From a virus, in IMG/VR virus record IMGVR_UViG_3300008120_000239, positions 1 to 62,086 of that record: a DNA stretch of 62,086 bases; one strand, written 5' to 3'. Position numbers and translations under genes: made by a program. Shown here in pieces: positions 1 through 62,086 of this stretch. The notes below the pieces were generated by a model that was not told the origin of the DNA, did no database searches, and saw nothing but the letters and a program-made list of their open reading frames with translations. How positions within the stretch are numbered: the stretch's first letter is position 1; every line of letters starts with the position of its first letter.

Positions 1-640
1 TCTACTCCGTCAACTCCTGAAGTTCCGTCTGTACCTGAAATGCCGTCTGTTCCTGAAGTACCGTCTATTCCGTCAATTCCTGAAGTTCCGTCTGTACCTG
101 AAATGCCGTCTGTTCCTGATGTACCGTCAACCCCATCAAGTCCTGAAGTTCCATCAATCCCATCAAGTCCTGAAGTTCCATCTACTCCGTCAACTCCTGA
201 AGTTCCGTCTGTACCTGAAATGCCGTCTGTTCCTGAAGTGCCATCTGTTCCTGAAATGCCGTCTGTTCCTGAAGTACCATCTACTCCGTCAATTCCTGAA
301 GTACCATCAACCCCATCAAGTCCTGATGTTCCGTTTATCCCTGAAGATCCAGATGTGCCTCTTGTTCCTGAAGATCCCGATGTGCCTGAAGATCCCGATG
401 TTCCGTTTATCCCTGAAGATCCCGATGTGCCCCTTGTTCCAGAAGATCCTGATGTGCCTGAAGATCCAGATGTGCCTCTTGTTCCAGAAGATCCTGATGT
501 GCCTGATGTTCCCGATGTGCCTCTTGTTCCAGAAGATCCAGATGTGCCTGAAGACCCTGATGTGCCATTTGTAGCTGATGTTCCTGATGTACCGCTGGTT
601 CCTGTGTCACCAGATGTTCCAGTACCCATCTGTGTCCAAA
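1..640 (-). repeat. Degenerate 9-nt tandem repeats encoding Gly-X-Y triplets
   Basis: On the plus strand this reads as many near-copies of ccgtctgttcctgaagt-like units; on the minus strand every third codon is GGN. The periodicity is multiples of 9 nt (one collagen triplet), with longer duplicated blocks such as those at about 1-60 and 181-260. Such repeats expand and contract by recombination, so the length may be polymorphic or misassembled. Confidence 0.85.
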
Positions 641-917
641 TTGTTCCATCGGATTTATAGATATAATTGTCTGTTGTGTTGTAGTATATTCCGCCTAAAA
701 CGGGGGTGGGATCTGTTGTATATTTCGGTATTACCAATTGTTCGTCTATTATTACCCCATAAGACTCAATTGTTCCCGATACGGTTAGATTTTCTACAAT
801 AGATCCAGTACCATCTAACAGTGTTCTGTCGTCTACTGGATCTGTTTGTAGTAATCTATAAAATGATTCGGATACTGATAATTCAGATAAATTTCTGGTT
901 ATTTTTGGATCTGCCAA
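1..917 (-). CDS. Collagen-like tail fibre / adhesin protein, 3' end beyond window
   Basis: The minus strand is open from a stop at 936-938 to the left edge, so the gene is partial and its C-terminus lies outside. The only standard start codon near the N-terminus is TTG at 915-917, preceded by a purine-rich stretch (GTGAGAG). About 95 residues of ordinary sequence ([19 protein letters not shown]) lead into a long run of Gly-X-Y triplets rich in Ser and Thr (GTSGTSG, GTDG, GVDG), the signature of a collagen triple helix. Phage collagen-like proteins are usually trimeric fibres or fibre-associated adhesins. It is the last gene of the minus-strand block, directly downstream of two glycan-transfer genes, and its Ser/Thr density makes it a plausible glycosylation target (inference). 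The proline-rich plus-strand reading of the same DNA is a shadow. Confidence 0.85.
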
Positions 918-1019
918 TTTTTTTCTCTCACTATATCAAAAAATGTATTGTAATGGAACATTTATTGAAATTTAGAAATGTTTTGTTAAGCTACAGTACT
1001 TGCAGAGTATATCTCAGAA

Positions 1020-1028
1020 ATAAATATC
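1020..1028 (-). promoter_or_regulatory. Possible late promoter (-10-like GATATTTAT)
   Basis: The minus strand reads GATATTTAT in the 133-nt gap ahead of the collagen-like gene, resembling the YATATTTAT motif found upstream of several other late genes here. It lies about 100 nt from the TTG start and has no -33 TTG at 20 nt. Weak on its own. Confidence 0.3.
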
Positions 1029-1050
1029 ATTTAAAAAAATATTATGTCAA

Positions 1051-2199
1051 TCAACTAACAACTTTTTTTTCTAATATGGGTTTAACCATATCAAATGTGA
1101 TAGATTTGGTACATTCAAATTGTTTTTCAGTTCCTTTGTGGTCAGGACACCAATTCCAATCACCCGCATCTAATCTGTGTCTGTTAAAACAACTATTACA
1201 AACACTATCATTAAATACACGGTCAACCGAATCGTCAATAAATTCTGATATTGGATTACTAAATCCTGATATTAATACTATTGGCAAATCTAATGTCCAT
1301 GCCAACCAAGTTAATCCTGAACCTATTCCGATGAAAAACTCACAGGTTAGCATTTCTTTAATAAGATCTGTTATAGATCCTGCTGGAAATTTTGTTGCTC
1401 CTATTGGGTGATTATTACCCATGTAACCATCCCCTTCCTTTGATAATATTACGGGTTCATATCCATGTTCCAATAAGTAATCGGTCACTTGTTGCCACCC
1501 CGTTGGATTATTCCAATATTTTGCTTGTGCAGTGGAATGTATTCCAAACCCAACTTTCTTTTTCTTTTGAACTTGCGGTAGATTTAATTTAGCTTTAACA
1601 TGTTTAAATTCCAATCCTAAAATATCCGAAGCTGTTTGTTGTAAAGATATTTGTCTAAAATCTTTTGGATTTCTTGAATAATCAAAAACACCATTCTCAT
1701 TATAATACCAACCCAATGTGTACATGGCATACAAATCTTTAACAGGTGTTCCAGGCTCAACAAATTCTATATCAGGGTATTGATCCTTGAATAGGTAATT
1801 CCAAAAAGTTGAACATACTACTTTACATCCCCATTTTTCTCCAAACTCTTGAGCATAAGGAAACCAAGCTAATGTATCACCCAATGATTTTGATTCTAAT
1901 GCAATATAAACACGTTTTCCACGAGCATCATATTTGTGTTCGTGGATTAGTGTATCACCATCGTATACCTTACAGGTATATTGGTCAAAATATTTTTTAG
2001 TTGTTCTCGCCCAAGAATTTGAATTTATAATAGTTCTATATTCACATTGTCCATTATTGTTCCAAAATTCAACTCTATATTGTTTATCGAAAACGGATTT
2101 TATTTCAACAGTAGCACCACGAACAAAATTAACTATAACCTCAGTGGCTATTGTATTGTTTACCAAATTATCATTTTTATTTATATTATCGTATATCAT
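1051..2199 (-). CDS. TibC/Aah-type protein O-heptosyltransferase (BAHT family homologue)
   Basis: A 382-residue protein that matches the bacterial autotransporter heptosyltransferase family, whose members (TibC, Aah) transfer ADP-activated heptose to serines of surface adhesins. Visible hallmarks are the family block GTPVKDLYAMYTLGW near residue 150, a GT9-like C-terminal half (IGIGSGLTWLAWTLDLPIVLISG) and four late cysteines at about 334, 337, 351 and 363 (CNSC, WCP, ECTKS), matching the iron-binding cysteines of TibC. ATG start; 10 nt after the preceding gene and in line with the collagen-like fibre gene downstream. Family membership is well supported by motifs; the donor sugar and the acceptor (collagen-like fibre) are inference. 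Confidence 0.82.
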   Translation of the reverse strand: MIYDNINKNDNLVNNTIATEVIVNFVRGATVEIKSVFDKQYRVEFWNNNGQCEYRTIINSNSWARTTKKYFDQYTCKVYDGDTLIHEHKYDARGKRVYIALESKSLGDTLAWFPYAQEFGEKWGCKVVCSTFWNYLFKDQYPDIEFVEPGTPVKDLYAMYTLGWYYNENGVFDYSRNPKDFRQISLQQTASDILGLEFKHVKAKLNLPQVQKKKKVGFGIHSTAQAKYWNNPTGWQQVTDYLLEHGYEPVILSKEGDGYMGNNHPIGATKFPAGSITDLIKEMLTCEFFIGIGSGLTWLAWTLDLPIVLISGFSNPISEFIDDSVDRVFNDSVCNSCFNRHRLDAGDWNWCPDHKGTEKQFECTKSITFDMVKPILEKKVVS

Positions 2200-2209
2200 A
2201 GTTCACCTA

Positions 2210-4507
2210 TTATAATAAATGTTTGAATCTGTATTCCTCGCTTCTAATCTCGTCTTTAGTATATTTTTCAATAACGATACAATTTGGATAATATGATATT
2301 GATTTTATATGTAAATCGTTTGTATGGTTACTGTAGTTATTATTTACAGAATGGTTTAATTTTACGAAATGATCTATTATATTTTCTTCACCAACCACAT
2401 ATCCATAGATAGTACTGTTTGGATTCCAATAGCTACATTCAATATCTTCTATCACATAAACACCACCCCAATCCAACATATTCTCAAACAAATAATAAAA
2501 CGATTTTAATTGATGGTCTATGACATGACTACCATCATCTATTATTATTTCACATTTTCCTATTTGATTTTTAATACGTGTCAAATCATCTAAGTTACTC
2601 TGATCAGCTTTAAATACTTCACCACGTTCATATTTCAATTCAACACCTATATCCATACCGTATATTTTTGCCTTTGGTAGAAAATTTTCCCAAACTTTCA
2701 ATGATTTTCCGGCATCTATACCAATTTCAAATATAGTACATGTCTTATCTCTGAATTTTTTAAGGTAGGTGTCGTATGGGTATTCATACCTATGATCTAT
2801 AGATTTATCACAACCAAATGCCTTTGATATTGTAGCGAAATCAGCACCTTCAAGATTATCTGCTGTTTCAAACTGTGAAGTACCCTCTCTATCCAATACA
2901 TTTTCTGCCTTTAATGTTTCATATATCTCATAATTAATTTTTATACCATCCGTTTTCAAATAATGTCTATGTAATTTTCCCTCTAAGATTGCAAACCCTT
3001 CACTGTTACCACCTGAATAGTATTCGTCCTTACTTTTATATTTTTGAAAAAAATCATTGATAGCTTCTATTTTTCCGGATATTATACCTGAACTGACACT
3101 ATCTTCCATATAATTTGTAGTGGTGTGTTTATAGAGAATCAAATCTGACTCTTTTAATGTTTCGTAATTTTTAGCAAAAACGCTATCATTAATTAGGTAA
3201 TCGTAATTAATAATGTGTGTAATTTTTTTACCTAAACTCTGTGCATACCGAAGTGCATTTTGTATTAACGTGTACACAGCATATCCATGTTCATAATCAA
3301 ATAGTTTTGAGTGTCTAACACCATTATCATCTGTTTTAAAAGCATAGTAAGCAACATCATATTTTTTAAACTCATCACTATACAAAATTGGATTGTTCTT
3401 TGTGTAAAGAACATGGTCACATAACTTTTCAACCGATTCATCTACAAAATAGTTAGTAGATAGTAAAACTTCTCTATTGATATTTTCTAAACACTCCATC
3501 AATAATCTTTTTTTATATGGAGTATTTGGGTGTGATAAAACAATTACTATTTCATCATCATTTTTTTTAGTTTCCATTTTTTGCCTTAAATTTTGTATGT
3601 TTAATCGTTTGTTATCTGTTATGTATGTTACCACACCATCATAAGCATTTTTGTATGTATCCAATTTTTTTATAAAAGTTGGCAACCCATAACTTAAAGC
3701 CTCTTTTACCACCAATGGATTTAATTCAAAATTTGAAGTGAAATAAAATACATCAGCTGCCTTATAGAATTTATCAACATCATTTCTTTCACCGTGCCAA
3801 ATACAATTATTTGGAAACTCCTTCATAATAGGTTCCCAATAATGTTTAAAATTTATAGCTTGATTACCAACGAAATGAAATAATACTTTTTCATCTTTAA
3901 ATTCTTTTGCTAATTCTATTAACTCACCCTGATTTTTTCCAGGTGTAAATAAACCAACATTGAGTACGTGTTTGTAATTCGAGTCAAATCCCAATTCTTT
4001 TTTCGCCAAATCTTTATCATACTCAATGTTATCGATGGGATATTCCCAAACATCACATATAGACTCGTCAAATACTTCAGTAAATCTATCTTTACTCCAT
4101 TCAGATACTAAAATATATTTATCAGCACCGAAAACTATTTGTGATGGATTGGTCATTGAACCGTGTGTTGTAACTACAATTGAATACTTTCTGTTATTGT
4201 GATATATTTTTTCTAATAGATCCGCCTTCACAAAAGATTCAGGTATTTCTTGGAAGTGTATAACATCGGGATTTACTTCTTCTATTATTTCTAATATTTT
4301 AGTCTTGTCATCTAATAGACTATAAAACTTTTCACCCAATATATTAACCACTTGATTTCGTTGTACAACAAATACCCCACCTGTATGATTTGAGTATTCT
4401 ATACAATACACTTCATTTTCTTTACTGAATTCCTGTATCATCTTTAGTGTGTACTGTGGCAATCCACCTGTTGAGAGATGTGGTACTATATGTAATATTT
4501 TTTTCAT
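2210..4507 (-). CDS. Multidomain glycosyltransferase (GT4-like) + GT-A-like + SAM methyltransferase
   Basis: A 765-residue protein with three regions. Residues 1 to about 310 look like a GT-B family 4 glycosyltransferase (HIVPHLSTGGLPQYTLKM at the N-terminus, VLNVGLFTPGKNQ, ADVFYFTSNFELNPLVVKEAL with the donor-binding Glu). Residues about 325-535 resemble a second glycan enzyme of GT-A type also seen in the protein at 53.2 kb (IVIVLSHPNTPYKKRLL). Residues about 560-765 are a class I methyltransferase with a glycine-rich motif I (FEIGIDAGKSLKVWENFL) and IIDDGSHV, as in CmcI/TylF-type sugar or macrolide methylases. It probably builds and caps a glycan on virion proteins together with the TibC-like gene 10 nt downstream. 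Domain calls by motif; substrate unknown. Confidence 0.75.
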   Translation of the reverse strand: MKKILHIVPHLSTGGLPQYTLKMIQEFSKENEVYCIEYSNHTGGVFVVQRNQVVNILGEKFYSLLDDKTKILEIIEEVNPDVIHFQEIPESFVKADLLEKIYHNNRKYSIVVTTHGSMTNPSQIVFGADKYILVSEWSKDRFTEVFDESICDVWEYPIDNIEYDKDLAKKELGFDSNYKHVLNVGLFTPGKNQGELIELAKEFKDEKVLFHFVGNQAINFKHYWEPIMKEFPNNCIWHGERNDVDKFYKAADVFYFTSNFELNPLVVKEALSYGLPTFIKKLDTYKNAYDGVVTYITDNKRLNIQNLRQKMETKKNDDEIVIVLSHPNTPYKKRLLMECLENINREVLLSTNYFVDESVEKLCDHVLYTKNNPILYSDEFKKYDVAYYAFKTDDNGVRHSKLFDYEHGYAVYTLIQNALRYAQSLGKKITHIINYDYLINDSVFAKNYETLKESDLILYKHTTTNYMEDSVSSGIISGKIEAINDFFQKYKSKDEYYSGGNSEGFAILEGKLHRHYLKTDGIKINYEIYETLKAENVLDREGTSQFETADNLEGADFATISKAFGCDKSIDHRYEYPYDTYLKKFRDKTCTIFEIGIDAGKSLKVWENFLPKAKIYGMDIGVELKYERGEVFKADQSNLDDLTRIKNQIGKCEIIIDDGSHVIDHQLKSFYYLFENMLDWGGVYVIEDIECSYWNPNSTIYGYVVGEENIIDHFVKLNHSVNNNYSNHTNDLHIKSISYYPNCIVIEKYTKDEIRSEEYRFKHLL

Positions 4508-4519
4508 ATCATCCTCATT

Positions 4520-7500
4520 TTAAAAATTTATAGAAGAAAATCCCTTTTCCTTCTTTATATCTATTTGACTATCTACAATATCACGGACTACATCTATGTG
4601 TGATATTAGTATAATAAATTCCATTTGTGTTTTTAAGTAATCTAAAAACAAAGAGAAATTATTCAATACTGTTGCATCTAAAGAACCTAATCCTTCATCT
4701 ATTACCATAAAGTTTGGTCTTGGTAATGATGATATGTTTATAAGTGCAGTTCTTATTGCAAGCGATGAAATAAACTTTTCCATTCCACTTGATAACTCTA
4801 AAGCCCAAAAATGTTCATCGTCATAAACTATGTATGTGTTTATACTCTTACCATCGGTATCGAACAATACTTGAAAATCTACGATATTGGATAAAATATT
4901 ATTTGTTTCAGCTTGTACTTTTGGTAGAGCTTGTGCTATTAATTCATATGGTACACCGTTTCTATTTACAGCCTTTAAGTAGTAATCATAAGCATGAAAT
5001 TCGGTTTCCAATTCTTTTAATTTATTTATGGATTCATTGCACTCATTTATAATCTGTTGATATACTTTTACTTCACCACTACATTCTATTATTTTATTTT
5101 CTAATTCCTTTAAACGTAATGTTGAAAGATTATACTTTTCTTTTTCTATCTCTTTCAATTGTTTAAGTACCGTTTCATTTTTTAAAATTGCGTCTTGATT
5201 CTCATGGTATCTCTGTATTAGCTCATCTATTTTTGTTATAGATTCTATCAATTCTTTTTTGGAATCATTCTTTGAATACAAAGTTTTTTCTAAATTATGT
5301 ATTTGTTTTTGAACGTCAAATAGTGCATTTTCAATATGATATAACTTATCTAATTCACTATAAACAGATATGCCGATTTTTAGTTCTGTTTCTATTTCAT
5401 TAACTTTGTTTTGTGTTAATTTCAAATCTTCCATGAAACCAATCAAATCATTTTCTGCCTTTTTAGCATCTTTAACAAAAACATTATTTACACAGAATTT
5501 ACAATTAGGATCATATTCATGTGATTTCAGATTATCAATTTTTGATTCACAATGATTTACACTTGATTTTATTGCACGAACATCAGATTCATACTTTGCC
5601 AATTCTGTTTTGAGAGAATCTATTTTATCTCGTTTATCAATTAATGCTTTTCTATCTATATTTGATAGACCAACCTGATAATCATTAACCTTATTGTTTA
5701 GGGATTTTATTTCTGATTCCAATTCTTGAATTTCAGTCTTTACGGATTTTCCTTTTTTTACGAGGGTATCTCTTTTTTCTTCCAAATCTTCCAAAGATTT
5801 ATTTTCCAAATTGACATCTATTTGTATTAGTTTTTTATTCAGTTTAATAACTTCTTCACTCAAATCTTCGATTGTTTTGTTTGTCAAATCTCTATCATCA
5901 ATTAACTCATCTAATTGTGTAGAGTATTGTTTAAACTTTACTTTTGATTCCGCTATTTTTGATGAGTAGTCTTTTTTACTAAATTCCTTTATAAGGGTTT
6001 GAACACTTTTTATATCATCAGAAGCAATGGCATTTAATTCTTCAAACAAATCTAAGTCTAAAAATTGAGCTAACAAGTCTTTACGTTCTCTTTGTGCCTT
6101 ATCAACAAAATTAGTATTATTACCTTGAAGTGACATGGTTGTTATGATGAAATCATCATATGTACCCAAGTATTTTCTAATTATAAAATTGGTAGAATCT
6201 CTATCTTGGCCATTGAGACTTGTTTTCACACCATCTTCTTCTGACCAAAAATCAACATTGACTTTTACATTTCCTTTTTTATCTTTAACACCGTTTCTTT
6301 CAATCCAATATGATTTACCAGCAAGCATGAAGTTAAATTTACATCTAAAGGTTTCTTTGCTGTTATTCAAAACTTGGGAAGCTTTGTATGTCCTTGAACA
6401 TTTATCGAATATACAGAACATTATTGCGTCCATTATTGATGACTTCCCACTTGCATTGGCAGCAAATAATCCATATACACCATTCATTTTTGAGAAATCA
6501 ACGATGTTACCTTCACCATACGAAAACATATTCTCAAATTCAAAATACATTGGTTGCCAAATAAGGTTTCTTACTATGTCTGATTCGGACAACTTAGTAT
6601 TTATGTTTCTGTTTATATTAGCAATTTTTTCCAATATGTCATCTGTTACATTATAACGAGAACGTATGAAATCTTTTATCAAAGAGTTTTGATGTTCAAC
6701 ATCACGCACGTCTCCAATTGGATTTGTATTTATTTGTAATTGACTCGTCAATTTATTACTTATACGTTGTACACGAATATCAACTATGTTTGCTTTAGAT
6801 TTTAATTCGGTAACAATATTGAATATATCTGAATTATTGGTGTTGTTGGATTTTATTCTAACACAATTAAATTTTGAATATTCTGTTGGGTATTCCTTTA
6901 CTACCCCGTTGTCAACTTCAACAGTATGATATGTCCAATCGTTTCTTATTCTTAAAAATTTTGATTTGTCATTCTTTATATCCCACTCTATTATACCGTG
7001 AATAAGACCTTCACCAAAATTTTGTTGAATCAAAGATCCAGCATAAGCAAATTTACACGTAGGTTCTAAGTATTGAAATTTATGAATATCACCGAACATA
7101 CCATAATCAAAGCCATCAAATTTTTCTATAGTTATGCTTTTATTTTTCATAGTGTTTCCACTATCAGTAGAAGACATATCTATTGCACCATGAAACAACA
7201 CTATTTTCTTGTTATCACTTTGTACATCTTTTGCTAATATAAAGTTTTCAGGATCTTCATATACAGAATTTAACACAAAATCTATATCACCAATTGTGTA
7301 AACACCCGTTTCTTTTAGGTAAAATAGTTGATTAAAGTCACTATCAATCAATGATACTATTGGAGACAGTGCATCCATTCTACTCATATTATTTAAATTG
7401 CAATCGTGGTTTCCTGCTATCAAAATTGTTGGTGCTATCTTTGAAAGTGTATCCAAGAAATTAGTAACCATACTAATTAATTCGGGTGTCATATCCGTTT

Positions 7501-7699
7501 TTGCATGTACAATATCACCTGCAAGATATATTATTGTATTTTTATTTTCGGATACCTTTTCTCTACACAATTCATATAGAGATTCAAACACACTATTGTA
7601 TTCATCGTGTCTTTTAAAATTACGAATGTGAACATCGGCAATGTGTAAGATTTTTTCTACCTTACTCATTCCCGATAAGTGTACATATTCTTTAAGCAT
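4520..7699 (-). CDS. Fused Mre11-Rad50 (SbcD-SbcC; T4 gp47-gp46 equivalents)
   Basis: One 1059-residue chain contains both recombination/repair subunits that T4 encodes as separate genes 47 and 46. Residues about 15-370 form the calcineurin-type nuclease (ADVHI, AGDIVHAKTD, AGNHDCN, LFHGAID, FGDIHKF). Residues about 385-1059 form the SMC-like ATPase: Walker A AANASGKSS near 415, long coiled coils, a zinc hook CKFC near 731, signature LSSGMEKF near 968 and Walker B FMVIDEGLGSLD near 1003. The complex resects and processes DNA ends and in T4 drives recombination-dependent replication. The start used overlaps the primase gene by 8 nt; Met11 (7669, before SKVEKILHIADVH) is an alternative. No frame change is needed to join the halves. 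Confidence 0.93.
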   Translation of the reverse strand: MLKEYVHLSGMSKVEKILHIADVHIRNFKRHDEYNSVFESLYELCREKVSENKNTIIYLAGDIVHAKTDMTPELISMVTNFLDTLSKIAPTILIAGNHDCNLNNMSRMDALSPIVSLIDSDFNQLFYLKETGVYTIGDIDFVLNSVYEDPENFILAKDVQSDNKKIVLFHGAIDMSSTDSGNTMKNKSITIEKFDGFDYGMFGDIHKFQYLEPTCKFAYAGSLIQQNFGEGLIHGIIEWDIKNDKSKFLRIRNDWTYHTVEVDNGVVKEYPTEYSKFNCVRIKSNNTNNSDIFNIVTELKSKANIVDIRVQRISNKLTSQLQINTNPIGDVRDVEHQNSLIKDFIRSRYNVTDDILEKIANINRNINTKLSESDIVRNLIWQPMYFEFENMFSYGEGNIVDFSKMNGVYGLFAANASGKSSIMDAIMFCIFDKCSRTYKASQVLNNSKETFRCKFNFMLAGKSYWIERNGVKDKKGNVKVNVDFWSEEDGVKTSLNGQDRDSTNFIIRKYLGTYDDFIITTMSLQGNNTNFVDKAQRERKDLLAQFLDLDLFEELNAIASDDIKSVQTLIKEFSKKDYSSKIAESKVKFKQYSTQLDELIDDRDLTNKTIEDLSEEVIKLNKKLIQIDVNLENKSLEDLEEKRDTLVKKGKSVKTEIQELESEIKSLNNKVNDYQVGLSNIDRKALIDKRDKIDSLKTELAKYESDVRAIKSSVNHCESKIDNLKSHEYDPNCKFCVNNVFVKDAKKAENDLIGFMEDLKLTQNKVNEIETELKIGISVYSELDKLYHIENALFDVQKQIHNLEKTLYSKNDSKKELIESITKIDELIQRYHENQDAILKNETVLKQLKEIEKEKYNLSTLRLKELENKIIECSGEVKVYQQIINECNESINKLKELETEFHAYDYYLKAVNRNGVPYELIAQALPKVQAETNNILSNIVDFQVLFDTDGKSINTYIVYDDEHFWALELSSGMEKFISSLAIRTALINISSLPRPNFMVIDEGLGSLDATVLNNFSLFLDYLKTQMEFIILISHIDVVRDIVDSQIDIKKEKGFSSINF

Positions 7700-8648
7700 A
7701 TAATATCCTTTGTTTGATTATATCGTAACTGTCTGTTTTGGGTGTTTGTTTTTTTATTACGGAAAAATTATTGAAACCTAATTCATTTACATCTTTTGCT
7801 TGCATGTTTAATATTGAAACATCAATACCATTTGACAATAAATAATTTGAAATTCTAAAGGCATCTACTTTAGCATCATTATCCAATGCAACAATAACTT
7901 TCGGTGGTCTTCTTAATATTATCTTTTCTTTTAACTTATTTGATAGAGTTTTACCAAAAAGTGGTATTGCATTGAACCGTGCTGTTATTGCATCAAAAGC
8001 ACCTTCAACCAAAGTTATTGGTTCATCCCAATTTATAAAGGACTCAAACCCTATAACATCTTTACTTACTTTTGGATTTTTATGTTTGTATAGTTCATCT
8101 TCAAAAACGGTTCTTGATACAAAATAGTTTAATTCGTAGTTTGCATCGTAGGATGGTATTATTATCCTACCGAAGTATTTTCCTGAAGGACAGTATCCTA
8201 TATCATAACGTAGAATATCTGTTTTTGTTAAACCACGTTTTTTTAGATATTCTATTGCACGTTTTAATTCTAATCTTAGTAACTTGTCGGTTTGTTTTGA
8301 GTAGTCTGCTAAACGTATAAATTCATTAGGTAATGACAATTCTTCGTGTTCATTTTTATTAGAATCATCAGCATATAAAACTCTTGTTCCTAATATTTTA
8401 TTTAAATCATCATAAAATGAACGGTTTACTTTCATACTCTTAAACAGAGCCTTTATATTTCTACCCTTCGCATTAGAAACCCAACAATGCCACGGATTGT
8501 CACTATTGTTATTCACCGTTAAATTTATTTCTAATTTAGGTTTGTAATGAGTTATAAATGGTGAGAAGAAAGCGTAGTTGTTTCCCGATGTTCGTCTTCC
8601 TTTACCCAAAACCTTTTCTAACAGATTCAATAAATCGTAATTTATCAT
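7692..8648 (-). CDS. DnaG-type DNA primase (T4 gp61-like)
   Basis: A 318-residue TOPRIM primase. The N-terminal segment SPFITHYKPKLEINL and WHCWVSNAKGRNI correspond to the zinc-binding/DNA-recognition domain of T4-type primases, but the usual set of four metal ligands is not evident. TOPRIM motifs follow: TLVEGAFDAI (Glu, about 213-222) and IVALDNDAKVDAF (DxD). It would make RNA primers for lagging-strand synthesis with the phage helicase, which is not in this window. The gene overlaps the Mre11-Rad50 gene by 8 nt, so the two are probably translated together. A late-type motif at 8678-8686 lies 30 nt upstream. Confidence 0.85.
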   Translation of the reverse strand: MINYDLLNLLEKVLGKGRRTSGNNYAFFSPFITHYKPKLEINLTVNNNSDNPWHCWVSNAKGRNIKALFKSMKVNRSFYDDLNKILGTRVLYADDSNKNEHEELSLPNEFIRLADYSKQTDKLLRLELKRAIEYLKKRGLTKTDILRYDIGYCPSGKYFGRIIIPSYDANYELNYFVSRTVFEDELYKHKNPKVSKDVIGFESFINWDEPITLVEGAFDAITARFNAIPLFGKTLSNKLKEKIILRRPPKVIVALDNDAKVDAFRISNYLLSNGIDVSILNMQAKDVNELGFNNFSVIKKQTPKTDSYDIIKQRILYA

Positions 8649-8677
8649 AAATACACGTATGTAAATAATACTTTTTT

Positions 8678-8686
8678 ATAAATATA
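8678..8686 (-). promoter_or_regulatory. Candidate late promoter (TATATTTAT)
   Basis: In the 55-nt gap between the endonuclease I and primase genes the minus strand reads CGTATATTTATAAA. The TATATTTAT core recurs ahead of other late genes; there is no TTG 20 nt upstream, unlike the early promoters. ATG of the primase is about 30 nt downstream. Confidence 0.45.
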
Positions 8687-8703
8687 CGAAATTTATATCA
8701 TAT

Positions 8704-9111
8704 TTACAAGCAGTTTTTTAACCATTCGTTAGGTATTTCTTTTTTTGCCCAAAGCCAACCTTTCTTATCACAATACTCTGCGTAAGTTGTTTTACTTCCT
8801 TTGTATAATTTTGCATTAGGATTTTGAAAAACGAATCGAATATCTATTCCTGGATATTGGTTGAATATCAAATCAAACTTTAATCGATCAGTTTTTACCC
8901 AACGGCCTTTGGATTCTATGTACATTTTTGTACCATCTTTTTTTGTTAGTATAAAGTCTGGTGTGTAGTTGTGTTTAGTTTCTGGTTGGATATACGATAT
9001 TTTTTCAGATTCATAACCAAATTGTTTTTTTGATTTGTTCAGTGATTCGTTTATAGTTTCTTCTAAACCACTTCTAAATCCGTGTTTTAACGCAACTTTA
9101 TTTCTTTTCAT
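8704..9111 (-). CDS. T7 endonuclease I-type Holliday-junction resolvase
   Basis: A 135-residue protein starting MKRNKVALKHGFRSGLEETI, with the PD-(D/E)XK catalytic set of T7 gp3: Glu in the GLEE helix, Asp in YTPDF and ESK in MYIESKGRW. The family cleaves branched DNA during recombination and packaging. I place the start at 9111 because that ATG overlaps the stop of the upstream homing endonuclease as ATGA, and the extra N-terminal residues available upstream are translated from the endonuclease tail. Length matches the family (T7 enzyme is 149 residues). Confidence 0.9.
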   Translation of the reverse strand: MKRNKVALKHGFRSGLEETINESLNKSKKQFGYESEKISYIQPETKHNYTPDFILTKKDGTKMYIESKGRWVKTDRLKFDLIFNQYPGIDIRFVFQNPNAKLYKGSKTTYAEYCDKKGWLWAKKEIPNEWLKNCL

Positions 9112-9866
9112 TTCAATCTTCCAAAAACCCAATTATTCAAAAGATATTCATTTATTTTAGATTTCATAACTTGTGATTCTATTATAGTATTATTCATCCA
9201 TTTAGAACCAATATGTGATTCACTCATTTTTTTTATAGATTCTTTTGATGGACTTTTGCCTATAAGTTTTGATGGTTTTCCCAATTTTGCATTTCTCATT
9301 TTTTCTTTAGATTCTTTTGAAACTATTTTTCCAGAATGAGCCATTCCAATTTTACTACGTGTTTCTGCCGATACAATACGACCCTTATTGCCAATACCTA
9401 TGTTTTTTCTATGTTCAATTGATAATTTTTTCCCACGGTTAGCTTCTGACAATTTTTTTTTAGTTTCTTCTGTTCTTGGCTTGCCATATAGCGGATGTTT
9501 GTCCCCAGCTTGTATACCTATATGTGATTTTCTTAAATTTTCTCTGTATTTTTCTGTGTAAATTTTACCAATTACACCTTCTCCGCCATCTGTCATATTT
9601 ACTAATTTACCTTCACCCAAATCCATTCGTCCATATTTTTTTATAAATTCTATTTCTTTTTTACCCGCTAAAACCCAAGCTTCCTCTTTTGTCATATTTG
9701 CATTAGATTCCCATAATATTTCCACTCTATATCCATATTTGTTGACTATATTATGCCAATATTTATTTCGATTAGTACGAGATACTGGTCTTTTATAGTC
9801 AATACCACGACCTATGTAAAAAATATCGTTAGTATCTAATCGTATATGTGCATAAATAATTGCCAT
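9108..9866 (-). CDS. GIY-YIG homing endonuclease with NUMOD3 repeats
   Basis: The N-terminus carries a GIY-YIG-type nuclease domain (IYAHIRLDTNDIFYIGRG, then an HNIVNKYGY and EILWE segment, with a catalytic Glu region near residues 70-80). From about residue 105 come repeated NUMOD3 DNA-binding helices (PRTEETKKKLSEANRGK, SIEHRKNIGIGNKGR, SAETRSKIGMAHSGK, SKESKEKMRNAKLGK). Such enzymes are selfish elements that spread by cutting intron-less or insert-less alleles. It is a free-standing insertion between structural and recombination genes, and its stop overlaps the start of endonuclease I (ATGA). Start chosen at 9866, 1 nt beyond the stop of the upstream gene. Confidence 0.88.
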   Translation of the reverse strand: MAIIYAHIRLDTNDIFYIGRGIDYKRPVSRTNRNKYWHNIVNKYGYRVEILWESNANMTKEEAWVLAGKKEIEFIKKYGRMDLGEGKLVNMTDGGEGVIGKIYTEKYRENLRKSHIGIQAGDKHPLYGKPRTEETKKKLSEANRGKKLSIEHRKNIGIGNKGRIVSAETRSKIGMAHSGKIVSKESKEKMRNAKLGKPSKLIGKSPSKESIKKMSESHIGSKWMNNTIIESQVMKSKINEYLLNNWVFGRLK

Positions 9867-9867
9867 T

Positions 9868-11700
9868 TTAGCAATCAAACCTTATAACAATATTAATGTC
9901 CACATCTTTTCTTTTTTTAATTGGTGTTGCTAATTTTGCAACCGCTAATAAATTACCAAAATCGTCATATAGACCTATCGTTGTAAAATACGGTCTAAAT
10001 TCTCTATTAGATAAATATTGTTTTGGTTTCTGTTTTCTATCATATTTTATAATAGTTGAAGCATTTTGTGTGATATTAAAATCAGTTTTTGGTATTCTAC
10101 AAACTACCTCGTGTTCATAAAATCGTGTAGAAGTTTTAAATTGAGCATTAAATCCATATTCGTTATTTTCATAGTCTAATATTCCAGTCTTACCCAATAA
10201 AGCATTAGAATATTTAGGCCTAAAATCCGATATGATCAATATGCCTTGATCATATAATATAGATCCTATTTTATTAGATTGATAAGCATAGCCATGGCTA
10301 TAGCTGTTGTCACTTAATTTATTAATTTCATTAGAGTTTAAAGCTTTACTAAAGACTTTTATTTCATCTAATGATCCTGAGAAGTGATTAGATCTACCAT
10401 CACTGCCTATTAAGAAATGTCTGTTATTCTGTACATTATCTGAAATCACAAAGCTTTGACTAACGTCTAATGTCCCATTAATCCAAATTTCATATTGGCT
10501 TCCACTCTTTTGACACAAAACATGAGTCCATTCATTCGGTGTTAGTCCCGATGAAATTAAATCAACTCGTTCTATATTTGAACTTTGTGCAAAAACAATT
10601 GAATATGGGTTTGCATCCGTTCTATTTGTTATGCTTATATTGAATGGGAATTGTTCAATATCCGAATATTCTCGTAAAGATACTATTCCTGTTTTAGAAG
10701 AAAACTTATCTTGCATATTGATAGATTTTTTATTAAATAACGGATTCACACTTACATATTCAACTGATTGTGTTTCAGGTGTTTTTACCCAAAAACTGAA
10801 AGCAAAGTCTAACTCTCCTGAAAAATTGAAAGCAACATCATCTGTTACTTCTAAGTAAGCACCATCAAAATTTGCGCATACACCAGTTGACTGTTCCGTT
10901 CCATTTACGTTTATGCCAGGTGAGTATGATATACCTCTAACATTATTGACAACAACTGAATTTAATCTATTTGATGTATCTATTACGTATGGTTTCTTTT
11001 TATTTACAAACCCGTATTCTCTGTATTTTTCATTGAAACCGATTGAAAGGATTTGAGCTCTGTAATCAACAAACTCTGATTGGTTAAAAGATGTATCCAA
11101 TATATTACCTTTACCGTCATCAATTATTTTATATTCCATTGATGTTTCGGGATTTACCATTGTCATATTAAATGTTCCTGGTCTTATTCCTTCGCCATAA
11201 AGGTTTCTCGGTAAAACTAAAATCGATCCTGTGTCAGCCAATAGGTTACTTTGATCATCATCAATAGCTGTTGATGCAAACTTATCAGGGAAATAATCTT
11301 TGTAAAAATTATGGTCTAAATAATACCATAATATTTTTGGGTCTATTGGTTGGTGTGGATAATCATTTGAATACAATGATGATGATATATTAATAACATT
11401 ACCAAAATATTTGTGGTTTTCTGGATAGAAGAATCTATAAGCGTTTATATGTATATCATCAACTGAGTTTAATTTTTGTATGGTTACGTTTTGCGTTCCT
11501 AAATTTAATATCCAACGCTTTACCATATCTATCCAACTTGTATTTATATTTCCCCAAACTAATTCGTCTCCCGAAGCAGAACGTCTCATGTCTATATTAT
11601 TTGACGAAAAGTTCCATGTCTTATTAGCACTAAATGGGCGTACAGAGTAGTCACCGTTTCTAAGATTTTTGAAAAATATATTTATAGTATTAGATTGCAT
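9868..11700 (-). CDS. Virion structural protein with LamG/ConA-like domain and shared C-terminal module
   Basis: A 610-residue protein. Residues about 255-460 look like a LamG/concanavalin A-like sandwich (YLEVTDDVAFNFSGELDFAF, NEWTHVLCQKSGSQYEIWIN, SGSLDEIKVFSKALN), a fold used for carbohydrate binding in tail proteins. The last about 70 residues (IGLYDDFGNLLAVAKLATPI) match the C-termini of the next four genes, so all five probably attach to the same virion part. It is the last and most divergent member of that array. I infer a baseplate or tail-fibre role; no T4 counterpart is recognised. Confidence 0.75.
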   Translation of the reverse strand: MQSNTINIFFKNLRNGDYSVRPFSANKTWNFSSNNIDMRRSASGDELVWGNINTSWIDMVKRWILNLGTQNVTIQKLNSVDDIHINAYRFFYPENHKYFGNVINISSSLYSNDYPHQPIDPKILWYYLDHNFYKDYFPDKFASTAIDDDQSNLLADTGSILVLPRNLYGEGIRPGTFNMTMVNPETSMEYKIIDDGKGNILDTSFNQSEFVDYRAQILSIGFNEKYREYGFVNKKKPYVIDTSNRLNSVVVNNVRGISYSPGINVNGTEQSTGVCANFDGAYLEVTDDVAFNFSGELDFAFSFWVKTPETQSVEYVSVNPLFNKKSINMQDKFSSKTGIVSLREYSDIEQFPFNISITNRTDANPYSIVFAQSSNIERVDLISSGLTPNEWTHVLCQKSGSQYEIWINGTLDVSQSFVISDNVQNNRHFLIGSDGRSNHFSGSLDEIKVFSKALNSNEINKLSDNSYSHGYAYQSNKIGSILYDQGILIISDFRPKYSNALLGKTGILDYENNEYGFNAQFKTSTRFYEHEVVCRIPKTDFNITQNASTIIKYDRKQKPKQYLSNREFRPYFTTIGLYDDFGNLLAVAKLATPIKKRKDVDINIVIRFDC

Positions 11701-11706
11701 TTAGTA

Positions 11707-14241
11707 TTAAATCCTTCTTAACTTTACATTAACAACGTATTCATAACTACTGTCTTTGAGTAAAGGTTTTTTAAATTTACCAACCGCTAATAGATTATTT
11801 GAATCATCATACAAACCGATGCCTGTGACATAAGTTTTTGTTGTATTATTTACTTTATCGGTAAAAACCTTCATTGTAGAACCCGATGTATATGTATAAT
11901 TATTTGAGTAGTTAAATTCATTTCTATTTATTCTACAAAAATAATTTTCGTCAGCATACATTTCAGCAGAACGCATATACCAATATTCATGTTCCGTTCT
12001 TGAATTATTTGGTGAACAAGATCCACTTATTGACAAGAATAATTTTTTTGCATTGTCACCATCAATTGAAGCTGTTACCGTATTGAAGTTACAATACTTA
12101 TTCAGCATATCTGCATCAAATAGTATAATACCTTTATTCGGAAACACATAACCCCAACCGTCCGCTACTTCATAGTCTATTGGACCGTCTTGTAAAGTAC
12201 CTTCTACTATATTATAATATTCATCAAGTGCCCTTGGTTGATCTGAGTATATCGTTGATACCAAACTATCATCTATTAATTTAAATATAGTATCGTTTTC
12301 CTGATCAAATTCAAAGTTACTTCCAGTATTTATCAACTGATTTGAACTTGATGATATTGGAGCTAATGATATTTGAAAATGTCCATTATTTATTTTATCT
12401 TTAAACAATTCCCGATTAAATTGTAAGATATAAAAATGATCACTTCTCTTACCATTCTTAAATACTATGGAGTCATCTCCAGAAAAACATTCTGCCATGT
12501 ATTTTTTATACAATCCTTTTGATGGGTATTGGTCTATGTCATATCCTAAATCACTAACGATATAAGATGAACCCGAACCTGATATATGTGCATAAGCTAT
12601 GCTGAAAACGGATTCAGCAGAAACGCTTTGGTTGGTATCTGTTTTAACATTCAAATAGTATTTTGATTGTGGAAACTGTGGGTATTCCAAATAAAATACA
12701 GAATTTCTATCACTACCATTTGAAAATAATGGTTTTGTTTTGTAGAATAAATCTGATATTGCAAAATCACTGTTGTAGTCTAATCTCTTGTAAGCAAATT
12801 GCGGTAAATCGAAATTTGCAAATATAGATACAGGATTTAAAGGGGTTTCAGTTTGTGGTGGTGTTGTGGGCGTTACTGTTGTTGGTGTAACAGTAACATT
12901 AGTAAGAGTAAATGGTGACTCAAAATTTATTATACCATAACTTCCACTAACAGTTGATATATCATTTAGACTTGGGTAATTATTTTCTGCCTGAAATTGT
13001 GTGTATTTTTGTAGTAAATTATAAATTTTTTGATTTACCACATCTATTGCAGAAGAACTATTTGGCGTATTAATTTCAAATGCATTGTTTATTGAAGATG
13101 CTGTTTCACTTATTACATCTAATTCATCACCTATATCAACATCTTCAGTTCCATCATTTTGTATATTTGAAACAATTGATTCTATATTAAATATGTCTTG
13201 AACCTCTGTAAATATTTCAGAGACAATCATATCTTGAACTAATTGTAAATCTGTTATGTCAGATTTAGCCGTGTATAGTTTCTTGGTAGATATTGTGTTT
13301 ATAACCGATTCTGCATTTGGTCTATTTATTGGTTCGGTTACAAAAGATATTAGTCTTTTAAAGTTAGGTTCTTCAACTCTTGGTGGTATAGTTGTTAACG
13401 GGTTATGTACTATAGAATTTTGAAATACTGTTCTTTTTTCTATGTTAGAAGAAAAATAATCCTTTATTACCTTTAGCATATGGTCTGAAACTAAAAATAC
13501 AAAGTTAGCATATACGGCACCATCCATTTTATAGTAATCCGAATATACTAAATTGTTAGCATCATTTTCATCTATTGAAAAACCGTCCCACTCATAGCTT
13601 AATTTTATTTTACTGAAGTCTATATCATTTGGGTATTCACTATCGAACAGGAATAGTACATCAAATCTTTTTAAGAAGTCAGCTGATACTCCGGTATCCT
13701 CTTGTATTTGCATCAAATGATTGTGTGATAATTTACCCAATCTATAATATTTTTTTGAAAACCCAATATCGTATGGTATCTTTCTACTGAGATCCTCCAA
13801 CATATTGTTGGTTTGTAGTGGTGTTGGCCATTGCAATTTGTTGTTAGATGTGAAGAATATAGACTTTTCACAAGACATATACTCTTTTGGAAAATTACTT
13901 GGGTTATATGTGAAGTCTGAAATTCCGTATGTATCGGTAACGCAAAATTCTGTGCTTGTTGCATTTGTTATTTTAACAGTTTGACCTATAGTTTTTATAA
14001 CCAAGTCGGTAGTTGGAGCAGTTGGCTTTGTTCCGTTGAATTGAACGAATTGAGGATCGTTTTTATCACCCATAGATATACGGCTTTCCAATATACCTGT
14101 GAGTGGATTTATTACCCATATATTATTGTCGGGAACACCTAGGGTTATACTTTTTTTTATATCATCGCCGTCATTATCGGCCCTTTCTTCTATAAAAGAT
14201 CCTAAGTAACCAACATCGAGTGCCTCAAATTCTTTAGCCAT
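11707..14241 (-). CDS. Virion structural protein, array member 2 (shared C-terminal module)
   Basis: An 844-residue protein. A Thr/Pro-rich linker (TPTTVTPTTPPQTETPLNPV) near residues 460-480 separates a unique N-terminal half from a C-terminal half that follows the array pattern: a domain with FSIAYAHISGSG, an AEYNI-to-SGSL-like strand set, a segment reading GIILFDADMLNKYCNFNTV followed by DGDNAKKLFLSISGS, and the closing IGLYDDSNNLLAVGKFKKP. The N-terminal half is not recognised. It lies 2 nt from the next gene, consistent with one transcript. Probable baseplate or fibre component by position. Confidence 0.72.
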   Translation of the reverse strand: MAKEFEALDVGYLGSFIEERADNDGDDIKKSITLGVPDNNIWVINPLTGILESRISMGDKNDPQFVQFNGTKPTAPTTDLVIKTIGQTVKITNATSTEFCVTDTYGISDFTYNPSNFPKEYMSCEKSIFFTSNNKLQWPTPLQTNNMLEDLSRKIPYDIGFSKKYYRLGKLSHNHLMQIQEDTGVSADFLKRFDVLFLFDSEYPNDIDFSKIKLSYEWDGFSIDENDANNLVYSDYYKMDGAVYANFVFLVSDHMLKVIKDYFSSNIEKRTVFQNSIVHNPLTTIPPRVEEPNFKRLISFVTEPINRPNAESVINTISTKKLYTAKSDITDLQLVQDMIVSEIFTEVQDIFNIESIVSNIQNDGTEDVDIGDELDVISETASSINNAFEINTPNSSSAIDVVNQKIYNLLQKYTQFQAENNYPSLNDISTVSGSYGIINFESPFTLTNVTVTPTTVTPTTPPQTETPLNPVSIFANFDLPQFAYKRLDYNSDFAISDLFYKTKPLFSNGSDRNSVFYLEYPQFPQSKYYLNVKTDTNQSVSAESVFSIAYAHISGSGSSYIVSDLGYDIDQYPSKGLYKKYMAECFSGDDSIVFKNGKRSDHFYILQFNRELFKDKINNGHFQISLAPISSSSNQLINTGSNFEFDQENDTIFKLIDDSLVSTIYSDQPRALDEYYNIVEGTLQDGPIDYEVADGWGYVFPNKGIILFDADMLNKYCNFNTVTASIDGDNAKKLFLSISGSCSPNNSRTEHEYWYMRSAEMYADENYFCRINRNEFNYSNNYTYTSGSTMKVFTDKVNNTTKTYVTGIGLYDDSNNLLAVGKFKKPLLKDSSYEYVVNVKLRRI

Positions 14242-14242
14242 A

Positions 14243-17197
14243 TTACCAATTCAATCTTATTTTTATTAAAATATCTTTGTCTGGAGTTTTCATTATTGGT
14301 TTACTTACTTTAGCAACAGCCAACAATTCATTAGCATCGTTATACAAACCAACAGTCGTTATGTATGTTGTTGGTCTTAATTTAAAATATTCATTTTTTA
14401 TAAAGTTACCGTCAGTCGTGGGTTTATTATCCATCAATTGTAAAATCAAATCCACCTTGTCTTCACAATCATCCAAATTTTTAATTTCATCCAAACTTCT
14501 TACAAAATTTGGAGGATTAACCATAGTTGGATTATTTGTATAATTTGAAGCATTCGTATTTACACGTATGTAATAATAATTCGATTTCTTAGTTGTTGAA
14601 TTTCTTGCCTTCATTGGATAACCCAAAGCAGCTGCTCCACTTATAGCTGTAAACAGTTTATAAGCATTATCACCATCTACATTACTTGCACGATTAGTAT
14701 TAAATCCCAATTCGTCATCCAACTTTTTCGCATCAAAAATTATTATACCTAATGTCGGATATACCTTACCATATGATGTAAAGGTTGTATTTGTTGATAT
14801 ATCTCCAGATCCGGATGGATGTGCTCCTTTAGTCAAACTTCCACTTACAATATCGAATGAAGTATATTGATAATCCGTTGAAAATTCTGTTTCTAACAAA
14901 TCATTTGAATTATCTATAAACGTCATAATATCTGAATTTGTGAAATCTTTCAGTGATATTTCAAAGTTTCCTGGATCTATCCTGTCTATTAGTGAATCAC
15001 GATTAAACGATATTATGTAAACATCTTTTTCGTTTGATGATAATATACCGTTATTGTATACTTGAAATTCTGTTTCAAATGGTTCTAACGTTAATAATCT
15101 ATGTTGTGAATATATTGCACGTGTCGGTGAATCATTTAATTCGTAACCCTCATATAATGATCCAGAACCAGCCTTAGATCCATATGCAACTGAGAAATAT
15201 GAAATTGGTAGTCCGTTTATTACTCGTGTTTCATCAACAATATCGTAGTGATATTTTTTAGTTTCAACAGACTGAATAGAACTTGTACTGTATGAAAGAA
15301 GTGATTGGGTGAAATTGAATAGACCTCGTGTTTCTATTGAATCTCTTCCAGCAATTATATCTCTACCAACAGCAAGTGGATGATATACTTTTATTGGAGT
15401 ATCTATGCAATCAGCTCTTTGTATTTTTCTATTGAGCTTAATTCCAGGACCCAATCCACTATAATCTTGTGTTGTTAATACTTCAGGTCCTTTTATGTAA
15501 TCATCCATACCTTGTATTTTATAATCAGGGTATTTGTGGAAAATCTTTGATGTGTGTAATTGATAACATCCTCTAATATCAGAAGCTTCAATATAAGGAT
15601 CCTGTTCCTTAGCAACTTCTTTTGGATTACATACATCATTAAATCCGATTTCTGTTCCAGCAAATTCTACGTCTTCCCATACTTCAAAATGAGTTCCATT
15701 TGCTTCAAATAACGCATCATCTATACGCCATTCATACTCAGGGTATAAATCACCTAAACAATTTAATTGCACTTCCCAATATTGTTCCCACACAGTACCG
15801 CTTATGTATTTTGTTCTATATCCACGATAGCAGGGATCACTTGGTATTTGTTCTGGTAATGGTGATCTACCATTTTTTGCCAATTTAACTATAATGTCAC
15901 CAACAGGACGTGTTTGATTTGGTATTGCTGTCTGCGATACTATAAAACATCCTGATTTCGGTGATAGACACTCCAATCTACCATAACCTCCGTTTGAAAA
16001 ATAAGCATAGTTTATAGTTCTTTCCGGAAATCCTGATATTGGTGATACCAAATCAGGTCTATTTCTATTGGTTATTGTAGTTGAACGTGTTTGTCTTTGG
16101 TCATTTCTACCATCATATACTTTAACCATAGATTTGCCATAGAAAGTAGGCCGGTCTTTATCATTGTCTTTATTGTTTAAAAGTTCTGTAATATATTTGT
16201 TGGTATTACCATCAAATTTTTCACAAGGTGATGTATTCTTACCCCAAAACGCATTACCGTCTTCTATTTCATCAGCAACAGCTTTCAGTTTATTTATGAC
16301 AGTACGTGCGTCTTCTCTTCCAGCTAATATAGCATCCGCTACTGCATTTGGATTGTCTAAGGTGTTAATGCCTACATTTTGATTTATTCCCGTGGCATCT
16401 ACCATATTGGTATTTGCCTTCCAAGTTCTAATATCAATTATTTTGGATAAATCATAGTAGTATTGGTATACTGGTAATAATCCACCTATAAAATCTTGAC
16501 AGTTTTCATACCAAAAAGAACCGATGCCTTCACCTATAACAACATTTTCCAACACCTTTTTTTGTGTTGTTGTTGTTTTATTTGGTTCTGTATAACATTG
16601 GTAAATATCTGCAACTAATTTTACATTATTTTTAGTTGGTCTTGCATCAAAAAATTGTGAATTTATTTGTGGATTATTTCTTGATTCCATGATGCTTTCA
16701 CGGAGATTTTTTAAAACAAAAGTACGAGTACTACCTGTTTTTTTCTTACCCAATACAATTGAACCATCTCCTGGATCTTGTGGTTGTGTACCTATACCAA
16801 CCAAATTCACAATATTAGCCCCATTTGTGGCCGTTACATTGGTATAGAATTCTAAAGGAAATGTGTAAAGTTGATCGGACTGTGGTATGAATTTGATTGG
16901 TAATGGTAATTTATCGCCGGCCTTCAACACATACGGATTAGTAACAGTCATTGTTGGCCAAGTACCAATTGGTATAAATGACGCATTAGTTAATTGTGTG
17001 TATTGATATATTTTTAAGTCAGCAGATCCATTATTTTCTATTTCTATAACACCATCTGCAAAACCATTGGTAGGCACGGAGCCAAAATCTAATGTATTCA
17101 CACCATTATTAATACGTATGCCTGGTTGTGGGGTAATCGGACCACCACCCGTTTGAACACAATTTTCTGCAACACTTGCTTGTTGCAAGATACCCAA
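14243..17197 (-). CDS. Virion structural protein, array member 3, N-terminal ASH/Ig-like domain
   Basis: The listed TTG start gives 984 residues, but the same frame is open upstream to 17263 and encodes sensible protein (ALGIPTEFLRNELQDLEADL). No ATG, GTG or TTG exists there, so translation may begin at an ATT at 17261-17263 that overlaps the stop of the upstream gene. Residues about 25-130 resemble an ASPM-SPD2-Hydin (ASH) beta-sandwich (FGSVPTNGFADGVIEIENNG). A cysteine-rich central part follows. The C-terminus has the array module (GIIIFDAKKLDDELGFNTN, DGDNAYKLFTAISGAA, VGLYNDANELLAVAKVSKP). Likely a baseplate or fibre component. Confidence 0.75.
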   Translation of the reverse strand: MGILQQASVAENCVQTGGGPITPQPGIRINNGVNTLDFGSVPTNGFADGVIEIENNGSADLKIYQYTQLTNASFIPIGTWPTMTVTNPYVLKAGDKLPLPIKFIPQSDQLYTFPLEFYTNVTATNGANIVNLVGIGTQPQDPGDGSIVLGKKKTGSTRTFVLKNLRESIMESRNNPQINSQFFDARPTKNNVKLVADIYQCYTEPNKTTTTQKKVLENVVIGEGIGSFWYENCQDFIGGLLPVYQYYYDLSKIIDIRTWKANTNMVDATGINQNVGINTLDNPNAVADAILAGREDARTVINKLKAVADEIEDGNAFWGKNTSPCEKFDGNTNKYITELLNNKDNDKDRPTFYGKSMVKVYDGRNDQRQTRSTTITNRNRPDLVSPISGFPERTINYAYFSNGGYGRLECLSPKSGCFIVSQTAIPNQTRPVGDIIVKLAKNGRSPLPEQIPSDPCYRGYRTKYISGTVWEQYWEVQLNCLGDLYPEYEWRIDDALFEANGTHFEVWEDVEFAGTEIGFNDVCNPKEVAKEQDPYIEASDIRGCYQLHTSKIFHKYPDYKIQGMDDYIKGPEVLTTQDYSGLGPGIKLNRKIQRADCIDTPIKVYHPLAVGRDIIAGRDSIETRGLFNFTQSLLSYSTSSIQSVETKKYHYDIVDETRVINGLPISYFSVAYGSKAGSGSLYEGYELNDSPTRAIYSQHRLLTLEPFETEFQVYNNGILSSNEKDVYIISFNRDSLIDRIDPGNFEISLKDFTNSDIMTFIDNSNDLLETEFSTDYQYTSFDIVSGSLTKGAHPSGSGDISTNTTFTSYGKVYPTLGIIIFDAKKLDDELGFNTNRASNVDGDNAYKLFTAISGAAALGYPMKARNSTTKKSNYYYIRVNTNASNYTNNPTMVNPPNFVRSLDEIKNLDDCEDKVDLILQLMDNKPTTDGNFIKNEYFKLRPTTYITTVGLYNDANELLAVAKVSKPIMKTPDKDILIKIRLNW

Positions 17198-17258
17198 ATC
17201 GGCTTCAAGGTCTTGTAGTTCATTTCTTAGAAATTCAGTAGGAATTCCTAAAGCATTA

Positions 17259-18398
17259 TTAATCTAATTTAATTTTAATAATCATTTCGGAGTTAGATGT
17301 TTTTCTAACTGGTTTACTCAACTTAGCAACTGCCAATAAATCATTTTGGTCATTATACAAACCAACCATAGTTGTGTATGTAACATTTCTAAATGTATCG
17401 TTTGCTGTTCCCGATAAACGTAAATTATCTTTTATTCTATAGGAATCCGTTGCACTTGATGTATAGTAACTTATATTATTACTATAATTAAACTCACCAT
17501 TACCAACTCTTGCGAAATATATCGTAGAATTTATACTTTCCAACGTTCTACCTTGAAAAGCATATGTTGGTGAAGATGCCATAGAAGCACTTATAGAATT
17601 AAATAATCTTAAAGAATTATATGAACTTTCATTAATAGCCTCAGACCTATCAGTATTCATTGAACCTGAAGCATCTAATGCCTTACCATTTAAAACTATT
17701 ATTCCAGCATCGGGATATACTACCCCATATGGTGTTGCTGAATTTGGACCGGTATAAAGACCTGATGTTAAACTGCCACTATAAACAAAGTAGTATTGAC
17801 CACCTGGTCCAGTTCTCACATAATTAGTATCTGTTAAGTAAACTTGATCTAAAGTTTCATCAACTAAAGTTATTATATCACTGCCGATTGGTTGTCCTGA
17901 AGAATCCATTTGGTGTAATGATAATTGCCAAGAACCTGGTGCTAATTTTTCTTTATATCTATTTCTATTAACGGATACAGTGTAAATGTATTCGGATGTT
18001 TCGGTATATTGAGAAACCAATTCGTTATCATTATTATAACCGTTAAATTTTGAAACAAATTCAAATAAATTTTGTTCAGGTTCTAATAACAGTTGTTTAA
18101 ATTGTGAATACATAGCCTTAGATTCTAATGCTAAACTATTAACACCATTGTAAACAGTACCACCCGAAGATCCACTATTTAAAAAATCACAGTAAGTTAT
18201 TGAAAACTGCTTCTCAGACTTTGAACCCATACTATCATATACGTCTAAGTAGTATAGTTTTTGCAAATCGGATTGCACAGAACTTGTGTAAACAGTTTCT
18301 AATGACGCACTATTTTTTGACCACAGTGCTCTTGATATAAAATCACGTCTATCAAATGCAATAGAACCTGGTTCAAATCTTTTATAGATATTAGCCAT
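17259..18398 (-). CDS. Virion structural protein, array member 4 (minimal form)
   Basis: A 379-residue protein consisting almost entirely of the array's common domain: FSITYCDF near residue 65, an ISVNRNRYKEKLAPGSWQLSL-like block near 145, GIIVLNGKALDASGSMNTDRSE with LRLFNSISAS near 250, and the terminal VGLYNDQNDLLAVAKLSKP. This compact version shows that the common part spans about 330 residues, not only the tail. It is about 30 percent identical by eye to the next gene and is spaced 3 nt from it. Virion attachment module by inference. Confidence 0.75.
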   Translation of the reverse strand: MANIYKRFEPGSIAFDRRDFISRALWSKNSASLETVYTSSVQSDLQKLYYLDVYDSMGSKSEKQFSITYCDFLNSGSSGGTVYNGVNSLALESKAMYSQFKQLLLEPEQNLFEFVSKFNGYNNDNELVSQYTETSEYIYTVSVNRNRYKEKLAPGSWQLSLHQMDSSGQPIGSDIITLVDETLDQVYLTDTNYVRTGPGGQYYFVYSGSLTSGLYTGPNSATPYGVVYPDAGIIVLNGKALDASGSMNTDRSEAINESSYNSLRLFNSISASMASSPTYAFQGRTLESINSTIYFARVGNGEFNYSNNISYYTSSATDSYRIKDNLRLSGTANDTFRNVTYTTMVGLYNDQNDLLAVAKLSKPVRKTSNSEMIIKIKLD

Positions 18399-18401
18399 AT
18401 T

Positions 18402-19553
18402 TTAGTACTCTAATTTTACAGTTATGGATAATTCACTGTTAAATGATTTCTGTAATGGTTTACTTAATTTAGCAACTGCCAATAATTCATTAGCATCATT
18501 GTACAAACCTATGGTGGTAACGTATGTATATGGATTGTATACAAAGCTATCAAATATTAATTTACCACCTTTATCGTAGTCATTTGTAATAATGGTTGGA
18601 TTATTACTATAATTCATTTCTGTACTGTTAACCCTTACAAATATAGTTTGTTGACTTTTAACCTCAACTGCTCTCGCTGTAAAACCGTTGTTCGTCTCAG
18701 CGGCTGAACCACTGATTGACTTGAATAGTTTCTCAACATTTTGTCCATCTATATTACTTCCTGTTACCGTATTAAATGAAGCGGATGCATTAAGCATAGC
18801 TGCATCTACGATCACAACACCTTGTTCAGGATATACCAAACCATAATAGTGTGGATTTGTTGGGTTATAAATACCATTTTCCAAACTACCACTCACTAAA
18901 TTACGAACAACCGATGGTTTAATTGAATATTCAAATTTATCCATTGAATCTTGTGAATCATCTATCAAAGATATTGTTTCATTTGAACCATCTAATTGAA
19001 CATTACTTCCAGTAAATAAATTATTAGCGAAACTACCACCATTTAATTTAGCTAAATTTATTTCAAAATTACCTGGATCTAACTTATCACCAAATTTATT
19101 TCTATTTAAACTTATTGCATAGAAATGTGTAATCAAATCACCTTTGTCAGTGTTAAAGTTGCCCATTTTATGATAGAAGGTTTTCGTTGAAAAATCAACG
19201 GACATGTTTTCATCTAAACATGATAAAGCATATTGGGAATAAATAGCCCTTGAAGGAGTATCATCTAACTGACCATATATTTCAGTAGCTTCATCTAAGA
19301 ATTTAGATCCATGACCAAAAACATTACCATAAGCAATAGAAAACATTTCATTATCAGGTGTGTCTTTCGATGCAGACATCCAAACTGTTGTATAATATTT
19401 TTTAGAGCTGTCTGTTTGTGCAGAACTCGTATGGAATGTTTTTAAAGTACCCACACCAGGTGCCCATAAACCTCTCGTATAAAGAGACGTAAAAATATCA
19501 CTTGCTAATAGATTGTCTTCATTCTTAAAGACTGGTTTAAATACGTTTGACAT
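18402..19553 (-). CDS. Virion structural protein, array member 5 (minimal form)
   Basis: A 383-residue paralogue of its downstream neighbour, with the same order of blocks: FSIAYGNVFGHGS, a DKLDPGNFEINLAKL strand, GVVIVDAAMLNASASFNTVTGS with IDGQNVEKLFKSISGSA, then IGLYNDANELLAVAKLSKP. Tandem duplication followed by gain of N-terminal domains in the genes further along is the simplest history. It is separated by 30 nt from the small structural gene upstream. Confidence 0.75.
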   Translation of the reverse strand: MSNVFKPVFKNEDNLLASDIFTSLYTRGLWAPGVGTLKTFHTSSAQTDSSKKYYTTVWMSASKDTPDNEMFSIAYGNVFGHGSKFLDEATEIYGQLDDTPSRAIYSQYALSCLDENMSVDFSTKTFYHKMGNFNTDKGDLITHFYAISLNRNKFGDKLDPGNFEINLAKLNGGSFANNLFTGSNVQLDGSNETISLIDDSQDSMDKFEYSIKPSVVRNLVSGSLENGIYNPTNPHYYGLVYPEQGVVIVDAAMLNASASFNTVTGSNIDGQNVEKLFKSISGSAAETNNGFTARAVEVKSQQTIFVRVNSTEMNYSNNPTIITNDYDKGGKLIFDSFVYNPYTYVTTIGLYNDANELLAVAKLSKPLQKSFNSELSITVKLEY

Positions 19554-19583
19554 AAGTTAATCCACAGATAATTTGTTAGAATA

Positions 19584-20246
19584 TTACACTGTTCTTTGTG
19601 TTACGGTAACAGGTATTACGAAACGAGCACCTGTTTGATCACCCGTAATTATAAGTTTTGTTGTTGCAGTTGTTCCTTGTGGTAATTGTTCACCTGTTGC
19701 AACTAATATGACACCAACGGAATTTGATATTCCTGATTTTGCAATTGATCTACCTTTTGGACGTGACATCTCATCTGAAAATGTAGCGTATGTATTATCC
19801 AAAATATGATATGAATATGTTAAATTAACATCTTCTGCTGCCGCTGTACCTGTATTGTTTAGATGTATGGTTTTTGGCATTATCTGTCTTCCAGACTGTG
19901 GTGATGTTTCATTTGTTTTCAAATCAATAACACCTGATCCTAAACCCGTTGAATCTGGATTGATATATGGAACATGGGTAGTTCCAGGAGGAAGTGTAAT
20001 GAGTTTATATTTCAATGATTGTGTTTCATCAGGAACAGCCTGAAGTATTGGTAGGTTTTCGATTGTTGAACCATAATAGTCAGTTCCACCTGGGTGTGAT
20101 GGATTCCATAAATCGTAATCAATTTCATCGTCTGCTAAAGCAAACTTTGTTATGTTAAAAGCACTTCTACCTTGTGCTAATAACTCACGACCTTTTTTTG
20201 TAAGTATCGCATCAACAGTTATTGTAGCGTTATTCAAATAAGACAT
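19584..20246 (-). CDS. Conserved virion structural protein of T4-like phages
   Basis: A 220-residue protein beginning with a segment I recognise from structural proteins of marine T4-like phages (VDAILTKKGRELLAQGR, then FNITKFALADDEIDYDLWN). The rest is beta-rich (LNNTGTAAAEDVNLTYSYH; GDQTGARFVIPVTVTQRT), resembling an Ig-like fold. It starts a new transcription segment: a 105-nt gap upstream holds a late-type motif (20312-20320) and a purine-rich ribosome site (AAGAAGGAG) before the ATG. Location beside wedge and fibre genes suggests a baseplate or fibre-attachment part. Confidence 0.7.
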   Translation of the reverse strand: MSYLNNATITVDAILTKKGRELLAQGRSAFNITKFALADDEIDYDLWNPSHPGGTDYYGSTIENLPILQAVPDETQSLKYKLITLPPGTTHVPYINPDSTGLGSGVIDLKTNETSPQSGRQIMPKTIHLNNTGTAAAEDVNLTYSYHILDNTYATFSDEMSRPKGRSIAKSGISNSVGVILVATGEQLPQGTTATTKLIITGDQTGARFVIPVTVTQRTV

Positions 20247-20311
20247 AAGATACTCCTTCTTGAAAAAATTATCTAAACTAATAAATTTGTAATTAAAATC
20301 AGTTCATAGAT

Positions 20312-20320
20312 ATAAATATG
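20312..20320 (-). promoter_or_regulatory. Candidate late promoter (CATATTTAT)
   Basis: In the gap between 20247 and 20351 the minus strand reads TTCATATTTATATCTATGAAC, containing the YATATTTAT core about 66 nt before the 220-residue structural gene. The flanking GTTCATA/TATGAAC arms form an inverted repeat around it, which might be an operator. Confidence 0.4.
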
Positions 20321-20351
20321 AACATAAATAAAATTACATTAAATTGTGAAA

Positions 20352-23300
20352 TTATTTTTGTATTTGTGGGTTTCTTGGATCAGTTGCTGATATAGCAGAA
20401 CCTATTATCGCTTGTGATGTTGTGAAACCTAAGTCAGGTCCTAAATTTGGTACATTTGCATTTGAGCCTGACCAAGCTAAAACCCAAGGAAAAGACCTAA
20501 TAAACTGTGATGAAACAGGGTAATTTAAATACTTGTTTGTACCCGTTATTTTACCTTCTTGTAAATATTTAGGTGAAAATAATTTTCTATTGGCCATATA
20601 TGGTGCAGCTGTATCCAATTTTATAATTCTTGGTGCAGTGTCTTTCATACCATACATATTTTTTGACATTGCATCTGGTTGAGCTATAGAGCCAGTTAAA
20701 AAGTTATTTCTAATAAATGTTTTGTAATATTCACTTTCAGGGAAAACTCCATTGTATTTCAAATAATTTAAATCATTGTATTCATATGTTGGATCTTCGT
20801 AATTTTCATGTATCTTTTGATATTCAGAATCACTTGTGTTTGAATTATAAAAAGATATGGCCATATTATTAACTTTTTTGTATGGATATGGGTAATCATT
20901 ACATCCTACAAATTCACGATTTCTTTTTGCACTTTCAAATGCGGTTGGTGGTTTATAAAAAGCACCTTCTTTGGTATTGACTAATACCTTATCTGCAAAT
21001 TTTGGATTTGCATATTTTATTACAGTGTTGTAATAATAATCAGTTTCGTAGTTTGACACTTGATTATACGTAGTATCTTCTATAAATGCCCCATTATTAC
21101 CTCTGTCAAATTTTGTATTTAATTCTGGGAAATTTCCAAATAGTATAGTTTTTGATTTTATAGATTTATTTTTATTAGCATTTATATTTGCATCATACAT
21201 AGATGATTTCATTTTCAACCCATCTTTTGATAATTCAGACTTTACCAAAGTTGTATATGACCTATAATACATCTTGGTATCTCTCGGTGCAACTGCTTTC
21301 AATTTCATATTTTTTGACGTAAATTTAGCAGATGAATCGGGTAAAGCGTTTATATCACCTATTTTTATTTTTTCATCCGTATCTGTCTGTATTTGTGGTT
21401 CTATATCAGTCTCACCCCCATACATATTTACTTCTAACGCATCACCTTCTTCAAAACCTATAAACAATACAGTATTTTTTGAATTATATTGTGCATTTGT
21501 TTTAGGCATAGTATCTATGACATCGGTTTCGGAAACATAATCTTTCGTTTCAGCTGTCATACCTTTTACTGAAAGGACTTTTGATCTTTCCAATATATTT
21601 GGTTCTATTACCAATCCCAATAATTCATTGACCCTTGCTGGAAGAGTCTGTGCTATTTGCTCAAATACACTTAAATCGAATTGTGATACTATGCTTATGT
21701 ATGCATTGAAATCGTTTTTATTATCATATTTTTTCCAATATTCCTCAGCGAATCGATTTAATTCAACATATTCATCTGATTCTATTGTGGAATAATCTCC
21801 AATATATTCACTTAAATCAACATCACCAATTGCTTCATATATGTCTTCATTTATTATATTTTGTGGGGAAAAGGCAACCATCAATTTATTTGAATCCGAA
21901 GCATTCATCTGTAAGGATGTCTGCTCATATGAACTGTTCATACTTAGAGCACCACTTAAAGTTGAATTATCTATCCTAACTTTTTGTGAATAATCCGTAT
22001 TGGCACCCAAATTTGCAGTGTCCATATTGTAAACTTCAGTTATAGATTCAAACGAATTTATTGTAAATCCACTTAAATTAGCATCCTTTGGTGAGTTATA
22101 GAACGTATTTTCTTTTTGATTTGGATGTGAGCTTGATATAATCTGTGTTTTCTGTAAATCTATAGGCTGCCAAAATTTCCATTGTGCTTGTAAGTCATAG
22201 AATGAAGACGTTGGTGTATTACCATTATAAGCTCTTGCAGCTAAAACATGGTTGTTAAATGATTCTTCACTTAATTGATTACTCCAATATCGCAATTCAA
22301 ATACAGATCCAAATAAATTATTACTTGTTTCTACGTTTGAACCATTTCCTATGTATAATTTACCATCAGATGACCATGACTGATTATAGTTTGATTCCGA
22401 TGAACCACTTATGAATATACTTGCACTTCTTTCTACGGATAATTTTCCATATTTTTCAGTCTTTACTATGAAGTCATATTGTTGATTTAATGATATATTA
22501 TCATTTGTAGAACTTCTTCTTATCATTAAATTTATAGGAACATCATCATAAAAGTATTCATCGTATATTGAGGCTGATTTATACGTTGTGCCATCACCCA
22601 AATAAAATGTTAAACTCCCTTTTCCAACATCAGTTCCATTTTTATTTACAGTTACAAACCAATCTACGTTTGAATCGGATTCTTTTTGTAGTAATGTTTG
22701 ATTTTCGTATCCAGCATAACTGTATAGTTTTTCTGGATTCATTTTAAATCTGAATGTTAGTGTGTCGGGATAAACCCATGATTCATTGTATTTAACTTTT
22801 TCCCAAGGAGTTTCTATGAATTGAGTAGCAGTTAAATCGGTATATCCTAAAAAGTTTAGATAATATGTTGCCTTTTCATAAACGTTTTTGCCTAATTCCA
22901 AAGAATTAGGATTGTATGCACCACCATATTCTCTTATGGATATTAATGTTTGTGGTATGCCATATGCTGCCAAAAGAGCCTTTATACCACGAGAAGTTCC
23001 TTTTGTTTTTTGAATATATGGTAGATTATTTAATATTCTACGCCAAACTTCTTTGGTTCTTTCTTCCTCTGTCTTATTGTATTTTTGACCTAAGATATTA
23101 AAAGAAGGATCATATTCAGAAGTTACCCCCAAAGCGTATGACCACAAATCTTTATCTTGTATATTACTTGATAATTTCCAACCAAAATTATTTGTGACAG
23201 CTTGAACTAAATCTTGTGACATTTCATTTTTGGGGTTTTCATCCCGTATATTTTTCTTTAAAATATGATTTATGTATGTATAAATTACATCAAAATGATG

Positions 23301-24659
23301 TCCAATCATATTTACAAAAGTTTGAAATTGCTCGTTTTGAGCATCAGATTTTACGTGCTCAGGTAATACAGCATACAACGAACTTCTATTGTTTCTATCA
23401 TAATCTTCAGCTAAAGTTGATAGTTTGTTATACCATTCAATCGTAATAGCATCTGTTGTTTTAGCTAACCTAAATTTACCAGCCTTTGATGTAAAATCTG
23501 CTAAATCAAATACTGATGTCTTTGGGTATGGATTTATGAAAGTTTCAATGTCTGTATATTCTTCGTAATATAACCACTTTTCCCAATCATCAAAACCACC
23601 TAATAACTTATCACGTAAATTTGTTATGGTTATAACATTGGTTTCTAATTCTTGAGCAGAACCTATTATTCCAGCTAAACTATCCAATTGTTCTTTATAT
23701 TTTTCCAACAATTGCATTTTATAGAAAAAGTTTTCTACTCGTTCTTTAGCTGAAGAATAAAATACAAAGTTTTGGAACGCTGTATAGTCTATGTTCAATC
23801 TTACTGAAGCATTATCACCATATATGTATTTATTTAGAATTTCCTGTGAGGTGTTTACATTTTCGGATAGTAGTTCATTCCAAGATTTTAGTTCTGTATC
23901 GGATGTTATATTGTAAGTACTTTCAACTCTATAATTAGGACCCCTAAGTTTATTTGGATTTTCACCCATGTCTAACGGTACATCAACCAATTCAAGTTGG
24001 TCAATGTATGGTTTTAGTATTTGTGATTGTACCCAACATTCCGATCTTAGGTCTAAATAATCAGGTAATCGAGTAAATAATTTAACGTAAAAATAATTTA
24101 AACTACCATCGGATGTTACGTTTATTATGTCTATTAATCTATTTTGACCAAAATTCAATACAGTACTTGGCAGATATTTTTTTGGTCTCATATAGTCCAA
24201 TACAAATTCTGCTAAGTTGGTTTGTTGTAAGCTGTCATTTGGATTAGTTAAAGACAAAACCAATTCTTGTCTATTTCTAGATATTTCTGCTATGAATAAT
24301 TTAGTATCCGCTGTTCTTGACGATACCAAATTTCTCAAGAAATTATAAGCAAATCTATAAGATCCAATGGGTAAATTAAAAGGTTTTATATCGTTAATTA
24401 CATCTAAGTATATTTCGGATGGATCATTAAGATTATCAACATTCCATGTTTTAATATCATACAGAGAACCTATGTAAGCTGTATTTCTATAATACATGTG
24501 AAGTTCTAATGAATCCTTTTCTACTAAATTTATTGGATCATCGAAAGTATAGAGTAACGGTACTATAACTCTACGTGATTTATTTATAGAATAACGAGAA
24601 CCACGTATTCCACCCGTAGATGCGAGTATATCATTTATATTTTGATACAAAAAACTCAT
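20352..24659 (-). CDS. Large baseplate/tail structural protein with LamG-like domain (gp7-position)
   Basis: At 1435 residues this is the largest gene in the window. The N-terminal about 600 residues (NLPIGSYRFAYNFLRNLV, AEISRNRQELVLSL) carry a domain found in other large phage tail proteins; the segment TKGTSRGIKALLAAYGIPQTLISIREYGG near 545-570 is typical of such T4-like structural proteins. A concanavalin/LamG-like region lies near 620-840 (TLTFRFKMNP, KLYIGNGSNVETSNNLFGSVFELRYW). The C-terminal third is low in recognisable motifs. Its place next to gp6 and gp25 is the place of wedge protein gp7 in T4, but I see no clear sequence match to gp7. Confidence 0.72.
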   Translation of the reverse strand: MSFLYQNINDILASTGGIRGSRYSINKSRRVIVPLLYTFDDPINLVEKDSLELHMYYRNTAYIGSLYDIKTWNVDNLNDPSEIYLDVINDIKPFNLPIGSYRFAYNFLRNLVSSRTADTKLFIAEISRNRQELVLSLTNPNDSLQQTNLAEFVLDYMRPKKYLPSTVLNFGQNRLIDIINVTSDGSLNYFYVKLFTRLPDYLDLRSECWVQSQILKPYIDQLELVDVPLDMGENPNKLRGPNYRVESTYNITSDTELKSWNELLSENVNTSQEILNKYIYGDNASVRLNIDYTAFQNFVFYSSAKERVENFFYKMQLLEKYKEQLDSLAGIIGSAQELETNVITITNLRDKLLGGFDDWEKWLYYEEYTDIETFINPYPKTSVFDLADFTSKAGKFRLAKTTDAITIEWYNKLSTLAEDYDRNNRSSLYAVLPEHVKSDAQNEQFQTFVNMIGHHFDVIYTYINHILKKNIRDENPKNEMSQDLVQAVTNNFGWKLSSNIQDKDLWSYALGVTSEYDPSFNILGQKYNKTEEERTKEVWRRILNNLPYIQKTKGTSRGIKALLAAYGIPQTLISIREYGGAYNPNSLELGKNVYEKATYYLNFLGYTDLTATQFIETPWEKVKYNESWVYPDTLTFRFKMNPEKLYSYAGYENQTLLQKESDSNVDWFVTVNKNGTDVGKGSLTFYLGDGTTYKSASIYDEYFYDDVPINLMIRRSSTNDNISLNQQYDFIVKTEKYGKLSVERSASIFISGSSESNYNQSWSSDGKLYIGNGSNVETSNNLFGSVFELRYWSNQLSEESFNNHVLAARAYNGNTPTSSFYDLQAQWKFWQPIDLQKTQIISSSHPNQKENTFYNSPKDANLSGFTINSFESITEVYNMDTANLGANTDYSQKVRIDNSTLSGALSMNSSYEQTSLQMNASDSNKLMVAFSPQNIINEDIYEAIGDVDLSEYIGDYSTIESDEYVELNRFAEEYWKKYDNKNDFNAYISIVSQFDLSVFEQIAQTLPARVNELLGLVIEPNILERSKVLSVKGMTAETKDYVSETDVIDTMPKTNAQYNSKNTVLFIGFEEGDALEVNMYGGETDIEPQIQTDTDEKIKIGDINALPDSSAKFTSKNMKLKAVAPRDTKMYYRSYTTLVKSELSKDGLKMKSSMYDANINANKNKSIKSKTILFGNFPELNTKFDRGNNGAFIEDTTYNQVSNYETDYYYNTVIKYANPKFADKVLVNTKEGAFYKPPTAFESAKRNREFVGCNDYPYPYKKVNNMAISFYNSNTSDSEYQKIHENYEDPTYEYNDLNYLKYNGVFPESEYYKTFIRNNFLTGSIAQPDAMSKNMYGMKDTAPRIIKLDTAAPYMANRKLFSPKYLQEGKITGTNKYLNYPVSSQFIRSFPWVLAWSGSNANVPNLGPDLGFTTSQAIIGSAISATDPRNPQIQK

Positions 24660-25264
24660 CAGATATTGCTTCCAGTATTATTTGTTATTATATTCATAGT
24701 GTTCACTAATTGAGCGGTTTGTTGTCTTGTTAATTCTTCTAATTGTCTCATACTAGAAGTTGTTGCTGTTGCCAAAGATTGCAATGATTGTCTTAATTGT
24801 TGTATTTCTGCATCTTTTTGTGCTATTAAGGAGTCTTTCAATTCCATTTCAATAAATTGTTCATCTATCTGTGCATCACGTTCTCTTCCAGCTGAATCGT
24901 AGAATTCATTTTCTTCTGTTAATCTTTGTATTTGAGAACGCAATCCTGCTAATGAATTTTGATTTTGATTTATTAGATTATTCAAACTACTAAAAAATGA
25001 GTTTGCAGTTATACTTGCTACCTCTTCTTCGGATACATCATTTTCTGTTCTTGTAGCATCTAATGAATTAGCATATGCTCTCAATACATAATCCTCAGCG
25101 GCTGTGGCTGATGGTAAATCTTTGAATCCAATATCAACAACATATGAAAAATCATCCATAGTATAACGTTCATCGAAGACTGGTAACTTTACATTACCTG
25201 TTACTGTTTCGGTTTTATTTATTACAACTCTACCTAACTTATTACGTCCTAATTTATCATTCAT
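24659..25264 (-). CDS. Coiled-coil structural protein
   Basis: A 201-residue protein with a short basic and beta-like N-terminus (MNDKLGRNKLGRVVINKTE, VYVVDIGFKDLP-like) and a long coiled coil from about residue 95 to 190 (LRSQIQRLTEENEFYDSAGR through IQQLRQSLQSLATATTS). It shares its last base with the start of the 1435-residue protein and overlaps the preceding gene by 4 nt, so it is translationally coupled to both. A role as trimeric connector or chaperone for a fibre or wedge subunit would fit, but this is inference. Confidence 0.65.
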   Translation of the reverse strand: MNDKLGRNKLGRVVINKTETVTGNVKLPVFDERYTMDDFSYVVDIGFKDLPSATAAEDYVLRAYANSLDATRTENDVSEEEVASITANSFFSSLNNLINQNQNSLAGLRSQIQRLTEENEFYDSAGRERDAQIDEQFIEMELKDSLIAQKDAEIQQLRQSLQSLATATTSSMRQLEELTRQQTAQLVNTMNIITNNTGSNI

Positions 25265-26367
25265 CGTGTAACCTTAAAGTAGTGGTTGTTATCAAATATT
25301 TGTACGTTGTCACCATTATCAGATTCTACTTTAACAACCACTCTATAAAATCTCTCAGGTTGAAAAGAATTCATCCAAATATTAAAGTAACTACTATTAC
25401 CATCACAACTTATCTTAGTGCCTTCTTTTGAAAATGGCACATATATCTCATCTGTGTGAGCATCTCTTATTTCATAGTAAGATGTTTCTGGAAGGTAGTA
25501 ATTAACCGTGTAGTATGATTCTGTTGTATATGTTTTTAATGGATAACGTGTGTTTGCATATATTCTTATTTTAGCCTTTTCATTTATTGAATAATACTTC
25601 TTTAATTTAACGTTTAAATTCATATTATCCAAATTAACTACACTTAAACTACCCGTATCGAAGTTGGAATCATCCCAAACAACATGTAGTTTTGGAACAT
25701 ATATCGTATTACTATCTGTACTAAAGAATTTTATGGTTGACGTGTCCTCCAATAAATCTTCAATATCTTCACTGAATTTTACCAAAAATCCTTCATTTGG
25801 TATCGTTGATGAACCACTAATCCATGAATTAACTATATTTGTGACATCCATATAAACATCGGAAGTTTGATATGAAAATGATTCTGAAGCTACGAGATTT
25901 TGTGTGTTCCACCATGTGCCACCACCATACTTTGAATCATATTCCCCTATCACATCGGGATTCAAACTTTGTGTAACATTCCATTGTAATCCGATTTGCT
26001 TTGATGATCTGTATTTCCACGATACACCATCCGTTGTTGTCCTTCTGTTTGCCTTATGTCCAGTCCCATTTGTCCATGATTCGCTAACAGGATAAGCATA
26101 TATCTCATATTCTTGTGGTATATCTTGAACATCCACAGTTTTTAATTCCAAATAATATTTTGTTGAATTATATGGTATTTTTCCAGAATCCAAATATTCT
26201 TTTAATTTTTTGAAATCAAATTCTATGAGCAATCTACTATTGTATATTGGGGAATTTAATCCAGCTGATTCATGTGACAACTCTAATACTGCATCTATAC
26301 CAGTATTCATTGTTTCTGTTTTTTCATAGATGGTTGCATCTCTATTAGCATACATTGTATAAATCAT
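25261..26367 (-). CDS. Virion protein with DNRLRE-like beta domain
   Basis: A 368-residue protein whose first about 220 residues have the pattern of DNRLRE/disaggregatase-related beta domains (MYANRDATIYEKTETMNTG, SRLLIEFDFKKLKEYL, SVSESWTNGTG, VDVTNIVNSWISGSS). Such domains mediate binding in surface and tail proteins. The C-terminal part is also beta-rich with a fibronectin-like finish (FQPERFYRVVVKVESDNGD). It lies between gp6 and the coiled-coil protein, overlapping each by 1 to 4 nt, and is probably a baseplate periphery component. Confidence 0.7.
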   Translation of the reverse strand: MIYTMYANRDATIYEKTETMNTGIDAVLELSHESAGLNSPIYNSRLLIEFDFKKLKEYLDSGKIPYNSTKYYLELKTVDVQDIPQEYEIYAYPVSESWTNGTGHKANRRTTTDGVSWKYRSSKQIGLQWNVTQSLNPDVIGEYDSKYGGGTWWNTQNLVASESFSYQTSDVYMDVTNIVNSWISGSSTIPNEGFLVKFSEDIEDLLEDTSTIKFFSTDSNTIYVPKLHVVWDDSNFDTGSLSVVNLDNMNLNVKLKKYYSINEKAKIRIYANTRYPLKTYTTESYYTVNYYLPETSYYEIRDAHTDEIYVPFSKEGTKISCDGNSSYFNIWMNSFQPERFYRVVVKVESDNGDNVQIFDNNHYFKVTR

Positions 26368-28262
26368 TAGAATGACCTCGATTTTCCAATTATATCATTA
26401 TCGGGAAATTTTATTTCAAAAATTGATGGATCTAATGATGGGAATATTATTCCGTCTTTAGTTGCTGTTTGAATATCATATACGTGTTTTGAATATCCCA
26501 AAGATTCATCATGTTTATTTATTACTCTAACATTTACAACAGTCTGTACACCTTCTACCCTATCTAATTCCGTATAGACATTACTCAAAACTATAGGTTG
26601 GTTTATTTGCCATTTTTTAATATCAAAATATTCTTTAAGTTTGTTTATACATCTCAGAACAACTTGATTGCCGTTTTGATTTGGTAATGTTACTATTTCA
26701 AACTCAATTCCAATGTTTATAATATATCCATCTTTTATGGATATACCATCTGTCATTATTCTGAACTGATCTAAGTATGTTTTTAAGTTTTCCTTCGTTG
26801 TATCACTAACGGGAATCAAATTTTGATTACCATTATAACCTAAAATGTAAAAACTAATACCTAATTGGTTTGGCATAACGTCACCATTACCATTCGTATT
26901 ATATCTTATATCATCATCTTTTGTAACATAAGCTTTAGAAATTGAACCATATCTTGCTGGAAGAGTGTAAGCCCTAAGTATGTAGTCCTCTTTTGTAACT
27001 GCTCTATTTTGAGAAGCAAAATGTGCTAATGCATTTTGACGTATTTCCTCTAACTCATCCCCAATTTTACCGCCAGTTGATGGAGATGGATTAGTTACAG
27101 CTATACTATTGACAACCTGAGAATATAATGTTGAGTCTAATCCAGTTTCATCTATTAATAGTGATTTTGTGATTACACGAGTTACTGTATCCGCTCCAAC
27201 ATTATCTTGTGGTCCACCACCTACGGTATATCGTATTGTTATTGTTGTATTACTAGGTGCCAGTCCATAAGTTTTTGTGTATAAAAAATTAGCGGGGTTA
27301 ATATCGTTTGATAAATTATTGCCTATATTATTTAGACCACCACTTATTAAATCTGGATTTGGTATAAGTATTTCATCATCTAAGTTGCTGACACCTGAAC
27401 CAAACTGTATCTCAAAAGCACCTTCAGCAGTTTGTCTTGACGTAAATCGTCTTGGTACTTTTCTTAATTTAAGTAAATATGGTGCTTGGTCTCTATCTTT
27501 ACTTAAAAACTTATCGTTTCTTGGTATATTTGGTACAGGTTCAAAAATAGTATCTTGTGCCAAATATGGGACATGATACCATATATTTCCATCGGTATCA
27601 GTTCCATCCAATATTTCTATTAAATTTGGCTCATTTATCACTACTTTGGTATATGGTTGTGGACTTGAAAATGTAAATCTTTTTGATGCAACAACACCTG
27701 ATATTGCATTTACAGATTTTTTTAACAACCAAAAATCTACAGTTCCATTAACGTCATTAACTTCAAATGGTGTTATTTCTGTTGGATCTAAACTACTACT
27801 ATATCTAAAATCAAGATAATCAACAGTTCGGAATCTAACTGTTGTTGCATTTACATCGGAAGCAACTATCATTCCTTCCTCTATAGCAACTGCATAATTC
27901 CAATCTGGGACTAATATACCATCTTCATCTTCTATTGATGGTATTACTTGAAATACATCCAATTTAACAACAGCTGCTACTCTATTTTTTGGTTTATAAC
28001 CCATTGATTGGGCTATGTTTATAACATTTTGACGTTCTATTGCATTTGTTATTAAAGATTCTTGTAATGTTACATCAGTATAATATGACAGAACATCACC
28101 AACATAAGATGCCATCTCTAAAAAAAGCATTCCAGGAGAAGCTTCGTTAAAATCTTGGTATGTATTAGGGAAATATGTTTTACTAAAATCTATCAAATTT
28201 GCTTTAATAGAGTTAAAATCTTTTCCCAAATATCTAACATCTTTTTTTATTAAATCAGCCAT
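26367..28262 (-). CDS. Baseplate wedge protein gp6 (J-like)
   Basis: A 631-residue homologue of T4 gp6, the baseplate-J-type wedge subunit forming the inner ring. Recognisable features: N-terminal DVRYLGKDFNSIKANLIDF and TYFPNTYQDFNEASPGMLFLEMASYVGDVLSYYTD, the region SMGYKPKNRVAA, and the central J-like domain ending in NQNRAVTKEDYILRAYTLPARYGSI-like sequence. gp6 dimers bridge wedges and contact gp25 and gp53. It is followed 13 nt upstream by gp25 in conserved order. Confidence 0.93.
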   Translation of the reverse strand: MADLIKKDVRYLGKDFNSIKANLIDFSKTYFPNTYQDFNEASPGMLFLEMASYVGDVLSYYTDVTLQESLITNAIERQNVINIAQSMGYKPKNRVAAVVKLDVFQVIPSIEDEDGILVPDWNYAVAIEEGMIVASDVNATTVRFRTVDYLDFRYSSSLDPTEITPFEVNDVNGTVDFWLLKKSVNAISGVVASKRFTFSSPQPYTKVVINEPNLIEILDGTDTDGNIWYHVPYLAQDTIFEPVPNIPRNDKFLSKDRDQAPYLLKLRKVPRRFTSRQTAEGAFEIQFGSGVSNLDDEILIPNPDLISGGLNNIGNNLSNDINPANFLYTKTYGLAPSNTTITIRYTVGGGPQDNVGADTVTRVITKSLLIDETGLDSTLYSQVVNSIAVTNPSPSTGGKIGDELEEIRQNALAHFASQNRAVTKEDYILRAYTLPARYGSISKAYVTKDDDIRYNTNGNGDVMPNQLGISFYILGYNGNQNLIPVSDTTKENLKTYLDQFRIMTDGISIKDGYIINIGIEFEIVTLPNQNGNQVVLRCINKLKEYFDIKKWQINQPIVLSNVYTELDRVEGVQTVVNVRVINKHDESLGYSKHVYDIQTATKDGIIFPSLDPSIFEIKFPDNDIIGKSRSF

Positions 28263-28275
28263 ATTAGTGTGTTCT

Positions 28276-28758
28276 CTATGTTATTGTTAAGGTTCCAGTA
28301 TCCGATATAAGTATCCTAACTGGCAAATATATGTTAGTTCCTGTTATAAATAGTGTTAAACTGATAGCAACAGCATGGTGTGGTTCACTCACTCTGCCAT
28401 CGTCTGCAACATTCACTTCCATATCAACTTCACTTATAGCAACATAAGGCATCCACATGGTTAATGCGGTTCTTATTTCACCCAACAGTGACTCTTTGAA
28501 AGTTAATTCATCTGTTATTTGTTCAAATAGATAATATTCCAAGTCTGTTCCAAAATCGGGTTGCATTATTCTTTCACCCTTTTTTGTCATTAATAGATTT
28601 TTAAGATTCGATAATACTTGTTCAACGTTTGTATAACTCAAATTAAACACACCATTCTGATTATTGAACGGTAATGTTACACCAATAGGTTTAGTGTCTT
28701 TTATATTTACCGCAGTATCAGTTACGGTTGAGTATATTTTACGTCTATTTTTTATCAA
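28276..28758 (-). CDS. Baseplate wedge protein gp25 (GPW/gp25 family)
   Basis: A 160-residue protein with the conserved GPW/gp25 core: NLKNLLMTKKGERIMQPDFG followed by TDLEYYLFEQIT and EIRTALTMWMPYVAISEVDM. T4 gp25 joins the wedge and starts sheath polymerisation around the tube; it carries the EPR-like strand that nucleates the sheath (here GERIMQPDFG). Adjacent to gp6, the usual arrangement in T4-like phages. Confidence 0.93.
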   Translation of the reverse strand: MIKNRRKIYSTVTDTAVNIKDTKPIGVTLPFNNQNGVFNLSYTNVEQVLSNLKNLLMTKKGERIMQPDFGTDLEYYLFEQITDELTFKESLLGEIRTALTMWMPYVAISEVDMEVNVADDGRVSEPHHAVAISLTLFITGTNIYLPVRILISDTGTLTIT

Positions 28759-28761
28759 CTA

Positions 28762-29202
28762 TCATCTCCCTTTCTTTTCATCTATTTTCTTCATAAGATC
28801 AGAGTAGTTACGAGTCAAAGCGTTCATAATATCCTGTGGTACGTCATTTGGTGAAACACCATTTGGTACAGCAGCTGAAGTTCTACTGTTTACGAAAGAG
28901 TCTACTGAATTTGAATCCATGTATATCGTATCGTCATCCATCATGTAATTTTCAGATAAAGATCTTCTTGTTTCTTCCAATAAATCATTTATATTTGAAT
29001 ACTTTTGATTAGTTACTTTTGGCGATTTATTTTTTGAATTTACTACACTCTTAGCACGTTCAATTAACTCAGCGTCACGTGATTTTTTTTCCGTCACAAC
29101 ATCGTTTTTTGTATTAGAGTTTGCCAATTTTTTATCGAGAGCATAATCTATTTCTTCTCGTATTATCTCTCGTATTTTTCCAAAAAACTTTTTTGAATCC
29201 AT
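28762..29202 (-). CDS. Hypothetical charged protein next to gp25
   Basis: A 146-residue, highly charged protein with helical N-terminus (SKKFFGKIREIIREEIDYAL) and a Ser/Asp-rich middle. The C-terminal segment (VSPNDVPQDIMNALTRNYSDLMKKIDEKK) is helical. No family recognised. It ends 3 nt before gp25 and starts after a candidate late promoter at 29232-29240, so it opens the gp25-gp6 unit. Possibly an assembly factor for the wedge (inference from position only). Confidence 0.6.
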   Translation of the reverse strand: MDSKKFFGKIREIIREEIDYALDKKLANSNTKNDVVTEKKSRDAELIERAKSVVNSKNKSPKVTNQKYSNINDLLEETRRSLSENYMMDDDTIYMDSNSVDSFVNSRTSAAVPNGVSPNDVPQDIMNALTRNYSDLMKKIDEKKGR

Positions 29203-29231
29203 TTTTTATGCCTTTATAGTTTACGATACTA

Positions 29232-29240
29232 ATAAATATA
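29232..29240 (-). promoter_or_regulatory. Candidate late promoter (TATATTTAT)
   Basis: The minus strand reads TTATATTTATTAGTATCG in the 54-nt gap ahead of the 146-residue gene, about 30 nt before its ATG. Matches the YATATTTAT motif; no TTG at the 20-nt position. Confidence 0.5.
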
Positions 29241-29256
29241 ATTTTTTGAGTTTTTA

Positions 29257-30183
29257 TTACCAACAATACACAAAATGCCAATCTTCACCTTTCGCATCAC
29301 CCCAAAACCAACCCCACTTATGCCCATTATTTGTTACCCATTTTTTCTGTTTACTTGCACTTGCACCATATCCAATATCCATAGCTCTACCCCAACCGTG
29401 ATTTGAATGTCCTGGTCTTCCTACTCTTTGAGGATTTTTTCCGTATTTATTCCAAAGATAAAGTTGATAGTTGTAATCTCTATAACAGGAATACGGTACT
29501 AAATTTACACCCTCTTTTTTAGCAGCTTCACGCATTTTTATCCAAGAATTAACACAGTCAACGTGTAACTTGTTATTTTTACCAACTGCTCCAGGTGCTA
29601 CTGCTAAAACTCTATTTGGTAAATCTGCATTTTTTTCGCCTGGTTTAGGTCTACCCATCACTTTTGCTAAACGAGTATCTATATTTTTAATGTTTTCAGT
29701 TCCAGGCAGTATTGCGTATGTCCAACCATGAGGATGGCCTTGATTTGTAAACGTATAATTTCCCGATTTTTGTACAAAGGTTGATGGTGTTCCATACGCT
29801 GAATTATCAACGGGTTTATTAGATTGATCTAATGAACCATCTTCAGCAGTTACAACATAGGTTGATGATATTTTAGATTTTCCACTATAACTTTTTCTAT
29901 AATCCGATGGTTGTACAGTATAAACCTGTCTTTTATATTCATTTTTTTCTTTTTTTGGTCTTGCTAAAACAACTTCCTCTTGTTCCCAAGGATATGGGCT
30001 TCTACGTTTGTCTGATTCTTTTCTTATTTTTTTTATGCGTTGTTCGTAAATTCCTTCAGTATATGATGTTGTTCTATCGTCTATCACTTCAGGTTTGAAT
30101 GACGCCAATGGTGCATAATCTAACAAAGCTTTTGCATTTTGGTCAGAAATTTCGGAGTTTTCTCTTTTTATATCTCTATCCAT
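29257..30183 (-). CDS. M15/VanY-type peptidoglycan peptidase with virion-docking N-terminus
   Basis: The C-terminal about 150 residues form an M15 zinc peptidase (D-Ala-D-Ala carboxypeptidase / L-Ala-D-Glu endopeptidase type): RPGHSNHGWGRAMDIG provides the SxHxxGxAxD zinc site and GEDWHFVYCW the final zinc His. It would cut peptide stems of peptidoglycan. The N-terminus (MDRDIKRENSEIS, KALLDYAPLASFKPEVIDDR, PYPWEQEE) is shared with the upstream transglycosylase, implying a common attachment site on the virion. It has no signal peptide and sits in the spike/baseplate cluster, so a tail-borne entry enzyme is more likely than an endolysin. Confidence 0.85.
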   Translation of the reverse strand: MDRDIKRENSEISDQNAKALLDYAPLASFKPEVIDDRTTSYTEGIYEQRIKKIRKESDKRRSPYPWEQEEVVLARPKKEKNEYKRQVYTVQPSDYRKSYSGKSKISSTYVVTAEDGSLDQSNKPVDNSAYGTPSTFVQKSGNYTFTNQGHPHGWTYAILPGTENIKNIDTRLAKVMGRPKPGEKNADLPNRVLAVAPGAVGKNNKLHVDCVNSWIKMREAAKKEGVNLVPYSCYRDYNYQLYLWNKYGKNPQRVGRPGHSNHGWGRAMDIGYGASASKQKKWVTNNGHKWGWFWGDAKGEDWHFVYCW

Positions 30184-30187
30184 TGTT

Positions 30188-31336
30188 TTATCCTCTTAAT
30201 CCTGGTAGTTGAAATATAACAGGTTCTTTTCTCCAAATTCCATTCGGATATTTTTTTATCCATGAATTGTCGGATACACCATACCATTTTCTAACAACAC
30301 TCAGTGTCATTTCTCCTCCTGTTGCCAATCCATCATTATTTAAATCCCAAAGTGGATTTTGTCTAAAAACTTTTGGTTTTTTTGATTTTGTGTATATCAC
30401 TTTGTTTGGATCTGATGTATTTCCTCCCGCAACCATAGTATAAGCTGCTACTAAATTACGTACACCGTTTTTTTTCCAACCACTTCTGCCTTGATAATAT
30501 TTCCTAACAAATGGCAATTGTTGAAACGCATCCGCTTGTTTTGGACTTGCAAAACCATGTTTTCTAAATAAACCCCATCCACCCGGAATCCATTGTATTA
30601 GTCCCTGTGCATTTGATACTCTATTTGTTGCAGTAGGCGAAAGTCCAGACTCAAATCCCATAACAAATATTATATGCCAAAATACAGCTCTCATTTGTAC
30701 ACACTCATCATACAGAGCACTCAACCAACGGTCTCCACCATTTTTAGCAACCTGTTTATGCCATCTTCCATTGCCAGCATACTGATACCCAGGATCTGCT
30801 TTTAATTCAGCAATTTCTCTTGACTTTTGTTGCGGGTTAGCTGGAGGAGCAGCCGCTAATGGTGATAAATTACCCAAAGTGTATGAACCCGCATCAGCTG
30901 CATTTACAAATGTGGTTTTACCACCCTTTAGTTTACCAATCACTCGTATTATATTTTTATTTCTTGTTACAACTCTTTTTCGTATAGTTTTATTACCATC
31001 CGTTCCTTCAACTGTTTCTACGATAGTTTCTGTTGATGGATCTGAGCTAAAAAATCCGTTTACATAATATGTTTTTCTAACATATGGTTGTGGATCTTGT
31101 GTGGATTTAGCTACGATATATGGACGTTCTTCTTCTTCCCAAGGATACGGTTGTCTATTTGATAATCTTTCCTCTCTATATTTTTTAGCACGAGTAACTA
31201 CATCATCAATTCCATCCAATGAAACACGTTCATCTACTATATCAGGTTTTTGTGTGCCTGTCGGTTTATATTCCAACAGTGCATCATAATCACTTTGTTT
31301 CATTGGTGTAGAAGATTTTTTTATATCACGATCCAT
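30188..31336 (-). CDS. Tail-associated lytic transglycosylase-like protein, same docking N-terminus
   Basis: A 382-residue protein. Residues 1 to about 65 match the N-terminus of the downstream M15 peptidase (MDRDIKKSST, DALLEYKPTGTQKPDIVDER, QPYPWEEEE). After a variable linker, residues about 215-330 look like a lysozyme/transglycosylase fold: catalytic Glu in MGFESGLSPTATNR, then NAQGLIQWIPGG and an LVAAYTMVAGG helix. It would cleave the glycan strands while its partner cuts peptides. Located directly after the spike gene (11 nt), where T4 carries the lysozyme domain inside gp5. Confidence 0.78.
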   Translation of the reverse strand: MDRDIKKSSTPMKQSDYDALLEYKPTGTQKPDIVDERVSLDGIDDVVTRAKKYREERLSNRQPYPWEEEERPYIVAKSTQDPQPYVRKTYYVNGFFSSDPSTETIVETVEGTDGNKTIRKRVVTRNKNIIRVIGKLKGGKTTFVNAADAGSYTLGNLSPLAAAPPANPQQKSREIAELKADPGYQYAGNGRWHKQVAKNGGDRWLSALYDECVQMRAVFWHIIFVMGFESGLSPTATNRVSNAQGLIQWIPGGWGLFRKHGFASPKQADAFQQLPFVRKYYQGRSGWKKNGVRNLVAAYTMVAGGNTSDPNKVIYTKSKKPKVFRQNPLWDLNNDGLATGGEMTLSVVRKWYGVSDNSWIKKYPNGIWRKEPVIFQLPGLRG

Positions 31337-31347
31337 ATTGTCTCTCG

Positions 31348-32016
31348 TTATGAAGTTGGTTTTTTATTAAGAAACACTAATTGTGATTTTAATTCATCTA
31401 ATCTTGAAGATAATCCACTTATTCTACTACTTATTGCACTAAAAGCTGCAGAATTTATAGGTGTCAATGATGGACCAACTCCTGTTGGAACTGTTAATAT
31501 TGTTATTTCACGAAGTACATCATTTAGTGCAGAACATAAATCAGTTAACCATGCCACCGCAGTGTCACCTAATATTGCAGGTTCTACTGCATTTACACCT
31601 AAATTTATTCTTGCACCTTCCATTTCTATACCCGAAGCACCGTCTATTGCGATTGCCTTATCCGATGATAACCCAATACCTTCTTTTGCAAATGCTATAA
31701 TTTCCTGTTTTTTTGAATTTAGTACTATTCTATCGGATGATAATAGTATTTGATTACCACTATAATTATTTGCTTTGAACAAATCAACATTTTTATTTGA
31801 TATTGCCTTTGTAAACATTGATGCTTGTGTGAATTTAACATATTGTCCTGATGTTAACCATATAGATGAGTCATCATTATCAATATCTTCTATTATAAAC
31901 TCATTATAACGTGTATTGTTATAGTCAGGATTGGTTCCATTTGATATTATTATTATAGGATTGCCCGTATCACTCAAACCCTTTTTCCAATTTGGTTTTA
32001 CGGGATAATCCATCAT
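31348..32016 (-). CDS. gp5-like central spike C-terminal part (needle)
   Basis: A 222-residue protein resembling the C-terminal region of gp5-type spikes of T4-like phages: NPIIIISNGTNP and EDIDNDDSSIWLTSGQ, a repetitive beta stretch (QILLSSDRIVLNSKKQEIIAFAK), then AILGDTAVAWLTDLCSAL and a helical end. The start overlaps the OB-domain gene stop (ATGA). The same frame is open for about 115 nt further upstream (readable as NGSTVEETMMDYP), which hints that this was once continuous with an upstream domain. It would form the membrane-piercing needle with the OB protein. Confidence 0.7.
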   Translation of the reverse strand: MMDYPVKPNWKKGLSDTGNPIIIISNGTNPDYNNTRYNEFIIEDIDNDDSSIWLTSGQYVKFTQASMFTKAISNKNVDLFKANNYSGNQILLSSDRIVLNSKKQEIIAFAKEGIGLSSDKAIAIDGASGIEMEGARINLGVNAVEPAILGDTAVAWLTDLCSALNDVLREITILTVPTGVGPSLTPINSAAFSAISSRISGLSSRLDELKSQLVFLNKKPTS

Positions 32017-32408
32017 AGTTTCTTCAACTGTAGATCCGTTAAAACGGTTGATGGTAATGCACCTGATCCAGGGAGACCATTGTGGTGTACTGAACTGTGT
32101 ATTGATATTGGGTGGGTATAGTAATATTCTTTATTAGGTATAAAGGCATTTGAGTTGGCAGATGGTGCCTTTGTTATCATAACAATTTCACCGGCAATAG
32201 GTACATTCTTTATATTAGCATCCATAGCTCTTGCATGTACCAAGTCCCCTCCGGACACAGAGCCTATTGCTCCAAGTATCTTACATGTTATAGTGTATAG
32301 TCTTGATTTATTAGTCCCTTGATAGTCAACTTCAACAACTTCAGCTGGGACAAACTCATATTCAACCCCATTCAGTAGGGTTTTCTGAGGATCGGTTCTT
32401 ATCGTCAT
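32013..32408 (-). CDS. gp5-like OB-fold hub domain
   Basis: A 131-residue protein corresponding to the N-terminal OB domain of gp5-type spike proteins (VPAEVVEVDYQGTNKSRLYTI, GAIGSVSGGDLVHARAMD, PIAGEIVMITKAPS, ending SSVHHNGLPGSG). In most T4-like phages OB and needle are one chain, with or without a lysozyme domain between them; here they are two ORFs overlapping by 4 nt, and the hydrolases are separate genes. It overlaps the upstream gene by 47 nt. Whether the split is natural or results from a small deletion/frameshift cannot be decided here. Confidence 0.65.
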   Translation of the reverse strand: MTIRTDPQKTLLNGVEYEFVPAEVVEVDYQGTNKSRLYTITCKILGAIGSVSGGDLVHARAMDANIKNVPIAGEIVMITKAPSANSNAFIPNKEYYYTHPISIHSSVHHNGLPGSGALPSTVLTDLQLKKL

Positions 32409-32769
32409 CTGTCTTAATCTCCTCTTGTTCTTTAGATATTTCTTCTATACCACGTAGTAGTTCTTGCTTTTCCTCATCCGTTAGGAATGATGTTGACTCG
32501 TCAGAACCCTTTGTATTTATAGACCTTTGAACAACAGCTGCCAATTTAACCAACTGCTCATCATTTCTTATACCGATTTCCATGAAATCTTTTATAACAG
32601 GAACAATTGTAGCTGCATCTTGTATATTTTGAATATGTGGTTTTAAATCAGCAATCAATAAATTTATTTGACGGTCTTTTTTCTTTTGATTCTCATAAAT
32701 ATCTTTGAGTAAATCTGAGAATTTTTTGCTTCCAAAGAGTTCTATATCGAAGTCCATAGTAAAAATCAC
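32362..32769 (-). CDS. Hypothetical helical phage protein upstream of spike
   Basis: A 135-residue acidic, mainly helical protein (FGSKKFSDLLKDIYENQKKKDRQINLLI, PVIKDFMEIGIRNDEQLVKLAAVVQRS, LTDEEKQELLRGIEEISKEQEEIK). The start could be Met1 or Met5 (MDFDIELFG). Conserved position between the late sigma factor and the spike suggests a morphogenesis role, but no family function is known to me. Overlaps the sigma gene by 1 nt and the OB gene by 47 nt. Confidence 0.65.
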   Translation of the reverse strand: MIFTMDFDIELFGSKKFSDLLKDIYENQKKKDRQINLLIADLKPHIQNIQDAATIVPVIKDFMEIGIRNDEQLVKLAAVVQRSINTKGSDESTSFLTDEEKQELLRGIEEISKEQEEIKTDDDKNRSSENPTEWG

Positions 32770-33497
32770 TAATTGTTAATAATATCTTGAAGTTCGTACC
32801 AACTTAAATCTTCTATACTTATATTTTCTCGGTATTCTTTGTATAAAGATCCATAAATTGCTTTTATTTTACTTATTACACCCGTAATATTTTGAGAGTT
32901 TGCACCCGTTCTTTCTCTTACTAAGATATAAATAGCCTTTTTATTATAATTTTCTATATGTTCTCTATTCTTAAATAGGTACAATACAGTATCAGCAACC
33001 TGTATATCACGTTGTTTTGGAAAAACTAATGCCAAATGTTTTTCTAATAAATTTACAAAAATATCAATGAAGTCATTTCGTTCTTCGTTCATATCGGTTC
33101 TTACTTTTTCATTTATGACTATCCGTTCCGTATCTATTGCATCTATATCTTGGGAGCGTTTGTAGTGATAATAATTTTTATTATTTTCTGCTATTAAGTA
33201 GTTTTTTGCAACTATTGAAAAGTAAGAGAATGCTTTACCACTATCATGTTTATATTTGTGTATTTTTTCGTGTAGGTGTGTTATTACTTCGTGTTTTACA
33301 TCTTCATGGGGTACATCAAAATTGTAGAATTTAAATCTATGAATCATTATTTCTGCCAATTTATAAAACGCATTGTGTATTTTTGCGGTGTATATTTTAT
33401 TTTTTTCAAATTCATCTTGACAATTTATGTATTCTACTATCGCATCTTCCGTATCCTGTGTGAAGTATACATTTTGTTTTTTAGGTTTTCTTCCCAT
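32769..33497 (-). CDS. Late-transcription sigma factor (T4 gp55-like)
   Basis: A 242-residue sigma-70-family protein. Residues about 55-125 carry a region-2-like core (YKHDSGKAFSYFSIVAKNYLIAENNKN, with the aromatic/basic DNA-melting helix), preceded by EDVKHEVITHLHEKIHKY; the C-terminal half is helical and lacks an evident region 4 helix-turn-helix. T4 gp55 is a minimal sigma that recognises only a -10 element (TATAAATA) and needs the sliding clamp for activation. The -10-only motifs noted upstream of late genes here would be its targets (inference). Confidence 0.82.
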   Translation of the reverse strand: MGRKPKKQNVYFTQDTEDAIVEYINCQDEFEKNKIYTAKIHNAFYKLAEIMIHRFKFYNFDVPHEDVKHEVITHLHEKIHKYKHDSGKAFSYFSIVAKNYLIAENNKNYYHYKRSQDIDAIDTERIVINEKVRTDMNEERNDFIDIFVNLLEKHLALVFPKQRDIQVADTVLYLFKNREHIENYNKKAIYILVRERTGANSQNITGVISKIKAIYGSLYKEYRENISIEDLSWYELQDIINN

Positions 33498-33515
33498 ATT
33501 TCCTCTCTAAATTGT

Positions 33516-33884
33516 TTATAGATAGTAGTCTTTTTCAAATTTTGCCTCGAAGTTTGGTTTATCGAGTACACTTTTCTTTTGATCATCTTCCAAATTTTCT
33601 CCAAAATGACTTGATATATCATTTACAACTGACTTTAATTCTTTGAAAAAATATCCCGTTTCATCGTCTGCTTCAAACGCACCAATCCTATCTAAGTTCT
33701 TTAGATAGGATTGTTGAGATAATAGTCTATTTTTTAATGATGTTAAAAACCTTTCATTTTCAATAAGTGTATCAACACTTTCTTGTGCCATTTCTTCTAT
33801 TTTTTCGTATTTTTTTGTTAGGTTTATGTTAACATAAATTGAAGCTATTAGTAATAAGGATAAAATTATTATTGTTATAATCAT
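33516..33884 (-). CDS. Small membrane-anchored coiled-coil protein
   Basis: A 122-residue protein with one N-terminal membrane helix (IITIIILSLLLIASIYVNINL) followed by a coiled coil and the segment RIGAFEADDETGYFFKELKSVV, which I recognise as a recurrent motif in small T4-like phage proteins of unknown function. It starts 1 nt after the ClpP-like remnant and ends 18 nt before the sigma gene. Confidence 0.65.
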   Translation of the reverse strand: MIITIIILSLLLIASIYVNINLTKKYEKIEEMAQESVDTLIENERFLTSLKNRLLSQQSYLKNLDRIGAFEADDETGYFFKELKSVVNDISSHFGENLEDDQKKSVLDKPNFEAKFEKDYYL

Positions 33885-33885
33885 A

Positions 33886-34017
33886 TTACCCCCTCTTATG
33901 TTTTGGTTGTATTATAGTGTCTATGACACCCAACTCTAATGCCTCTTCTGGTGTTATGTAAAAATCTTTTATAGTACTACCTTTCCAAAAATCAACAGAT
34001 TCTTTTGAATTTGTACT
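33886..34017 (-). pseudogene. ClpP-like protease, detached C-terminal segment
   Basis: Translating the minus strand from 34017 in the frame +1 to the ORF above gives a 43-residue open stretch ending at TAA (33886-33888): NSKESVDFWKGSTIKDFYIT followed by PEEALELGVIDTII. This is the C-terminal signature of ClpP-family proteases (xDFYLTxEEALxxGLID). It directly follows the stop of the N-terminal ORF in another frame, and the intervening about 75-80 residues that normally hold the catalytic Ser and His are absent. Confidence 0.7.
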
Positions 34018-34318
34018 ACAATGCTTCGTAAACAGATCCACCATCTGAGTTGATAATCATGTTGACTGGATCATCTTTTTTTGATGATGGTCTCATATGT
34101 AGGATAGCACGTATACGTGTTGTTATATCATATAACGTTCCTTCCATTATTTCACCAAACATTATGATTGATGATGTTTCTACATCAATACCATAATCAA
34201 TTTGTGTGGTGGCTTCTTTCCATTTAACCGGAATGTCATTGTCAGAATCTTTTGCCTTCACAACATAGGTTTCTTCTTTAAACGTTTCATTATTATCGTC
34301 ATTATAAAAATCTTCCAT
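34016..34318 (-). CDS. ClpP-like protease, N-terminal part only
   Basis: A 100-residue ORF starting MEDFYNDDNNETF and ending DPVNMIINSDGGSVYEAL at a TAG. IIMFGEIMEGTLYDITTRIRAIL and NSDGGSVYEAL are the first half of a ClpP fold (compare the INSPGGSV motif). The catalytic serine segment (G-x-A-A-S-M) is missing; a C-terminal ClpP piece follows in the +1 frame (33886-34017). Either the gene suffered an internal deletion with frame loss, or the sequence here is misassembled. ClpP-like proteases in phages often act as prohead or maturation proteases. Confidence 0.65.
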   Translation of the reverse strand: MEDFYNDDNNETFKEETYVVKAKDSDNDIPVKWKEATTQIDYGIDVETSSIIMFGEIMEGTLYDITTRIRAILHMRPSSKKDDPVNMIINSDGGSVYEAL

Positions 34319-34342
34319 AAAACACTCCAGTAAATAAATTTA

Positions 34343-34876
34343 TTATATTTTTACACCTCTGCGGTATTCAAACCCTGGTTTAACAGCTTCTCCGTAGAAA
34401 TTTTCTGTTAATGCGGGTTCTTCAACTATTATATCATCTACCTCATTTGGTAGTTCTTTTAATATAACATTTTTTTGCGTAATTTCCAAATCTTTTTTAG
34501 CATTTATTTCATTTTTCTTTTCTTTTGGTAAAAATCTATTTTTTAGTTTTTTTTTATCTCTATAGAGTTTTTTCGTTGATTCTTGTATTTTTTTAAAAAA
34601 TGAATTTGGTTCTTCTATCGGTTCATCTTTTATTACTTCTTCAACTTGGGGGGTTATTTGTGGAGTTACTTCACGAATTATTTTACGTTTAGATCTTGGT
34701 TGTTTTGGTACAATTTTATTATTATTTTCATCATCTTTCATATTAGCCTTTTCAATATTTTTAAGATGATTTGCAGCTATAACCAAACTAACTGCCAATG
34801 GATCGAAAACAATAACGAGTACTATTATAAACCAATTAACAACTAAATCCATAGAAAGTCCTGTTATTCTACTCAA
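34343..34876 (-). CDS. Membrane protein, C-terminal half (split from upstream ORF)
   Basis: The listed start is TTG; an ATG at MDLVVNWF with AGGA 6 nt upstream is an alternative. The frame is actually open from about 34942 and reads NISNTTFTSELGPLLYLSRI before ITGLSMDLVVNWF, which matches the C-terminal part of a membrane protein family of T4-like phages (SELGPLxYLSxITG, then VNWFIIVLVIVFDPLAVSLVIAAN as the last transmembrane segment). A charged cytoplasmic tail follows. The N-terminal half is in the neighbouring ORF in another frame, and the central coiled coil expected between them is missing. Confidence 0.65.
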   Translation of the reverse strand: MSRITGLSMDLVVNWFIIVLVIVFDPLAVSLVIAANHLKNIEKANMKDDENNNKIVPKQPRSKRKIIREVTPQITPQVEEVIKDEPIEEPNSFFKKIQESTKKLYRDKKKLKNRFLPKEKKNEINAKKDLEITQKNVILKELPNEVDDIIVEEPALTENFYGEAVKPGFEYRRGVKI

Positions 34877-34929
34877 ATAGAGTAGTGGACCTAATTCTGA
34901 TGTGAACGTTGTGTTTGATATGTTTAACT

Positions 34930-35376
34930 TTAAAGACGTAGCTTATCATATGAGTTAATTCTATCTGTTTTTTGCTTTATAATCGTGTCTAATTTATTTC
35001 TTTGTTCGGTGAATATTATTTTCTTCTGATCTAATAATGTAATTTTATTTTGTGCCTCATAGATGTGTTTTGCAGTTTCTTGATAAGAATTTGTAAGGTA
35101 TCCATAAACTCCAATGGATGTAATTAGCATTAATACAGTAGCAGCTGAAGTTAAGTATATTTTAAAACTTGTTCTAAGGTCCTTGTAATGATCATGCAGA
35201 AATGTTATAACTACTAACTTAGAAAATTCCAACATAGCAGCCATGCCAACAACTGTCCAAGCTCCACCTGAGAATAATTTTGATATTCCGAATACAGAAT
35301 AATATCCAGAAAATACTGCTAATCCTATTGCACAAAACCAAATTAAGTTTTTAAGTGAAAATAGTTTATTCTTCAT
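34930..35376 (-). CDS. Membrane protein, N-terminal half (split)
   Basis: A 148-residue ORF with three predicted membrane segments (LIWFCAIGLAVFSGYYSVFG, AWTVVGMAAMLEFSKLVVI, IYLTSAATVLMLITSIGVYG) and the beginning of a coiled coil (EAQNKITLLDQKKIIFTEQR) that ends abruptly at a TAA. Related phage proteins, as I remember them, continue with a long coiled coil and a final membrane helix; that final part is found in the -1 frame just downstream. No convincing slippery heptamer lies in the short window where both frames are open (34930-34942), so programmed frameshifting is unlikely; deletion or assembly error is favoured. Confidence 0.68.
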   Translation of the reverse strand: MKNKLFSLKNLIWFCAIGLAVFSGYYSVFGISKLFSGGAWTVVGMAAMLEFSKLVVITFLHDHYKDLRTSFKIYLTSAATVLMLITSIGVYGYLTNSYQETAKHIYEAQNKITLLDQKKIIFTEQRNKLDTIIKQKTDRINSYDKLRL

Positions 35377-36076
35377 TTTGTTTGTCTCCAGGAACTAATG
35401 CTTTATTTTGAACATCGTAACCTGTTACTTTACCAACTTCTCTATAATCGAACCCATCTAAAACTGCTATTTTTTGTTCGGGAAAAGATCCATACTCTAC
35501 TGCATAGCAAGCCTGTCCAACTATTTCTGTAAATAGCGCAGGTAAAGCATCGGGTGGTGCCAATTTTGCATGTAGGTTGTATGATGCTATTTCACCTTTG
35601 TCTCCAAATGGATGATTACCCAATATATGTACAATAAAATCATGTACACATCTGAATATAACATTTTCTTCAACCGAAAATATGGGATGATCTGAGTAAT
35701 CTATGCTTATTTTAACTTGTTTATTCTGTTTCCAATCCTGACTCATTTCAGCTTGACTTGAGTACGGCTCACCGTCAACTTTTTGAATCTTGTATTGGTT
35801 TCCACCCAAATTCATTGTGGTTCCATCTTTAGATGCTTCTTCTGATACTAATATTATTTCTGTTTTTGATAACAGTCTTTTGAATAGTGTTTGATTTGAT
35901 CTGTTTAATGAAGTCCAATGTTTTACCGCAGTTGAATCTTTTGATGGTGCGTCTTTGTATGCTTCAGCAACCAACTTTCTATACTTACCCCAATCCTTTA
36001 GCATCATCTTTTCTGAAAGTTTTTTACCATTCTTATCATTTAATGTTTCTTTCAATATGTCTTTTAGTAATATCAA
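35366..36076 (-). CDS. Conserved phage protein with head-targeting-like N-terminus
   Basis: A 236-residue protein. The first residues MILLKDILKETLNDKN resemble the capsid-targeting leader of T4 internal head proteins, with a possible (L)-x-E cleavage site. The body contains RCVHDFIVHILGNHPFGDKG and LAPPDALPALFTEIVGQACY, segments I recognise from uncharacterised proteins of other phages. Function unknown. It overlaps the membrane-protein ORF by 11 nt. Confidence 0.65.
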   Translation of the reverse strand: MILLKDILKETLNDKNGKKLSEKMMLKDWGKYRKLVAEAYKDAPSKDSTAVKHWTSLNRSNQTLFKRLLSKTEIILVSEEASKDGTTMNLGGNQYKIQKVDGEPYSSQAEMSQDWKQNKQVKISIDYSDHPIFSVEENVIFRCVHDFIVHILGNHPFGDKGEIASYNLHAKLAPPDALPALFTEIVGQACYAVEYGSFPEQKIAVLDGFDYREVGKVTGYDVQNKALVPGDKQNEE

Positions 36077-36087
36077 AATAGACTCCG

Positions 36088-36471
36088 TTAGTTAAATTTA
36101 GCCATTACTATTATTCTATCCATAAATTTATCACCCGTTGAATTAAATCTACTATCGGGTACTTCCGTTGCCTTCTTTTTACCTGAAACATTCCAATTTC
36201 TTATACGATCTAATCTAAACAATTTCCATTCAGGAACCTGTGTAAGTGTTTTTCCAGCAGTTTGCCATGCCCTAACGTATTTAAAAGTACCTTTTGATGT
36301 ATTTTTTGTACCGAAACATACGGGTATAACTCCGGTTCTCCATCCGGGTGCGGTTTCCTGATCTCCCATATAATATAATGCCACGTACTTATTATTATTT
36401 ATAGCATCAATTACAAGGGAATCGGATGGTCCAGACACCTCATTTATCAATATTTCGTATAATCTAATCAT
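36088..36471 (-). CDS. Conserved phage protein, WYL-like core, head-targeting-like N-terminus
   Basis: I place the start at the ATG at 36471 (MIRLYEILINEVSGPSD) because the longer reading would begin inside the upstream terminator. The N-terminus fits the leader shared by several proteins here, with I-N-E as possible cleavage site. The core (YVALYYMGDQETAPGWRTGV, FKYVRAWQTAGKT, WKLFRLDRIRNWNVSGKK) resembles a WYL-like fold common in phage proteins of unknown function. Only 4 nt separate the late-type box 36476-36484 from the ATG, so its mRNA may be leaderless. Confidence 0.65.
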   Translation of the reverse strand: MIRLYEILINEVSGPSDSLVIDAINNNKYVALYYMGDQETAPGWRTGVIPVCFGTKNTSKGTFKYVRAWQTAGKTLTQVPEWKLFRLDRIRNWNVSGKKKATEVPDSRFNSTGDKFMDRIIVMAKFN

Positions 36472-36475
36472 GCAA

Positions 36476-36484
36476 ATAAATATG
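36476..36484 (-). promoter_or_regulatory. Candidate late promoter (CATATTTAT), 4 nt before ATG
   Basis: The minus strand reads CTCATATTTATTTGCATG: the YATATTTAT box ends 4 nt before the start codon at 36471. This position immediately follows a terminator, so a new transcript must start here or read through. Confidence 0.5.
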
Positions 36485-36490
36485 AGAAAA

Positions 36491-36536
36491 ATAAAAAACC
36501 CCACAAAATTGACTTGATTTAGTCAACAGTGGGGTT
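36491..36536 (-). terminator. Rho-independent terminator (minus strand)
   Basis: Arms AACCCCAC (36497-36504) and GTGGGGTT (36529-36536) pair perfectly; the loop holds a second hairpin TTGACT/AGTCAA. On the minus strand the stem is followed by TTTTTTATTTTT. It ends the lipoprotein transcript from upstream (36561-37088). Confidence 0.85.
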
Positions 36537-36560
36537 GTACCCATTCCGAACAATAGGTGA

Positions 36561-37088
36561 TTATGGTTTAACTCTATCACATGGTATTTTTCCAGTAGCT
36601 TTCCATATATTCCAAAGAGTTAATTGGTCAGCTCTCAAAACAGTTTCTATTGATGTGTATAGGTTTTTTTTACATATTTCCATATTTTTACGATATTCAC
36701 GTTCCAAGTCTCTTTGTGTTTGACGAAATTCAAAAGTAAGAATTTCTATTTCTTTTTTGATTTGATCGGTTTTTTTAACACCACGATATTTTTGTAGTTT
36801 TGCATTATATTCTTCACGTAGAGTTTTAATTGCATCATTAAATTCTTTTTTACATTCAATAGTGCAAATTTTTTCTTCACGAATTATACTATCAATCACT
36901 AATCTTTGTTCTCTTGTTAAGTTAAGGCATTCCAAAACTCTTCCAAATGGAACACGATTTTTTACACTATCACGGTTTGTAATAGGTGTTCTCTTTTCAA
37001 ACATTAAAGTATCTTGTGGTTGATTGATTGTTTCATTACAACCAATTAAAAATAAGGATACAAATAATAAACCAATAAATCTTTTCAT
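36561..37088 (-). CDS. Phage lipoprotein, Spy/CpxP-like helical domain
   Basis: A 175-residue protein with a lipoprotein signal (MKRFIGLLFVSLFLIGC; Cys17 as lipid site, LIGC lipobox). The mature part is helical with LNLTREQRLVIDSIIREE and a later VLRADQLTLWNIW, similar to the LTxxQ helices of periplasmic Spy/CpxP proteins, which are common in Bacteroidota. Conserved cysteines (CTIEC, ICKK) may form disulfides. Possible roles are exclusion of superinfecting phage at the envelope or envelope-stress buffering during lysis; both are inference. It is the last gene before a terminator. Confidence 0.72.
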   Translation of the reverse strand: MKRFIGLLFVSLFLIGCNETINQPQDTLMFEKRTPITNRDSVKNRVPFGRVLECLNLTREQRLVIDSIIREEKICTIECKKEFNDAIKTLREEYNAKLQKYRGVKKTDQIKKEIEILTFEFRQTQRDLEREYRKNMEICKKNLYTSIETVLRADQLTLWNIWKATGKIPCDRVKP

Positions 37089-37112
37089 CGAGTACTCCGA
37101 ATACTGTGTGTG

Positions 37113-37433
37113 TTATTTTTTAGTAACTTTTTTAGTTTTAGTTGCCTTTTTTTCAACTTTTGGTGCAGTTTTAGCAACCTTTTTAAGTTCCTTTTTCATC
37201 TTATCGGATGATGCGGTTTTCTTTGTTTTAGTGGTTTTGATTGGTTTAACTTCACCGACAGAACTAATTTCTTTTTCAATTTTGGAGGCGTGTTCTGCCA
37301 ACTCATTGATTACGATTTTTTTATCCAAAAGTTCTTCGGATAACTGATTTACTTTCTTTTTGTTGTAGAAGTAATATACCGCAAGAACAACCAAACCTAC
37401 AACTAATGCCAATTGGATATGTAACATTTCCAT
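37113..37433 (-). CDS. Small membrane-anchored Lys-rich protein
   Basis: A 106-residue protein with one N-terminal membrane helix (IQLALVVGLVVLAVYYFYN), a short coiled coil and a lysine/threonine-rich tail (KTTKTKKTASSDK, KATKTKKVTKK) that could bind nucleic acid or acidic surfaces. No family recognised. It precedes the lipoprotein gene by 24 nt. Confidence 0.6.
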   Translation of the reverse strand: MEMLHIQLALVVGLVVLAVYYFYNKKKVNQLSEELLDKKIVINELAEHASKIEKEISSVGEVKPIKTTKTKKTASSDKMKKELKKVAKTAPKVEKKATKTKKVTKK

Positions 37434-37443
37434 ACCTAAATCC

Positions 37444-38031
37444 TTAATGTGTTATACAAAAAATATAATTATTTTTCTTTATTTTTTTAATCGTAACATG
37501 GTTATAGGCATTCATTAGTATGTTCATAACATAAATAATACTATAACTGTGTTTTGAATAATTATCACTATTAATGCTAAATATAACCTTATCTGAAAAA
37601 AACATGCACCTTTCTATTAAAGTTGAAATAAATAGGTAATGTTTTTCGCCATATATTGGTTTGTCAAATAAGCCTGTTAATATTGTATATTCAAAAATAT
37701 CACCACTTGTGTATTCCGATAATTCTTCATCAATAAAATCTTGAACGGGTTTTTTTATGAAGTTGTAGTTTGGTGTATTTTCATATTTTGATTTTAATTC
37801 GATTATTTCATCTTTTACATCAACACCCAAATAAAATGCCTCTATGCCCATTTTTTCTAATTTATCAATTAAATTAATTTGTTTATCACAACAACCCACG
37901 TGTAATATTCTGTCTTGTTGAGATATTCCAAATTCAATTATTTCACTTGATAAATCCACTTCGACATCCAAACTAAAATTTCTTTCCCGATGTTCTTTTA
38001 CAAAAGCTTTGCTAAAAAAATTATGTTCCAT
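37444..38031 (-). CDS. SAM-dependent methyltransferase-like protein
   Basis: Start chosen at 38031 (MEHNFFSKAFVKEHRER), which overlaps thyX by 11 nt; the longer ORF adds thyX-antiphase sequence. Residues about 35-110 fit a Rossmann methyltransferase (DRILHVGCCDKQINLIDKL as motif I, YLGVDVKDE as motif II, YTILTGLFDK as motif IV). The substrate is unknown; glycan or nucleotide modification would fit the rest of the genome. Confidence 0.65.
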   Translation of the reverse strand: MEHNFFSKAFVKEHRERNFSLDVEVDLSSEIIEFGISQQDRILHVGCCDKQINLIDKLEKMGIEAFYLGVDVKDEIIELKSKYENTPNYNFIKKPVQDFIDEELSEYTSGDIFEYTILTGLFDKPIYGEKHYLFISTLIERCMFFSDKVIFSINSDNYSKHSYSIIYVMNILMNAYNHVTIKKIKKNNYIFCITH

Positions 38032-38683
38032 GATTATTTCTCCAACCCAATGCTTCAGAAATATTTGGAAATTGATTATTAAATATTGACTTAATATCAT
38101 CCGCAATTTGTCTGTGTTCTAATTGTGTATCGGGTGAACAACGTAATTCAAGGTAATGAATCCAACTACGGACTGAGCCTTTCATATACATGGTACTTTC
38201 TGTAGCTAATGGTAATACATCCCTTGCAGTTTCCCTTGAAACACCAGCAGTTATTAATTTATCATATAACATTTTTGAATTTGAAAAGTGTTGTTCAACG
38301 TCTCTCTCAAGTGTAAAATCTTCTATAACGTCTTCACTACTCTGTCTATTTGTTTTTGCTTGTTTTCTCAATTGAACAGGTGCAATATTTGAGACGGTTG
38401 AGTATCTTTGCGAGAACTCCTGAAATGCGAATGATTTATGGCGTAAAATTTGAGCTGCTATACTTCTACGAGTAACTATCTCTACTGTCATGTCAACGAA
38501 TTCAAATGGAGACCAATGTTTATGTTTAATTAAATAATTTATAAGCTTAGGAGCAGTTTCCATATTATTCTGATTTGATGGATTACTAACTCTTGCAATA
38601 TAAACTATTAATTCTTCGGGGGTTAATGATTTGTCTACAACTAATTGTGGGTTTGTAACTGAAACTAATTTTACCGCATACAT
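38021..38683 (-). CDS. thyX: Flavin-dependent thymidylate synthase ThyX
   Basis: A 220-residue ThyX with the family signature RHKSFAFQEFSQRYS (RHRxxSxxxxSxRY type), the N-terminal TPEELIVYIARVSNP region and the C-terminal RDVLPLATESTMYMKGSVRSW block with HYLELR. It converts dUMP to dTMP using CH2H4folate, NADPH and FAD, supplying thymidylate for phage replication. Full length, with no missing motifs. It overlaps the downstream methyltransferase gene. Confidence 0.95.
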   Translation of the reverse strand: MYAVKLVSVTNPQLVVDKSLTPEELIVYIARVSNPSNQNNMETAPKLINYLIKHKHWSPFEFVDMTVEIVTRRSIAAQILRHKSFAFQEFSQRYSTVSNIAPVQLRKQAKTNRQSSEDVIEDFTLERDVEQHFSNSKMLYDKLITAGVSRETARDVLPLATESTMYMKGSVRSWIHYLELRCSPDTQLEHRQIADDIKSIFNNQFPNISEALGWRNNHGT

Positions 38684-38686
38684 AAC

Positions 38687-39175
38687 TTATTTTTTTCCTT
38701 TATTTAACCTTACTAATTTTATGTGAATTGTTTTACCATCATCATTTACTATAACCGTATACTCACCTGTGAAAAGTATGAACGTTAACCATTTTATAAA
38801 ATTATTTATATCGGTTAGTATTTTATCATCGTAGGTTTCATTTGAAGGTTTTTCTGCTGATTCTTCTGGTTTATCTATGAAAAAATCCTTTTCTTCAAAA
38901 TCGTCATAATCTTCCATTTCTTCATTATCATCAAATGCTTTCAATGGATCATCTTCTTTTGACTCATTATCTTCAGGATCATCTTTTTTCCCCTTATTTC
39001 CTTCTTTTATTTTTTTTATAATGTCCTCTAACATGTAGTAGTCTAAACGCTGATTGAAACGGTCTAAAAAACGGTTAAGATCCTTTTTAGACATCTTTTC
39101 ATCTTTCTTTGTCTTAGCTACATCTACTTCATAATAGTTGAGCATGGACACTAATTTTTTTTCGTATTTCGTCAT
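38687..39175 (-). CDS. Hypothetical acidic protein
   Basis: A 162-residue protein with a basic helical N-terminus (MTKYEKKLVSMLNYYEVDV), a very acidic middle (DDPEDNESKEDDPLKAFDDN) and a hydrophobic patch near the end (NNFIKWLTFILFTGEYTVIV). No family recognised. It shares its first base with the end of the upstream membrane ORF and lies 3 nt before thyX. Confidence 0.55.
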   Translation of the reverse strand: MTKYEKKLVSMLNYYEVDVAKTKKDEKMSKKDLNRFLDRFNQRLDYYMLEDIIKKIKEGNKGKKDDPEDNESKEDDPLKAFDDNEEMEDYDDFEEKDFFIDKPEESAEKPSNETYDDKILTDINNFIKWLTFILFTGEYTVIVNDDGKTIHIKLVRLNKGKK

Positions 39176-39420
39176 TATTTTACCTTTTTTATCGTATCTA
39201 TGACTTCAACATATTCATAATTACCTTTTTTTATCTGAGATAATGAGTACTTCGTTAATTCCTTAGATATTTTTTTATTGTCACCATACAATTTAGCTAT
39301 GTCAACCATTGATTGTTTATACTGACATCGTGTTGGATTTAATATACTGAATTTAAACATCAACCAAATCCCCACAAACCCTATTAGAAATGATACTATA
39401 AAATCCAATGTAGTCTCCAT
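39175..39420 (-). CDS. Small membrane protein
   Basis: An 81-residue protein with one N-terminal membrane helix (TLDFIVSFLIGFVGIWLMF) and a charged cytoplasmic or periplasmic tail. Coupled by a 1-nt overlap to the acidic protein downstream. Function unknown. Confidence 0.55.
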   Translation of the reverse strand: METTLDFIVSFLIGFVGIWLMFKFSILNPTRCQYKQSMVDIAKLYGDNKKISKELTKYSLSQIKKGNYEYVEVIDTIKKVK

Positions 39421-39512
39421 TTTACTGATAAAATAACTCTGAGCTAAATATCATATAAAAAAATATATCAGGAAAAAATGGTCGGTATTTAATGCGATTA
39501 ATTTTATTTAAG

Positions 39513-40019
39513 TTAACTCATGTATCCTTGTTCTTTTAAGTCTTGATAGACAAACTTAGATACTTTTTTCCAATAGTGCTTAGTAGCACGTTTTTTATGT
39601 CCATTAGGACCCCCATTCCACTTTCGTGCAATGATTTCCATATCACTCATTGTGATGGTTTCCCAGTTAATGTTGGGGTTGTAGAAATTCTGAAAAATCC
39701 AAAACATTTCTTCAGATTTATCAGGATTCAGTCTATCTTGTAAAGTAAAAGATTTATTAATTCCTTTCATTTTACAGATTCGATTCACTTCCTTTACCAT
39801 TACGGGTAAAATTTGTACTATTCCAAGTGAACCATCCTTTGATCGTGCGGTTGCATTGCCTTTTGACTCAACCCAAACGATAGATGAATATAGTATTTCC
39901 TTGACTACGTGAGCTTTTTTAACTTCGTTAGTATTCACAGCTGTCACATTCATTACAGGAATGAACATAAAAACTGTAAGAAGGGTGGTTACTATAACCC
40001 GTTTACATTTGTTAGTCAT
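39513..40019 (-). CDS. Secreted lytic transglycosylase (SLT type)
   Basis: A 168-residue protein with a Sec signal peptide (KRVIVTTLLTVFMFIPVMNV) and an SLT lysozyme-like domain: catalytic Glu in SIVWVESKGNATARSKDGS, then LGIVQILPVMVKEVN and the closing MEIIARKWNGGPNGH. It cleaves the glycan backbone of peptidoglycan to 1,6-anhydro products and is a good candidate endolysin, exported by the host Sec system (SAR-type or fully secreted). It is the first gene of the minus-strand block after the divergence region and has both an early-type and a late-type promoter upstream. Confidence 0.85.
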   Translation of the reverse strand: MTNKCKRVIVTTLLTVFMFIPVMNVTAVNTNEVKKAHVVKEILYSSIVWVESKGNATARSKDGSLGIVQILPVMVKEVNRICKMKGINKSFTLQDRLNPDKSEEMFWIFQNFYNPNINWETITMSDMEIIARKWNGGPNGHKKRATKHYWKKVSKFVYQDLKEQGYMS

Positions 40020-40156
40020 ACTTACTGCCTCATTTATGGATAATATATTTAACGAACCATTCTGTTGAAATCAACGAAATGGTTAAAACATATACCGACC
40101 ATGTTTTCAAAGAACTCTATCCCATTAATAATAGGAATGTATAATATACGAAAAAT

Positions 40157-40165
40157 ATAAATATA
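40157..40165 (-). promoter_or_regulatory. Candidate late promoter (TATATTTAT)
   Basis: The minus strand reads TTATATTTATATTTTTCG in the 369-nt gap, about 140 nt upstream of the lytic transglycosylase. Matches the YATATTTAT motif of other late genes. Confidence 0.45.
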
Positions 40166-40220
40166 AAACAAATTTTTTTTTTCTTTCAGCTATAGCCATA
40201 ATAGCTGCTATTAAATTATT

Positions 40221-40326
40221 GATCTAACTTATTAGCTTATTTTGATCTAAATTTATATTAGATCTATTAAGATCTTATTAAGCTTAGAGATCTATTAAGA
40301 TCTTAGATCTATTGATCTTATAGATC
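40221..40326. repeat. GATC cluster with 18-bp direct repeat at the strand-switch region
   Basis: Nine GATC sites occur in 106 bp (starting at 40221, 40244, 40261, 40271, 40289, 40299, 40306, 40314, 40323). Within it the 18-mer AGATCTATTAAGATCTTA occurs twice (40260-40277 and 40288-40305), with a degenerate third copy after 40305; TAAGATCTTA is itself palindromic. Chance expectation is well under one GATC per 100 bp in such AT-rich DNA. It lies between the minus-strand late block and plus-strand early block. An origin of replication, a regulator-binding array or a methylation-controlled switch are the main options. Confidence 0.75.
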
Positions 40327-40347
40327 ATAGTGTCTCTGTTGTCCCAA

Positions 40348-40378
40348 CTAATATACGAAATTTTTGTATACGATGCAA
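40348..40378 (-). promoter_or_regulatory. Early-type promoter, minus strand
   Basis: On the minus strand: GCTTGCA with TTG at 40378-40376, 20 nt, then TATATTAG at 40355-40348. The same architecture as the ten plus-strand promoters. It fires toward the GATC cluster and the lytic transglycosylase, giving that gene a long leader of about 320 nt. Confidence 0.75.
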
Positions 40379-40388
40379 GCATTTTTTT

Positions 40389-41036
40389 TCACCAAGTTAA
40401 AATATTTGGATATGAACGTAATTTTTTCTGACGATACACATAAACACTATCTCTATAAAGGAATGTTGAACCACCACCGTCTAAATTCATAGCATTCTTG
40501 AATCCTAAATTTTTAAGTCTTTTTGGCATATCTATAATTCTAATGGCTGAGGAAACATAAATTAAAATTGAGTCATTATTGTTATTACAGATTACAGTTC
40601 TCGGTCTTTTAGCTAAAGTAAATCCATTTCTTTTTATGGGTTGCTCGACACCATCCTTCAAAATAAGTGGAGTACCCGAAGCTATAAATCTTGAATTTTT
40701 ATTTGGTACACTCAGATCATTATAAAATATTATTCCTAATGAATCGTTACCATCTTCAGTACAGAAAGTATCTATTGAGATAAATGGCCATTTTTTAGGA
40801 TTTCTAAGATCATAATTTAAGCTGTCTTTATATGGACCGATGTAGTTATGATTAAAAAAACTTAAATTGGTCATATTGACCACGTTAAATTTGGATATGA
40901 ACCATTTTGGTGACTTCAACCCCTTTGTACTCACCATTTTTACATCCTTTATTGGAATACTTATCACCCATTCCCTTGCAGTTGAAATATCAACCGTAGT
41001 TAATAATACAGTGATAAGAAATAAAAGTGTTTTCAT
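40389..41036 (-). CDS. Secreted phosphodiester glycosidase-like (NAGPA) protein
   Basis: A 215-residue protein with a Sec signal peptide (MKTLLFLITVLLTTVDIS) and the NAGPA-domain signature near its C-terminus, LGFKNAMNLDGGGSTFLY, preceded by KRPRTVICNNNNDSILIYVS. NAGPA-family proteins remove N-acetylglucosamine linked through phosphodiester bonds; bacterial relatives act on cell-wall or teichoic-type glycans. Being exported, it could trim surface polymers at lysis or block re-adsorption (inference). Divergent from the first early promoter at 41090. Confidence 0.78.
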   Translation of the reverse strand: MKTLLFLITVLLTTVDISTAREWVISIPIKDVKMVSTKGLKSPKWFISKFNVVNMTNLSFFNHNYIGPYKDSLNYDLRNPKKWPFISIDTFCTEDGNDSLGIIFYNDLSVPNKNSRFIASGTPLILKDGVEQPIKRNGFTLAKRPRTVICNNNNDSILIYVSSAIRIIDMPKRLKNLGFKNAMNLDGGGSTFLYRDSVYVYRQKKLRSYPNILTW

Positions 41037-41089
41037 TATAGCCCTCTATAAGTTATAAAAAAATAATTATTCAGTTTTGAAAAAAGTGC

Positions 41090-41120
41090 TTGCATATATT
41101 GAAATTTTTACGTATATTAG
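41090..41120 (+). promoter_or_regulatory. Early promoter P1
   Basis: GCTTGCA with TTG at 41090-41092, a 20-nt spacer, and TATATTAG at 41113-41120. Opens the plus-strand block, about 42 nt before the start of the DUF4494 gene. Confidence 0.85.
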
Positions 41121-41161
41121 TACTGTAAATTTTGTTACATTATTATTCAAAGGAAGCCGTT

Positions 41162-41368
41162 ATGGCATTTTATCTTAGTAAAGTCCAATTTGAAATTACA
41201 AATGAAAATGGACGTGTGAAAAAACAAACAAGACAGTATATGGTTGATGCCGTATCTGTAACAGACGCAGAAGTTCAGATTAACAAGTATCTGAAGAACA
41301 GTACAGAACCATTTGAAGTAAAAACTATTTCAGAATCAAAAATCGTGGATTACATCAATGAACAATGA
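41162..41368 (+). CDS. DUF4494 family protein
   Basis: A 68-residue protein (start at Met of MAFYLSKVQFEITNENGR, with AAGGAAG upstream) that matches DUF4494: FYLSKVxFExTxENG, then KKQTRQYMVDAVSVTDAEVQI and PFEVKTISESK. The family is largely confined to Bacteroidota and their phages, so it supports the host assignment. Function unknown. It is the first early gene and overlaps the next by 11 nt. Confidence 0.8.
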   Translation: MAFYLSKVQFEITNENGRVKKQTRQYMVDAVSVTDAEVQINKYLKNSTEPFEVKTISESKIVDYINEQ

Positions 41369-41780
41369 TTTGAAACCTCTGTTTAGAAAACTCGATAATT
41401 CATTCAAGTTGGTAAGTGAATCAGAAGACTTGAATGATTTGAAAGACCTTTATACTCAATTTGAGTTAGTCCGTGATGAAATCATTGAATGGATTGAAAA
41501 AAGATATTCAAGTGATGATGACATTTACAATCAACATATCAACGAAATGAGTAGAGTTGAAGGCCAAATATTCCAAAAATATGGTGGTGTACCAATCTTC
41601 GATGAAACACTTTCAGATGAAGAACTTGAAAATCTTTTTGAAGATTACTCAGCATATTTTCAAAGATATGGGTGTTTAGATTACACTGATATTATTTCTT
41701 GGGATAGTAGAAATGTTCTAATAGAGGATGAAATCGGTACAATGGAAATAGTTATGAGACCAGATCTTTTGATGAAGTAA
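41358..41780 (+). CDS. Hypothetical early protein
   Basis: A 140-residue acidic protein, mostly helical (LKPLFRKLDNSFKLVSESED, QFELVRDEIIEWIEKRY), with an aromatic C-terminal part (YFQRYGCLDYTDIISWDSRN). No family recognised. It overlaps DUF4494 by 11 nt and is followed by a strong terminator, making a two-gene early unit. Confidence 0.65.
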   Translation: MNNDLKPLFRKLDNSFKLVSESEDLNDLKDLYTQFELVRDEIIEWIEKRYSSDDDIYNQHINEMSRVEGQIFQKYGGVPIFDETLSDEELENLFEDYSAYFQRYGCLDYTDIISWDSRNVLIEDEIGTMEIVMRPDLLMK

Positions 41781-41794
41781 TTTGGTCTCAATTG

Positions 41795-41837
41795 GATAAA
41801 CCTAAAAAATAAGGGGTTTAGGTTTATCTATATTTTT
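41795..41837 (+). terminator. Rho-independent terminator
   Basis: Perfect 12-bp stem GATAAACCTAAA (41795-41806) / TTTAGGTTTATC (41817-41828) with a 10-nt loop, followed by TATATTTTTATTATTTT. Confidence 0.9.
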
Positions 41838-41851
41838 ATTATTTTAATGAA

Positions 41852-42274
41852 ATGGTTTTTAAAATGAAAGTTTCAAGTAAATCAAAACTCCTTACGTGTG
41901 AAGGTAATAATCCAACAAGTAAGTATTATCCGGGTGCTCCCTGTCAAGTTAGGTTAGAGGTATCAGATAACGTTGTATCCGCAGTTTGTTGGCGTTGTTT
42001 AGCACGATTGGTACCAGCACCCGAAGAAAAGAAAAACCAATCTTCAATTGGATTCCCAAGAGGTTGGCAGTTTATGAATCAGTTTGTTCATTCGGATGGA
42101 AAAGTTTATCAAAAGGGTGTTGAACAACCTGAACTATTCGGTAAATTTGAACCGACCAAAATTAAAGAGTCAGAACCTAAACGTAGAAAGAAAGAAACAT
42201 TAGATGATAAAATTCAAAAACAATATTATCAAAAATTGAAAAAGAAGAAAACAACTAATAAGTCAAAAAAATGA
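41852..42274 (+). CDS. Zinc-ribbon-like small basic protein
   Basis: A 140-residue protein (Met5, at 41864, is an alternative start) with paired cysteines (LLTCEGN, GAPCQVR, VCWRCLA) suggesting a zinc ribbon, a conserved GFPRGWQFMNQFVHSDGKVY segment recalling proteins in other large phages, and a very basic tail (KKKTTNKSKK). Possibly nucleic-acid binding. Its stop overlaps the next gene as ATGA. Confidence 0.65.
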   Translation: MVFKMKVSSKSKLLTCEGNNPTSKYYPGAPCQVRLEVSDNVVSAVCWRCLARLVPAPEEKKNQSSIGFPRGWQFMNQFVHSDGKVYQKGVEQPELFGKFEPTKIKESEPKRRKKETLDDKIQKQYYQKLKKKKTTNKSKK

Positions 42275-43149
42275 GTGATGATCAATATTGGAAAAAATCG
42301 ATAGTGTTCAGTAAACCAACATTTATACGTTCCAAAAATCAAAACAAAAATAATTTGGATAAGTACATAAGTCCAAGAGTGTTGGGAAGATTGGGAAATC
42401 AAATGTTTGAAATAGCAACTGCATATTCATTAGCAGCGGATAATAACTCAAACGTTGTTGTGTCATTAAAAAATGGAATCTACAATTCTATTGATGGTAA
42501 ATCCTCACCACCAACTCATTATGATAAAAATATATTTAGACACATCAAATTTGTGGAAAATATTGAAAATTATGATACTTGGAACGAAAAAACATTCAAA
42601 TATGAACCAATTGTCCATGATTTCAATAAAAATTTGTTACTAAATGGGTACTTTCAAAGTGAAAAGTACTTTAAACATAACAGAGACCTCATATTAAATT
42701 TGTTTAAACCGACAGACAATATAAAGGATTATATCGAAAAAAAGTACGGAAATATACTAAAAAAGTCTGTTAGTGTGCATATAAGACGTGGTGATAGGTT
42801 AAAATTAACAGAAATAATGCCACTTTGCAATCTTGACTATTACAAAAAAGCACTTTTACAATTTCCTGATGTAGACAATATTGTAGTCTTAACTGATGAT
42901 GCGGAATGGACTAAAAGAGTGTTTAGAGGCTCTAAATTCCACATAGTAGAAAATGAAACCGATTATGTTGACTTTTACATAATGTCCATGTGTGATAATA
43001 ATATAATTGCAAACAGTACGTTTAGTTGGTGGGCTGCTTGGTTAAATAAAAATAAAGATAAGATGGTTGTTGCACCGAGACAATGGTACAACGAAGAAGT
43101 TGAACATGATATAAATGAATTAATACCTAAAGGATGGTTGATGTTATGA
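42271..43149 (+). CDS. Glycosyltransferase family 11 (alpha-1,2-fucosyltransferase-like)
   Basis: A 292-residue GT11 enzyme: N-terminal GRLGNQMFEIATAYSLA, the donor-binding motif SVHIRRGDRL near residue 167, VVLTDDAEWTKR, and the C-terminal NNIIANSTFSWWAAWLN signature. These enzymes transfer fucose (or a related 6-deoxyhexose) from a GDP-sugar to a beta-galactoside-type acceptor in O-antigens and surface glycans. Presence of dTDP-sugar genes nearby leaves the actual donor open. Coupled to both neighbours by ATGA overlaps. Confidence 0.85.
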   Translation: MSDDQYWKKSIVFSKPTFIRSKNQNKNNLDKYISPRVLGRLGNQMFEIATAYSLAADNNSNVVVSLKNGIYNSIDGKSSPPTHYDKNIFRHIKFVENIENYDTWNEKTFKYEPIVHDFNKNLLLNGYFQSEKYFKHNRDLILNLFKPTDNIKDYIEKKYGNILKKSVSVHIRRGDRLKLTEIMPLCNLDYYKKALLQFPDVDNIVVLTDDAEWTKRVFRGSKFHIVENETDYVDFYIMSMCDNNIIANSTFSWWAAWLNKNKDKMVVAPRQWYNEEVEHDINELIPKGWLML

Positions 43150-43331
43150 GTAGAAAATTTATAGAGTTAGTATCAGAATTCGATACGAAGTATGTTATCC
43201 CAATCGATTCTATCACAACCGTATACCAATCAGAACCAAATTCTCCGATAACTGAAGTGTATTATGGAAAAGAAGATTTTGTGAGAACAAAAACACCTTA
43301 CGATGTAATTGTTAATAAATTGTTTGAATAG
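43146..43331 (+). CDS. Small hypothetical protein
   Basis: A 61-residue protein starting at the ATG that overlaps the GT11 stop (ATGA at 43146-43149). Sequence (KYVIPIDSITTVYQSEPNSP, EVYYGKEDFVRTKTPYDVIV) is beta-rich and resembles small regulator-like proteins, but no family is recognised. Confidence 0.6.
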   Translation: MSRKFIELVSEFDTKYVIPIDSITTVYQSEPNSPITEVYYGKEDFVRTKTPYDVIVNKLFE

Positions 43332-43332
43332 T

Positions 43333-43599
43333 ATGAACTGTAATAGAAGAACAAAGTTGGTAAAAAAATGGTCTAAACAACTTTACAAAGTGATAGTTAA
43401 GGACGTTATCCTTCAAGATATAATATTTGAAAGAAAGGATATGTCACATGAAGAAGCTACTTCTGTATTCATTGGATTAAAGGATCATTTTGGTATAGAG
43501 GGTGAAACGATGATTCAATTGAGAAAAATAGGAATGTTTTCAATTGGTAATGACTACAGTATATCACTAAAGAAACAGAATAGGAAACGATTAATATAA
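43333..43599 (+). CDS. Small basic hypothetical protein
   Basis: Start taken at 43333 (MNCNRRTKLVKKWSKQLYKV), 2 nt after the preceding stop; the longer reading runs back through the previous gene. 88 residues, strongly basic at both ends with VFIGLKDHFGIEGETMIQLR in the middle. Function unknown. Confidence 0.6.
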   Translation: MNCNRRTKLVKKWSKQLYKVIVKDVILQDIIFERKDMSHEEATSVFIGLKDHFGIEGETMIQLRKIGMFSIGNDYSISLKKQNRKRLI

Positions 43600-43635
43600 T
43601 TATAGCATTTATTCAAATATCAAATACGATTAATA

Positions 43636-43890
43636 ATGAAAGACATCAAAATTGACTACACAGGAATAGGAATAGTCGTATTATCATTAGCAACATTGAT
43701 TATGATTGCAACTATTTCTTGGTTTATGTTTGAACAAACAACTTTAGAAAATGAAACTAAAAGAAAAATGTTTGAATATGAATTGAAAGAAAAACAATTA
43801 AAGATTCAAAATGATTCTCTAAATTTAGAATCATTAAAAAAATGGAATAATATGCCCTCTCAATATTGGGAAGGTAAAGGTGAAGAATAA
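43636..43890 (+). CDS. Small membrane protein with coiled coil
   Basis: An 84-residue protein with one membrane helix (GIVVLSLATLIMIATISWFMF) followed by a charged coiled coil (ENETKRKMFEYELKEKQLKI). It lies just ahead of the tRNA pair. Function unknown. Confidence 0.6.
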   Translation: MKDIKIDYTGIGIVVLSLATLIMIATISWFMFEQTTLENETKRKMFEYELKEKQLKIQNDSLNLESLKKWNNMPSQYWEGKGEE

Positions 43891-43896
43891 AATAGT

Positions 43897-43968
43897 GATC
43901 CTATCGACTAACGGTTAGGTCACTACCCTTTCAAGGTAGCAGTACGGGTTCAAATCCCGTTAGGATTA
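43897..43968 (+). tRNA. tRNA-Glu (TTC)
   Basis: 72-nt cloverleaf: acceptor GATCCTA/TAGGATT (one G-T), anticodon stem CTACC/GGTAG with loop CTTTCAA (anticodon TTC), T arm ACGGG-TTCAAAT-CCCGT. Discriminator A; CCA not encoded. It would read GAA, the common Glu codon in this AT-rich genome. Confidence 0.92.
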
Positions 43969-43975
43969 CAAAAAT

Positions 43976-44049
43976 GGGCCTATAGCTCAATTGGTTAGAG
44001 CAAACGACTCATAATCGTTAGGTTGGGGGTTCAAGTCCCTCTGGGCCCA
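43976..44049 (+). tRNA. tRNA with CAT anticodon (Ile2 or elongator Met)
   Basis: 74-nt cloverleaf: acceptor GGGCCTA/TGGGCCC (with a T-G pair), D arm GCTC...GAGC, anticodon stem AACGA/TCGTT with loop CTCATAA, T arm GGGGG-TTCAAGT-CCCTC (one G-T). The anticodon arm ACGACTCATAATCGT is close to bacterial tRNA-Ile2 (where C34 is changed to lysidine to read AUA), which would suit an AT-rich phage; elongator tRNA-Met is the alternative. No CCA encoded. Confidence 0.88.
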
Positions 44050-44067
44050 CTCATATAAGGAACATAT

Positions 44068-44685
44068 ATGACAGAAACAGAAGTCATGGAATGGCTTAAA
44101 CAAAATAGGCCAGACATTTACTACATAAAGGTTGCTTCAGACAATTTCTTGGAAAAAGGAAATGTCCGTGAATTAGGAAAAATATTCTCAGAAGCAAACG
44201 AATATGTTCAACGAGATTGGATTCACGATAACACAGAACTTCGAGTTGTTAGAAATGATGATTACACCCTAAGTAATAATGGGTTGAATTATGACCTAAT
44301 AACAGCGGATGGTTTATTAAAAATACAATGTAAGTTGAGATTTTCAAAATTACACATAGAACAGACAAGAAGACCTACAAAAAACAATTCCTTAAACAAC
44401 AGGGCATCATCGGGTTACGTTAGATATGCTGTAGGTGAATCGGATATTTACTTATTCTCAAGACCAAAATCTATACAAAAATATAGCGATGTTAAATCTT
44501 GGGATATAGTTGCAATACCCGAATATGAGTTATGGGACAATGATAAACCCGGATTATTAAAGGTTTCCGTATCTGAACGAATTTTCAAGGAATATTTGGG
44601 TAGAACAAAGGAAACATTAGAAAGACAGTATTTTTTAAAAAAGGTTTTACACTACAGAAACGGGGTTAGTTATGAAAAAAACTGA
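44068..44685 (+). CDS. Restriction-endonuclease-like (PD-(D/E)XK-type) protein
   Basis: A 205-residue protein. The segment GLNYDLITADGLLKIQCKLRF near residues 74-94 has the spacing of a D-x(n)-(E/Q)-x-K nuclease core, and the flanking sequence (YAVGESDIYLFSRP, WDIVAIPEYELWDN) resembles type II restriction-like enzymes. It may degrade host DNA or be a stand-alone nuclease; no partner methylase is adjacent. It follows the tRNAs by 18 nt. Confidence 0.5.
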   Translation: MTETEVMEWLKQNRPDIYYIKVASDNFLEKGNVRELGKIFSEANEYVQRDWIHDNTELRVVRNDDYTLSNNGLNYDLITADGLLKIQCKLRFSKLHIEQTRRPTKNNSLNNRASSGYVRYAVGESDIYLFSRPKSIQKYSDVKSWDIVAIPEYELWDNDKPGLLKVSVSERIFKEYLGRTKETLERQYFLKKVLHYRNGVSYEKN

Positions 44686-45151
44686 TATTGAACAGTTAGA
44701 AGAAATGATAGCTGTTGGAAAAATTCTATTAGAAGAACGTCCTGACGATTCGTGGTTGAGACGAGGAATTGGTGTGATGCAAGCAGAAGTAAATAAATTA
44801 AAAGGCATTCCAAATAAAGTGGAAACAAAAATGAAAAATAAAAAACAAAAATGGACACTTAACTTCAAAGATTGGGATTTATACGTAACAAATGTATTCC
44901 TTATTTTTCCATTTATTCCAATCTACTGTATTCTTTCAGTATTACTACCGATACATTCTGATAACACAGCATTTTATGCTTCGGGTATACTTTTTATGGT
45001 AGCAACTATTTTATTGCCCGTTGAAAAAATAATGCAGAAGTATTTTAGTAATAACAAAATTTTACCAAATATGCCAATTATACATGGATCTACCATTATA
45101 TTGTCACTATTATCTTTTGCATATTGGATGTTGACACTTACAAATTGGTAA
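44672..45151 (+). CDS. Hypothetical membrane protein
   Basis: A 159-residue protein with a soluble helical N-terminus (TDIEQLEEMIAVGKILLEE) and three predicted membrane segments (FLIFPFIPIYCILSVLL, FYASGILFMVATILLPV, STIILSLLSFAYWMLTL). Overlaps the nuclease-like gene by 14 nt. Function unknown. Confidence 0.6.
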   Translation: MKKTDIEQLEEMIAVGKILLEERPDDSWLRRGIGVMQAEVNKLKGIPNKVETKMKNKKQKWTLNFKDWDLYVTNVFLIFPFIPIYCILSVLLPIHSDNTAFYASGILFMVATILLPVEKIMQKYFSNNKILPNMPIIHGSTIILSLLSFAYWMLTLTNW

Positions 45152-45166
45152 TTTTTTACAAATGCT

Positions 45167-45175
45167 TATATTTAT
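45167..45175 (+). promoter_or_regulatory. Candidate late promoter (TATATTTAT), plus strand
   Basis: GCTTATATTTATTAC occurs in the 61-nt gap, 38 nt before the chosen start of the repeat protein. Matches YATATTTAT; the TTG 20 nt upstream seen in early promoters is absent. This suggests a late gene embedded in the early arm. Confidence 0.5.
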
Positions 45176-45212
45176 TACAAATAGATTTTTGTAAATGATT
45201 GGTGGAATCCAA

Positions 45213-46676
45213 ATGAAAGATTTGGTTAAAGAGGGAAGAGAACTTCAAGATAGGGTTTTAGAAAACCTAAAAGAACAATCTTTTAGTGGTGATGCTGAGT
45301 CCGTAAAGGAATCTTCAACATATGAGGTAGTTATACCAAATTCATTTGATGCGTTTAAAAAAATAACAGGTATGAGTAGAATAGATTTGAGTAAGGTAAA
45401 ACCAAAAGTTGCCTTTCAAATCTTTTGTGCTTTAGCAAAAAAGGGTTCAACCGAAAGTGATGTAGATAAATTTAAAACATTCGTTGTAGTGTCAACTGAA
45501 GATGGTGACACCTTTGCTTTTGATGGTAAAGGTAAAACCATCAACACAGCAAACGTTTTTCGTTCAACACAACTTTCGAGTTCAACATTCAAGTTCGGTG
45601 CAAATAGGGGTAAAGTTATTTTGTCAAAACCCGAAGAACGTGGAATTGGAAATACCATAGATACACTGTATAAGCAATCTGCAAAAGATTTTGCGGATTT
45701 TAAAAAACGAACAAAAGAAAAAATAGGATTAGGTAAAAAGAAATTAGGATTGGGTGGGGAGACTGTTGTAAAAGATACAAATGAATTAACGGTAATAATG
45801 CCTAATTCATTAGAATCTTTGAAAAGTATAACAGACAAAGATGATTTCAATTATAAAATAACAAAGTCCGATGGGCAAGTCGCATACCAAATTTTTGTCG
45901 TTGTGCATAAAGATAGTTCAAAAAACTTTAATAGTAAAGAATATAAAACTATAACTGTTTATGCAAACGGTGATGGTACACATCAAATATTTGACCACCG
46001 TGATAAAAAAATTACAATAGATGAATTGATGAAGGTAACGGGTTTACCTCGTTCACTGTTTAGATATGGTGCAAATGAGGGTGAAATATTCCAATTAGAA
46101 ACCGAATTTAAACCAAAAAATACATTAGACTTATTAAAACACATCTTTACAAACAGTCAAAAGGACGGTGATAACAAAGCTCCATTCTTTAAAAAACAAC
46201 AGACTCAAAAGAAAGACGGTATGCTTAAACAAATTGCAAAGGGTGTTATAAATAAAATAAAGTCTAAGCGTGAAATAAAAGAAGAAGATGGTGAAGAAAC
46301 ACCACAGACAAAACAAATTCCAACTACAAATGCGGATTCACGTGTCGTACTTGATAATAAGGATGTAAAAATATCAATCCCAAGAAGTGTAGAATTTATA
46401 AGGGATGTTAGTAAGGATACGAAATGGATGGTGACGGGTGGAACATTCGGCGGATCAGAATTTGACAAGTATAAAAAAGAAAAATATACTATTTATATCA
46501 TAGAAGTGAAAAAAGAATCACCGACTTACAGCAATAGATTGATGCGAAAAGTGGCAGTTTTAGTTAATGCTTCCAATCAAATTACTTGCTATGATGTGAT
46601 GGATAACTTGGTCGATTTACAAAAAGTTTTAAAAATAGCAAATACAAATAGATCCTTTTTCAAAAAAATGATGTAA
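45213..46676 (+). CDS. Three-repeat domain protein, possibly head-packaged
   Basis: Start chosen at 45213 (MKDLVKEGRELQDRVLE), with GGTGG upstream; an ATG at 45195 is in frame. The 487 residues hold three divergent copies of one domain: copy 1 near 30-145 (YEVVIPNSFDAFKKITG, VAFQIFCALAKKG, SSSTFKFGANRG), copy 2 near 190-305 (LTVIMPNSLESLKSIT, VAYQIFVVVHKD, RSLFRYGANEG) and copy 3 near 380-487 (VKISIPRSVEFIRDVS, YTIYIIEVKKES). The repeats are joined by Lys-rich linkers. No known domain recognised. A late-type box upstream and a leader-like N-terminus suggest a virion or internal head protein. Confidence 0.7.
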   Translation: MKDLVKEGRELQDRVLENLKEQSFSGDAESVKESSTYEVVIPNSFDAFKKITGMSRIDLSKVKPKVAFQIFCALAKKGSTESDVDKFKTFVVVSTEDGDTFAFDGKGKTINTANVFRSTQLSSSTFKFGANRGKVILSKPEERGIGNTIDTLYKQSAKDFADFKKRTKEKIGLGKKKLGLGGETVVKDTNELTVIMPNSLESLKSITDKDDFNYKITKSDGQVAYQIFVVVHKDSSKNFNSKEYKTITVYANGDGTHQIFDHRDKKITIDELMKVTGLPRSLFRYGANEGEIFQLETEFKPKNTLDLLKHIFTNSQKDGDNKAPFFKKQQTQKKDGMLKQIAKGVINKIKSKREIKEEDGEETPQTKQIPTTNADSRVVLDNKDVKISIPRSVEFIRDVSKDTKWMVTGGTFGGSEFDKYKKEKYTIYIIEVKKESPTYSNRLMRKVAVLVNASNQITCYDVMDNLVDLQKVLKIANTNRSFFKKMM

Positions 46677-46687
46677 CGGAGAAAACG

Positions 46688-46927
46688 ATGAAATTAAAAG
46701 ATCTTGTCTCAAAAAATAAGAATCTAAATGAAACGTCACATGAACCCGAAGAAGAAATAAAAGAGTATTCTTTAGATTTACGTGAAGAAGAAGATGGCGG
46801 TGGTGAAGGTCTCAATAGAATCATAAATTTGAGAATTTCAGACGGTCAATTCAAAAAAATAAAAAATAAAGCAACAGATGAAAAAACATCAGTTTCAGAC
46901 TTCATTAGAGGAAAGTTATTTAAATGA
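46688..46927 (+). CDS. Small protein with ribbon-helix-helix-like C-terminus
   Basis: A 79-residue protein. The C-terminal part RIINLRISDGQFKKIKNKAT followed by VSDFIRGKLF fits the strand-helix-helix pattern of RHH DNA-binding proteins. The N-terminus (MKLKDLVSKNKNLNETSHE) matches the leader shared by other proteins here and contains L-N-E as a possible cleavage site. Could be a packaged DNA-binding protein (inference). Confidence 0.6.
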   Translation: MKLKDLVSKNKNLNETSHEPEEEIKEYSLDLREEEDGGGEGLNRIINLRISDGQFKKIKNKATDEKTSVSDFIRGKLFK

Positions 46928-47223
46928 TTGATATTTCATTTAAAGATGATGTTATGTATTATTCGGGAATACCATTCAATTTGTATGGTATTATCGGTAT
47001 TTTTAAAATGTTCAATTATTCATTTAACCCGTCTGTTTGGTCATCGGGATTAAATGAAATGGGAGTTGAATATATTATTGATTATTCCGTTAAACTTAGT
47101 AATGGTGATAACAGTTATCTTTTTGATAAAAACGATTTATTTGTAATAAAAGGTTGGTTAAAAGAGAATCATAAAGAGTGGTATGACCTATTACCAACGA
47201 TTGATTCCCAAATAAAGGAATAA
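46924..47223 (+). CDS. Hypothetical protein
   Basis: A 99-residue protein, start overlapping the previous stop by 4 nt (ATGA). The sequence (MYYSGIPFNLYGIIGIFKMF, LFVIKGWLKENHKEWYDLLP) is not recognised. It sits directly before rmlC (3 nt). Confidence 0.6.
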   Translation: MIDISFKDDVMYYSGIPFNLYGIIGIFKMFNYSFNPSVWSSGLNEMGVEYIIDYSVKLSNGDNSYLFDKNDLFVIKGWLKENHKEWYDLLPTIDSQIKE

Positions 47224-47226
47224 TTT

Positions 47227-47820
47227 ATGGCTTTTAGTGTGGTGGATAGGTTTTTAAACGGTTTAGTTTTATTAAAACCCGATGTTTATATGGATGATCG
47301 CGGCTTTTTTATGGAAAGTTATCGTAGCGATATGTTCAAAGATTTGGGTTTGCCCACCGAATTTGCTCAAGAAAATCACTCAAAATCTGCAATAAATGTG
47401 CTTAGAGGACTACATTTTCAATGGAATAGTCCTATGGGCAAGTTAATTCGAGTTGTTTCGGGTAAAGCTGTCTTTGCTGAAGTTGATATTAGATATAATT
47501 CTCCTACTTTATATCAACACGCCATGTTTGAATTAGATGCAAAAGATAAATTATTACTATGGGTTCCTGCGGGATTTGCAAATGGATTCCTCTCACTTGC
47601 AGAAGGAACTGAAATAATTTATAAATGCACTACTACATATAATCCTACGGGTGAAAGTGGTATCTCATGGAACGATCCGAAACTGAATATAAATTGGTCT
47701 AAGTATCTTATGAACACCAAACCCATTCTTTCGTATAAGGATGATAATGCACAAACCCTGAGAGAGTGGTTGGGTAAGGACGAGTCGAAGTCGTTTAGTA
47801 TTAATGTTCAATCTGCATAG
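47227..47820 (+). CDS. rmlC: dTDP-4-dehydrorhamnose 3,5-epimerase-like RmlC
   Basis: A 197-residue RmlC cupin. Family features: DDRGFFMESYRSDMF at the N-terminus, catalytic His in VLRGLHFQW, GKLIRVVSGKAVFAEVDIR, and LLLWVPAGFANGFLSL with the conserved aromatic region. It epimerises C3 and C5 of dTDP-4-keto-6-deoxyglucose. Length is slightly above the usual 180-190. With RmlA at 50.2 kb it gives steps 1 and 3 of dTDP-rhamnose synthesis; RmlB and RmlD are not in the window and may come from the host. Confidence 0.92.
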   Translation: MAFSVVDRFLNGLVLLKPDVYMDDRGFFMESYRSDMFKDLGLPTEFAQENHSKSAINVLRGLHFQWNSPMGKLIRVVSGKAVFAEVDIRYNSPTLYQHAMFELDAKDKLLLWVPAGFANGFLSLAEGTEIIYKCTTTYNPTGESGISWNDPKLNINWSKYLMNTKPILSYKDDNAQTLREWLGKDESKSFSINVQSA

Positions 47821-47828
47821 GTAATAAT

Positions 47829-48002
47829 ATGAAGTTTTTAAAAAGTCACGATGGAATTGCATTAACAGTACTTGTCGTTGCAATTTTATTTACGGTACTA
47901 ACGAGAAATATTTTTGTTAAAACCGAAAAGGTCGAAAAAACACATGTTTCTTGCATGGAGTATACAGACATTGATTCACAGTGTATGCCGATGAGGCAAT
48001 GA
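47829..48002 (+). CDS. 57-residue membrane protein
   Basis: ATG at 47829, 8 nt after rmlC, stop TGA at 48000-48002. Sequence: short basic start (MKFLKSHDG), one membrane helix (IALTVLVVAILFTVL), then an outside-type tail with two cysteines (VSCMEYTD, SQCMPMRQ). Typical of tiny phage membrane proteins; function unknown. Confidence 0.55.
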   Translation: MKFLKSHDGIALTVLVVAILFTVLTRNIFVKTEKVEKTHVSCMEYTDIDSQCMPMRQ

Positions 48003-48054
48003 TGAATTATGTATGAGTATGTAACGATGTTAAAATTAATTCGATTGTAACAAT

Positions 48055-48330
48055 TGTTCTATTATTTGGGGCTACTTGAGTAACAGAGACTTTTTTGATG
48101 CTAAGGTGTACCACCTTACCATCTTCAAAAGTCCATCAATTGTCCCTAATGGTTAGGGGGTTTGTAATAGTTTCGGTGATTTTTAAATCTCGTTATGCAA
48201 CTACACAATATTAATTTCATAAATTGTGTCATAGAATCCTCGCTAAGAGACGAAAATGTTTTATGACTATAATTTATGGTGTTTATAAAAAACGATTGAT
48301 AGCGAAGACGCTACACGGGTAAAACGGAGT
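48055..48330 (+). ncRNA. Candidate structured RNA in 333-nt gap
   Basis: The stretch 48003-48335 has no convincing ORF but several strong helices: a long interrupted stem-loop 48088-48133 (GACTTTT/AAAAGTC, GATG/CATC, AAGGTG-TAC-CACCTT), a perfect CCCTAA-TGG-TTAGGG hairpin at 48144-48158, ACACAAT/ATTGTGT at 48203-48229, and TAGCG-AAGA-CGCTA near 48299-48312. The density of paired elements in AT-rich DNA suggests a functional RNA or a long leader of the next gene. No standard early promoter box is seen immediately upstream. Not recognised as tmRNA, a known riboswitch or an intron. Confidence 0.5.
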
Positions 48331-48335
48331 AAATA

Positions 48336-48776
48336 ATGGCATATAAGACCTTAAATAAGAGTGGTAACACTAAAAATGCTTATATTTGGGTAGAAAAGTT
48401 GTTAGAAAAGTTATTTTACGAGTCTAACGGTAAGAGAAATGATGATATAGATGCAACAAAAATAAAAGGTCTATCATCCGCTTCTAAACAATATTTGGCA
48501 CATCTTTATGACCATTTAGAGTCAAATCGTGCAATTTACTTGACAGCGTTCAAGGATCGCTTCAAAAAAACACCCGAAACCGTTGAAGAAAAGATTTTTA
48601 CCATTGCCTCTAACCATTTTGGTGGGTTTGGACGTAATGGATGGGCACAATCTAAAATCACTACACTACCGTTGCCCACCAACGATGTAATAAATGATTT
48701 GATTCGTGTAATGATGGATGGACAACGTAAACAAGAATTAGTAGACTTGGCAAAGAAATTAGGCCTATCGGAGTGA
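48336..48776 (+). CDS. Hypothetical protein
   Basis: A 146-residue, mostly helical protein (AYIWVEKLLEKLFYESNGKR, SSASKQYLAHLYDHLESNRA, KQELVDLAKKLGLSE) with a central SNHFGGFGRNGWAQSKIT. ATG preceded by ACGGAGTAAATA. No family recognised. It lies directly after the candidate structured RNA, which may be its leader. Confidence 0.65.
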   Translation: MAYKTLNKSGNTKNAYIWVEKLLEKLFYESNGKRNDDIDATKIKGLSSASKQYLAHLYDHLESNRAIYLTAFKDRFKKTPETVEEKIFTIASNHFGGFGRNGWAQSKITTLPLPTNDVINDLIRVMMDGQRKQELVDLAKKLGLSE

Positions 48777-48779
48777 ATA

Positions 48780-48989
48780 ATGGAAGATAACAAGGATATG
48801 ATTACCAAGCATATAATGGTTAACGAGAATATATTTAAAGCACTATACGAACATATTAAAGAATTGGAAGGCATTGGCATTCAAAATCCAATAGAAAATA
48901 TAAAGGGTATGCTTGATTCAATCAAAATAGCAACGCAACTATCAATCGATGATGATGACGACCATCACGGCGATAATGTAGATTTTTAA
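48780..48989 (+). CDS. Small hypothetical protein with Asp/His-rich end
   Basis: A 69-residue protein with a helical core (IMVNENIFKALYEHIKELEG) and a C-terminal run DDDDDHHGDNVDF that could bind metal. 3 nt after the preceding gene. Function unknown. Confidence 0.55.
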   Translation: MEDNKDMITKHIMVNENIFKALYEHIKELEGIGIQNPIENIKGMLDSIKIATQLSIDDDDDHHGDNVDF

Positions 48990-49000
48990 TTAGGTGACAC

Positions 49001-49357
49001 ATGAGCAGACCAAAAACAATTATATTAGACATAGATGGCACATTAGTAGAACATGCACCACCAAACGTGGCACAAGGTTATACACACAAAATGGTGTTGT
49101 TGGAAGGTACAATAGAAAAATTAATAGAGTGGGACAGATTAGGTTATAATATAATTCTCCTAACGGGAAGACGTGAAAGCCTAAGACGACAAACAGAACG
49201 TCAATTAGAAGAAGTTGGCATATTCTACGACCAATTGATTATGGGTGTAGGTGGTGGTTGTCGTATCCTTATCAATGATAAGAAACCAACAGGTGAGATA
49301 ACCTCAATAGCGTTTAATCCTGAACGTAATGAAGGTATAAAAGACATTAATGTATAA
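49001..49357 (+). CDS. HAD-superfamily phosphatase (small, capless)
   Basis: A 118-residue HAD enzyme: catalytic DIDGT in TIILDIDGTLVEHA (nucleophile Asp), motif II Thr in NIILLTGRRESLRRQT, and a late acidic segment ILINDKKPTGEITSI. Small capless HAD proteins of this type occur in polysaccharide loci and phages; the substrate may be a sugar phosphate or a nucleic-acid 3' phosphate. Located between the sugar genes rmlC and rmlA, which favours a sugar-phosphate role (inference). Confidence 0.75.
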   Translation: MSRPKTIILDIDGTLVEHAPPNVAQGYTHKMVLLEGTIEKLIEWDRLGYNIILLTGRRESLRRQTERQLEEVGIFYDQLIMGVGGGCRILINDKKPTGEITSIAFNPERNEGIKDINV

Positions 49358-49363
49358 TATAAT

Positions 49364-49567
49364 ATGGTGAGAGTTATGGACGAAACAATTATGACAGTGG
49401 AAGAACGATTAGATATATTAGAAAGAAAGCTAAAAATATATGAAGATATGATTAATCACATGAATAATGTTATACGTGATAATCTCATTCAAAAGATAGA
49501 ACAGGTTACAAGAGATATGGTTTCTGAGGGATATGAGAGTACCGCAAAAAATAATGATGGTTTGTAA
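49364..49567 (+). CDS. Small coiled-coil protein
   Basis: 67 residues (ATG at 49376, MDETIMTVEERL, is an equally good start). Amphipathic helix pattern ERLDILERKLKIYEDMINHM. Ends just before promoter P2. Function unknown. Confidence 0.55.
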   Translation: MVRVMDETIMTVEERLDILERKLKIYEDMINHMNNVIRDNLIQKIEQVTRDMVSEGYESTAKNNDGL

Positions 49568-49574
49568 AAAGTGC

Positions 49575-49605
49575 TTGGATCGTATTCCAAAATTCCTTAT
49601 ATTAG
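49575..49605 (+). promoter_or_regulatory. Early promoter P2
   Basis: TTG at 49575-49577 (GTGCTTGGAT), 20-nt spacer, TATATTAG at 49598-49605. The expected transcript start is about 49611, upstream of the structured element 49632-49700. Confidence 0.85.
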
Positions 49606-49631
49606 TACTATAAATTGATAAATGATGAATT

Positions 49632-49700
49632 CGGCAGATTTGGTAGGACCGCTCCTCCACAACCAACTATCCACCCTACCATTTCTGTCGGTGTTTTTTT
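49632..49700 (+). ncRNA. Hairpin plus U-tract after P2: small RNA or attenuator
   Basis: CGGCAGA (49632-49638) pairs with TCTGTCG (49684-49690), and GGTAGG (49642-49647) with CCTACC (49675-49680), followed by GTGTTTTTTT (U-tract 49694-49700). P2 transcription would therefore give an RNA of about 90 nt ending here, or regulate read-through into 49717. The loop holds CGCTCCTCC, complementary to a ribosome-binding site. The same stretch also has a 26-codon ORF (49622-49702), so a leader peptide is an alternative. Confidence 0.6.
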
Positions 49701-49716
49701 AAGGTAAAGCTACACT

Positions 49717-49929
49717 ATGAAATTATTTGTAATATTAGAATGGAAGTGGGAAGTAGAAACTACGGTTGAAAGCGACTTCAAAGTATTAGGAATTTTTTCA
49801 GACATAGAGGATGCCCAATTTAATTTGGATAAACTTCAAAGGGACGCCTTAATACGAGAAACACGGGGTTGTTTCTTTTGGATTGAAGAACATAACTTAA
49901 ACGAACTAAAAGAGGGTGTGTCACGATGA
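49717..49929 (+). CDS. Small hypothetical protein
   Basis: A 70-residue protein (MKLFVILEWKWEVETTVESD; DIEDAQFNLDKLQRDALIRE) with a beta-alpha pattern. It is the first full ORF after P2 and its hairpin. Overlaps the next gene by 4 nt (ATGA). Function unknown. Confidence 0.6.
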   Translation: MKLFVILEWKWEVETTVESDFKVLGIFSDIEDAQFNLDKLQRDALIRETRGCFFWIEEHNLNELKEGVSR

Positions 49930-50150
49930 ACACAGACTTACTACATCTATACAAAATATACCCAATAGAAGATGAAAAAGATATTATCTTCCTAAATACA
50001 GCAACAATTACAAATATATCAGTAAGTGACACGAATACAAATTGGTCGGAGATTCAAACTACTATCAGAACTAAACCATACGTTGTTGATATGCAGATTG
50101 ATGATTTAGTATCAGATATAAATTTCAAACGTGCAAGGATGGTTAGGTAA
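49926..50150 (+). CDS. Small hypothetical protein
   Basis: A 74-residue protein (LLHLYKIYPIEDEKDIIFLN, ATITNISVSDTNTNWSEIQT) of beta-rich appearance. Overlaps both neighbours and precedes rmlA in the same transcript. Function unknown. Confidence 0.6.
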   Translation: MNTDLLHLYKIYPIEDEKDIIFLNTATITNISVSDTNTNWSEIQTTIRTKPYVVDMQIDDLVSDINFKRARMVR

Positions 50151-51019
50151 TGAGTACAAAAGGAATTATTTTAGCAGGAGGACGTGGAACACGTCTCTAT
50201 CCACTCACATCAGTAGTATGCAAGCAATTACTCCCCGTTTATGACAAACCAATGATTTATTATCCCTTAGCTACCCTAATGTTGGGTGGAATTAGAGAAA
50301 TTCTCATTATTTCAACGTCAGAAGACATCCCATTGTTCAAAAAACTGTTAGGAAACGGTGAGCAATTCGGAATTTCTATAGAATATGCCGTTCAAGATGA
50401 ACCAAATGGTATCGCAGAAGCGTTTACAATAGGTAAAGATTTTATTGGAAATAACCAAGTTTGCCTTATTTTAGGTGATAATTTGTTCCATGGCAAGTTA
50501 GATTTCTTACGAAATGCACTACAAACTAACGTTGGTGGTACTGTTTTTGGATATAAAGTGCAAGATCCTGAGAGATATGGTGTAGTTGAGTTCGACGCAC
50601 AAGGTAAAGTTATTTCAATTGAAGAAAAACCTACCAATCCTAAGTCGAGATATGCAATTCCGGGACTTTATATCTTCGATTCCAATGTTTCTTATATTGC
50701 TGAGAATGTTGAACCGAGTGAACGAGGTGAAAAAGAAATAACATCCGTTCAAAATGCTTACCTAAATAGTGGCAAACTACGTGTAGATCTCGGTGGTCGC
50801 CGTATCATTAAAAAAAAAACGGGAACACCCGAATCACTCTTAGAGGCGGGACAGTTCATTAGTGTCATTGAAAGAAGACAGAACATGAAAGTTGCCTGTC
50901 TCGAAGAAATTGCCCTACAAGTTGGTTTTATTTCATTAGAAGAATTTGAGAAGTCTGTGGATATGCTTCCGAATTCATTATACAAAGAATATTGTAAAAA
51001 AATCTTATTAGAAAAGTAA
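50150..51019 (+). CDS. rmlA: Glucose-1-phosphate thymidylyltransferase RmlA (with adapter-corrupted segment)
   Basis: A 289-residue RmlA: nucleotide-binding GIILAGGRGTRLYPLTSVVC with KQLLPVYDKPMIYYPL, the LILGDNLFHG motif (metal Asp) and GYKVQDPERYGVVEFD. It makes dTDP-glucose from dTTP and Glc-1-P. Between VDL and TGTPESLLEAG the conserved LGRGFAWLD-type segment, which carries the second metal-binding Asp, is replaced by GGRRIIKKK. That replacement is encoded by an Illumina adapter plus poly-A (50781-50819) of exactly the same length, so the natural gene is probably intact. It shares one base with the preceding gene. Confidence 0.93.
   Translation: MSTKGIILAGGRGTRLYPLTSVVCKQLLPVYDKPMIYYPLATLMLGGIREILIISTSEDIPLFKKLLGNGEQFGISIEYAVQDEPNGIAEAFTIGKDFIGNNQVCLILGDNLFHGKLDFLRNALQTNVGGTVFGYKVQDPERYGVVEFDAQGKVISIEEKPTNPKSRYAIPGLYIFDSNVSYIAENVEPSERGEKEITSVQNAYLNSGKLRVDLGGRRIIKKKTGTPESLLEAGQFISVIERRQNMKVACLEEIALQVGFISLEEFEKSVDMLPNSLYKEYCKKILLEK
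50781..50819. other. Illumina P5 adapter remnant plus A10 inside rmlA (artefact)
   Basis: Positions 50781-50809 (beginning GTGTAGATCTCGGTGGTCGC, ending CGTATCATT) equal the reverse complement of the 5' end of the Illumina P5 adapter, followed by ten A residues (50810-50819) as produced by read-through. The opposite strand translates to the well-known database artefact MIRRPPRSTR. The insertion keeps frame and length, so it looks like a consensus error rather than a biological change. Confidence 0.95.
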
Positions 51020-51031
51020 AGGAGCGGTCAT

Positions 51032-51400
51032 ATGTTTACAGGTGATTTTAGACGTGCCATCGTGCAGTCAGAGTCAAACTCACGTGCAGTGAAAACATAC
51101 TATGGTGAAATCTTTATAATATCCGTTATACTCGGTTTATTATTGGAGAGTTGGTTAGTAGCTGGCCTTTCATTCTTTTTACTTGCAGTAGGAATCAATA
51201 TACCAATCCTAAGTACACTTATTATTCTCGGAATGTGTATTGTATGGGGATTAGGTGGATTTATATTGGGAAGTATCCTAACACCAATGGCGGGTGTGGT
51301 TCTTGGTATAATTTTCTTTCTATGGTCTTTGGCAGTCCATAGGTCTGCAAGAGAATATACTAATGACTTGACAGACCTAAGAGACCGTAGTAGGTTTTAA
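51032..51400 (+). CDS. Membrane protein
   Basis: A 122-residue protein with at least three membrane segments (YGEIFIISVILGLLLESWLV, GLSFFLLAVGINIPIL, LIILGMCIVWGLGGFILGSI, VVLGIIFFLWSLAV) and a basic C-terminus. Its stop overlaps the stop of the convergent minus-strand gene by 3 nt. Function unknown; preceded by AAGGAGCGG. Confidence 0.65.
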   Translation: MFTGDFRRAIVQSESNSRAVKTYYGEIFIISVILGLLLESWLVAGLSFFLLAVGINIPILSTLIILGMCIVWGLGGFILGSILTPMAGVVLGIIFFLWSLAVHRSAREYTNDLTDLRDRSRF

Positions 51401-52632
51401 TCGGTTGTTCCCGTGAAGGGTTCACCAATTTTCCAATTGGAAATAATACTGTCTAACTGTGTAATGTCTTTGATTTCAATGCCACGAAGTTGTGCTATAA
51501 AATCTCTTTCTGACTTGTATAAGTAGAGTGGAATCCCTGCCGTTACTGTGTCTTTTAAAGCATTGTATAACATCTTACGTACTCCACGAACTTGTACGTC
51601 TTCACCATCTAAAGTAACATCAACACGTGTTATGTATGATTTTGCCTTCGGTATGTACATATCACTATGATATATGCGGTCTTCAAACTCGTCATATCTA
51701 TTTTTCTTTATTGCATTACCTTGAAGAGCTGCGAAGTAATCAAATGGTTTTCCTTTGTAATTAGAACTTAACTTGTTACCATCTAATTGAAAACGTACAT
51801 TGAGTGGTCTCATATAATCTTCACGTGATATTCTTGAATAACCTTGAACACGTGTACGTGCAACAGACATGAAGTGTGAATACTTATCGGGATTCACTGC
51901 ATAAGGTTCTAATACGGGATCGGGTAATGGGTTGTCCGCCAATTTAAATTTATCACTTCTCATTATATTTTCAAAGGCAGGTATATTTGTAAAGTGATAT
52001 GCAATAGAAGATATACGTTCATTTATTTTACCTTCTGTTTTGCTAATATCACCCAATCCTTCCATGAATTTATTGAGAATTTCATCCTTATTTTCTTTTG
52101 TAACAACAACTCCACCTGATTCACCGTAATATTTTTGCTTAGTTTCAAAATAACGTAGTTGTATTCCCATTTTAAGACATGCATCCATTATTTCATCAAG
52201 TGGCCATTTTGTCTTTGCAACACACTTATTCGGCCAAAAATCAATAGTTTTTATGTAATCTTTTGCATTTTTAATGTATTGGTCGTCTGAAAATAGTCGG
52301 TCTTCAAACTCATCACGGTCACGTGTGTTTGTGAAGTAAGCAGTTGCACCCCCTTTATACCGTTGTGATAGTCTTACACCGTCTATTTCAACACGTGCAG
52401 ATATACAACGTGCAGACCTTTCGGGAAATCCACCACTACGTATACGAGATAGTGACATATAATATTTTTTGTAGTTAGGTTTATCTTTTGCGGGTGATTC
52501 GTTCTTTGATAACTCAAAGGCATTCTTGTCTAATATACCCCAAAGAGATACTAATGAAGTAAAGTGCCATACTTTATCACTTATACGTTCATTTATTTTC
52601 ATTTCTTTTAATAACTGTGTTAATTTAATCAT
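51397..52632 (-). CDS. Tandem-domain ADP-ribosyltransferase-like protein, predicted packaged head protein
   Basis: A 411-residue protein with two copies of one domain. Copy 1 (about 18-145): VWHFTSLVSLWGIL, YYMSLSRIRSGG, EIDGVRLSQRYKG, RDEFEDRLF, YIKNAKDYIKTID. Copy 2 (about 210-345): AYHFTNIPAFENIM, HFMSVARTRVQG, QLDGNKLSSNYKG, YDEFEDRIY, YIPKAKSYITRVD. The HFT start and later acidic motif recall ART-like (DarT-type) folds; this is a weak structural guess. The N-terminus MIKLTQLLKEMKINE fits a T4 capsid-targeting leader with I-N-E cleavage, as in T4 Alt, a packaged ADP-ribosyltransferase. It is a minus-strand island in the early arm. Confidence 0.55.
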   Translation of the reverse strand: MIKLTQLLKEMKINERISDKVWHFTSLVSLWGILDKNAFELSKNESPAKDKPNYKKYYMSLSRIRSGGFPERSARCISARVEIDGVRLSQRYKGGATAYFTNTRDRDEFEDRLFSDDQYIKNAKDYIKTIDFWPNKCVAKTKWPLDEIMDACLKMGIQLRYFETKQKYYGESGGVVVTKENKDEILNKFMEGLGDISKTEGKINERISSIAYHFTNIPAFENIMRSDKFKLADNPLPDPVLEPYAVNPDKYSHFMSVARTRVQGYSRISREDYMRPLNVRFQLDGNKLSSNYKGKPFDYFAALQGNAIKKNRYDEFEDRIYHSDMYIPKAKSYITRVDVTLDGEDVQVRGVRKMLYNALKDTVTAGIPLYLYKSERDFIAQLRGIEIKDITQLDSIISNWKIGEPFTGTTD

Positions 52633-53098
52633 TGTTTTCCACCTTAGCTACAATAACTTTAGGCTCTATGCCCAATTGAAATGCGATGTCCATACGTGTG
52701 TTGCCTGAAAAAACAGACAGTTTGCCATCGGGTAATTCTAATACAATAGGATATTCCATCGGTTTTCCCTCCTTAAACCCATCGTAGATGGCCATAAGTG
52801 TCTCCTTGTTACGAAACTCAGGGTATGAACGATAACCACGTATGAGACGGAATAGCGAGTCAAAATCGGATGTTCTTGAACGTCTTTGGATGGTTCTGTC
52901 GATTGAGTCGGTAACTGTTATAATTTTACCACCTTTAACGGCGTTAATGAAGGAATTTTCATCATCAAACAGATGTAAACCTTTCAATTCATGTTCTACC
53001 TTAAACTCACGTTTAAGAATATCATTAGTAGGCATAACCCAATTGGTAAAATTAATCTTACCTTCTGCTTCCATTAATATGTTCAATAACTTTATCAT
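52625..53098 (-). CDS. ParB/sulfiredoxin-like protein with head-targeting-like leader
   Basis: Start set at 53098 (MIKLLNILMEAEGKIN), since the longer reading enters the divergent promoter. The C-terminal part (YPIVLELPDGKLSVFSGNTR followed by MDIAFQLGIEPKVIVAKVE) matches the ParB/Srx-type nuclease-like core with its GNTR motif. The N-terminal leader contains L-M-E as a possible prohead-protease site. It overlaps the ART-like gene by 8 nt, so the two are co-expressed and perhaps co-packaged. A late-type box ends 4 nt before the ATG. Confidence 0.65.
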   Translation of the reverse strand: MIKLLNILMEAEGKINFTNWVMPTNDILKREFKVEHELKGLHLFDDENSFINAVKGGKIITVTDSIDRTIQRRSRTSDFDSLFRLIRGYRSYPEFRNKETLMAIYDGFKEGKPMEYPIVLELPDGKLSVFSGNTRMDIAFQLGIEPKVIVAKVENND

Positions 53099-53102
53099 AA
53101 AC

Positions 53103-53111
53103 ATAAATATG
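53103..53111 (-). promoter_or_regulatory. Candidate late promoter (CATATTTAT), 4 nt before ATG
   Basis: The minus strand reads ACCATATTTATGTTTATG: the box ends 4 nt before the start at 53098, the same spacing as at 36476-36484. It is back-to-back with early promoter P3, so early and late transcription diverge from one short region. Confidence 0.55.
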
Positions 53112-53131
53112 GTGGAAAATTGAAAAACTGC

Positions 53132-53162
53132 TTGCATATGTCCTAAAAAATGTTTATATTAG
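53132..53162 (+). promoter_or_regulatory. Early promoter P3 (leaderless transcript likely)
   Basis: TTG at 53132-53134 (CTGCTTGCAT), 20-nt spacer, TATATTAG at 53155-53162. The ATG of the next gene is at 53167, only 4 nt after the -7 box, about where transcription should begin. Confidence 0.85.
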
Positions 53163-53166
53163 TACC

Positions 53167-54135
53167 ATGAGTGATTTAGTGTGTATAACAGCATATTGCC
53201 CTACAATTGAACAAGAAATTTCATTGGAAAGGTGTGTAGATTCTATATTAAAGTGTGGATTACATATTGCACTAATATCACATACGCATGTACCGATTCA
53301 TATTCAAAAAAAATGCAACTATTACATATACGACCACGAAAATGACATATCAGACGATGTTAGTTTAATGGGATACAGTCACTTTAAACGTGAAGCTTTT
53401 GAAGTAATCTCTAAATATTTTAGTAAATATTTTTATGGATTTGCAATTTATAGAATGTTTGTGATGGCAAGTCAAATTGCTATAAACTTTGGATACAAAA
53501 GATTGCATCACATAGAGTACGACTGTGAATTATTAGATCCAGAAATATTGTTTGAACATGCAAGGTTGTTAGATGAATACGATTCAATTGTATACACTGA
53601 TAATGGAAAAGATGATGGGTTTTTATTTGGCTCATTAAAATCTTTCAAGGTCGAGTCTTTGCCAGAAAAATTTAAATCGTATGACAGGGAATTTATAAAA
53701 GAGGAAATGGTTAAACTCGATAAAAAATATTTAGAATTTTTAACAAAAAAACTTTTTATGAATTCGGGTAAGGTTCTTTTCAAGAACGAAATTGAGTTGT
53801 CCGAAGATAAATTTAAGAAGGGGACACGTTTCTACAATCGAAATCTACATTATACATTGTTTTATGATAACAACAAATCAACATTAAATATTTTCTATAA
53901 ATCGATAAAAGATCATCCAGAAAAAATAAATGTAATCGTTAATGAAAATACTGTTATAACAATAAATACAGAACCAAATCTTTGGTACATTAGAAATTTA
54001 GGTAAATTTGAAGAAATAAATAGTGTACGCATAGATGATTCTAAAAATATTATGTTTGAAACAGTTTTTGATAAAAATAAAAGAAATGAATATAAATTAA
54101 CTTCTTACATAGTGTATTATGAAAAAAATAATTAA
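53167..54135 (+). CDS. Glycosyltransferase-like protein (GT-A type)
   Basis: A 322-residue protein beginning LVCITAYCPTIEQEISLERC with ALISHTHVPIHIQKKCNYYI, and KRLHHIEYDCELLDPEILF (a DxD-like acidic motif) near 115-130. This resembles the middle domain of the 765-residue protein at 2.2-4.5 kb and GT-A proteins of polysaccharide loci. First gene of an operon with the BKACE enzyme and the acyltransferase (overlaps of 17 and 29 nt). The acceptor is unknown; the family call is moderate. Confidence 0.62.
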   Translation: MSDLVCITAYCPTIEQEISLERCVDSILKCGLHIALISHTHVPIHIQKKCNYYIYDHENDISDDVSLMGYSHFKREAFEVISKYFSKYFYGFAIYRMFVMASQIAINFGYKRLHHIEYDCELLDPEILFEHARLLDEYDSIVYTDNGKDDGFLFGSLKSFKVESLPEKFKSYDREFIKEEMVKLDKKYLEFLTKKLFMNSGKVLFKNEIELSEDKFKKGTRFYNRNLHYTLFYDNNKSTLNIFYKSIKDHPEKINVIVNENTVITINTEPNLWYIRNLGKFEEINSVRIDDSKNIMFETVFDKNKRNEYKLTSYIVYYEKNN

Positions 54136-54946
54136 CTTTACACCAACAGGTACTCAACCAACACGAGAAAATTCATTTGCTCCGTTGTTACCAAATGAGA
54201 TAATCGAGTCAGTACATGAAGCAAATGAAATTGGTATATCAATAGTACATATACATGCAAGAGAAGAATTAACTTTAAAGAACACGTATAAGAAAGAAGT
54301 ATATCAAACTATAATAGAAGGTATAAAAAAATATTGCCCTGAACTATTGATATGCGTTTCATTGACTGGCAGAAATTTCTCAGAATTAGGGAAAAGAACG
54401 GAAGTTCTACAACTATATCCCGATATGGGTTCACTAACGATGTCATCACTAAACTTTCCAACAGGTGCATCAGTAAACCAACCTGAAATGATTTTGTCGT
54501 TAATAAGTGAAATGGATAAATACGGTGTACAACCCGAAATAGAATGCTTTGATACAGGTATGTTAAACTATACAAACTATCTTATATCTAAAGGTATATT
54601 ACATCCACCTTATCATATCAACGTTATTTTAGGTAACATATACAATGGACAGTGTAATTTAGATACACTATCATCAATTAAGCACAATTTACCATCAAAT
54701 TCATATACTTGTTTGGGTGGAATCGGATCACAACAATTAAAAAGCAATACATATGGTTTATTAGATTTTGATGGCATAAGAATAGGCCTTGAAGATAATC
54801 TATACTATAGAAACAAAGAAAAAACAACAAACATTGAGTTATTAAAAAGAGCACATAGAATACTCAATGAATTTGAATTTTCACATTATACATCCACTGA
54901 ATTGAGACATATTGGTTATGGCAACAAGATTATTAATAGTCGGTAA
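54119..54946 (+). CDS. Beta-keto acid cleavage enzyme (BKACE, DUF849 family)
   Basis: A 275-residue TIM-barrel enzyme of the BKACE/Kce family. Visible hallmarks are INFTPTGTQPTRENSFAPLL, the zinc-binding VHIHARE (HxH), FNxPTGASVNQPEM-like middle, IECFDTGML, and DGIRIGLEDNLYY with the conserved Arg/Glu of the active site. Family members condense a beta-keto acid with acetyl-CoA and split it into acetoacetate and a new acyl-CoA. Such an enzyme is unexpected in a phage. Its overlap with an acyltransferase gene suggests it supplies an acyl-CoA donor for sugar acylation (inference). Confidence 0.85.
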   Translation: MKKIINFTPTGTQPTRENSFAPLLPNEIIESVHEANEIGISIVHIHAREELTLKNTYKKEVYQTIIEGIKKYCPELLICVSLTGRNFSELGKRTEVLQLYPDMGSLTMSSLNFPTGASVNQPEMILSLISEMDKYGVQPEIECFDTGMLNYTNYLISKGILHPPYHINVILGNIYNGQCNLDTLSSIKHNLPSNSYTCLGGIGSQQLKSNTYGLLDFDGIRIGLEDNLYYRNKEKTTNIELLKRAHRILNEFEFSHYTSTELRHIGYGNKIINSR

Positions 54947-55556
54947 AGGCGATAATGTCATAACAATGATATTAGACAACCTGTACTCACAGAGTAAATT
55001 ATTAGATATACAGGTATACAATAATTTAAATTTACCAACTTTAAATAAATTCAACCATGATTGGTATAATATAACAGTATCAAATGATATTGATTTAAAT
55101 GAATACTCTCAATTAACTTTGGGTGTGTATCAGCCATCATACAAGGTTAAAATATTAAAGTCGTTAAATTTGGATGTAAACAAGTTCATTAATATTATAC
55201 ACAGTAGTTTAGATATTTCAAAAATGAGCACATTGGGTAGGGGTGTTCTAATAAACTCGAATGTGACAATTGCAGCTCACACATTAATCGGTGACTTTGT
55301 TAGTATAAATAGGCAAGTATCAATCGGACACCATACTACAATAGGTGATTACTGTTCAATAAACCCAGGAACAAACATTGCAGGTAATGTAACCATTGGC
55401 GAAAATTCTTTGATAGGTATGGGTGCAAATATAATAGATGGAATACAAATCGGTAGTAATACCATAATAGGTGCAGGGTCTTTAGTCGTTAAAGATATAC
55501 CAAGTAATGTTGTTGCATATGGGAATCCATGTAAAGTAATTAGAGATAACAAATAA
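54918..55556 (+). CDS. NeuD/PglD-type sugar O/N-acyltransferase
   Basis: A 212-residue protein (ATG at 54918; MATRLLIVGKGDN). The N-terminal about 80 residues form a Rossmann-like sugar-binding domain as in PglD/NeuD; from about 95 on come hexapeptide repeats of a left-handed beta helix (NVTIAAHTLIGDFVSIN, HHTTIGDYCSINPG, NVTIGENSLIGMGANII, IQIGSNTIIGAGSLV, VAYGNPCKVI). The His of GHHT is the likely catalytic base. These enzymes acylate amino sugars or sialic acids with acyl-CoA. Last gene of the P3 operon. Confidence 0.88.
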   Translation: MATRLLIVGKGDNVITMILDNLYSQSKLLDIQVYNNLNLPTLNKFNHDWYNITVSNDIDLNEYSQLTLGVYQPSYKVKILKSLNLDVNKFINIIHSSLDISKMSTLGRGVLINSNVTIAAHTLIGDFVSINRQVSIGHHTTIGDYCSINPGTNIAGNVTIGENSLIGMGANIIDGIQIGSNTIIGAGSLVVKDIPSNVVAYGNPCKVIRDNK

Positions 55557-55561
55557 ATTGC

Positions 55562-55592
55562 TTGCATATATGGTATAAATTTATTATATTAG
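55562..55592 (+). promoter_or_regulatory. Early promoter P4
   Basis: TTG at 55562-55564 (TTGCTTGCAT), 20-nt spacer, TATATTAG at 55585-55592. It begins within 6 nt of the acyltransferase stop. Confidence 0.85.
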
Positions 55593-55596
55593 TACT

Positions 55597-55613
55597 ATAA
55601 TTAAAGGAATTAT
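55597..55613 (+). promoter_or_regulatory. Hairpin with ribosome site in the loop
   Basis: ATAATT (55597-55602) pairs with AATTAT (55608-55613) around the loop AAAGG; the ATG follows at 55617. One of seven leaders of this design. Confidence 0.5.
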
Positions 55614-55616
55614 GAC

Positions 55617-55871
55617 ATGAGTTTTCAACAAGAAGTATATGAAAGGGTTTACAATTACCCAACACGACATGAAATGGGATTCATCCGTCAAGAATATATG
55701 AAACTGTTAGAAGAATATCCTAATATCAATATGGAAAGATTTTGGGATTTACTCAATGGCATTACTTCTATGAACGTTAATGGGGAAACCGTTATTTTTC
55801 ACCGTGATATTTTTATTGCAATTGTTCATGGTGTAGAAGATAGACTTCCGAATAGTTGGGATTGGGATTGA
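55617..55871 (+). CDS. Hypothetical early protein
   Basis: An 84-residue acidic protein (QEVYERVYNYPTRHEMGFIR, NMERFWDLLNGITSMNVNGE, VHGVEDRLPNSWDWD). Transcribed from P4. The compact alpha-helical pattern is not recognised. Confidence 0.65.
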   Translation: MSFQQEVYERVYNYPTRHEMGFIRQEYMKLLEEYPNINMERFWDLLNGITSMNVNGETVIFHRDIFIAIVHGVEDRLPNSWDWD

Positions 55872-55874
55872 ATT

Positions 55875-56180
55875 ATGGAAAAAACAATAAAAGACGAGTG
55901 TGTTATAAAGACAGAACCAAGAATGGTAAGAGAGGATTTCCAACCCCGTTTGCCTTCATGGATGCCAAAACCTACGGCAATGGACAACTTGATTTTACTG
56001 ATAAAGTTACCCAAAGGCAGTTCATACGAAGATGCCAATTATAGTTCTCACTCACTCTATGATGATATTATACATTATGTTACCATTGGTAATAATGATT
56101 ATACGGAAGTAGAAGTGCTAAGCAAACCACCAAATGAAATGAGCATCCTATGGGGCTTATTCAAGTGGACATATAGATAA
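55875..56180 (+). CDS. Hypothetical early protein
   Basis: A 101-residue protein starting MEKTIKDECVIKTEPRM, 3 nt after the preceding gene. The middle and end (LILLIKLPKGSSYEDANYSS, IHYVTIGNNDYTEVEVLSKP) are beta-rich. Function unknown. Confidence 0.6.
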   Translation: MEKTIKDECVIKTEPRMVREDFQPRLPSWMPKPTAMDNLILLIKLPKGSSYEDANYSSHSLYDDIIHYVTIGNNDYTEVEVLSKPPNEMSILWGLFKWTYR

Positions 56181-56206
56181 TTTATAGTTACCGTTGGAAT
56201 TAAGTT

Positions 56207-56347
56207 ATGAAAAAAATAATAGAAGAAATTGATTTTTTGTGGAAAGGCGATAAATATATGTTAATCACTATGTGGATGTGTATATTATTAGCACTCGGTG
56301 TTTTAACAGAGCTTGGGTTTAACATTTACTTCACATTTTTTAATTAA
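56207..56347 (+). CDS. 46-residue membrane protein
   Basis: ATG at 56207, TAA at 56345-56347. Charged start (MKKIIEEIDFLWKGDKY) and one membrane helix (WMCILLALGVLTELGFNIYF). Leader contains TTACCGTTGGAATT, a motif repeated before other small genes. Function unknown. Confidence 0.5.
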   Translation: MKKIIEEIDFLWKGDKYMLITMWMCILLALGVLTELGFNIYFTFFN

Positions 56348-56351
56348 AGTT

Positions 56352-56549
56352 ATGAAAAGTGATGACACTGCAATTATAGTTCATACACCAAAGGGTGTTG
56401 GTAACTTTCACCATGGCTTTTGCCATGATGAATCAGCAAATTTGAAAGAAAGATACACAGATGAACAATTACAGAAAATGTGGGAAGAGGCATACCCAAA
56501 ATCATCAAAAATAAGTGGTAAAGTTATTATTACAGGAATCCCTAAATAG
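56352..56549 (+). CDS. Small hypothetical protein
   Basis: Start taken at 56352 (MKSDDTAIIVHTPKGVGNFH), 4 nt after the preceding stop, because the longer reading runs through that gene. 65 residues with conserved-looking GVGNFHHGFCHDESANLKER. Function unknown. Confidence 0.6.
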   Translation: MKSDDTAIIVHTPKGVGNFHHGFCHDESANLKERYTDEQLQKMWEEAYPKSSKISGKVIITGIPK

Positions 56550-56650
56550 TTACCGTAAGGATAGGTGGTTTGTCCACTTTTTTAACTAAAAAACAAGACA
56601 ATAACGTGAATCAAGAAATTGAAAAACAACAAGATACGGAGAAACACCTA

Positions 56651-56667
56651 GTGGGCAAATTGCCCAC
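56651..56667. repeat. Perfect hairpin in a 152-nt gap
   Basis: GTGGGCAA/TTGCCCAC inverted repeat with a 1-nt centre. No U-tract follows, so it is not a standard terminator; it may be an operator or part of a leader for the next membrane gene. A weaker GTGG/CCAC hairpin with TTTTTT lies at about 56566-56583. The gap also has a 24-codon GTG-start ORF that I do not call. Confidence 0.45.
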
Positions 56668-56701
56668 TTGTTACACATAATACTATGGGATACGAAAGAA
56701 T

Positions 56702-56881
56702 ATGATTGTTATTTATATGTTTATTTTTGCCCTTATACTTTGGGCCCCTACATTTCTTGTAGGTGTGTTGTTTGATTATCAAAATCTTTTTATTGAAGGG
56801 TTTTTTAGTGGAATCGGTTTTTTTATGGGATATGATGTGTATTACTACAAAAAAGGAAAGAATCGAAATGGAACCGACTAA
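56702..56881 (+). CDS. 59-residue membrane protein
   Basis: ATG at 56702, TAA at 56879-56881. Two hydrophobic segments (IVIYMFIFALILWAPTFLVG and NLFIEGFFSGIGFFMGYD) and a basic tail (YYYKKGKNRNG). Its end overlaps the next gene by 14 nt. Function unknown. Confidence 0.55.
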   Translation: MIVIYMFIFALILWAPTFLVGVLFDYQNLFIEGFFSGIGFFMGYDVYYYKKGKNRNGTD

Positions 56882-57146
56882 ATTAGACAATAATGAATTT
56901 GAGCCCCTTATGAGGTGGCGTAAGTTTGACCCAAGGAACATACCGATTGGTGATACATTTTGGCGTATAGATGATTTGAAATCAAGTGTTAGTTATCATC
57001 ACGGTTATTATTGGTATAAGGAAGGAATATACAGTTACTTAATACTTTCATCGTATGATGATGAAGTAGAACACCTTTCACCGAGTATGCTTGTAGAAAG
57101 AAATGCTCATTGGATTTCCCCATATGATATAGGATTACCTGAATGA
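56868..57146 (+). CDS. Hypothetical protein, first of a paralogous pair
   Basis: Start set at 56868 (MEPTKLDNNEFEPLMRWRKF); the longer frame overlaps the membrane gene. 92 residues. The pattern W-x-KFDPR-x(2)-P near 20-30 and the ending NAHWISPYD recur in the next gene, indicating tandem duplication. Proline and tryptophan rich; function unknown. Confidence 0.6.
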   Translation: MEPTKLDNNEFEPLMRWRKFDPRNIPIGDTFWRIDDLKSSVSYHHGYYWYKEGIYSYLILSSYDDEVEHLSPSMLVERNAHWISPYDIGLPE

Positions 57147-57361
57147 AATGGACTAAATTTGACCCAAAGAAACCACCAAGTGGTCTTGTGTTGTGGAGAT
57201 TCGATTGGATGGAGGATTACGGTCACGAAGTCATCTACGTCCTTGGTTATGTCGATAAAAATAAGAAATTCCACATGGACCGTTCACCGATACCACTAAA
57301 CACTAAAAAACTATTAAAATTAAATGCACATTGGTTTAACCAAACAGAGTTATTATTTTAA
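57143..57361 (+). CDS. Hypothetical protein, second of the paralogous pair
   Basis: A 72-residue paralogue of the preceding protein: MKWTKFDPKKPPSGLVLWRF and LNAHWFNQTELLF align with the same blocks upstream. Overlaps it by 4 nt (ATGA) and touches the HNH gene downstream. Function unknown. Confidence 0.6.
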   Translation: MKWTKFDPKKPPSGLVLWRFDWMEDYGHEVIYVLGYVDKNKKFHMDRSPIPLNTKKLLKLNAHWFNQTELLF

Positions 57362-57973
57362 ATGAATTATAAGCGAATATACAATAATCTTATGAAGTCT
57401 CGTCTTAAACTAAAGAAGGTGAGAATCGAAGAAAAACGTTCAGGTAGTTACTTTGAATGTCATCACATAGTACCGAAGTCTATGGGTGGTGAGGGAAGAC
57501 TCAAATCATACAAAGACTTAGAACATAAAAATATTGTAGTGCTAACTGCCCGTGAACATTATATTGCACATGCCCTATTGTGGAAGATACACAGAACACG
57601 TGAAATGGCGATGGCCTTTCGTGCCATGTGCAACATTGCAAAGGGCGGTAAGAAAAGAAACTATGAACAGAAGTATGTTGTGTCTTCACGGTTATACGAT
57701 GACCTCAGAAGTGATTTAAAACGTGTGGGGGTTTCAGACGAAGTTAAGGAACGTCTTAGACAACATAATCTCGGTAAAAAACTTTCACCCGAACATGTAG
57801 AGAAGATTAGACGTGCAAGATTGGGACGAAAGATGTCAGAAGAGGCAAAAGAAAAATTACGTGTTTATAGGACGGGAAGGAAGATGCCACCCGAAGCAAT
57901 CGAAAAAACCCGTCAGGCAAACATTTTAAGAAATAAATTATTACGTGAACAGAGGTTAAACAATGAGCAATAA
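57362..57973 (+). CDS. HNH homing-type endonuclease with NUMOD3 repeats
   Basis: A 203-residue protein. The HNH core is near residues 30-75: FECHHIVPKSMGG, then HKNIVVLTAREHYIAHALLW. From about 120 on it has NUMOD3-type DNA-binding repeats (SDEVKERLRQHNLGKKLS, EHVEKIRRARLGRKMS, EEAKEKLRVYRTGRKMP). A free-standing selfish endonuclease. It overlaps the next gene by 11 nt. Confidence 0.85.
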   Translation: MNYKRIYNNLMKSRLKLKKVRIEEKRSGSYFECHHIVPKSMGGEGRLKSYKDLEHKNIVVLTAREHYIAHALLWKIHRTREMAMAFRAMCNIAKGGKKRNYEQKYVVSSRLYDDLRSDLKRVGVSDEVKERLRQHNLGKKLSPEHVEKIRRARLGRKMSEEAKEKLRVYRTGRKMPPEAIEKTRQANILRNKLLREQRLNNEQ

Positions 57974-58736
57974 CAATAATAATAATCGGTCATTTCCGTT
58001 AACACAGAGTGAAAGAAGTAAATTATTATGGGAAAACCGTAGAAAAAATGGTTGGGTGTCATCACGTACAGGAACGAAACATACCGAAGAAACTAAGAAA
58101 AAAATGAAAGAGGCATGGGAACGTAGACGTGAACGTAATTGGTCATATAGACATACACCTGAACAATTAGAAAGACTAAAAAATAATATAAAAAATTCAC
58201 CCCTTGCACAAGAAGCTCTTAAAAGACTTCACGAAAGCAATCGTGGAAAAAAAAGAACTCCTGAACAAAGGATACAACTATCAAAAACACTTAAAACATT
58301 TTATGCTGAGAACCCTGATAAAATAAGAAGGGGATATAAAACGGGACGTAAGATTCCTGAAGGATGTACCTTTAAAGGTAGGCGTCATACTGAAGAGGCA
58401 CTACAAAAACTGAGAGAGGCGAGTACAGGTAGAAAGATGTCAGATGCGGTAAAGGCAAAGATGAGAGAAACAAGACGTAAAAAAATGGAACTGAAGATTA
58501 TTGAAATGAGAGAATTGGGGTTTGAACGCACTTCATATGGTTGGAGAAAAATAAAAGTACCTAAAATCAAACCACCTGTAATTAAGAAAAAACGTGCGGT
58601 AAAGGAAGTGGTTAATCAGAAACCATCAACTAAGAGAGAAATTGTACTTAACGAGGTAAAATGGATGGATGTCAATAGAATATTTGATAAGATTTCAAAG
58701 TTAAGTGGAAATACAAATGGTGTTCAAGGTGGGTAA
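57963..58736 (+). CDS. NUMOD3-repeat DNA-binding protein lacking a nuclease domain
   Basis: A 257-residue basic protein made largely of NUMOD3-like repeats (TEETKKKMKEAWERR, AQEALKRLHESNRGKKR, TEEALQKLREASTGRKMS, DAVKAKMRETRRKKM) without a visible HNH or GIY-YIG catalytic core. It may be a decayed homing endonuclease, or an accessory DNA-binding partner of the HNH protein with which it overlaps. C-terminal tail is basic with KIKPPVIKKKRAVKEV. Confidence 0.7.
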   Translation: MSNNNNNNRSFPLTQSERSKLLWENRRKNGWVSSRTGTKHTEETKKKMKEAWERRRERNWSYRHTPEQLERLKNNIKNSPLAQEALKRLHESNRGKKRTPEQRIQLSKTLKTFYAENPDKIRRGYKTGRKIPEGCTFKGRRHTEEALQKLREASTGRKMSDAVKAKMRETRRKKMELKIIEMRELGFERTSYGWRKIKVPKIKPPVIKKKRAVKEVVNQKPSTKREIVLNEVKWMDVNRIFDKISKLSGNTNGVQGG

Positions 58737-58746
58737 AAAAGAAATA

Positions 58747-59027
58747 ACCCCCACAGGGGGTGTTCAAACAAAGGTTTCTCTAGTCAAAAAATTCTGGGGC
58801 CGATAGAAAAAGACACCCCCCGGCACTGCGTAGCCCTACCTAGGGGCGGGGGTTTACAGTTAATAGCCCCACCCCCCCCTCCGGGTCTCAATTACAGTAC
58901 AAATATACACAATTTCCACCACATAAACAAGCACTATTTTTGGGGTGATCAAAATAAAGTGCTTGGAAATTAGGGGTAAATTCCGTATCTTCCCGAACCC
59001 CCCGCGGGGGTATGGGGTGTATGGGAA
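58747..59027. other. GC-rich hairpin island in the 573-nt intergenic region
   Basis: The gap 58737-59309 begins with stacked GC-rich inverted repeats that stand out in this AT-rich genome: ACCCCC-ACA-GGGGGT (58747-58761), a CCCCC/GGGGG arm pair near 58816-58852 enclosing GCCC/GGGGC, and ACCCCC-CGC-GGGGGT (58997-59011) inside an outer TTCCC/GGGAA pair (58990-59027). U-tracts on the plus strand are lacking. They may insulate the homing-endonuclease genes from the promoter array that follows. No ORF is called here. Confidence 0.6.
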
Positions 59028-59044
59028 ATAAAAAAAATAATTGC

Positions 59045-59075
59045 TTGGATCTGTTCTCAAAATTGACTATATTTG
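59045..59075 (+). promoter_or_regulatory. Early promoter P5
   Basis: TTG at 59045-59047 (TTGCTTGGAT), 20-nt spacer, TATATTTG at 59068-59075. First of three tandem promoters. A 14-codon ORF (59092-59136) lies just downstream. Confidence 0.85.
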
Positions 59076-59110
59076 TACTGTTCTTTGATACAATGACACG
59101 GAATGACAAC

Positions 59111-59226
59111 GGAAACAAGAAAGTTTCCACCAAGTAAAAAAAGTGCTTGGCTATGTGCTCAAAATTACTTATATTTGTTCTATGTTTGAGACATGAGGAA
59201 ACAAGACAGTTTCCACCGAGTAAAAA
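59111..59226 (+). repeat. Duplicated leader unit with GGAAAC/GTTTCC hairpin
   Basis: GGAAACAAGA-(A/C)-AGTTTCCACC-(A/G)-AGTAAAAAAA occurs at 59111-59141 and again at 59197-59227, each preceding a promoter. Each copy can fold as GGAAAC/GTTTCC or GGAAAC/GTTTCC with a 6-nt loop, like a weak terminator between tandem promoters. The arrangement looks like a duplicated promoter-leader cassette. Confidence 0.6.
59147..59177 (+). promoter_or_regulatory. Early promoter P6
   Basis: TTG at 59147-59149 (GTGCTTGGCT), 20-nt spacer, TATATTTG at 59170-59177. Second of three tandem promoters. Confidence 0.85.
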
Positions 59227-59241
59227 AAAATAAAAAAGTGC

Positions 59242-59272
59242 TTGCGTATGTGGTTTGAATTCCGTATATTTG
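59242..59272 (+). promoter_or_regulatory. Early promoter P7
   Basis: TTG at 59242-59244 (GTGCTTGCGT), 20-nt spacer, TATATTTG at 59265-59272. Third tandem promoter, drives the small genes from 59310. Confidence 0.85.
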
Positions 59273-59293
59273 TATAAGAAAGTTTGACACAAC

Positions 59294-59309
59294 AACATTG
59301 GAGAATGTT
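59294..59309 (+). promoter_or_regulatory. Hairpin with GGAG in the loop, abutting ATG
   Basis: AACATT (59294-59299), GGAG, AATGTT (59304-59309), ATG at 59310. The ribosome site forms the tetraloop. Confidence 0.6.
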
Positions 59310-59420
59310 ATGAGACGAACCTATGAGAGACCCATGCGGTCAAGTGGAGACGGTGCTTTTATGGCCTTTATGTTCTTTGCAATATGGATTGCGGTAGTAG
59401 TAGTATCATACTCACTATAA
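59310..59420 (+). CDS. 36-residue membrane protein
   Basis: ATG at 59310 directly after the GGAG hairpin, TAA at 59418-59420. Basic start (MRRTYERPMRSSG) and one membrane helix (FMAFMFFAIWIAVVVVSYSL). First gene after three tandem promoters, so probably abundant early in infection. Confidence 0.6.
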   Translation: MRRTYERPMRSSGDGAFMAFMFFAIWIAVVVVSYSL

Positions 59421-59428
59421 TAAAAATA

Positions 59429-59442
59429 CCATAGGAGAATGG
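59429..59442 (+). promoter_or_regulatory. Hairpin with AGGAGA loop
   Basis: CCAT (59429-59432), AGGAGA, ATGG (59439-59442); ATG at 59446. Confidence 0.5.
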
Positions 59443-59445
59443 GCT

Positions 59446-59823
59446 ATGCTTAAGAAGAACCCAAGATGGATCGAGTTGGATGCCGATAAGGAATTCTTAT
59501 TGAGGATGCTATCCACAAGACAGAGAGACGGTGCTATTATTGCTGAGTTGAATGCTGTTACTGCTGAGTTGGCCAATACACCAATGATGATAGATAGTAA
59601 AAAAGTTAAACCTATCAAGGTTGCTAAGGATAGGACTGTAAAAACACCTAAGGCAGATAAACCGCCGAAAGTGTGGGTGCCGAAGACTATCAAGGATATA
59701 CGGCCACCAAGACCCATGAGGAACTACAAGGCTGTGCTTACGGATGCTAACGATATACAATATAAATTGATTATATCAAGGTTGCGTGGTTGTCCTACAC
59801 ATAGACACTTTCAAGAAATATAA
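59446..59823 (+). CDS. Hypothetical Lys/Pro-rich early protein
   Basis: A 125-residue protein: helical N-terminus (DADKEFLLRMLSTRQRDGAI), a basic Pro-rich linker (KVAKDRTVKTPKADKPPKVW) and a short folded end (YKLIISRLRGCPTHRHF). Basic linker suggests nucleic-acid or acidic-partner binding. No family recognised. Confidence 0.6.
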   Translation: MLKKNPRWIELDADKEFLLRMLSTRQRDGAIIAELNAVTAELANTPMMIDSKKVKPIKVAKDRTVKTPKADKPPKVWVPKTIKDIRPPRPMRNYKAVLTDANDIQYKLIISRLRGCPTHRHFQEI

Positions 59824-59828
59824 TAATA

Positions 59829-59842
59829 CCATAGGAGAATGG
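59829..59842 (+). promoter_or_regulatory. Hairpin with AGGAGA loop
   Basis: CCAT (59829-59832), AGGAGA, ATGG (59839-59842); ATG at 59846. Same sequence as 59429-59442, showing a duplicated leader. Confidence 0.5.
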
Positions 59843-59845
59843 CGT

Positions 59846-60010
59846 ATGTATGAAGATGATTTGTATGACATTATGCGGGATGATAGGCGTTGGAATGAGT
59901 CCCTTGATAAGACCTATGATTGCCGTTGTATGTTCGATGATTTTGACGGTATTACAGATATTGAATACCTTGTCAATAACACACGACTTGGCACGAATGT
60001 AAAAAAATAA
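59846..60010 (+). CDS. Small acidic protein
   Basis: 54 residues from the ATG at 59846 (MYEDDLYDIMRDDRRWNESL), chosen because it follows the leader hairpin. Strongly acidic with a CRCMFDDFDGITDIEYL segment; may act as a DNA-mimic or inhibitor, but that is only suggested by charge. Confidence 0.55.
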   Translation: MYEDDLYDIMRDDRRWNESLDKTYDCRCMFDDFDGITDIEYLVNNTRLGTNVKK

Positions 60011-60018
60011 TATAGTGC

Positions 60019-60049
60019 TTGCTTAGTATTACAAAAATGATTATATTTG
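60019..60049 (+). promoter_or_regulatory. Early promoter P8
   Basis: TTG at 60019-60021 (GTGCTTGCTT), 20-nt spacer, TATATTTG at 60042-60049. Confidence 0.85.
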
Positions 60050-60053
60050 TACT

Positions 60054-60071
60054 ATCATAACGGAGAATGAT
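60054..60071 (+). promoter_or_regulatory. Hairpin with CGGAG in the loop, abutting ATG
   Basis: ATCAT (60054-60058), loop AACGGAGA, ATGAT (60067-60071), ATG at 60072. The stem differs from the other leaders in sequence but keeps pairing. Confidence 0.55.
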
Positions 60072-60239
60072 ATGGATATATTTGATGCCATCATGGACAT
60101 AGAGTGTAATGATGTAACACAAGAGAGATACATTGAATGCTACCAAACACTAATAGATAGTGGTGTGGTATGGGAACTACAAGGTTCACATGGTAGAACT
60201 GCATCAATGCTAATAGAGGAGGGCTACTGCCATGAGTAA
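60072..60239 (+). CDS. Small conserved phage protein (DUF7417-like)
   Basis: 55 residues from ATG at 60072 to TAA at 60237-60239. MDIFDAIMDIECNDVTQERY and LIDSGVVWELQGSHGRTASM-type sequence resemble a family of about 55-residue proteins common in tailed phages (pattern ...GxLxxxxxxxLFQxLVDTGxxWxLQGxYGR...). Function unknown. Overlaps the next gene by 8 nt. Confidence 0.7.
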   Translation: MDIFDAIMDIECNDVTQERYIECYQTLIDSGVVWELQGSHGRTASMLIEEGYCHE

Positions 60240-60420
60240 GGAATGGATTGATAACAATGCCCCATACCTATCACAACGATTGTATGACTTGGCACAAACA
60301 AATAGAAAGTTGAAAGACTACGAAACTGCTTCGCTATTGGCTACACTTGCTACTGACTTATGGGTTGGTAACATGACTGAATACAAATATCAACTACTAT
60401 CTGAATGGTTATCACAATGA
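60232..60420 (+). CDS. Small hypothetical protein
   Basis: A 62-residue helical protein (APYLSQRLYDLAQTNRKLKD, TASLLATLATDLWVGNMTEY). Its stop overlaps the next ATG as ATGA. Function unknown. Confidence 0.6.
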   Translation: MSKEWIDNNAPYLSQRLYDLAQTNRKLKDYETASLLATLATDLWVGNMTEYKYQLLSEWLSQ

Positions 60421-60524
60421 GAAGAAGATATGTTAGGAGAAGTGGGTTCATTGATAGGACATTGAGTGGGCTGATTCAAGTGGTTATGCTACTGATACTC
60501 ATTAAATGGTTGATAGGCTACTGA
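60417..60524 (+). CDS. 35-residue membrane protein
   Basis: ATG at 60417 (ATGA overlap), TGA at 60522-60524. Basic start MRRRYVRRSGFIDR and one membrane helix (LIQVVMLLILIKWLIGY), the same layout as the 36-residue protein at 59310. Confidence 0.5.
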   Translation: MRRRYVRRSGFIDRTLSGLIQVVMLLILIKWLIGY

Positions 60525-60539
60525 CAATTTCATTCTCCG

Positions 60540-60902
60540 ATGAAGGCATGGGCGTACATTGTATTCCCACCCACATTCTCCAACGGTGTGCGTCCATGTC
60601 ATTTTTGTATCACAATAGGATATGCTGTGTGCTATATGGAAACAAAACACAACGAAACGGCATTCAGACCATTGGCAGATATTGATACTATTACACATAG
60701 GCTACTATTACTGTGTCTATTCACTATCTCAATATGTGCGGTTATCTACCATTATAGTAAAGATAAAAATGTATTACCTACTGCTAAGGCATTGAATGGC
60801 AATTATTATGTTAATAGTTATTTCAGTAGTAACGAAGTATCATTATGCCCTAAAAGAATTAAGAAAGGGCGTTGGCAGAGATTGAGAATGTATCACGCTT
60901 AA
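60540..60902 (+). CDS. Hypothetical membrane protein
   Basis: A 120-residue ORF with a cysteine-containing N-terminus (VRPCHFCITIGYAVCYMETK), one membrane helix (LLLLCLFTISICAVIYHYS) and a basic end (CPKRIKKGRWQRLRMYHA). Preceded by TCTCCGATG rather than a clear ribosome site. Plausible but not certain. Confidence 0.45.
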   Translation: MKAWAYIVFPPTFSNGVRPCHFCITIGYAVCYMETKHNETAFRPLADIDTITHRLLLLCLFTISICAVIYHYSKDKNVLPTAKALNGNYYVNSYFSSNEVSLCPKRIKKGRWQRLRMYHA

Positions 60903-60915
60903 TATAGGATATACT

Positions 60916-61002
60916 ATGTTTGATGTAGATGATGATGATATTATATGGGCAATTGTTATACTTGGTAGTGTTATGTTTGCCATTATGAATCCCTTTAGAT
61001 AA
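60916..61002 (+). CDS. 28-residue membrane peptide
   Basis: ATG at 60916, TAA at 61000-61002: acidic start (MFDVDDDD) and one short membrane helix (IIWAIVILGSVMFAIMNPF). Preceded by AATATAGGATATACT. Very short, so moderate doubt. Confidence 0.4.
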   Translation: MFDVDDDDIIWAIVILGSVMFAIMNPFR

Positions 61003-61042
61003 CTTATAGTATTATTATTATAGATACCGTCAAGGAATTATT

Positions 61043-61192
61043 ATGAAACCGTTTTCAAGAACCGATAGAGGCAGAACCCTAAAGAAGATGTATGACACTT
61101 GGGTATATCTTGGTAAATTTGATTTGGCAAGGCAGACTATGGATGTTATGACAAAGGAATCAAAACAATACTTTGCCTTGCATAAAAAATAA
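61043..61192 (+). CDS. 49-residue hypothetical protein
   Basis: ATG at 61043, TAA at 61190-61192. Basic helical protein (MKPFSRTDRGRTLKKMYDTW, LARQTMDVMTKESKQYFALH). Leader has ATACCGTCAAGGAATT, related to those at 56188 and 61890. Confidence 0.55.
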   Translation: MKPFSRTDRGRTLKKMYDTWVYLGKFDLARQTMDVMTKESKQYFALHKK

Positions 61193-61195
61193 TGC

Positions 61196-61226
61196 TTGGC
61201 TATTAGGATTAAATTCATTATATTTG
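61196..61226 (+). promoter_or_regulatory. Early promoter P9
   Basis: TTG at 61196-61198 (ATGCTTGGCT), 20-nt spacer, TATATTTG at 61219-61226. Confidence 0.85.
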
Positions 61227-61235
61227 TTTAGTATT

Positions 61236-61249
61236 ACATTGGAGAATGT
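61236..61249 (+). promoter_or_regulatory. Hairpin with GGAG in the loop
   Basis: ACATT (61236-61240), GGAG, AATGT (61245-61249); ATG at 61251. Confidence 0.55.
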
Positions 61250-61250
61250 T

Positions 61251-61502
61251 ATGAACGATATTACACTTACCCCACAAACCCCTATTTGCGAGATTGCAGA
61301 GATTATCCGTGAGGATTGGCACCATATTAGTTATAGTGCTGCTCCCTATCTTGATGCAATGGATGAATTATACACTCTTGATGATGTGTATGGTTATGAT
61401 GATGCAAAATCTATTATCCTTTATTTCCTATCAAATGCAGGCCATTGGAAAGGTGCCCTTGCAAGAGAAGTAAAGGCACACCTGAAATCACTTGTAAAAT
61501 AA
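61251..61502 (+). CDS. Small acidic early protein
   Basis: 83 residues from ATG at 61251 (MNDITLTPQTPICEIAEIIR), directly after the GGAG hairpin. Helical with YLDAMDELYTLDDVYGYDDA and IILYFLSNAGHWKGALAREV. Resembles small early proteins of Bacteroidota phages in style; function unknown. Confidence 0.65.
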   Translation: MNDITLTPQTPICEIAEIIREDWHHISYSAAPYLDAMDELYTLDDVYGYDDAKSIILYFLSNAGHWKGALAREVKAHLKSLVK

Positions 61503-61525
61503 TTTTACATACCGCGATTATTTGC

Positions 61526-61556
61526 TTGGCTATTACATCTAAATTCCTTATATTTG
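61526..61556 (+). promoter_or_regulatory. Early promoter P10
   Basis: TTG at 61526-61528 (TTGCTTGGCT), 20-nt spacer, TATATTTG at 61549-61556. Its downstream leader is nearly identical to that of P9, indicating duplication. Confidence 0.85.
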
Positions 61557-61565
61557 TTTCGTATT

Positions 61566-61579
61566 ACATTGGAGAATGT
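61566..61579 (+). promoter_or_regulatory. Hairpin with GGAG in the loop
   Basis: ACATT (61566-61570), GGAG, AATGT (61575-61579); ATG at 61581. Confidence 0.55.
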
Positions 61580-61580
61580 T

Positions 61581-61880
61581 ATGAGAAAGATTACAGAATT
61601 GGCAGCCCGTGCCTTTATCAATAGAAAACCATTTCGCCGTGCTAACACATGGACAGATGGAACCACTCTTTATCTACATGGCAATGTCATTGCCCGTTGG
61701 GATGTTGGTATATTGCAGATTCGTTCTGCGGGTTGGGAATCCAATACCACAAAGGAAAGATTGAATGGCGTCCTATCTTTATTAAACCTACCCCGTATTA
61801 CACAAAGAAACTATCAATGGTATATTGGTGATAGGCCTTGGATAAATTCATCCCTTTTTATTCTACCACAACTACAATAA
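61581..61880 (+). CDS. Conserved small phage protein
   Basis: 99 residues from ATG at 61581 (MRKITELAARAFINRKPFRR). The pattern NTWTDGTTLYLHGNVIARW, LQIRSAGWESNTTKERLNGV resembles a family of about 90-residue phage proteins in which a short helix is followed by beta strands and a TTRERLNGL helix. Function unknown; often next to other small early genes. Confidence 0.7.
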   Translation: MRKITELAARAFINRKPFRRANTWTDGTTLYLHGNVIARWDVGILQIRSAGWESNTTKERLNGVLSLLNLPRITQRNYQWYIGDRPWINSSLFILPQLQ

Positions 61881-61910
61881 ATTTATTATACTTACCGTGA
61901 GGATTTTGTT

Positions 61911-62086
61911 ATGTCTATACGATATATTCCACTTGGCTACAACAGCATTGAAGAATATAGAGAAAGAACTCGTAAGAGTAAGGAAGCATATTGGAACAAA
62001 TATACCGAGAGATTGAGTAGTGTGGTTGATACTACACGGGCACATACTCTGCAAGATATGACTGCTGACTTGGAGATACTTGCTAC
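61911..62086 (+). CDS. Hypothetical protein, truncated by right edge
   Basis: Open from ATG at 61911 to the window end (58 codons seen). Helical charged start (LGYNSIEEYRERTRKSKEAY, VDTTRAHTLQDMTADLEILA). The leader CTTACCGTGAGGATTTTGTT belongs to the TACCGT group. Continuation is outside the window. Confidence 0.55.
   Translation, partial: MSIRYIPLGYNSIEEYRERTRKSKEAYWNKYTERLSSVVDTTRAHTLQDMTADLEILA

Follow-up and report, generated by a model that had tools for sequence, protein, structure and literature searches.

Genomic context and coding potential

The DNA analysed here, referred to throughout as the window, is the whole of IMG/VR record IMGVR_UViG_3300008120_000239 (62,086 nucleotides), a record of a contractile-tailed phage (baseplate wedge). 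A gap of 333 nt lies between the stop codon of a 57-aa ORF and the ATG of a 146-aa ORF, both on the + strand, and is the second largest gene-free gap of the window (Table 1). Neither neighbour has a relative in the collections searched. The 57-aa ORF gave no Pfam or PADLOC match and the 146-aa protein none in PHROGs, Pfam or PADLOC; a structure model of the latter was of low confidence (mean pLDDT 52) and gave no fold match. Sugar-related genes are found on the same variable arm, encoding a glycosyltransferase (42271-43149), a dTDP-4-dehydrorhamnose 3,5-epimerase-like protein (47227-47820) and a nucleotidyltransferase of the NTP_transferase family (50150-51019). The largest gene-free gap of the window, at 40020-40388, has 25% G+C and many GATC/AGATCT repeats, folds with a z of ~-5 on both strands and lies near the switch of gene direction; it looks like an origin or control region.

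Table 1. Features in and around the gap at 48003-48335
Feature	Position	Strand	Basis or remark
57-aa ORF, one hydrophobic stretch, orphan	47829..48002	+	upstream neighbour
Gene-free structured intergenic spacer	48003..48335	+	ORF, codon-usage and fold z tests
Imperfect hairpin, long and rod-like, around the nested stem-loop	48022..48195	+	predicted only without flanks
Nested stem-loop, GACTTTT...GATGCTAAGGTG TAC CACCTTACCATC...AAAAGTC	48088..48133	+	MFE -18.3 kcal/mol; post-selected z -5.3
CCCTAA-TGG-TTAGGG hairpin, competing with the rod	48144..48158	+	probability 0.02-0.95 by context
20-bp stem with one bulge	48218..48278	+	probability 0.98-1.0, all contexts
TATAAT hexamer in 3' arm of the 20-bp stem	48268..48273	+	exact match
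TAGCG-AAGA-CGCTA hairpin, upstream of the ribosome-binding site	48300..48313	+	pairing probability
GGAG, Shine-Dalgarno-like site of the 146-aa gene	48326..48329	+	sequence
146-aa orphan protein gene	48336..48776	+	downstream gene

The original prediction described the gap as free of ORFs, and this description holds: it contains no credible ORF, and codon log-odds in all six frames range from -0.05 to -0.12. The score was trained on the other genes of the window and averages 0.32 for coding segments and -0.11 for wrong frames, so the gap is neither a missed nor a freshly broken gene. One + frame does have few stops between 48015 and 48214 and encodes short hydrophobic stretches, as a decayed or frameshifted gene might. 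However, codon scores stay at the wrong-frame level throughout the gap, no protein-level relatives were found for the immediate neighbours and the neighbouring genes use TGA as stop, and we rejected this explanation as very improbable.

Folding strength of the gap

Folded alone, the gap reached -78.7 kcal/mol on the + strand (z -2.9) and -71.3 kcal/mol on the - strand (z -4.5). None of 100 shuffles folded as well on either strand, an outcome in keeping with the original prediction, which had proposed such a comparison as a check. When the whole window was scanned on both strands in 160-nt segments (n=387), the segment at 48025 ranked sixth on each strand, with five scoring better. Allowing for the choice of hairpin, one as strong as the nested stem-loop occurred in 1.75% of gap shuffles and one as strong as the 82-nt stem at 48209-48290 in 11%; both thresholds were reached together in only 1.5%. 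Across the window, ~10 sites reach the first threshold and ~37 the second. The z values of the two single hairpins (-5.3 for the nested stem-loop, -5.0 for the 82-nt stem) are post-selected and do not measure significance. From these ranks and shuffle frequencies, the structure of the gap is moderately unusual but not exceptional. The stronger z on the - strand speaks as much for palindromic DNA as for an RNA.

These data bear directly on a serious alternative, nearly as likely as an operon leader, in which the gap is an ordinary spacer with no role as RNA. It would have been left behind as genes came and went on the variable arm, and its hairpins would be palindromes that are neutral or due to chance. 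The ~10 other sites with hairpins matching the nested one are consistent with such an inert spacer, as are the lineage-specific nature of the surrounding cassette and the frequency of structured gaps in a related phage (both described below). The shuffle results argue against it, both for the gap as a whole and for the joint occurrence of its two hairpins. Dense phage genomes, moreover, seldom keep 333 bases without use.

Individual helices

The original prediction named four hairpins in the gap, of which the nested stem-loop proved sound. Its inner helix (48097-48108/48112-48123) and outer helix (48088-48094/48127-48133) both pair with probability 1.0 when the gap is folded alone; across contexts of up to 1,001 nt the inner helix is retained at 0.99-1.0 and the outer at 0.5-1.0. 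The ~175-nt rod that encloses this stem-loop is predicted with pairing probabilities of 0.8-0.95 in the gap alone, and its base and middle fall to 0.04-0.22 in long transcripts.

Two of the other named hairpins are present in the sequence, but whether they form depends on context. The CCCTAA/TTAGGG hairpin reaches a probability of only 0.05 in the gap alone because its bases pair into the rod, and 0.95 only when the 5' half is omitted. The two structures compete, and a switch in the 5' half between the rod and this hairpin is conceivable. The hairpin with a GA-rich tetraloop (48298-48314 in the gap-alone ensemble) is strong when the gap is folded by itself (0.99), but drops to 0.21-0.37 in long transcripts.

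The fourth, a pairing of ACACAAT with ATTGTGT, had a probability of 0.00 in every context folded, because its second arm is taken up by a 20-bp stem that the original prediction did not list. The arms of this stem (48218-48237/48258-48278) include several G-U pairs. Around the GGAG site of the downstream gene, the region 48322-48342 is mostly unpaired, with a mean unpaired probability of 0.68-0.71.

Comparison with known RNA families

At the gathering score, Rfam detected nothing in the gap, the only matches in the window being two tRNAs. A search of 47800-48400 at E values up to 10 gave only short snoRNA- or miRNA-like chance matches in the gap. ARAGORN found no tmRNA and only two tRNAs, at 43897-44050. 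The earlier view that the region does not look like a tmRNA, an intron or a known riboswitch thus holds: tmRNA was rejected on the ARAGORN and Rfam results, and self-splicing introns and known riboswitches were rejected since nothing in 47800-48400 rose above chance in Rfam. A 6S-like RNA was considered for the rod-like fold and rejected, as no 6S family appeared even at E up to 10. We also rejected a type III toxin-antitoxin RNA; the gap contains no tandem repeats of ~35-50 nt and the downstream protein has no family match.

Large ornate RNAs, including ROOL and GOLLD, likewise gave no Rfam model match. ROOL and GOLLD resemble the gap in being structured, non-coding and phage-encoded, and they often lie near tRNA genes (PMC12286853). 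However, they are ~660-830 nt long and have elaborate folds supported by covariation (PMC12286853), whereas the gap, which lies ~4 kb from the tRNA genes, offers at most 333 nt, and its hairpins are simple and number two or three.

Transcription signals in and around the gap

The promoter type described for Bacteroidota, TTG-N20-TAnnTTTG (PMC6847099), is carried by the window and its relatives. In the relaxed form TTG-N18-22-TAnnTTTG it is absent from the gap, though present elsewhere in the window, most clearly at 58.9-61.6 kb. Seven copies of TTG-N20-TATATTTG (Bacteroidota sigma-ABfr type) cluster at this right end of the window, at 58900 on the - strand and at 59045, 59147, 59242, 60019, 61196 and 61526 on the + strand. 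Three of the + strand copies fall inside a mechanically called - strand ORF (58888-59298), which therefore may not be a gene. These Bacteroidota-type motifs suggest a Bacteroidota host for the phage.

Sigma-70-like sites in 47200-49400 were no more frequent than in shuffles. A TATAAT hexamer at 48268, ~60 bases before the ATG, could serve as a -10 element of sigma-70 type, but it has no good -35 and was not among the promoter-like pairs returned by the promoter-pair scan. A terminator scan of the + strand of the gap found no hairpin with a good T run. Its sole terminator-like match was a loose one at 48143-48159, comprising the CCCTAA hairpin with the tail GTTTGTAATA, and the two strongest hairpins of the gap have no T run. 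We therefore rejected an intrinsic terminator, defined as a G+C-rich hairpin followed directly by a T run. Nothing in the promoter pattern indicates that transcription begins within the gap.

The position of the hexamer in the 3' arm of a 20-bp inverted repeat raises the possibility of a control region acting at the DNA level, in which a promoter of the 48336 gene at TATAAT would be overlapped by a palindromic operator. A fold at least as significant on the - as on the + strand is what DNA palindromes would give. On the other hand, promoter-like sites are no commoner than in shuffles, the -35 element is missing, the recognisable promoters of the phage follow another consensus, and the several G-U pairs of the stem are mismatches in DNA. 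We regard a DNA-level control region as quite unlikely.

A free small RNA of the phage that acts in trans and has a promoter and an end of its own is also unlikely, if slightly less so. The long rod-like fold, with its high pairing probability in the gap alone, and the failure to match any known family are compatible with such an RNA. Against it, the gap has neither a promoter like those recognised elsewhere in the phage nor a clear terminator at its 3' end, the rod is lost once flanks are included, and no homologue was found in the collections searched. Nothing beyond the folding supports a free ncRNA.

Relatives and lineage

The baseplate protein has >200 relatives in IMG/VR, its best named match being that of Microcystis phage Mel-JY01 (67%). 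Related records are syntenic with the window over its left two thirds, and most of the right arm, from ~42 kb onwards, is private to it. G005, the best long relative, carries homologues of the genes at 45195 and 49364 almost next to each other, and no homologue of the genes that separate them here. The present lineage therefore has an additional segment made up of the epimerase gene, the 57-aa ORF, the gap and the gene of the 146-aa protein, and on this comparison of gene order the gap segment is lineage-specific cargo of the variable arm. Contig L188, of 47.9 kb and near-identical to the window, stops short of the gap, at window position ~47.0 kb.

No relative of the gap was recovered by blastn against phages, plasmids and ~60 related IMG/VR records, by exact stem and loop patterns in IMG/VR, or by a degenerate stem pattern in GTDB genomes. 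Covariance models, each built from the single sequence of one of the two domains of the gap, found none among the loci and ~45 records scanned. Of the weak matches to these models, the best fell on terminator-type hairpins of Mel-JY01 and on a segment of G005 that overlaps coding sequence; three loop-pattern matches had a covariance score over the seed only. Protein-led searches with both neighbours, the epimerase, a 493-aa protein and the nucleotidyltransferase found no syntenic copy of the gap.

The closest relative with a name, Mel-JY01 (PP395634), likewise contains gaps of 230-565 nt that fold strongly and match no Rfam family; of 16 gaps folded, about half reach a z of -2 or lower. These gaps show no sequence or model similarity to the present one above chance, and several of them, unlike it, hold promoters and terminators. 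Structured examples without Rfam match lie at 129881-130241, 134614-135178 and 128677-129080 (29881-30241, 34614-35178 and 28677-29080 of L217); the first holds divergent promoters and the second is dense with CCCCGGGGG-type blocks. The record of Mel-JY01 (L215-L218) names Microcystis elabens as the host. The phage has >15 promoters of the Bacteroidota type (for example at 68717, 69086, 129519 and 143094), and its baseplate protein is related to those of the window and of Flavobacterium phages. Together these suggest that the recorded host may be wrong, or that the true host is a companion bacterium.

The gap as a possible operon leader

We tentatively favour, as the likeliest of the readings considered though with less than even confidence, an untranslated spacer within a rightward polycistronic operon, serving the 146-aa gene at 48336 as its 5' leader. 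The gap is non-coding and lies between genes of the same strand, its two main hairpins are predicted in all contexts folded, and the ribosome-binding site is mostly open. Bacteroidota-type promoters are absent from it, sigma-70-like sites in 47200-49400 do not exceed those of shuffles, and none of its hairpins makes a terminator with an evident T run. These data are easier to reconcile with a leader or spacer within an operon than with a free ncRNA. Several findings nevertheless argue against a leader. No homologue was found among phages, plasmids, IMG/VR, GTDB genomes or related records; long transcripts do not retain the outer rod; and by the standard of the window the fold does not stand out. 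In addition, the z is stronger on the - strand, and transcription could begin within the gap at the TATAAT of 48268.

If the gap is such a leader, it would be transcribed by read-through as part of a polycistronic mRNA, and the hairpins at 48088-48133 and 48218-48278 would act in cis on the message. In the simplest form of this model, the two hairpins would be barriers to ribonucleases or entry points for them, and would separate the stability and expression of the downstream genes from those of the upstream genes. Phage operons contain structured 5' leaders and intercistronic hairpins that stabilise mRNA or serve in its processing. The gap resembles phage operon leaders in being untranslated, in lying between co-directional genes and in placing stable hairpins upstream of an open ribosome-binding site; it differs from them in that it is known from sequence alone and has no homologue, known regulatory protein or ligand.

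A new, very narrowly distributed structured RNA of a Bacteroidota phage, composed of the rod and the 20-bp stem-loop and regulating the downstream orphan gene or acting on the host, is improbable, much as a free small RNA is. If functional, the gap would add one more lineage-specific leader or ncRNA to the phage RNA biology of a host phylum in which little is known of it. At present the case is chiefly a caution: in a single AT-rich phage gap that has no relatives, strong hairpins are not enough to make an ncRNA.

Shine-Dalgarno-like sites such as that of the 146-aa gene precede 34 of the 82 ORFs in the window, compared with 6.7% of random positions. Bacteroidota mRNAs are described as lacking Shine-Dalgarno sites (PMC6847099). 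The related phage Mel-JY01 encodes ribosomal protein S21 (L215 22183-22410), and restoration of Shine-Dalgarno use by a phage bS21 is a testable idea.
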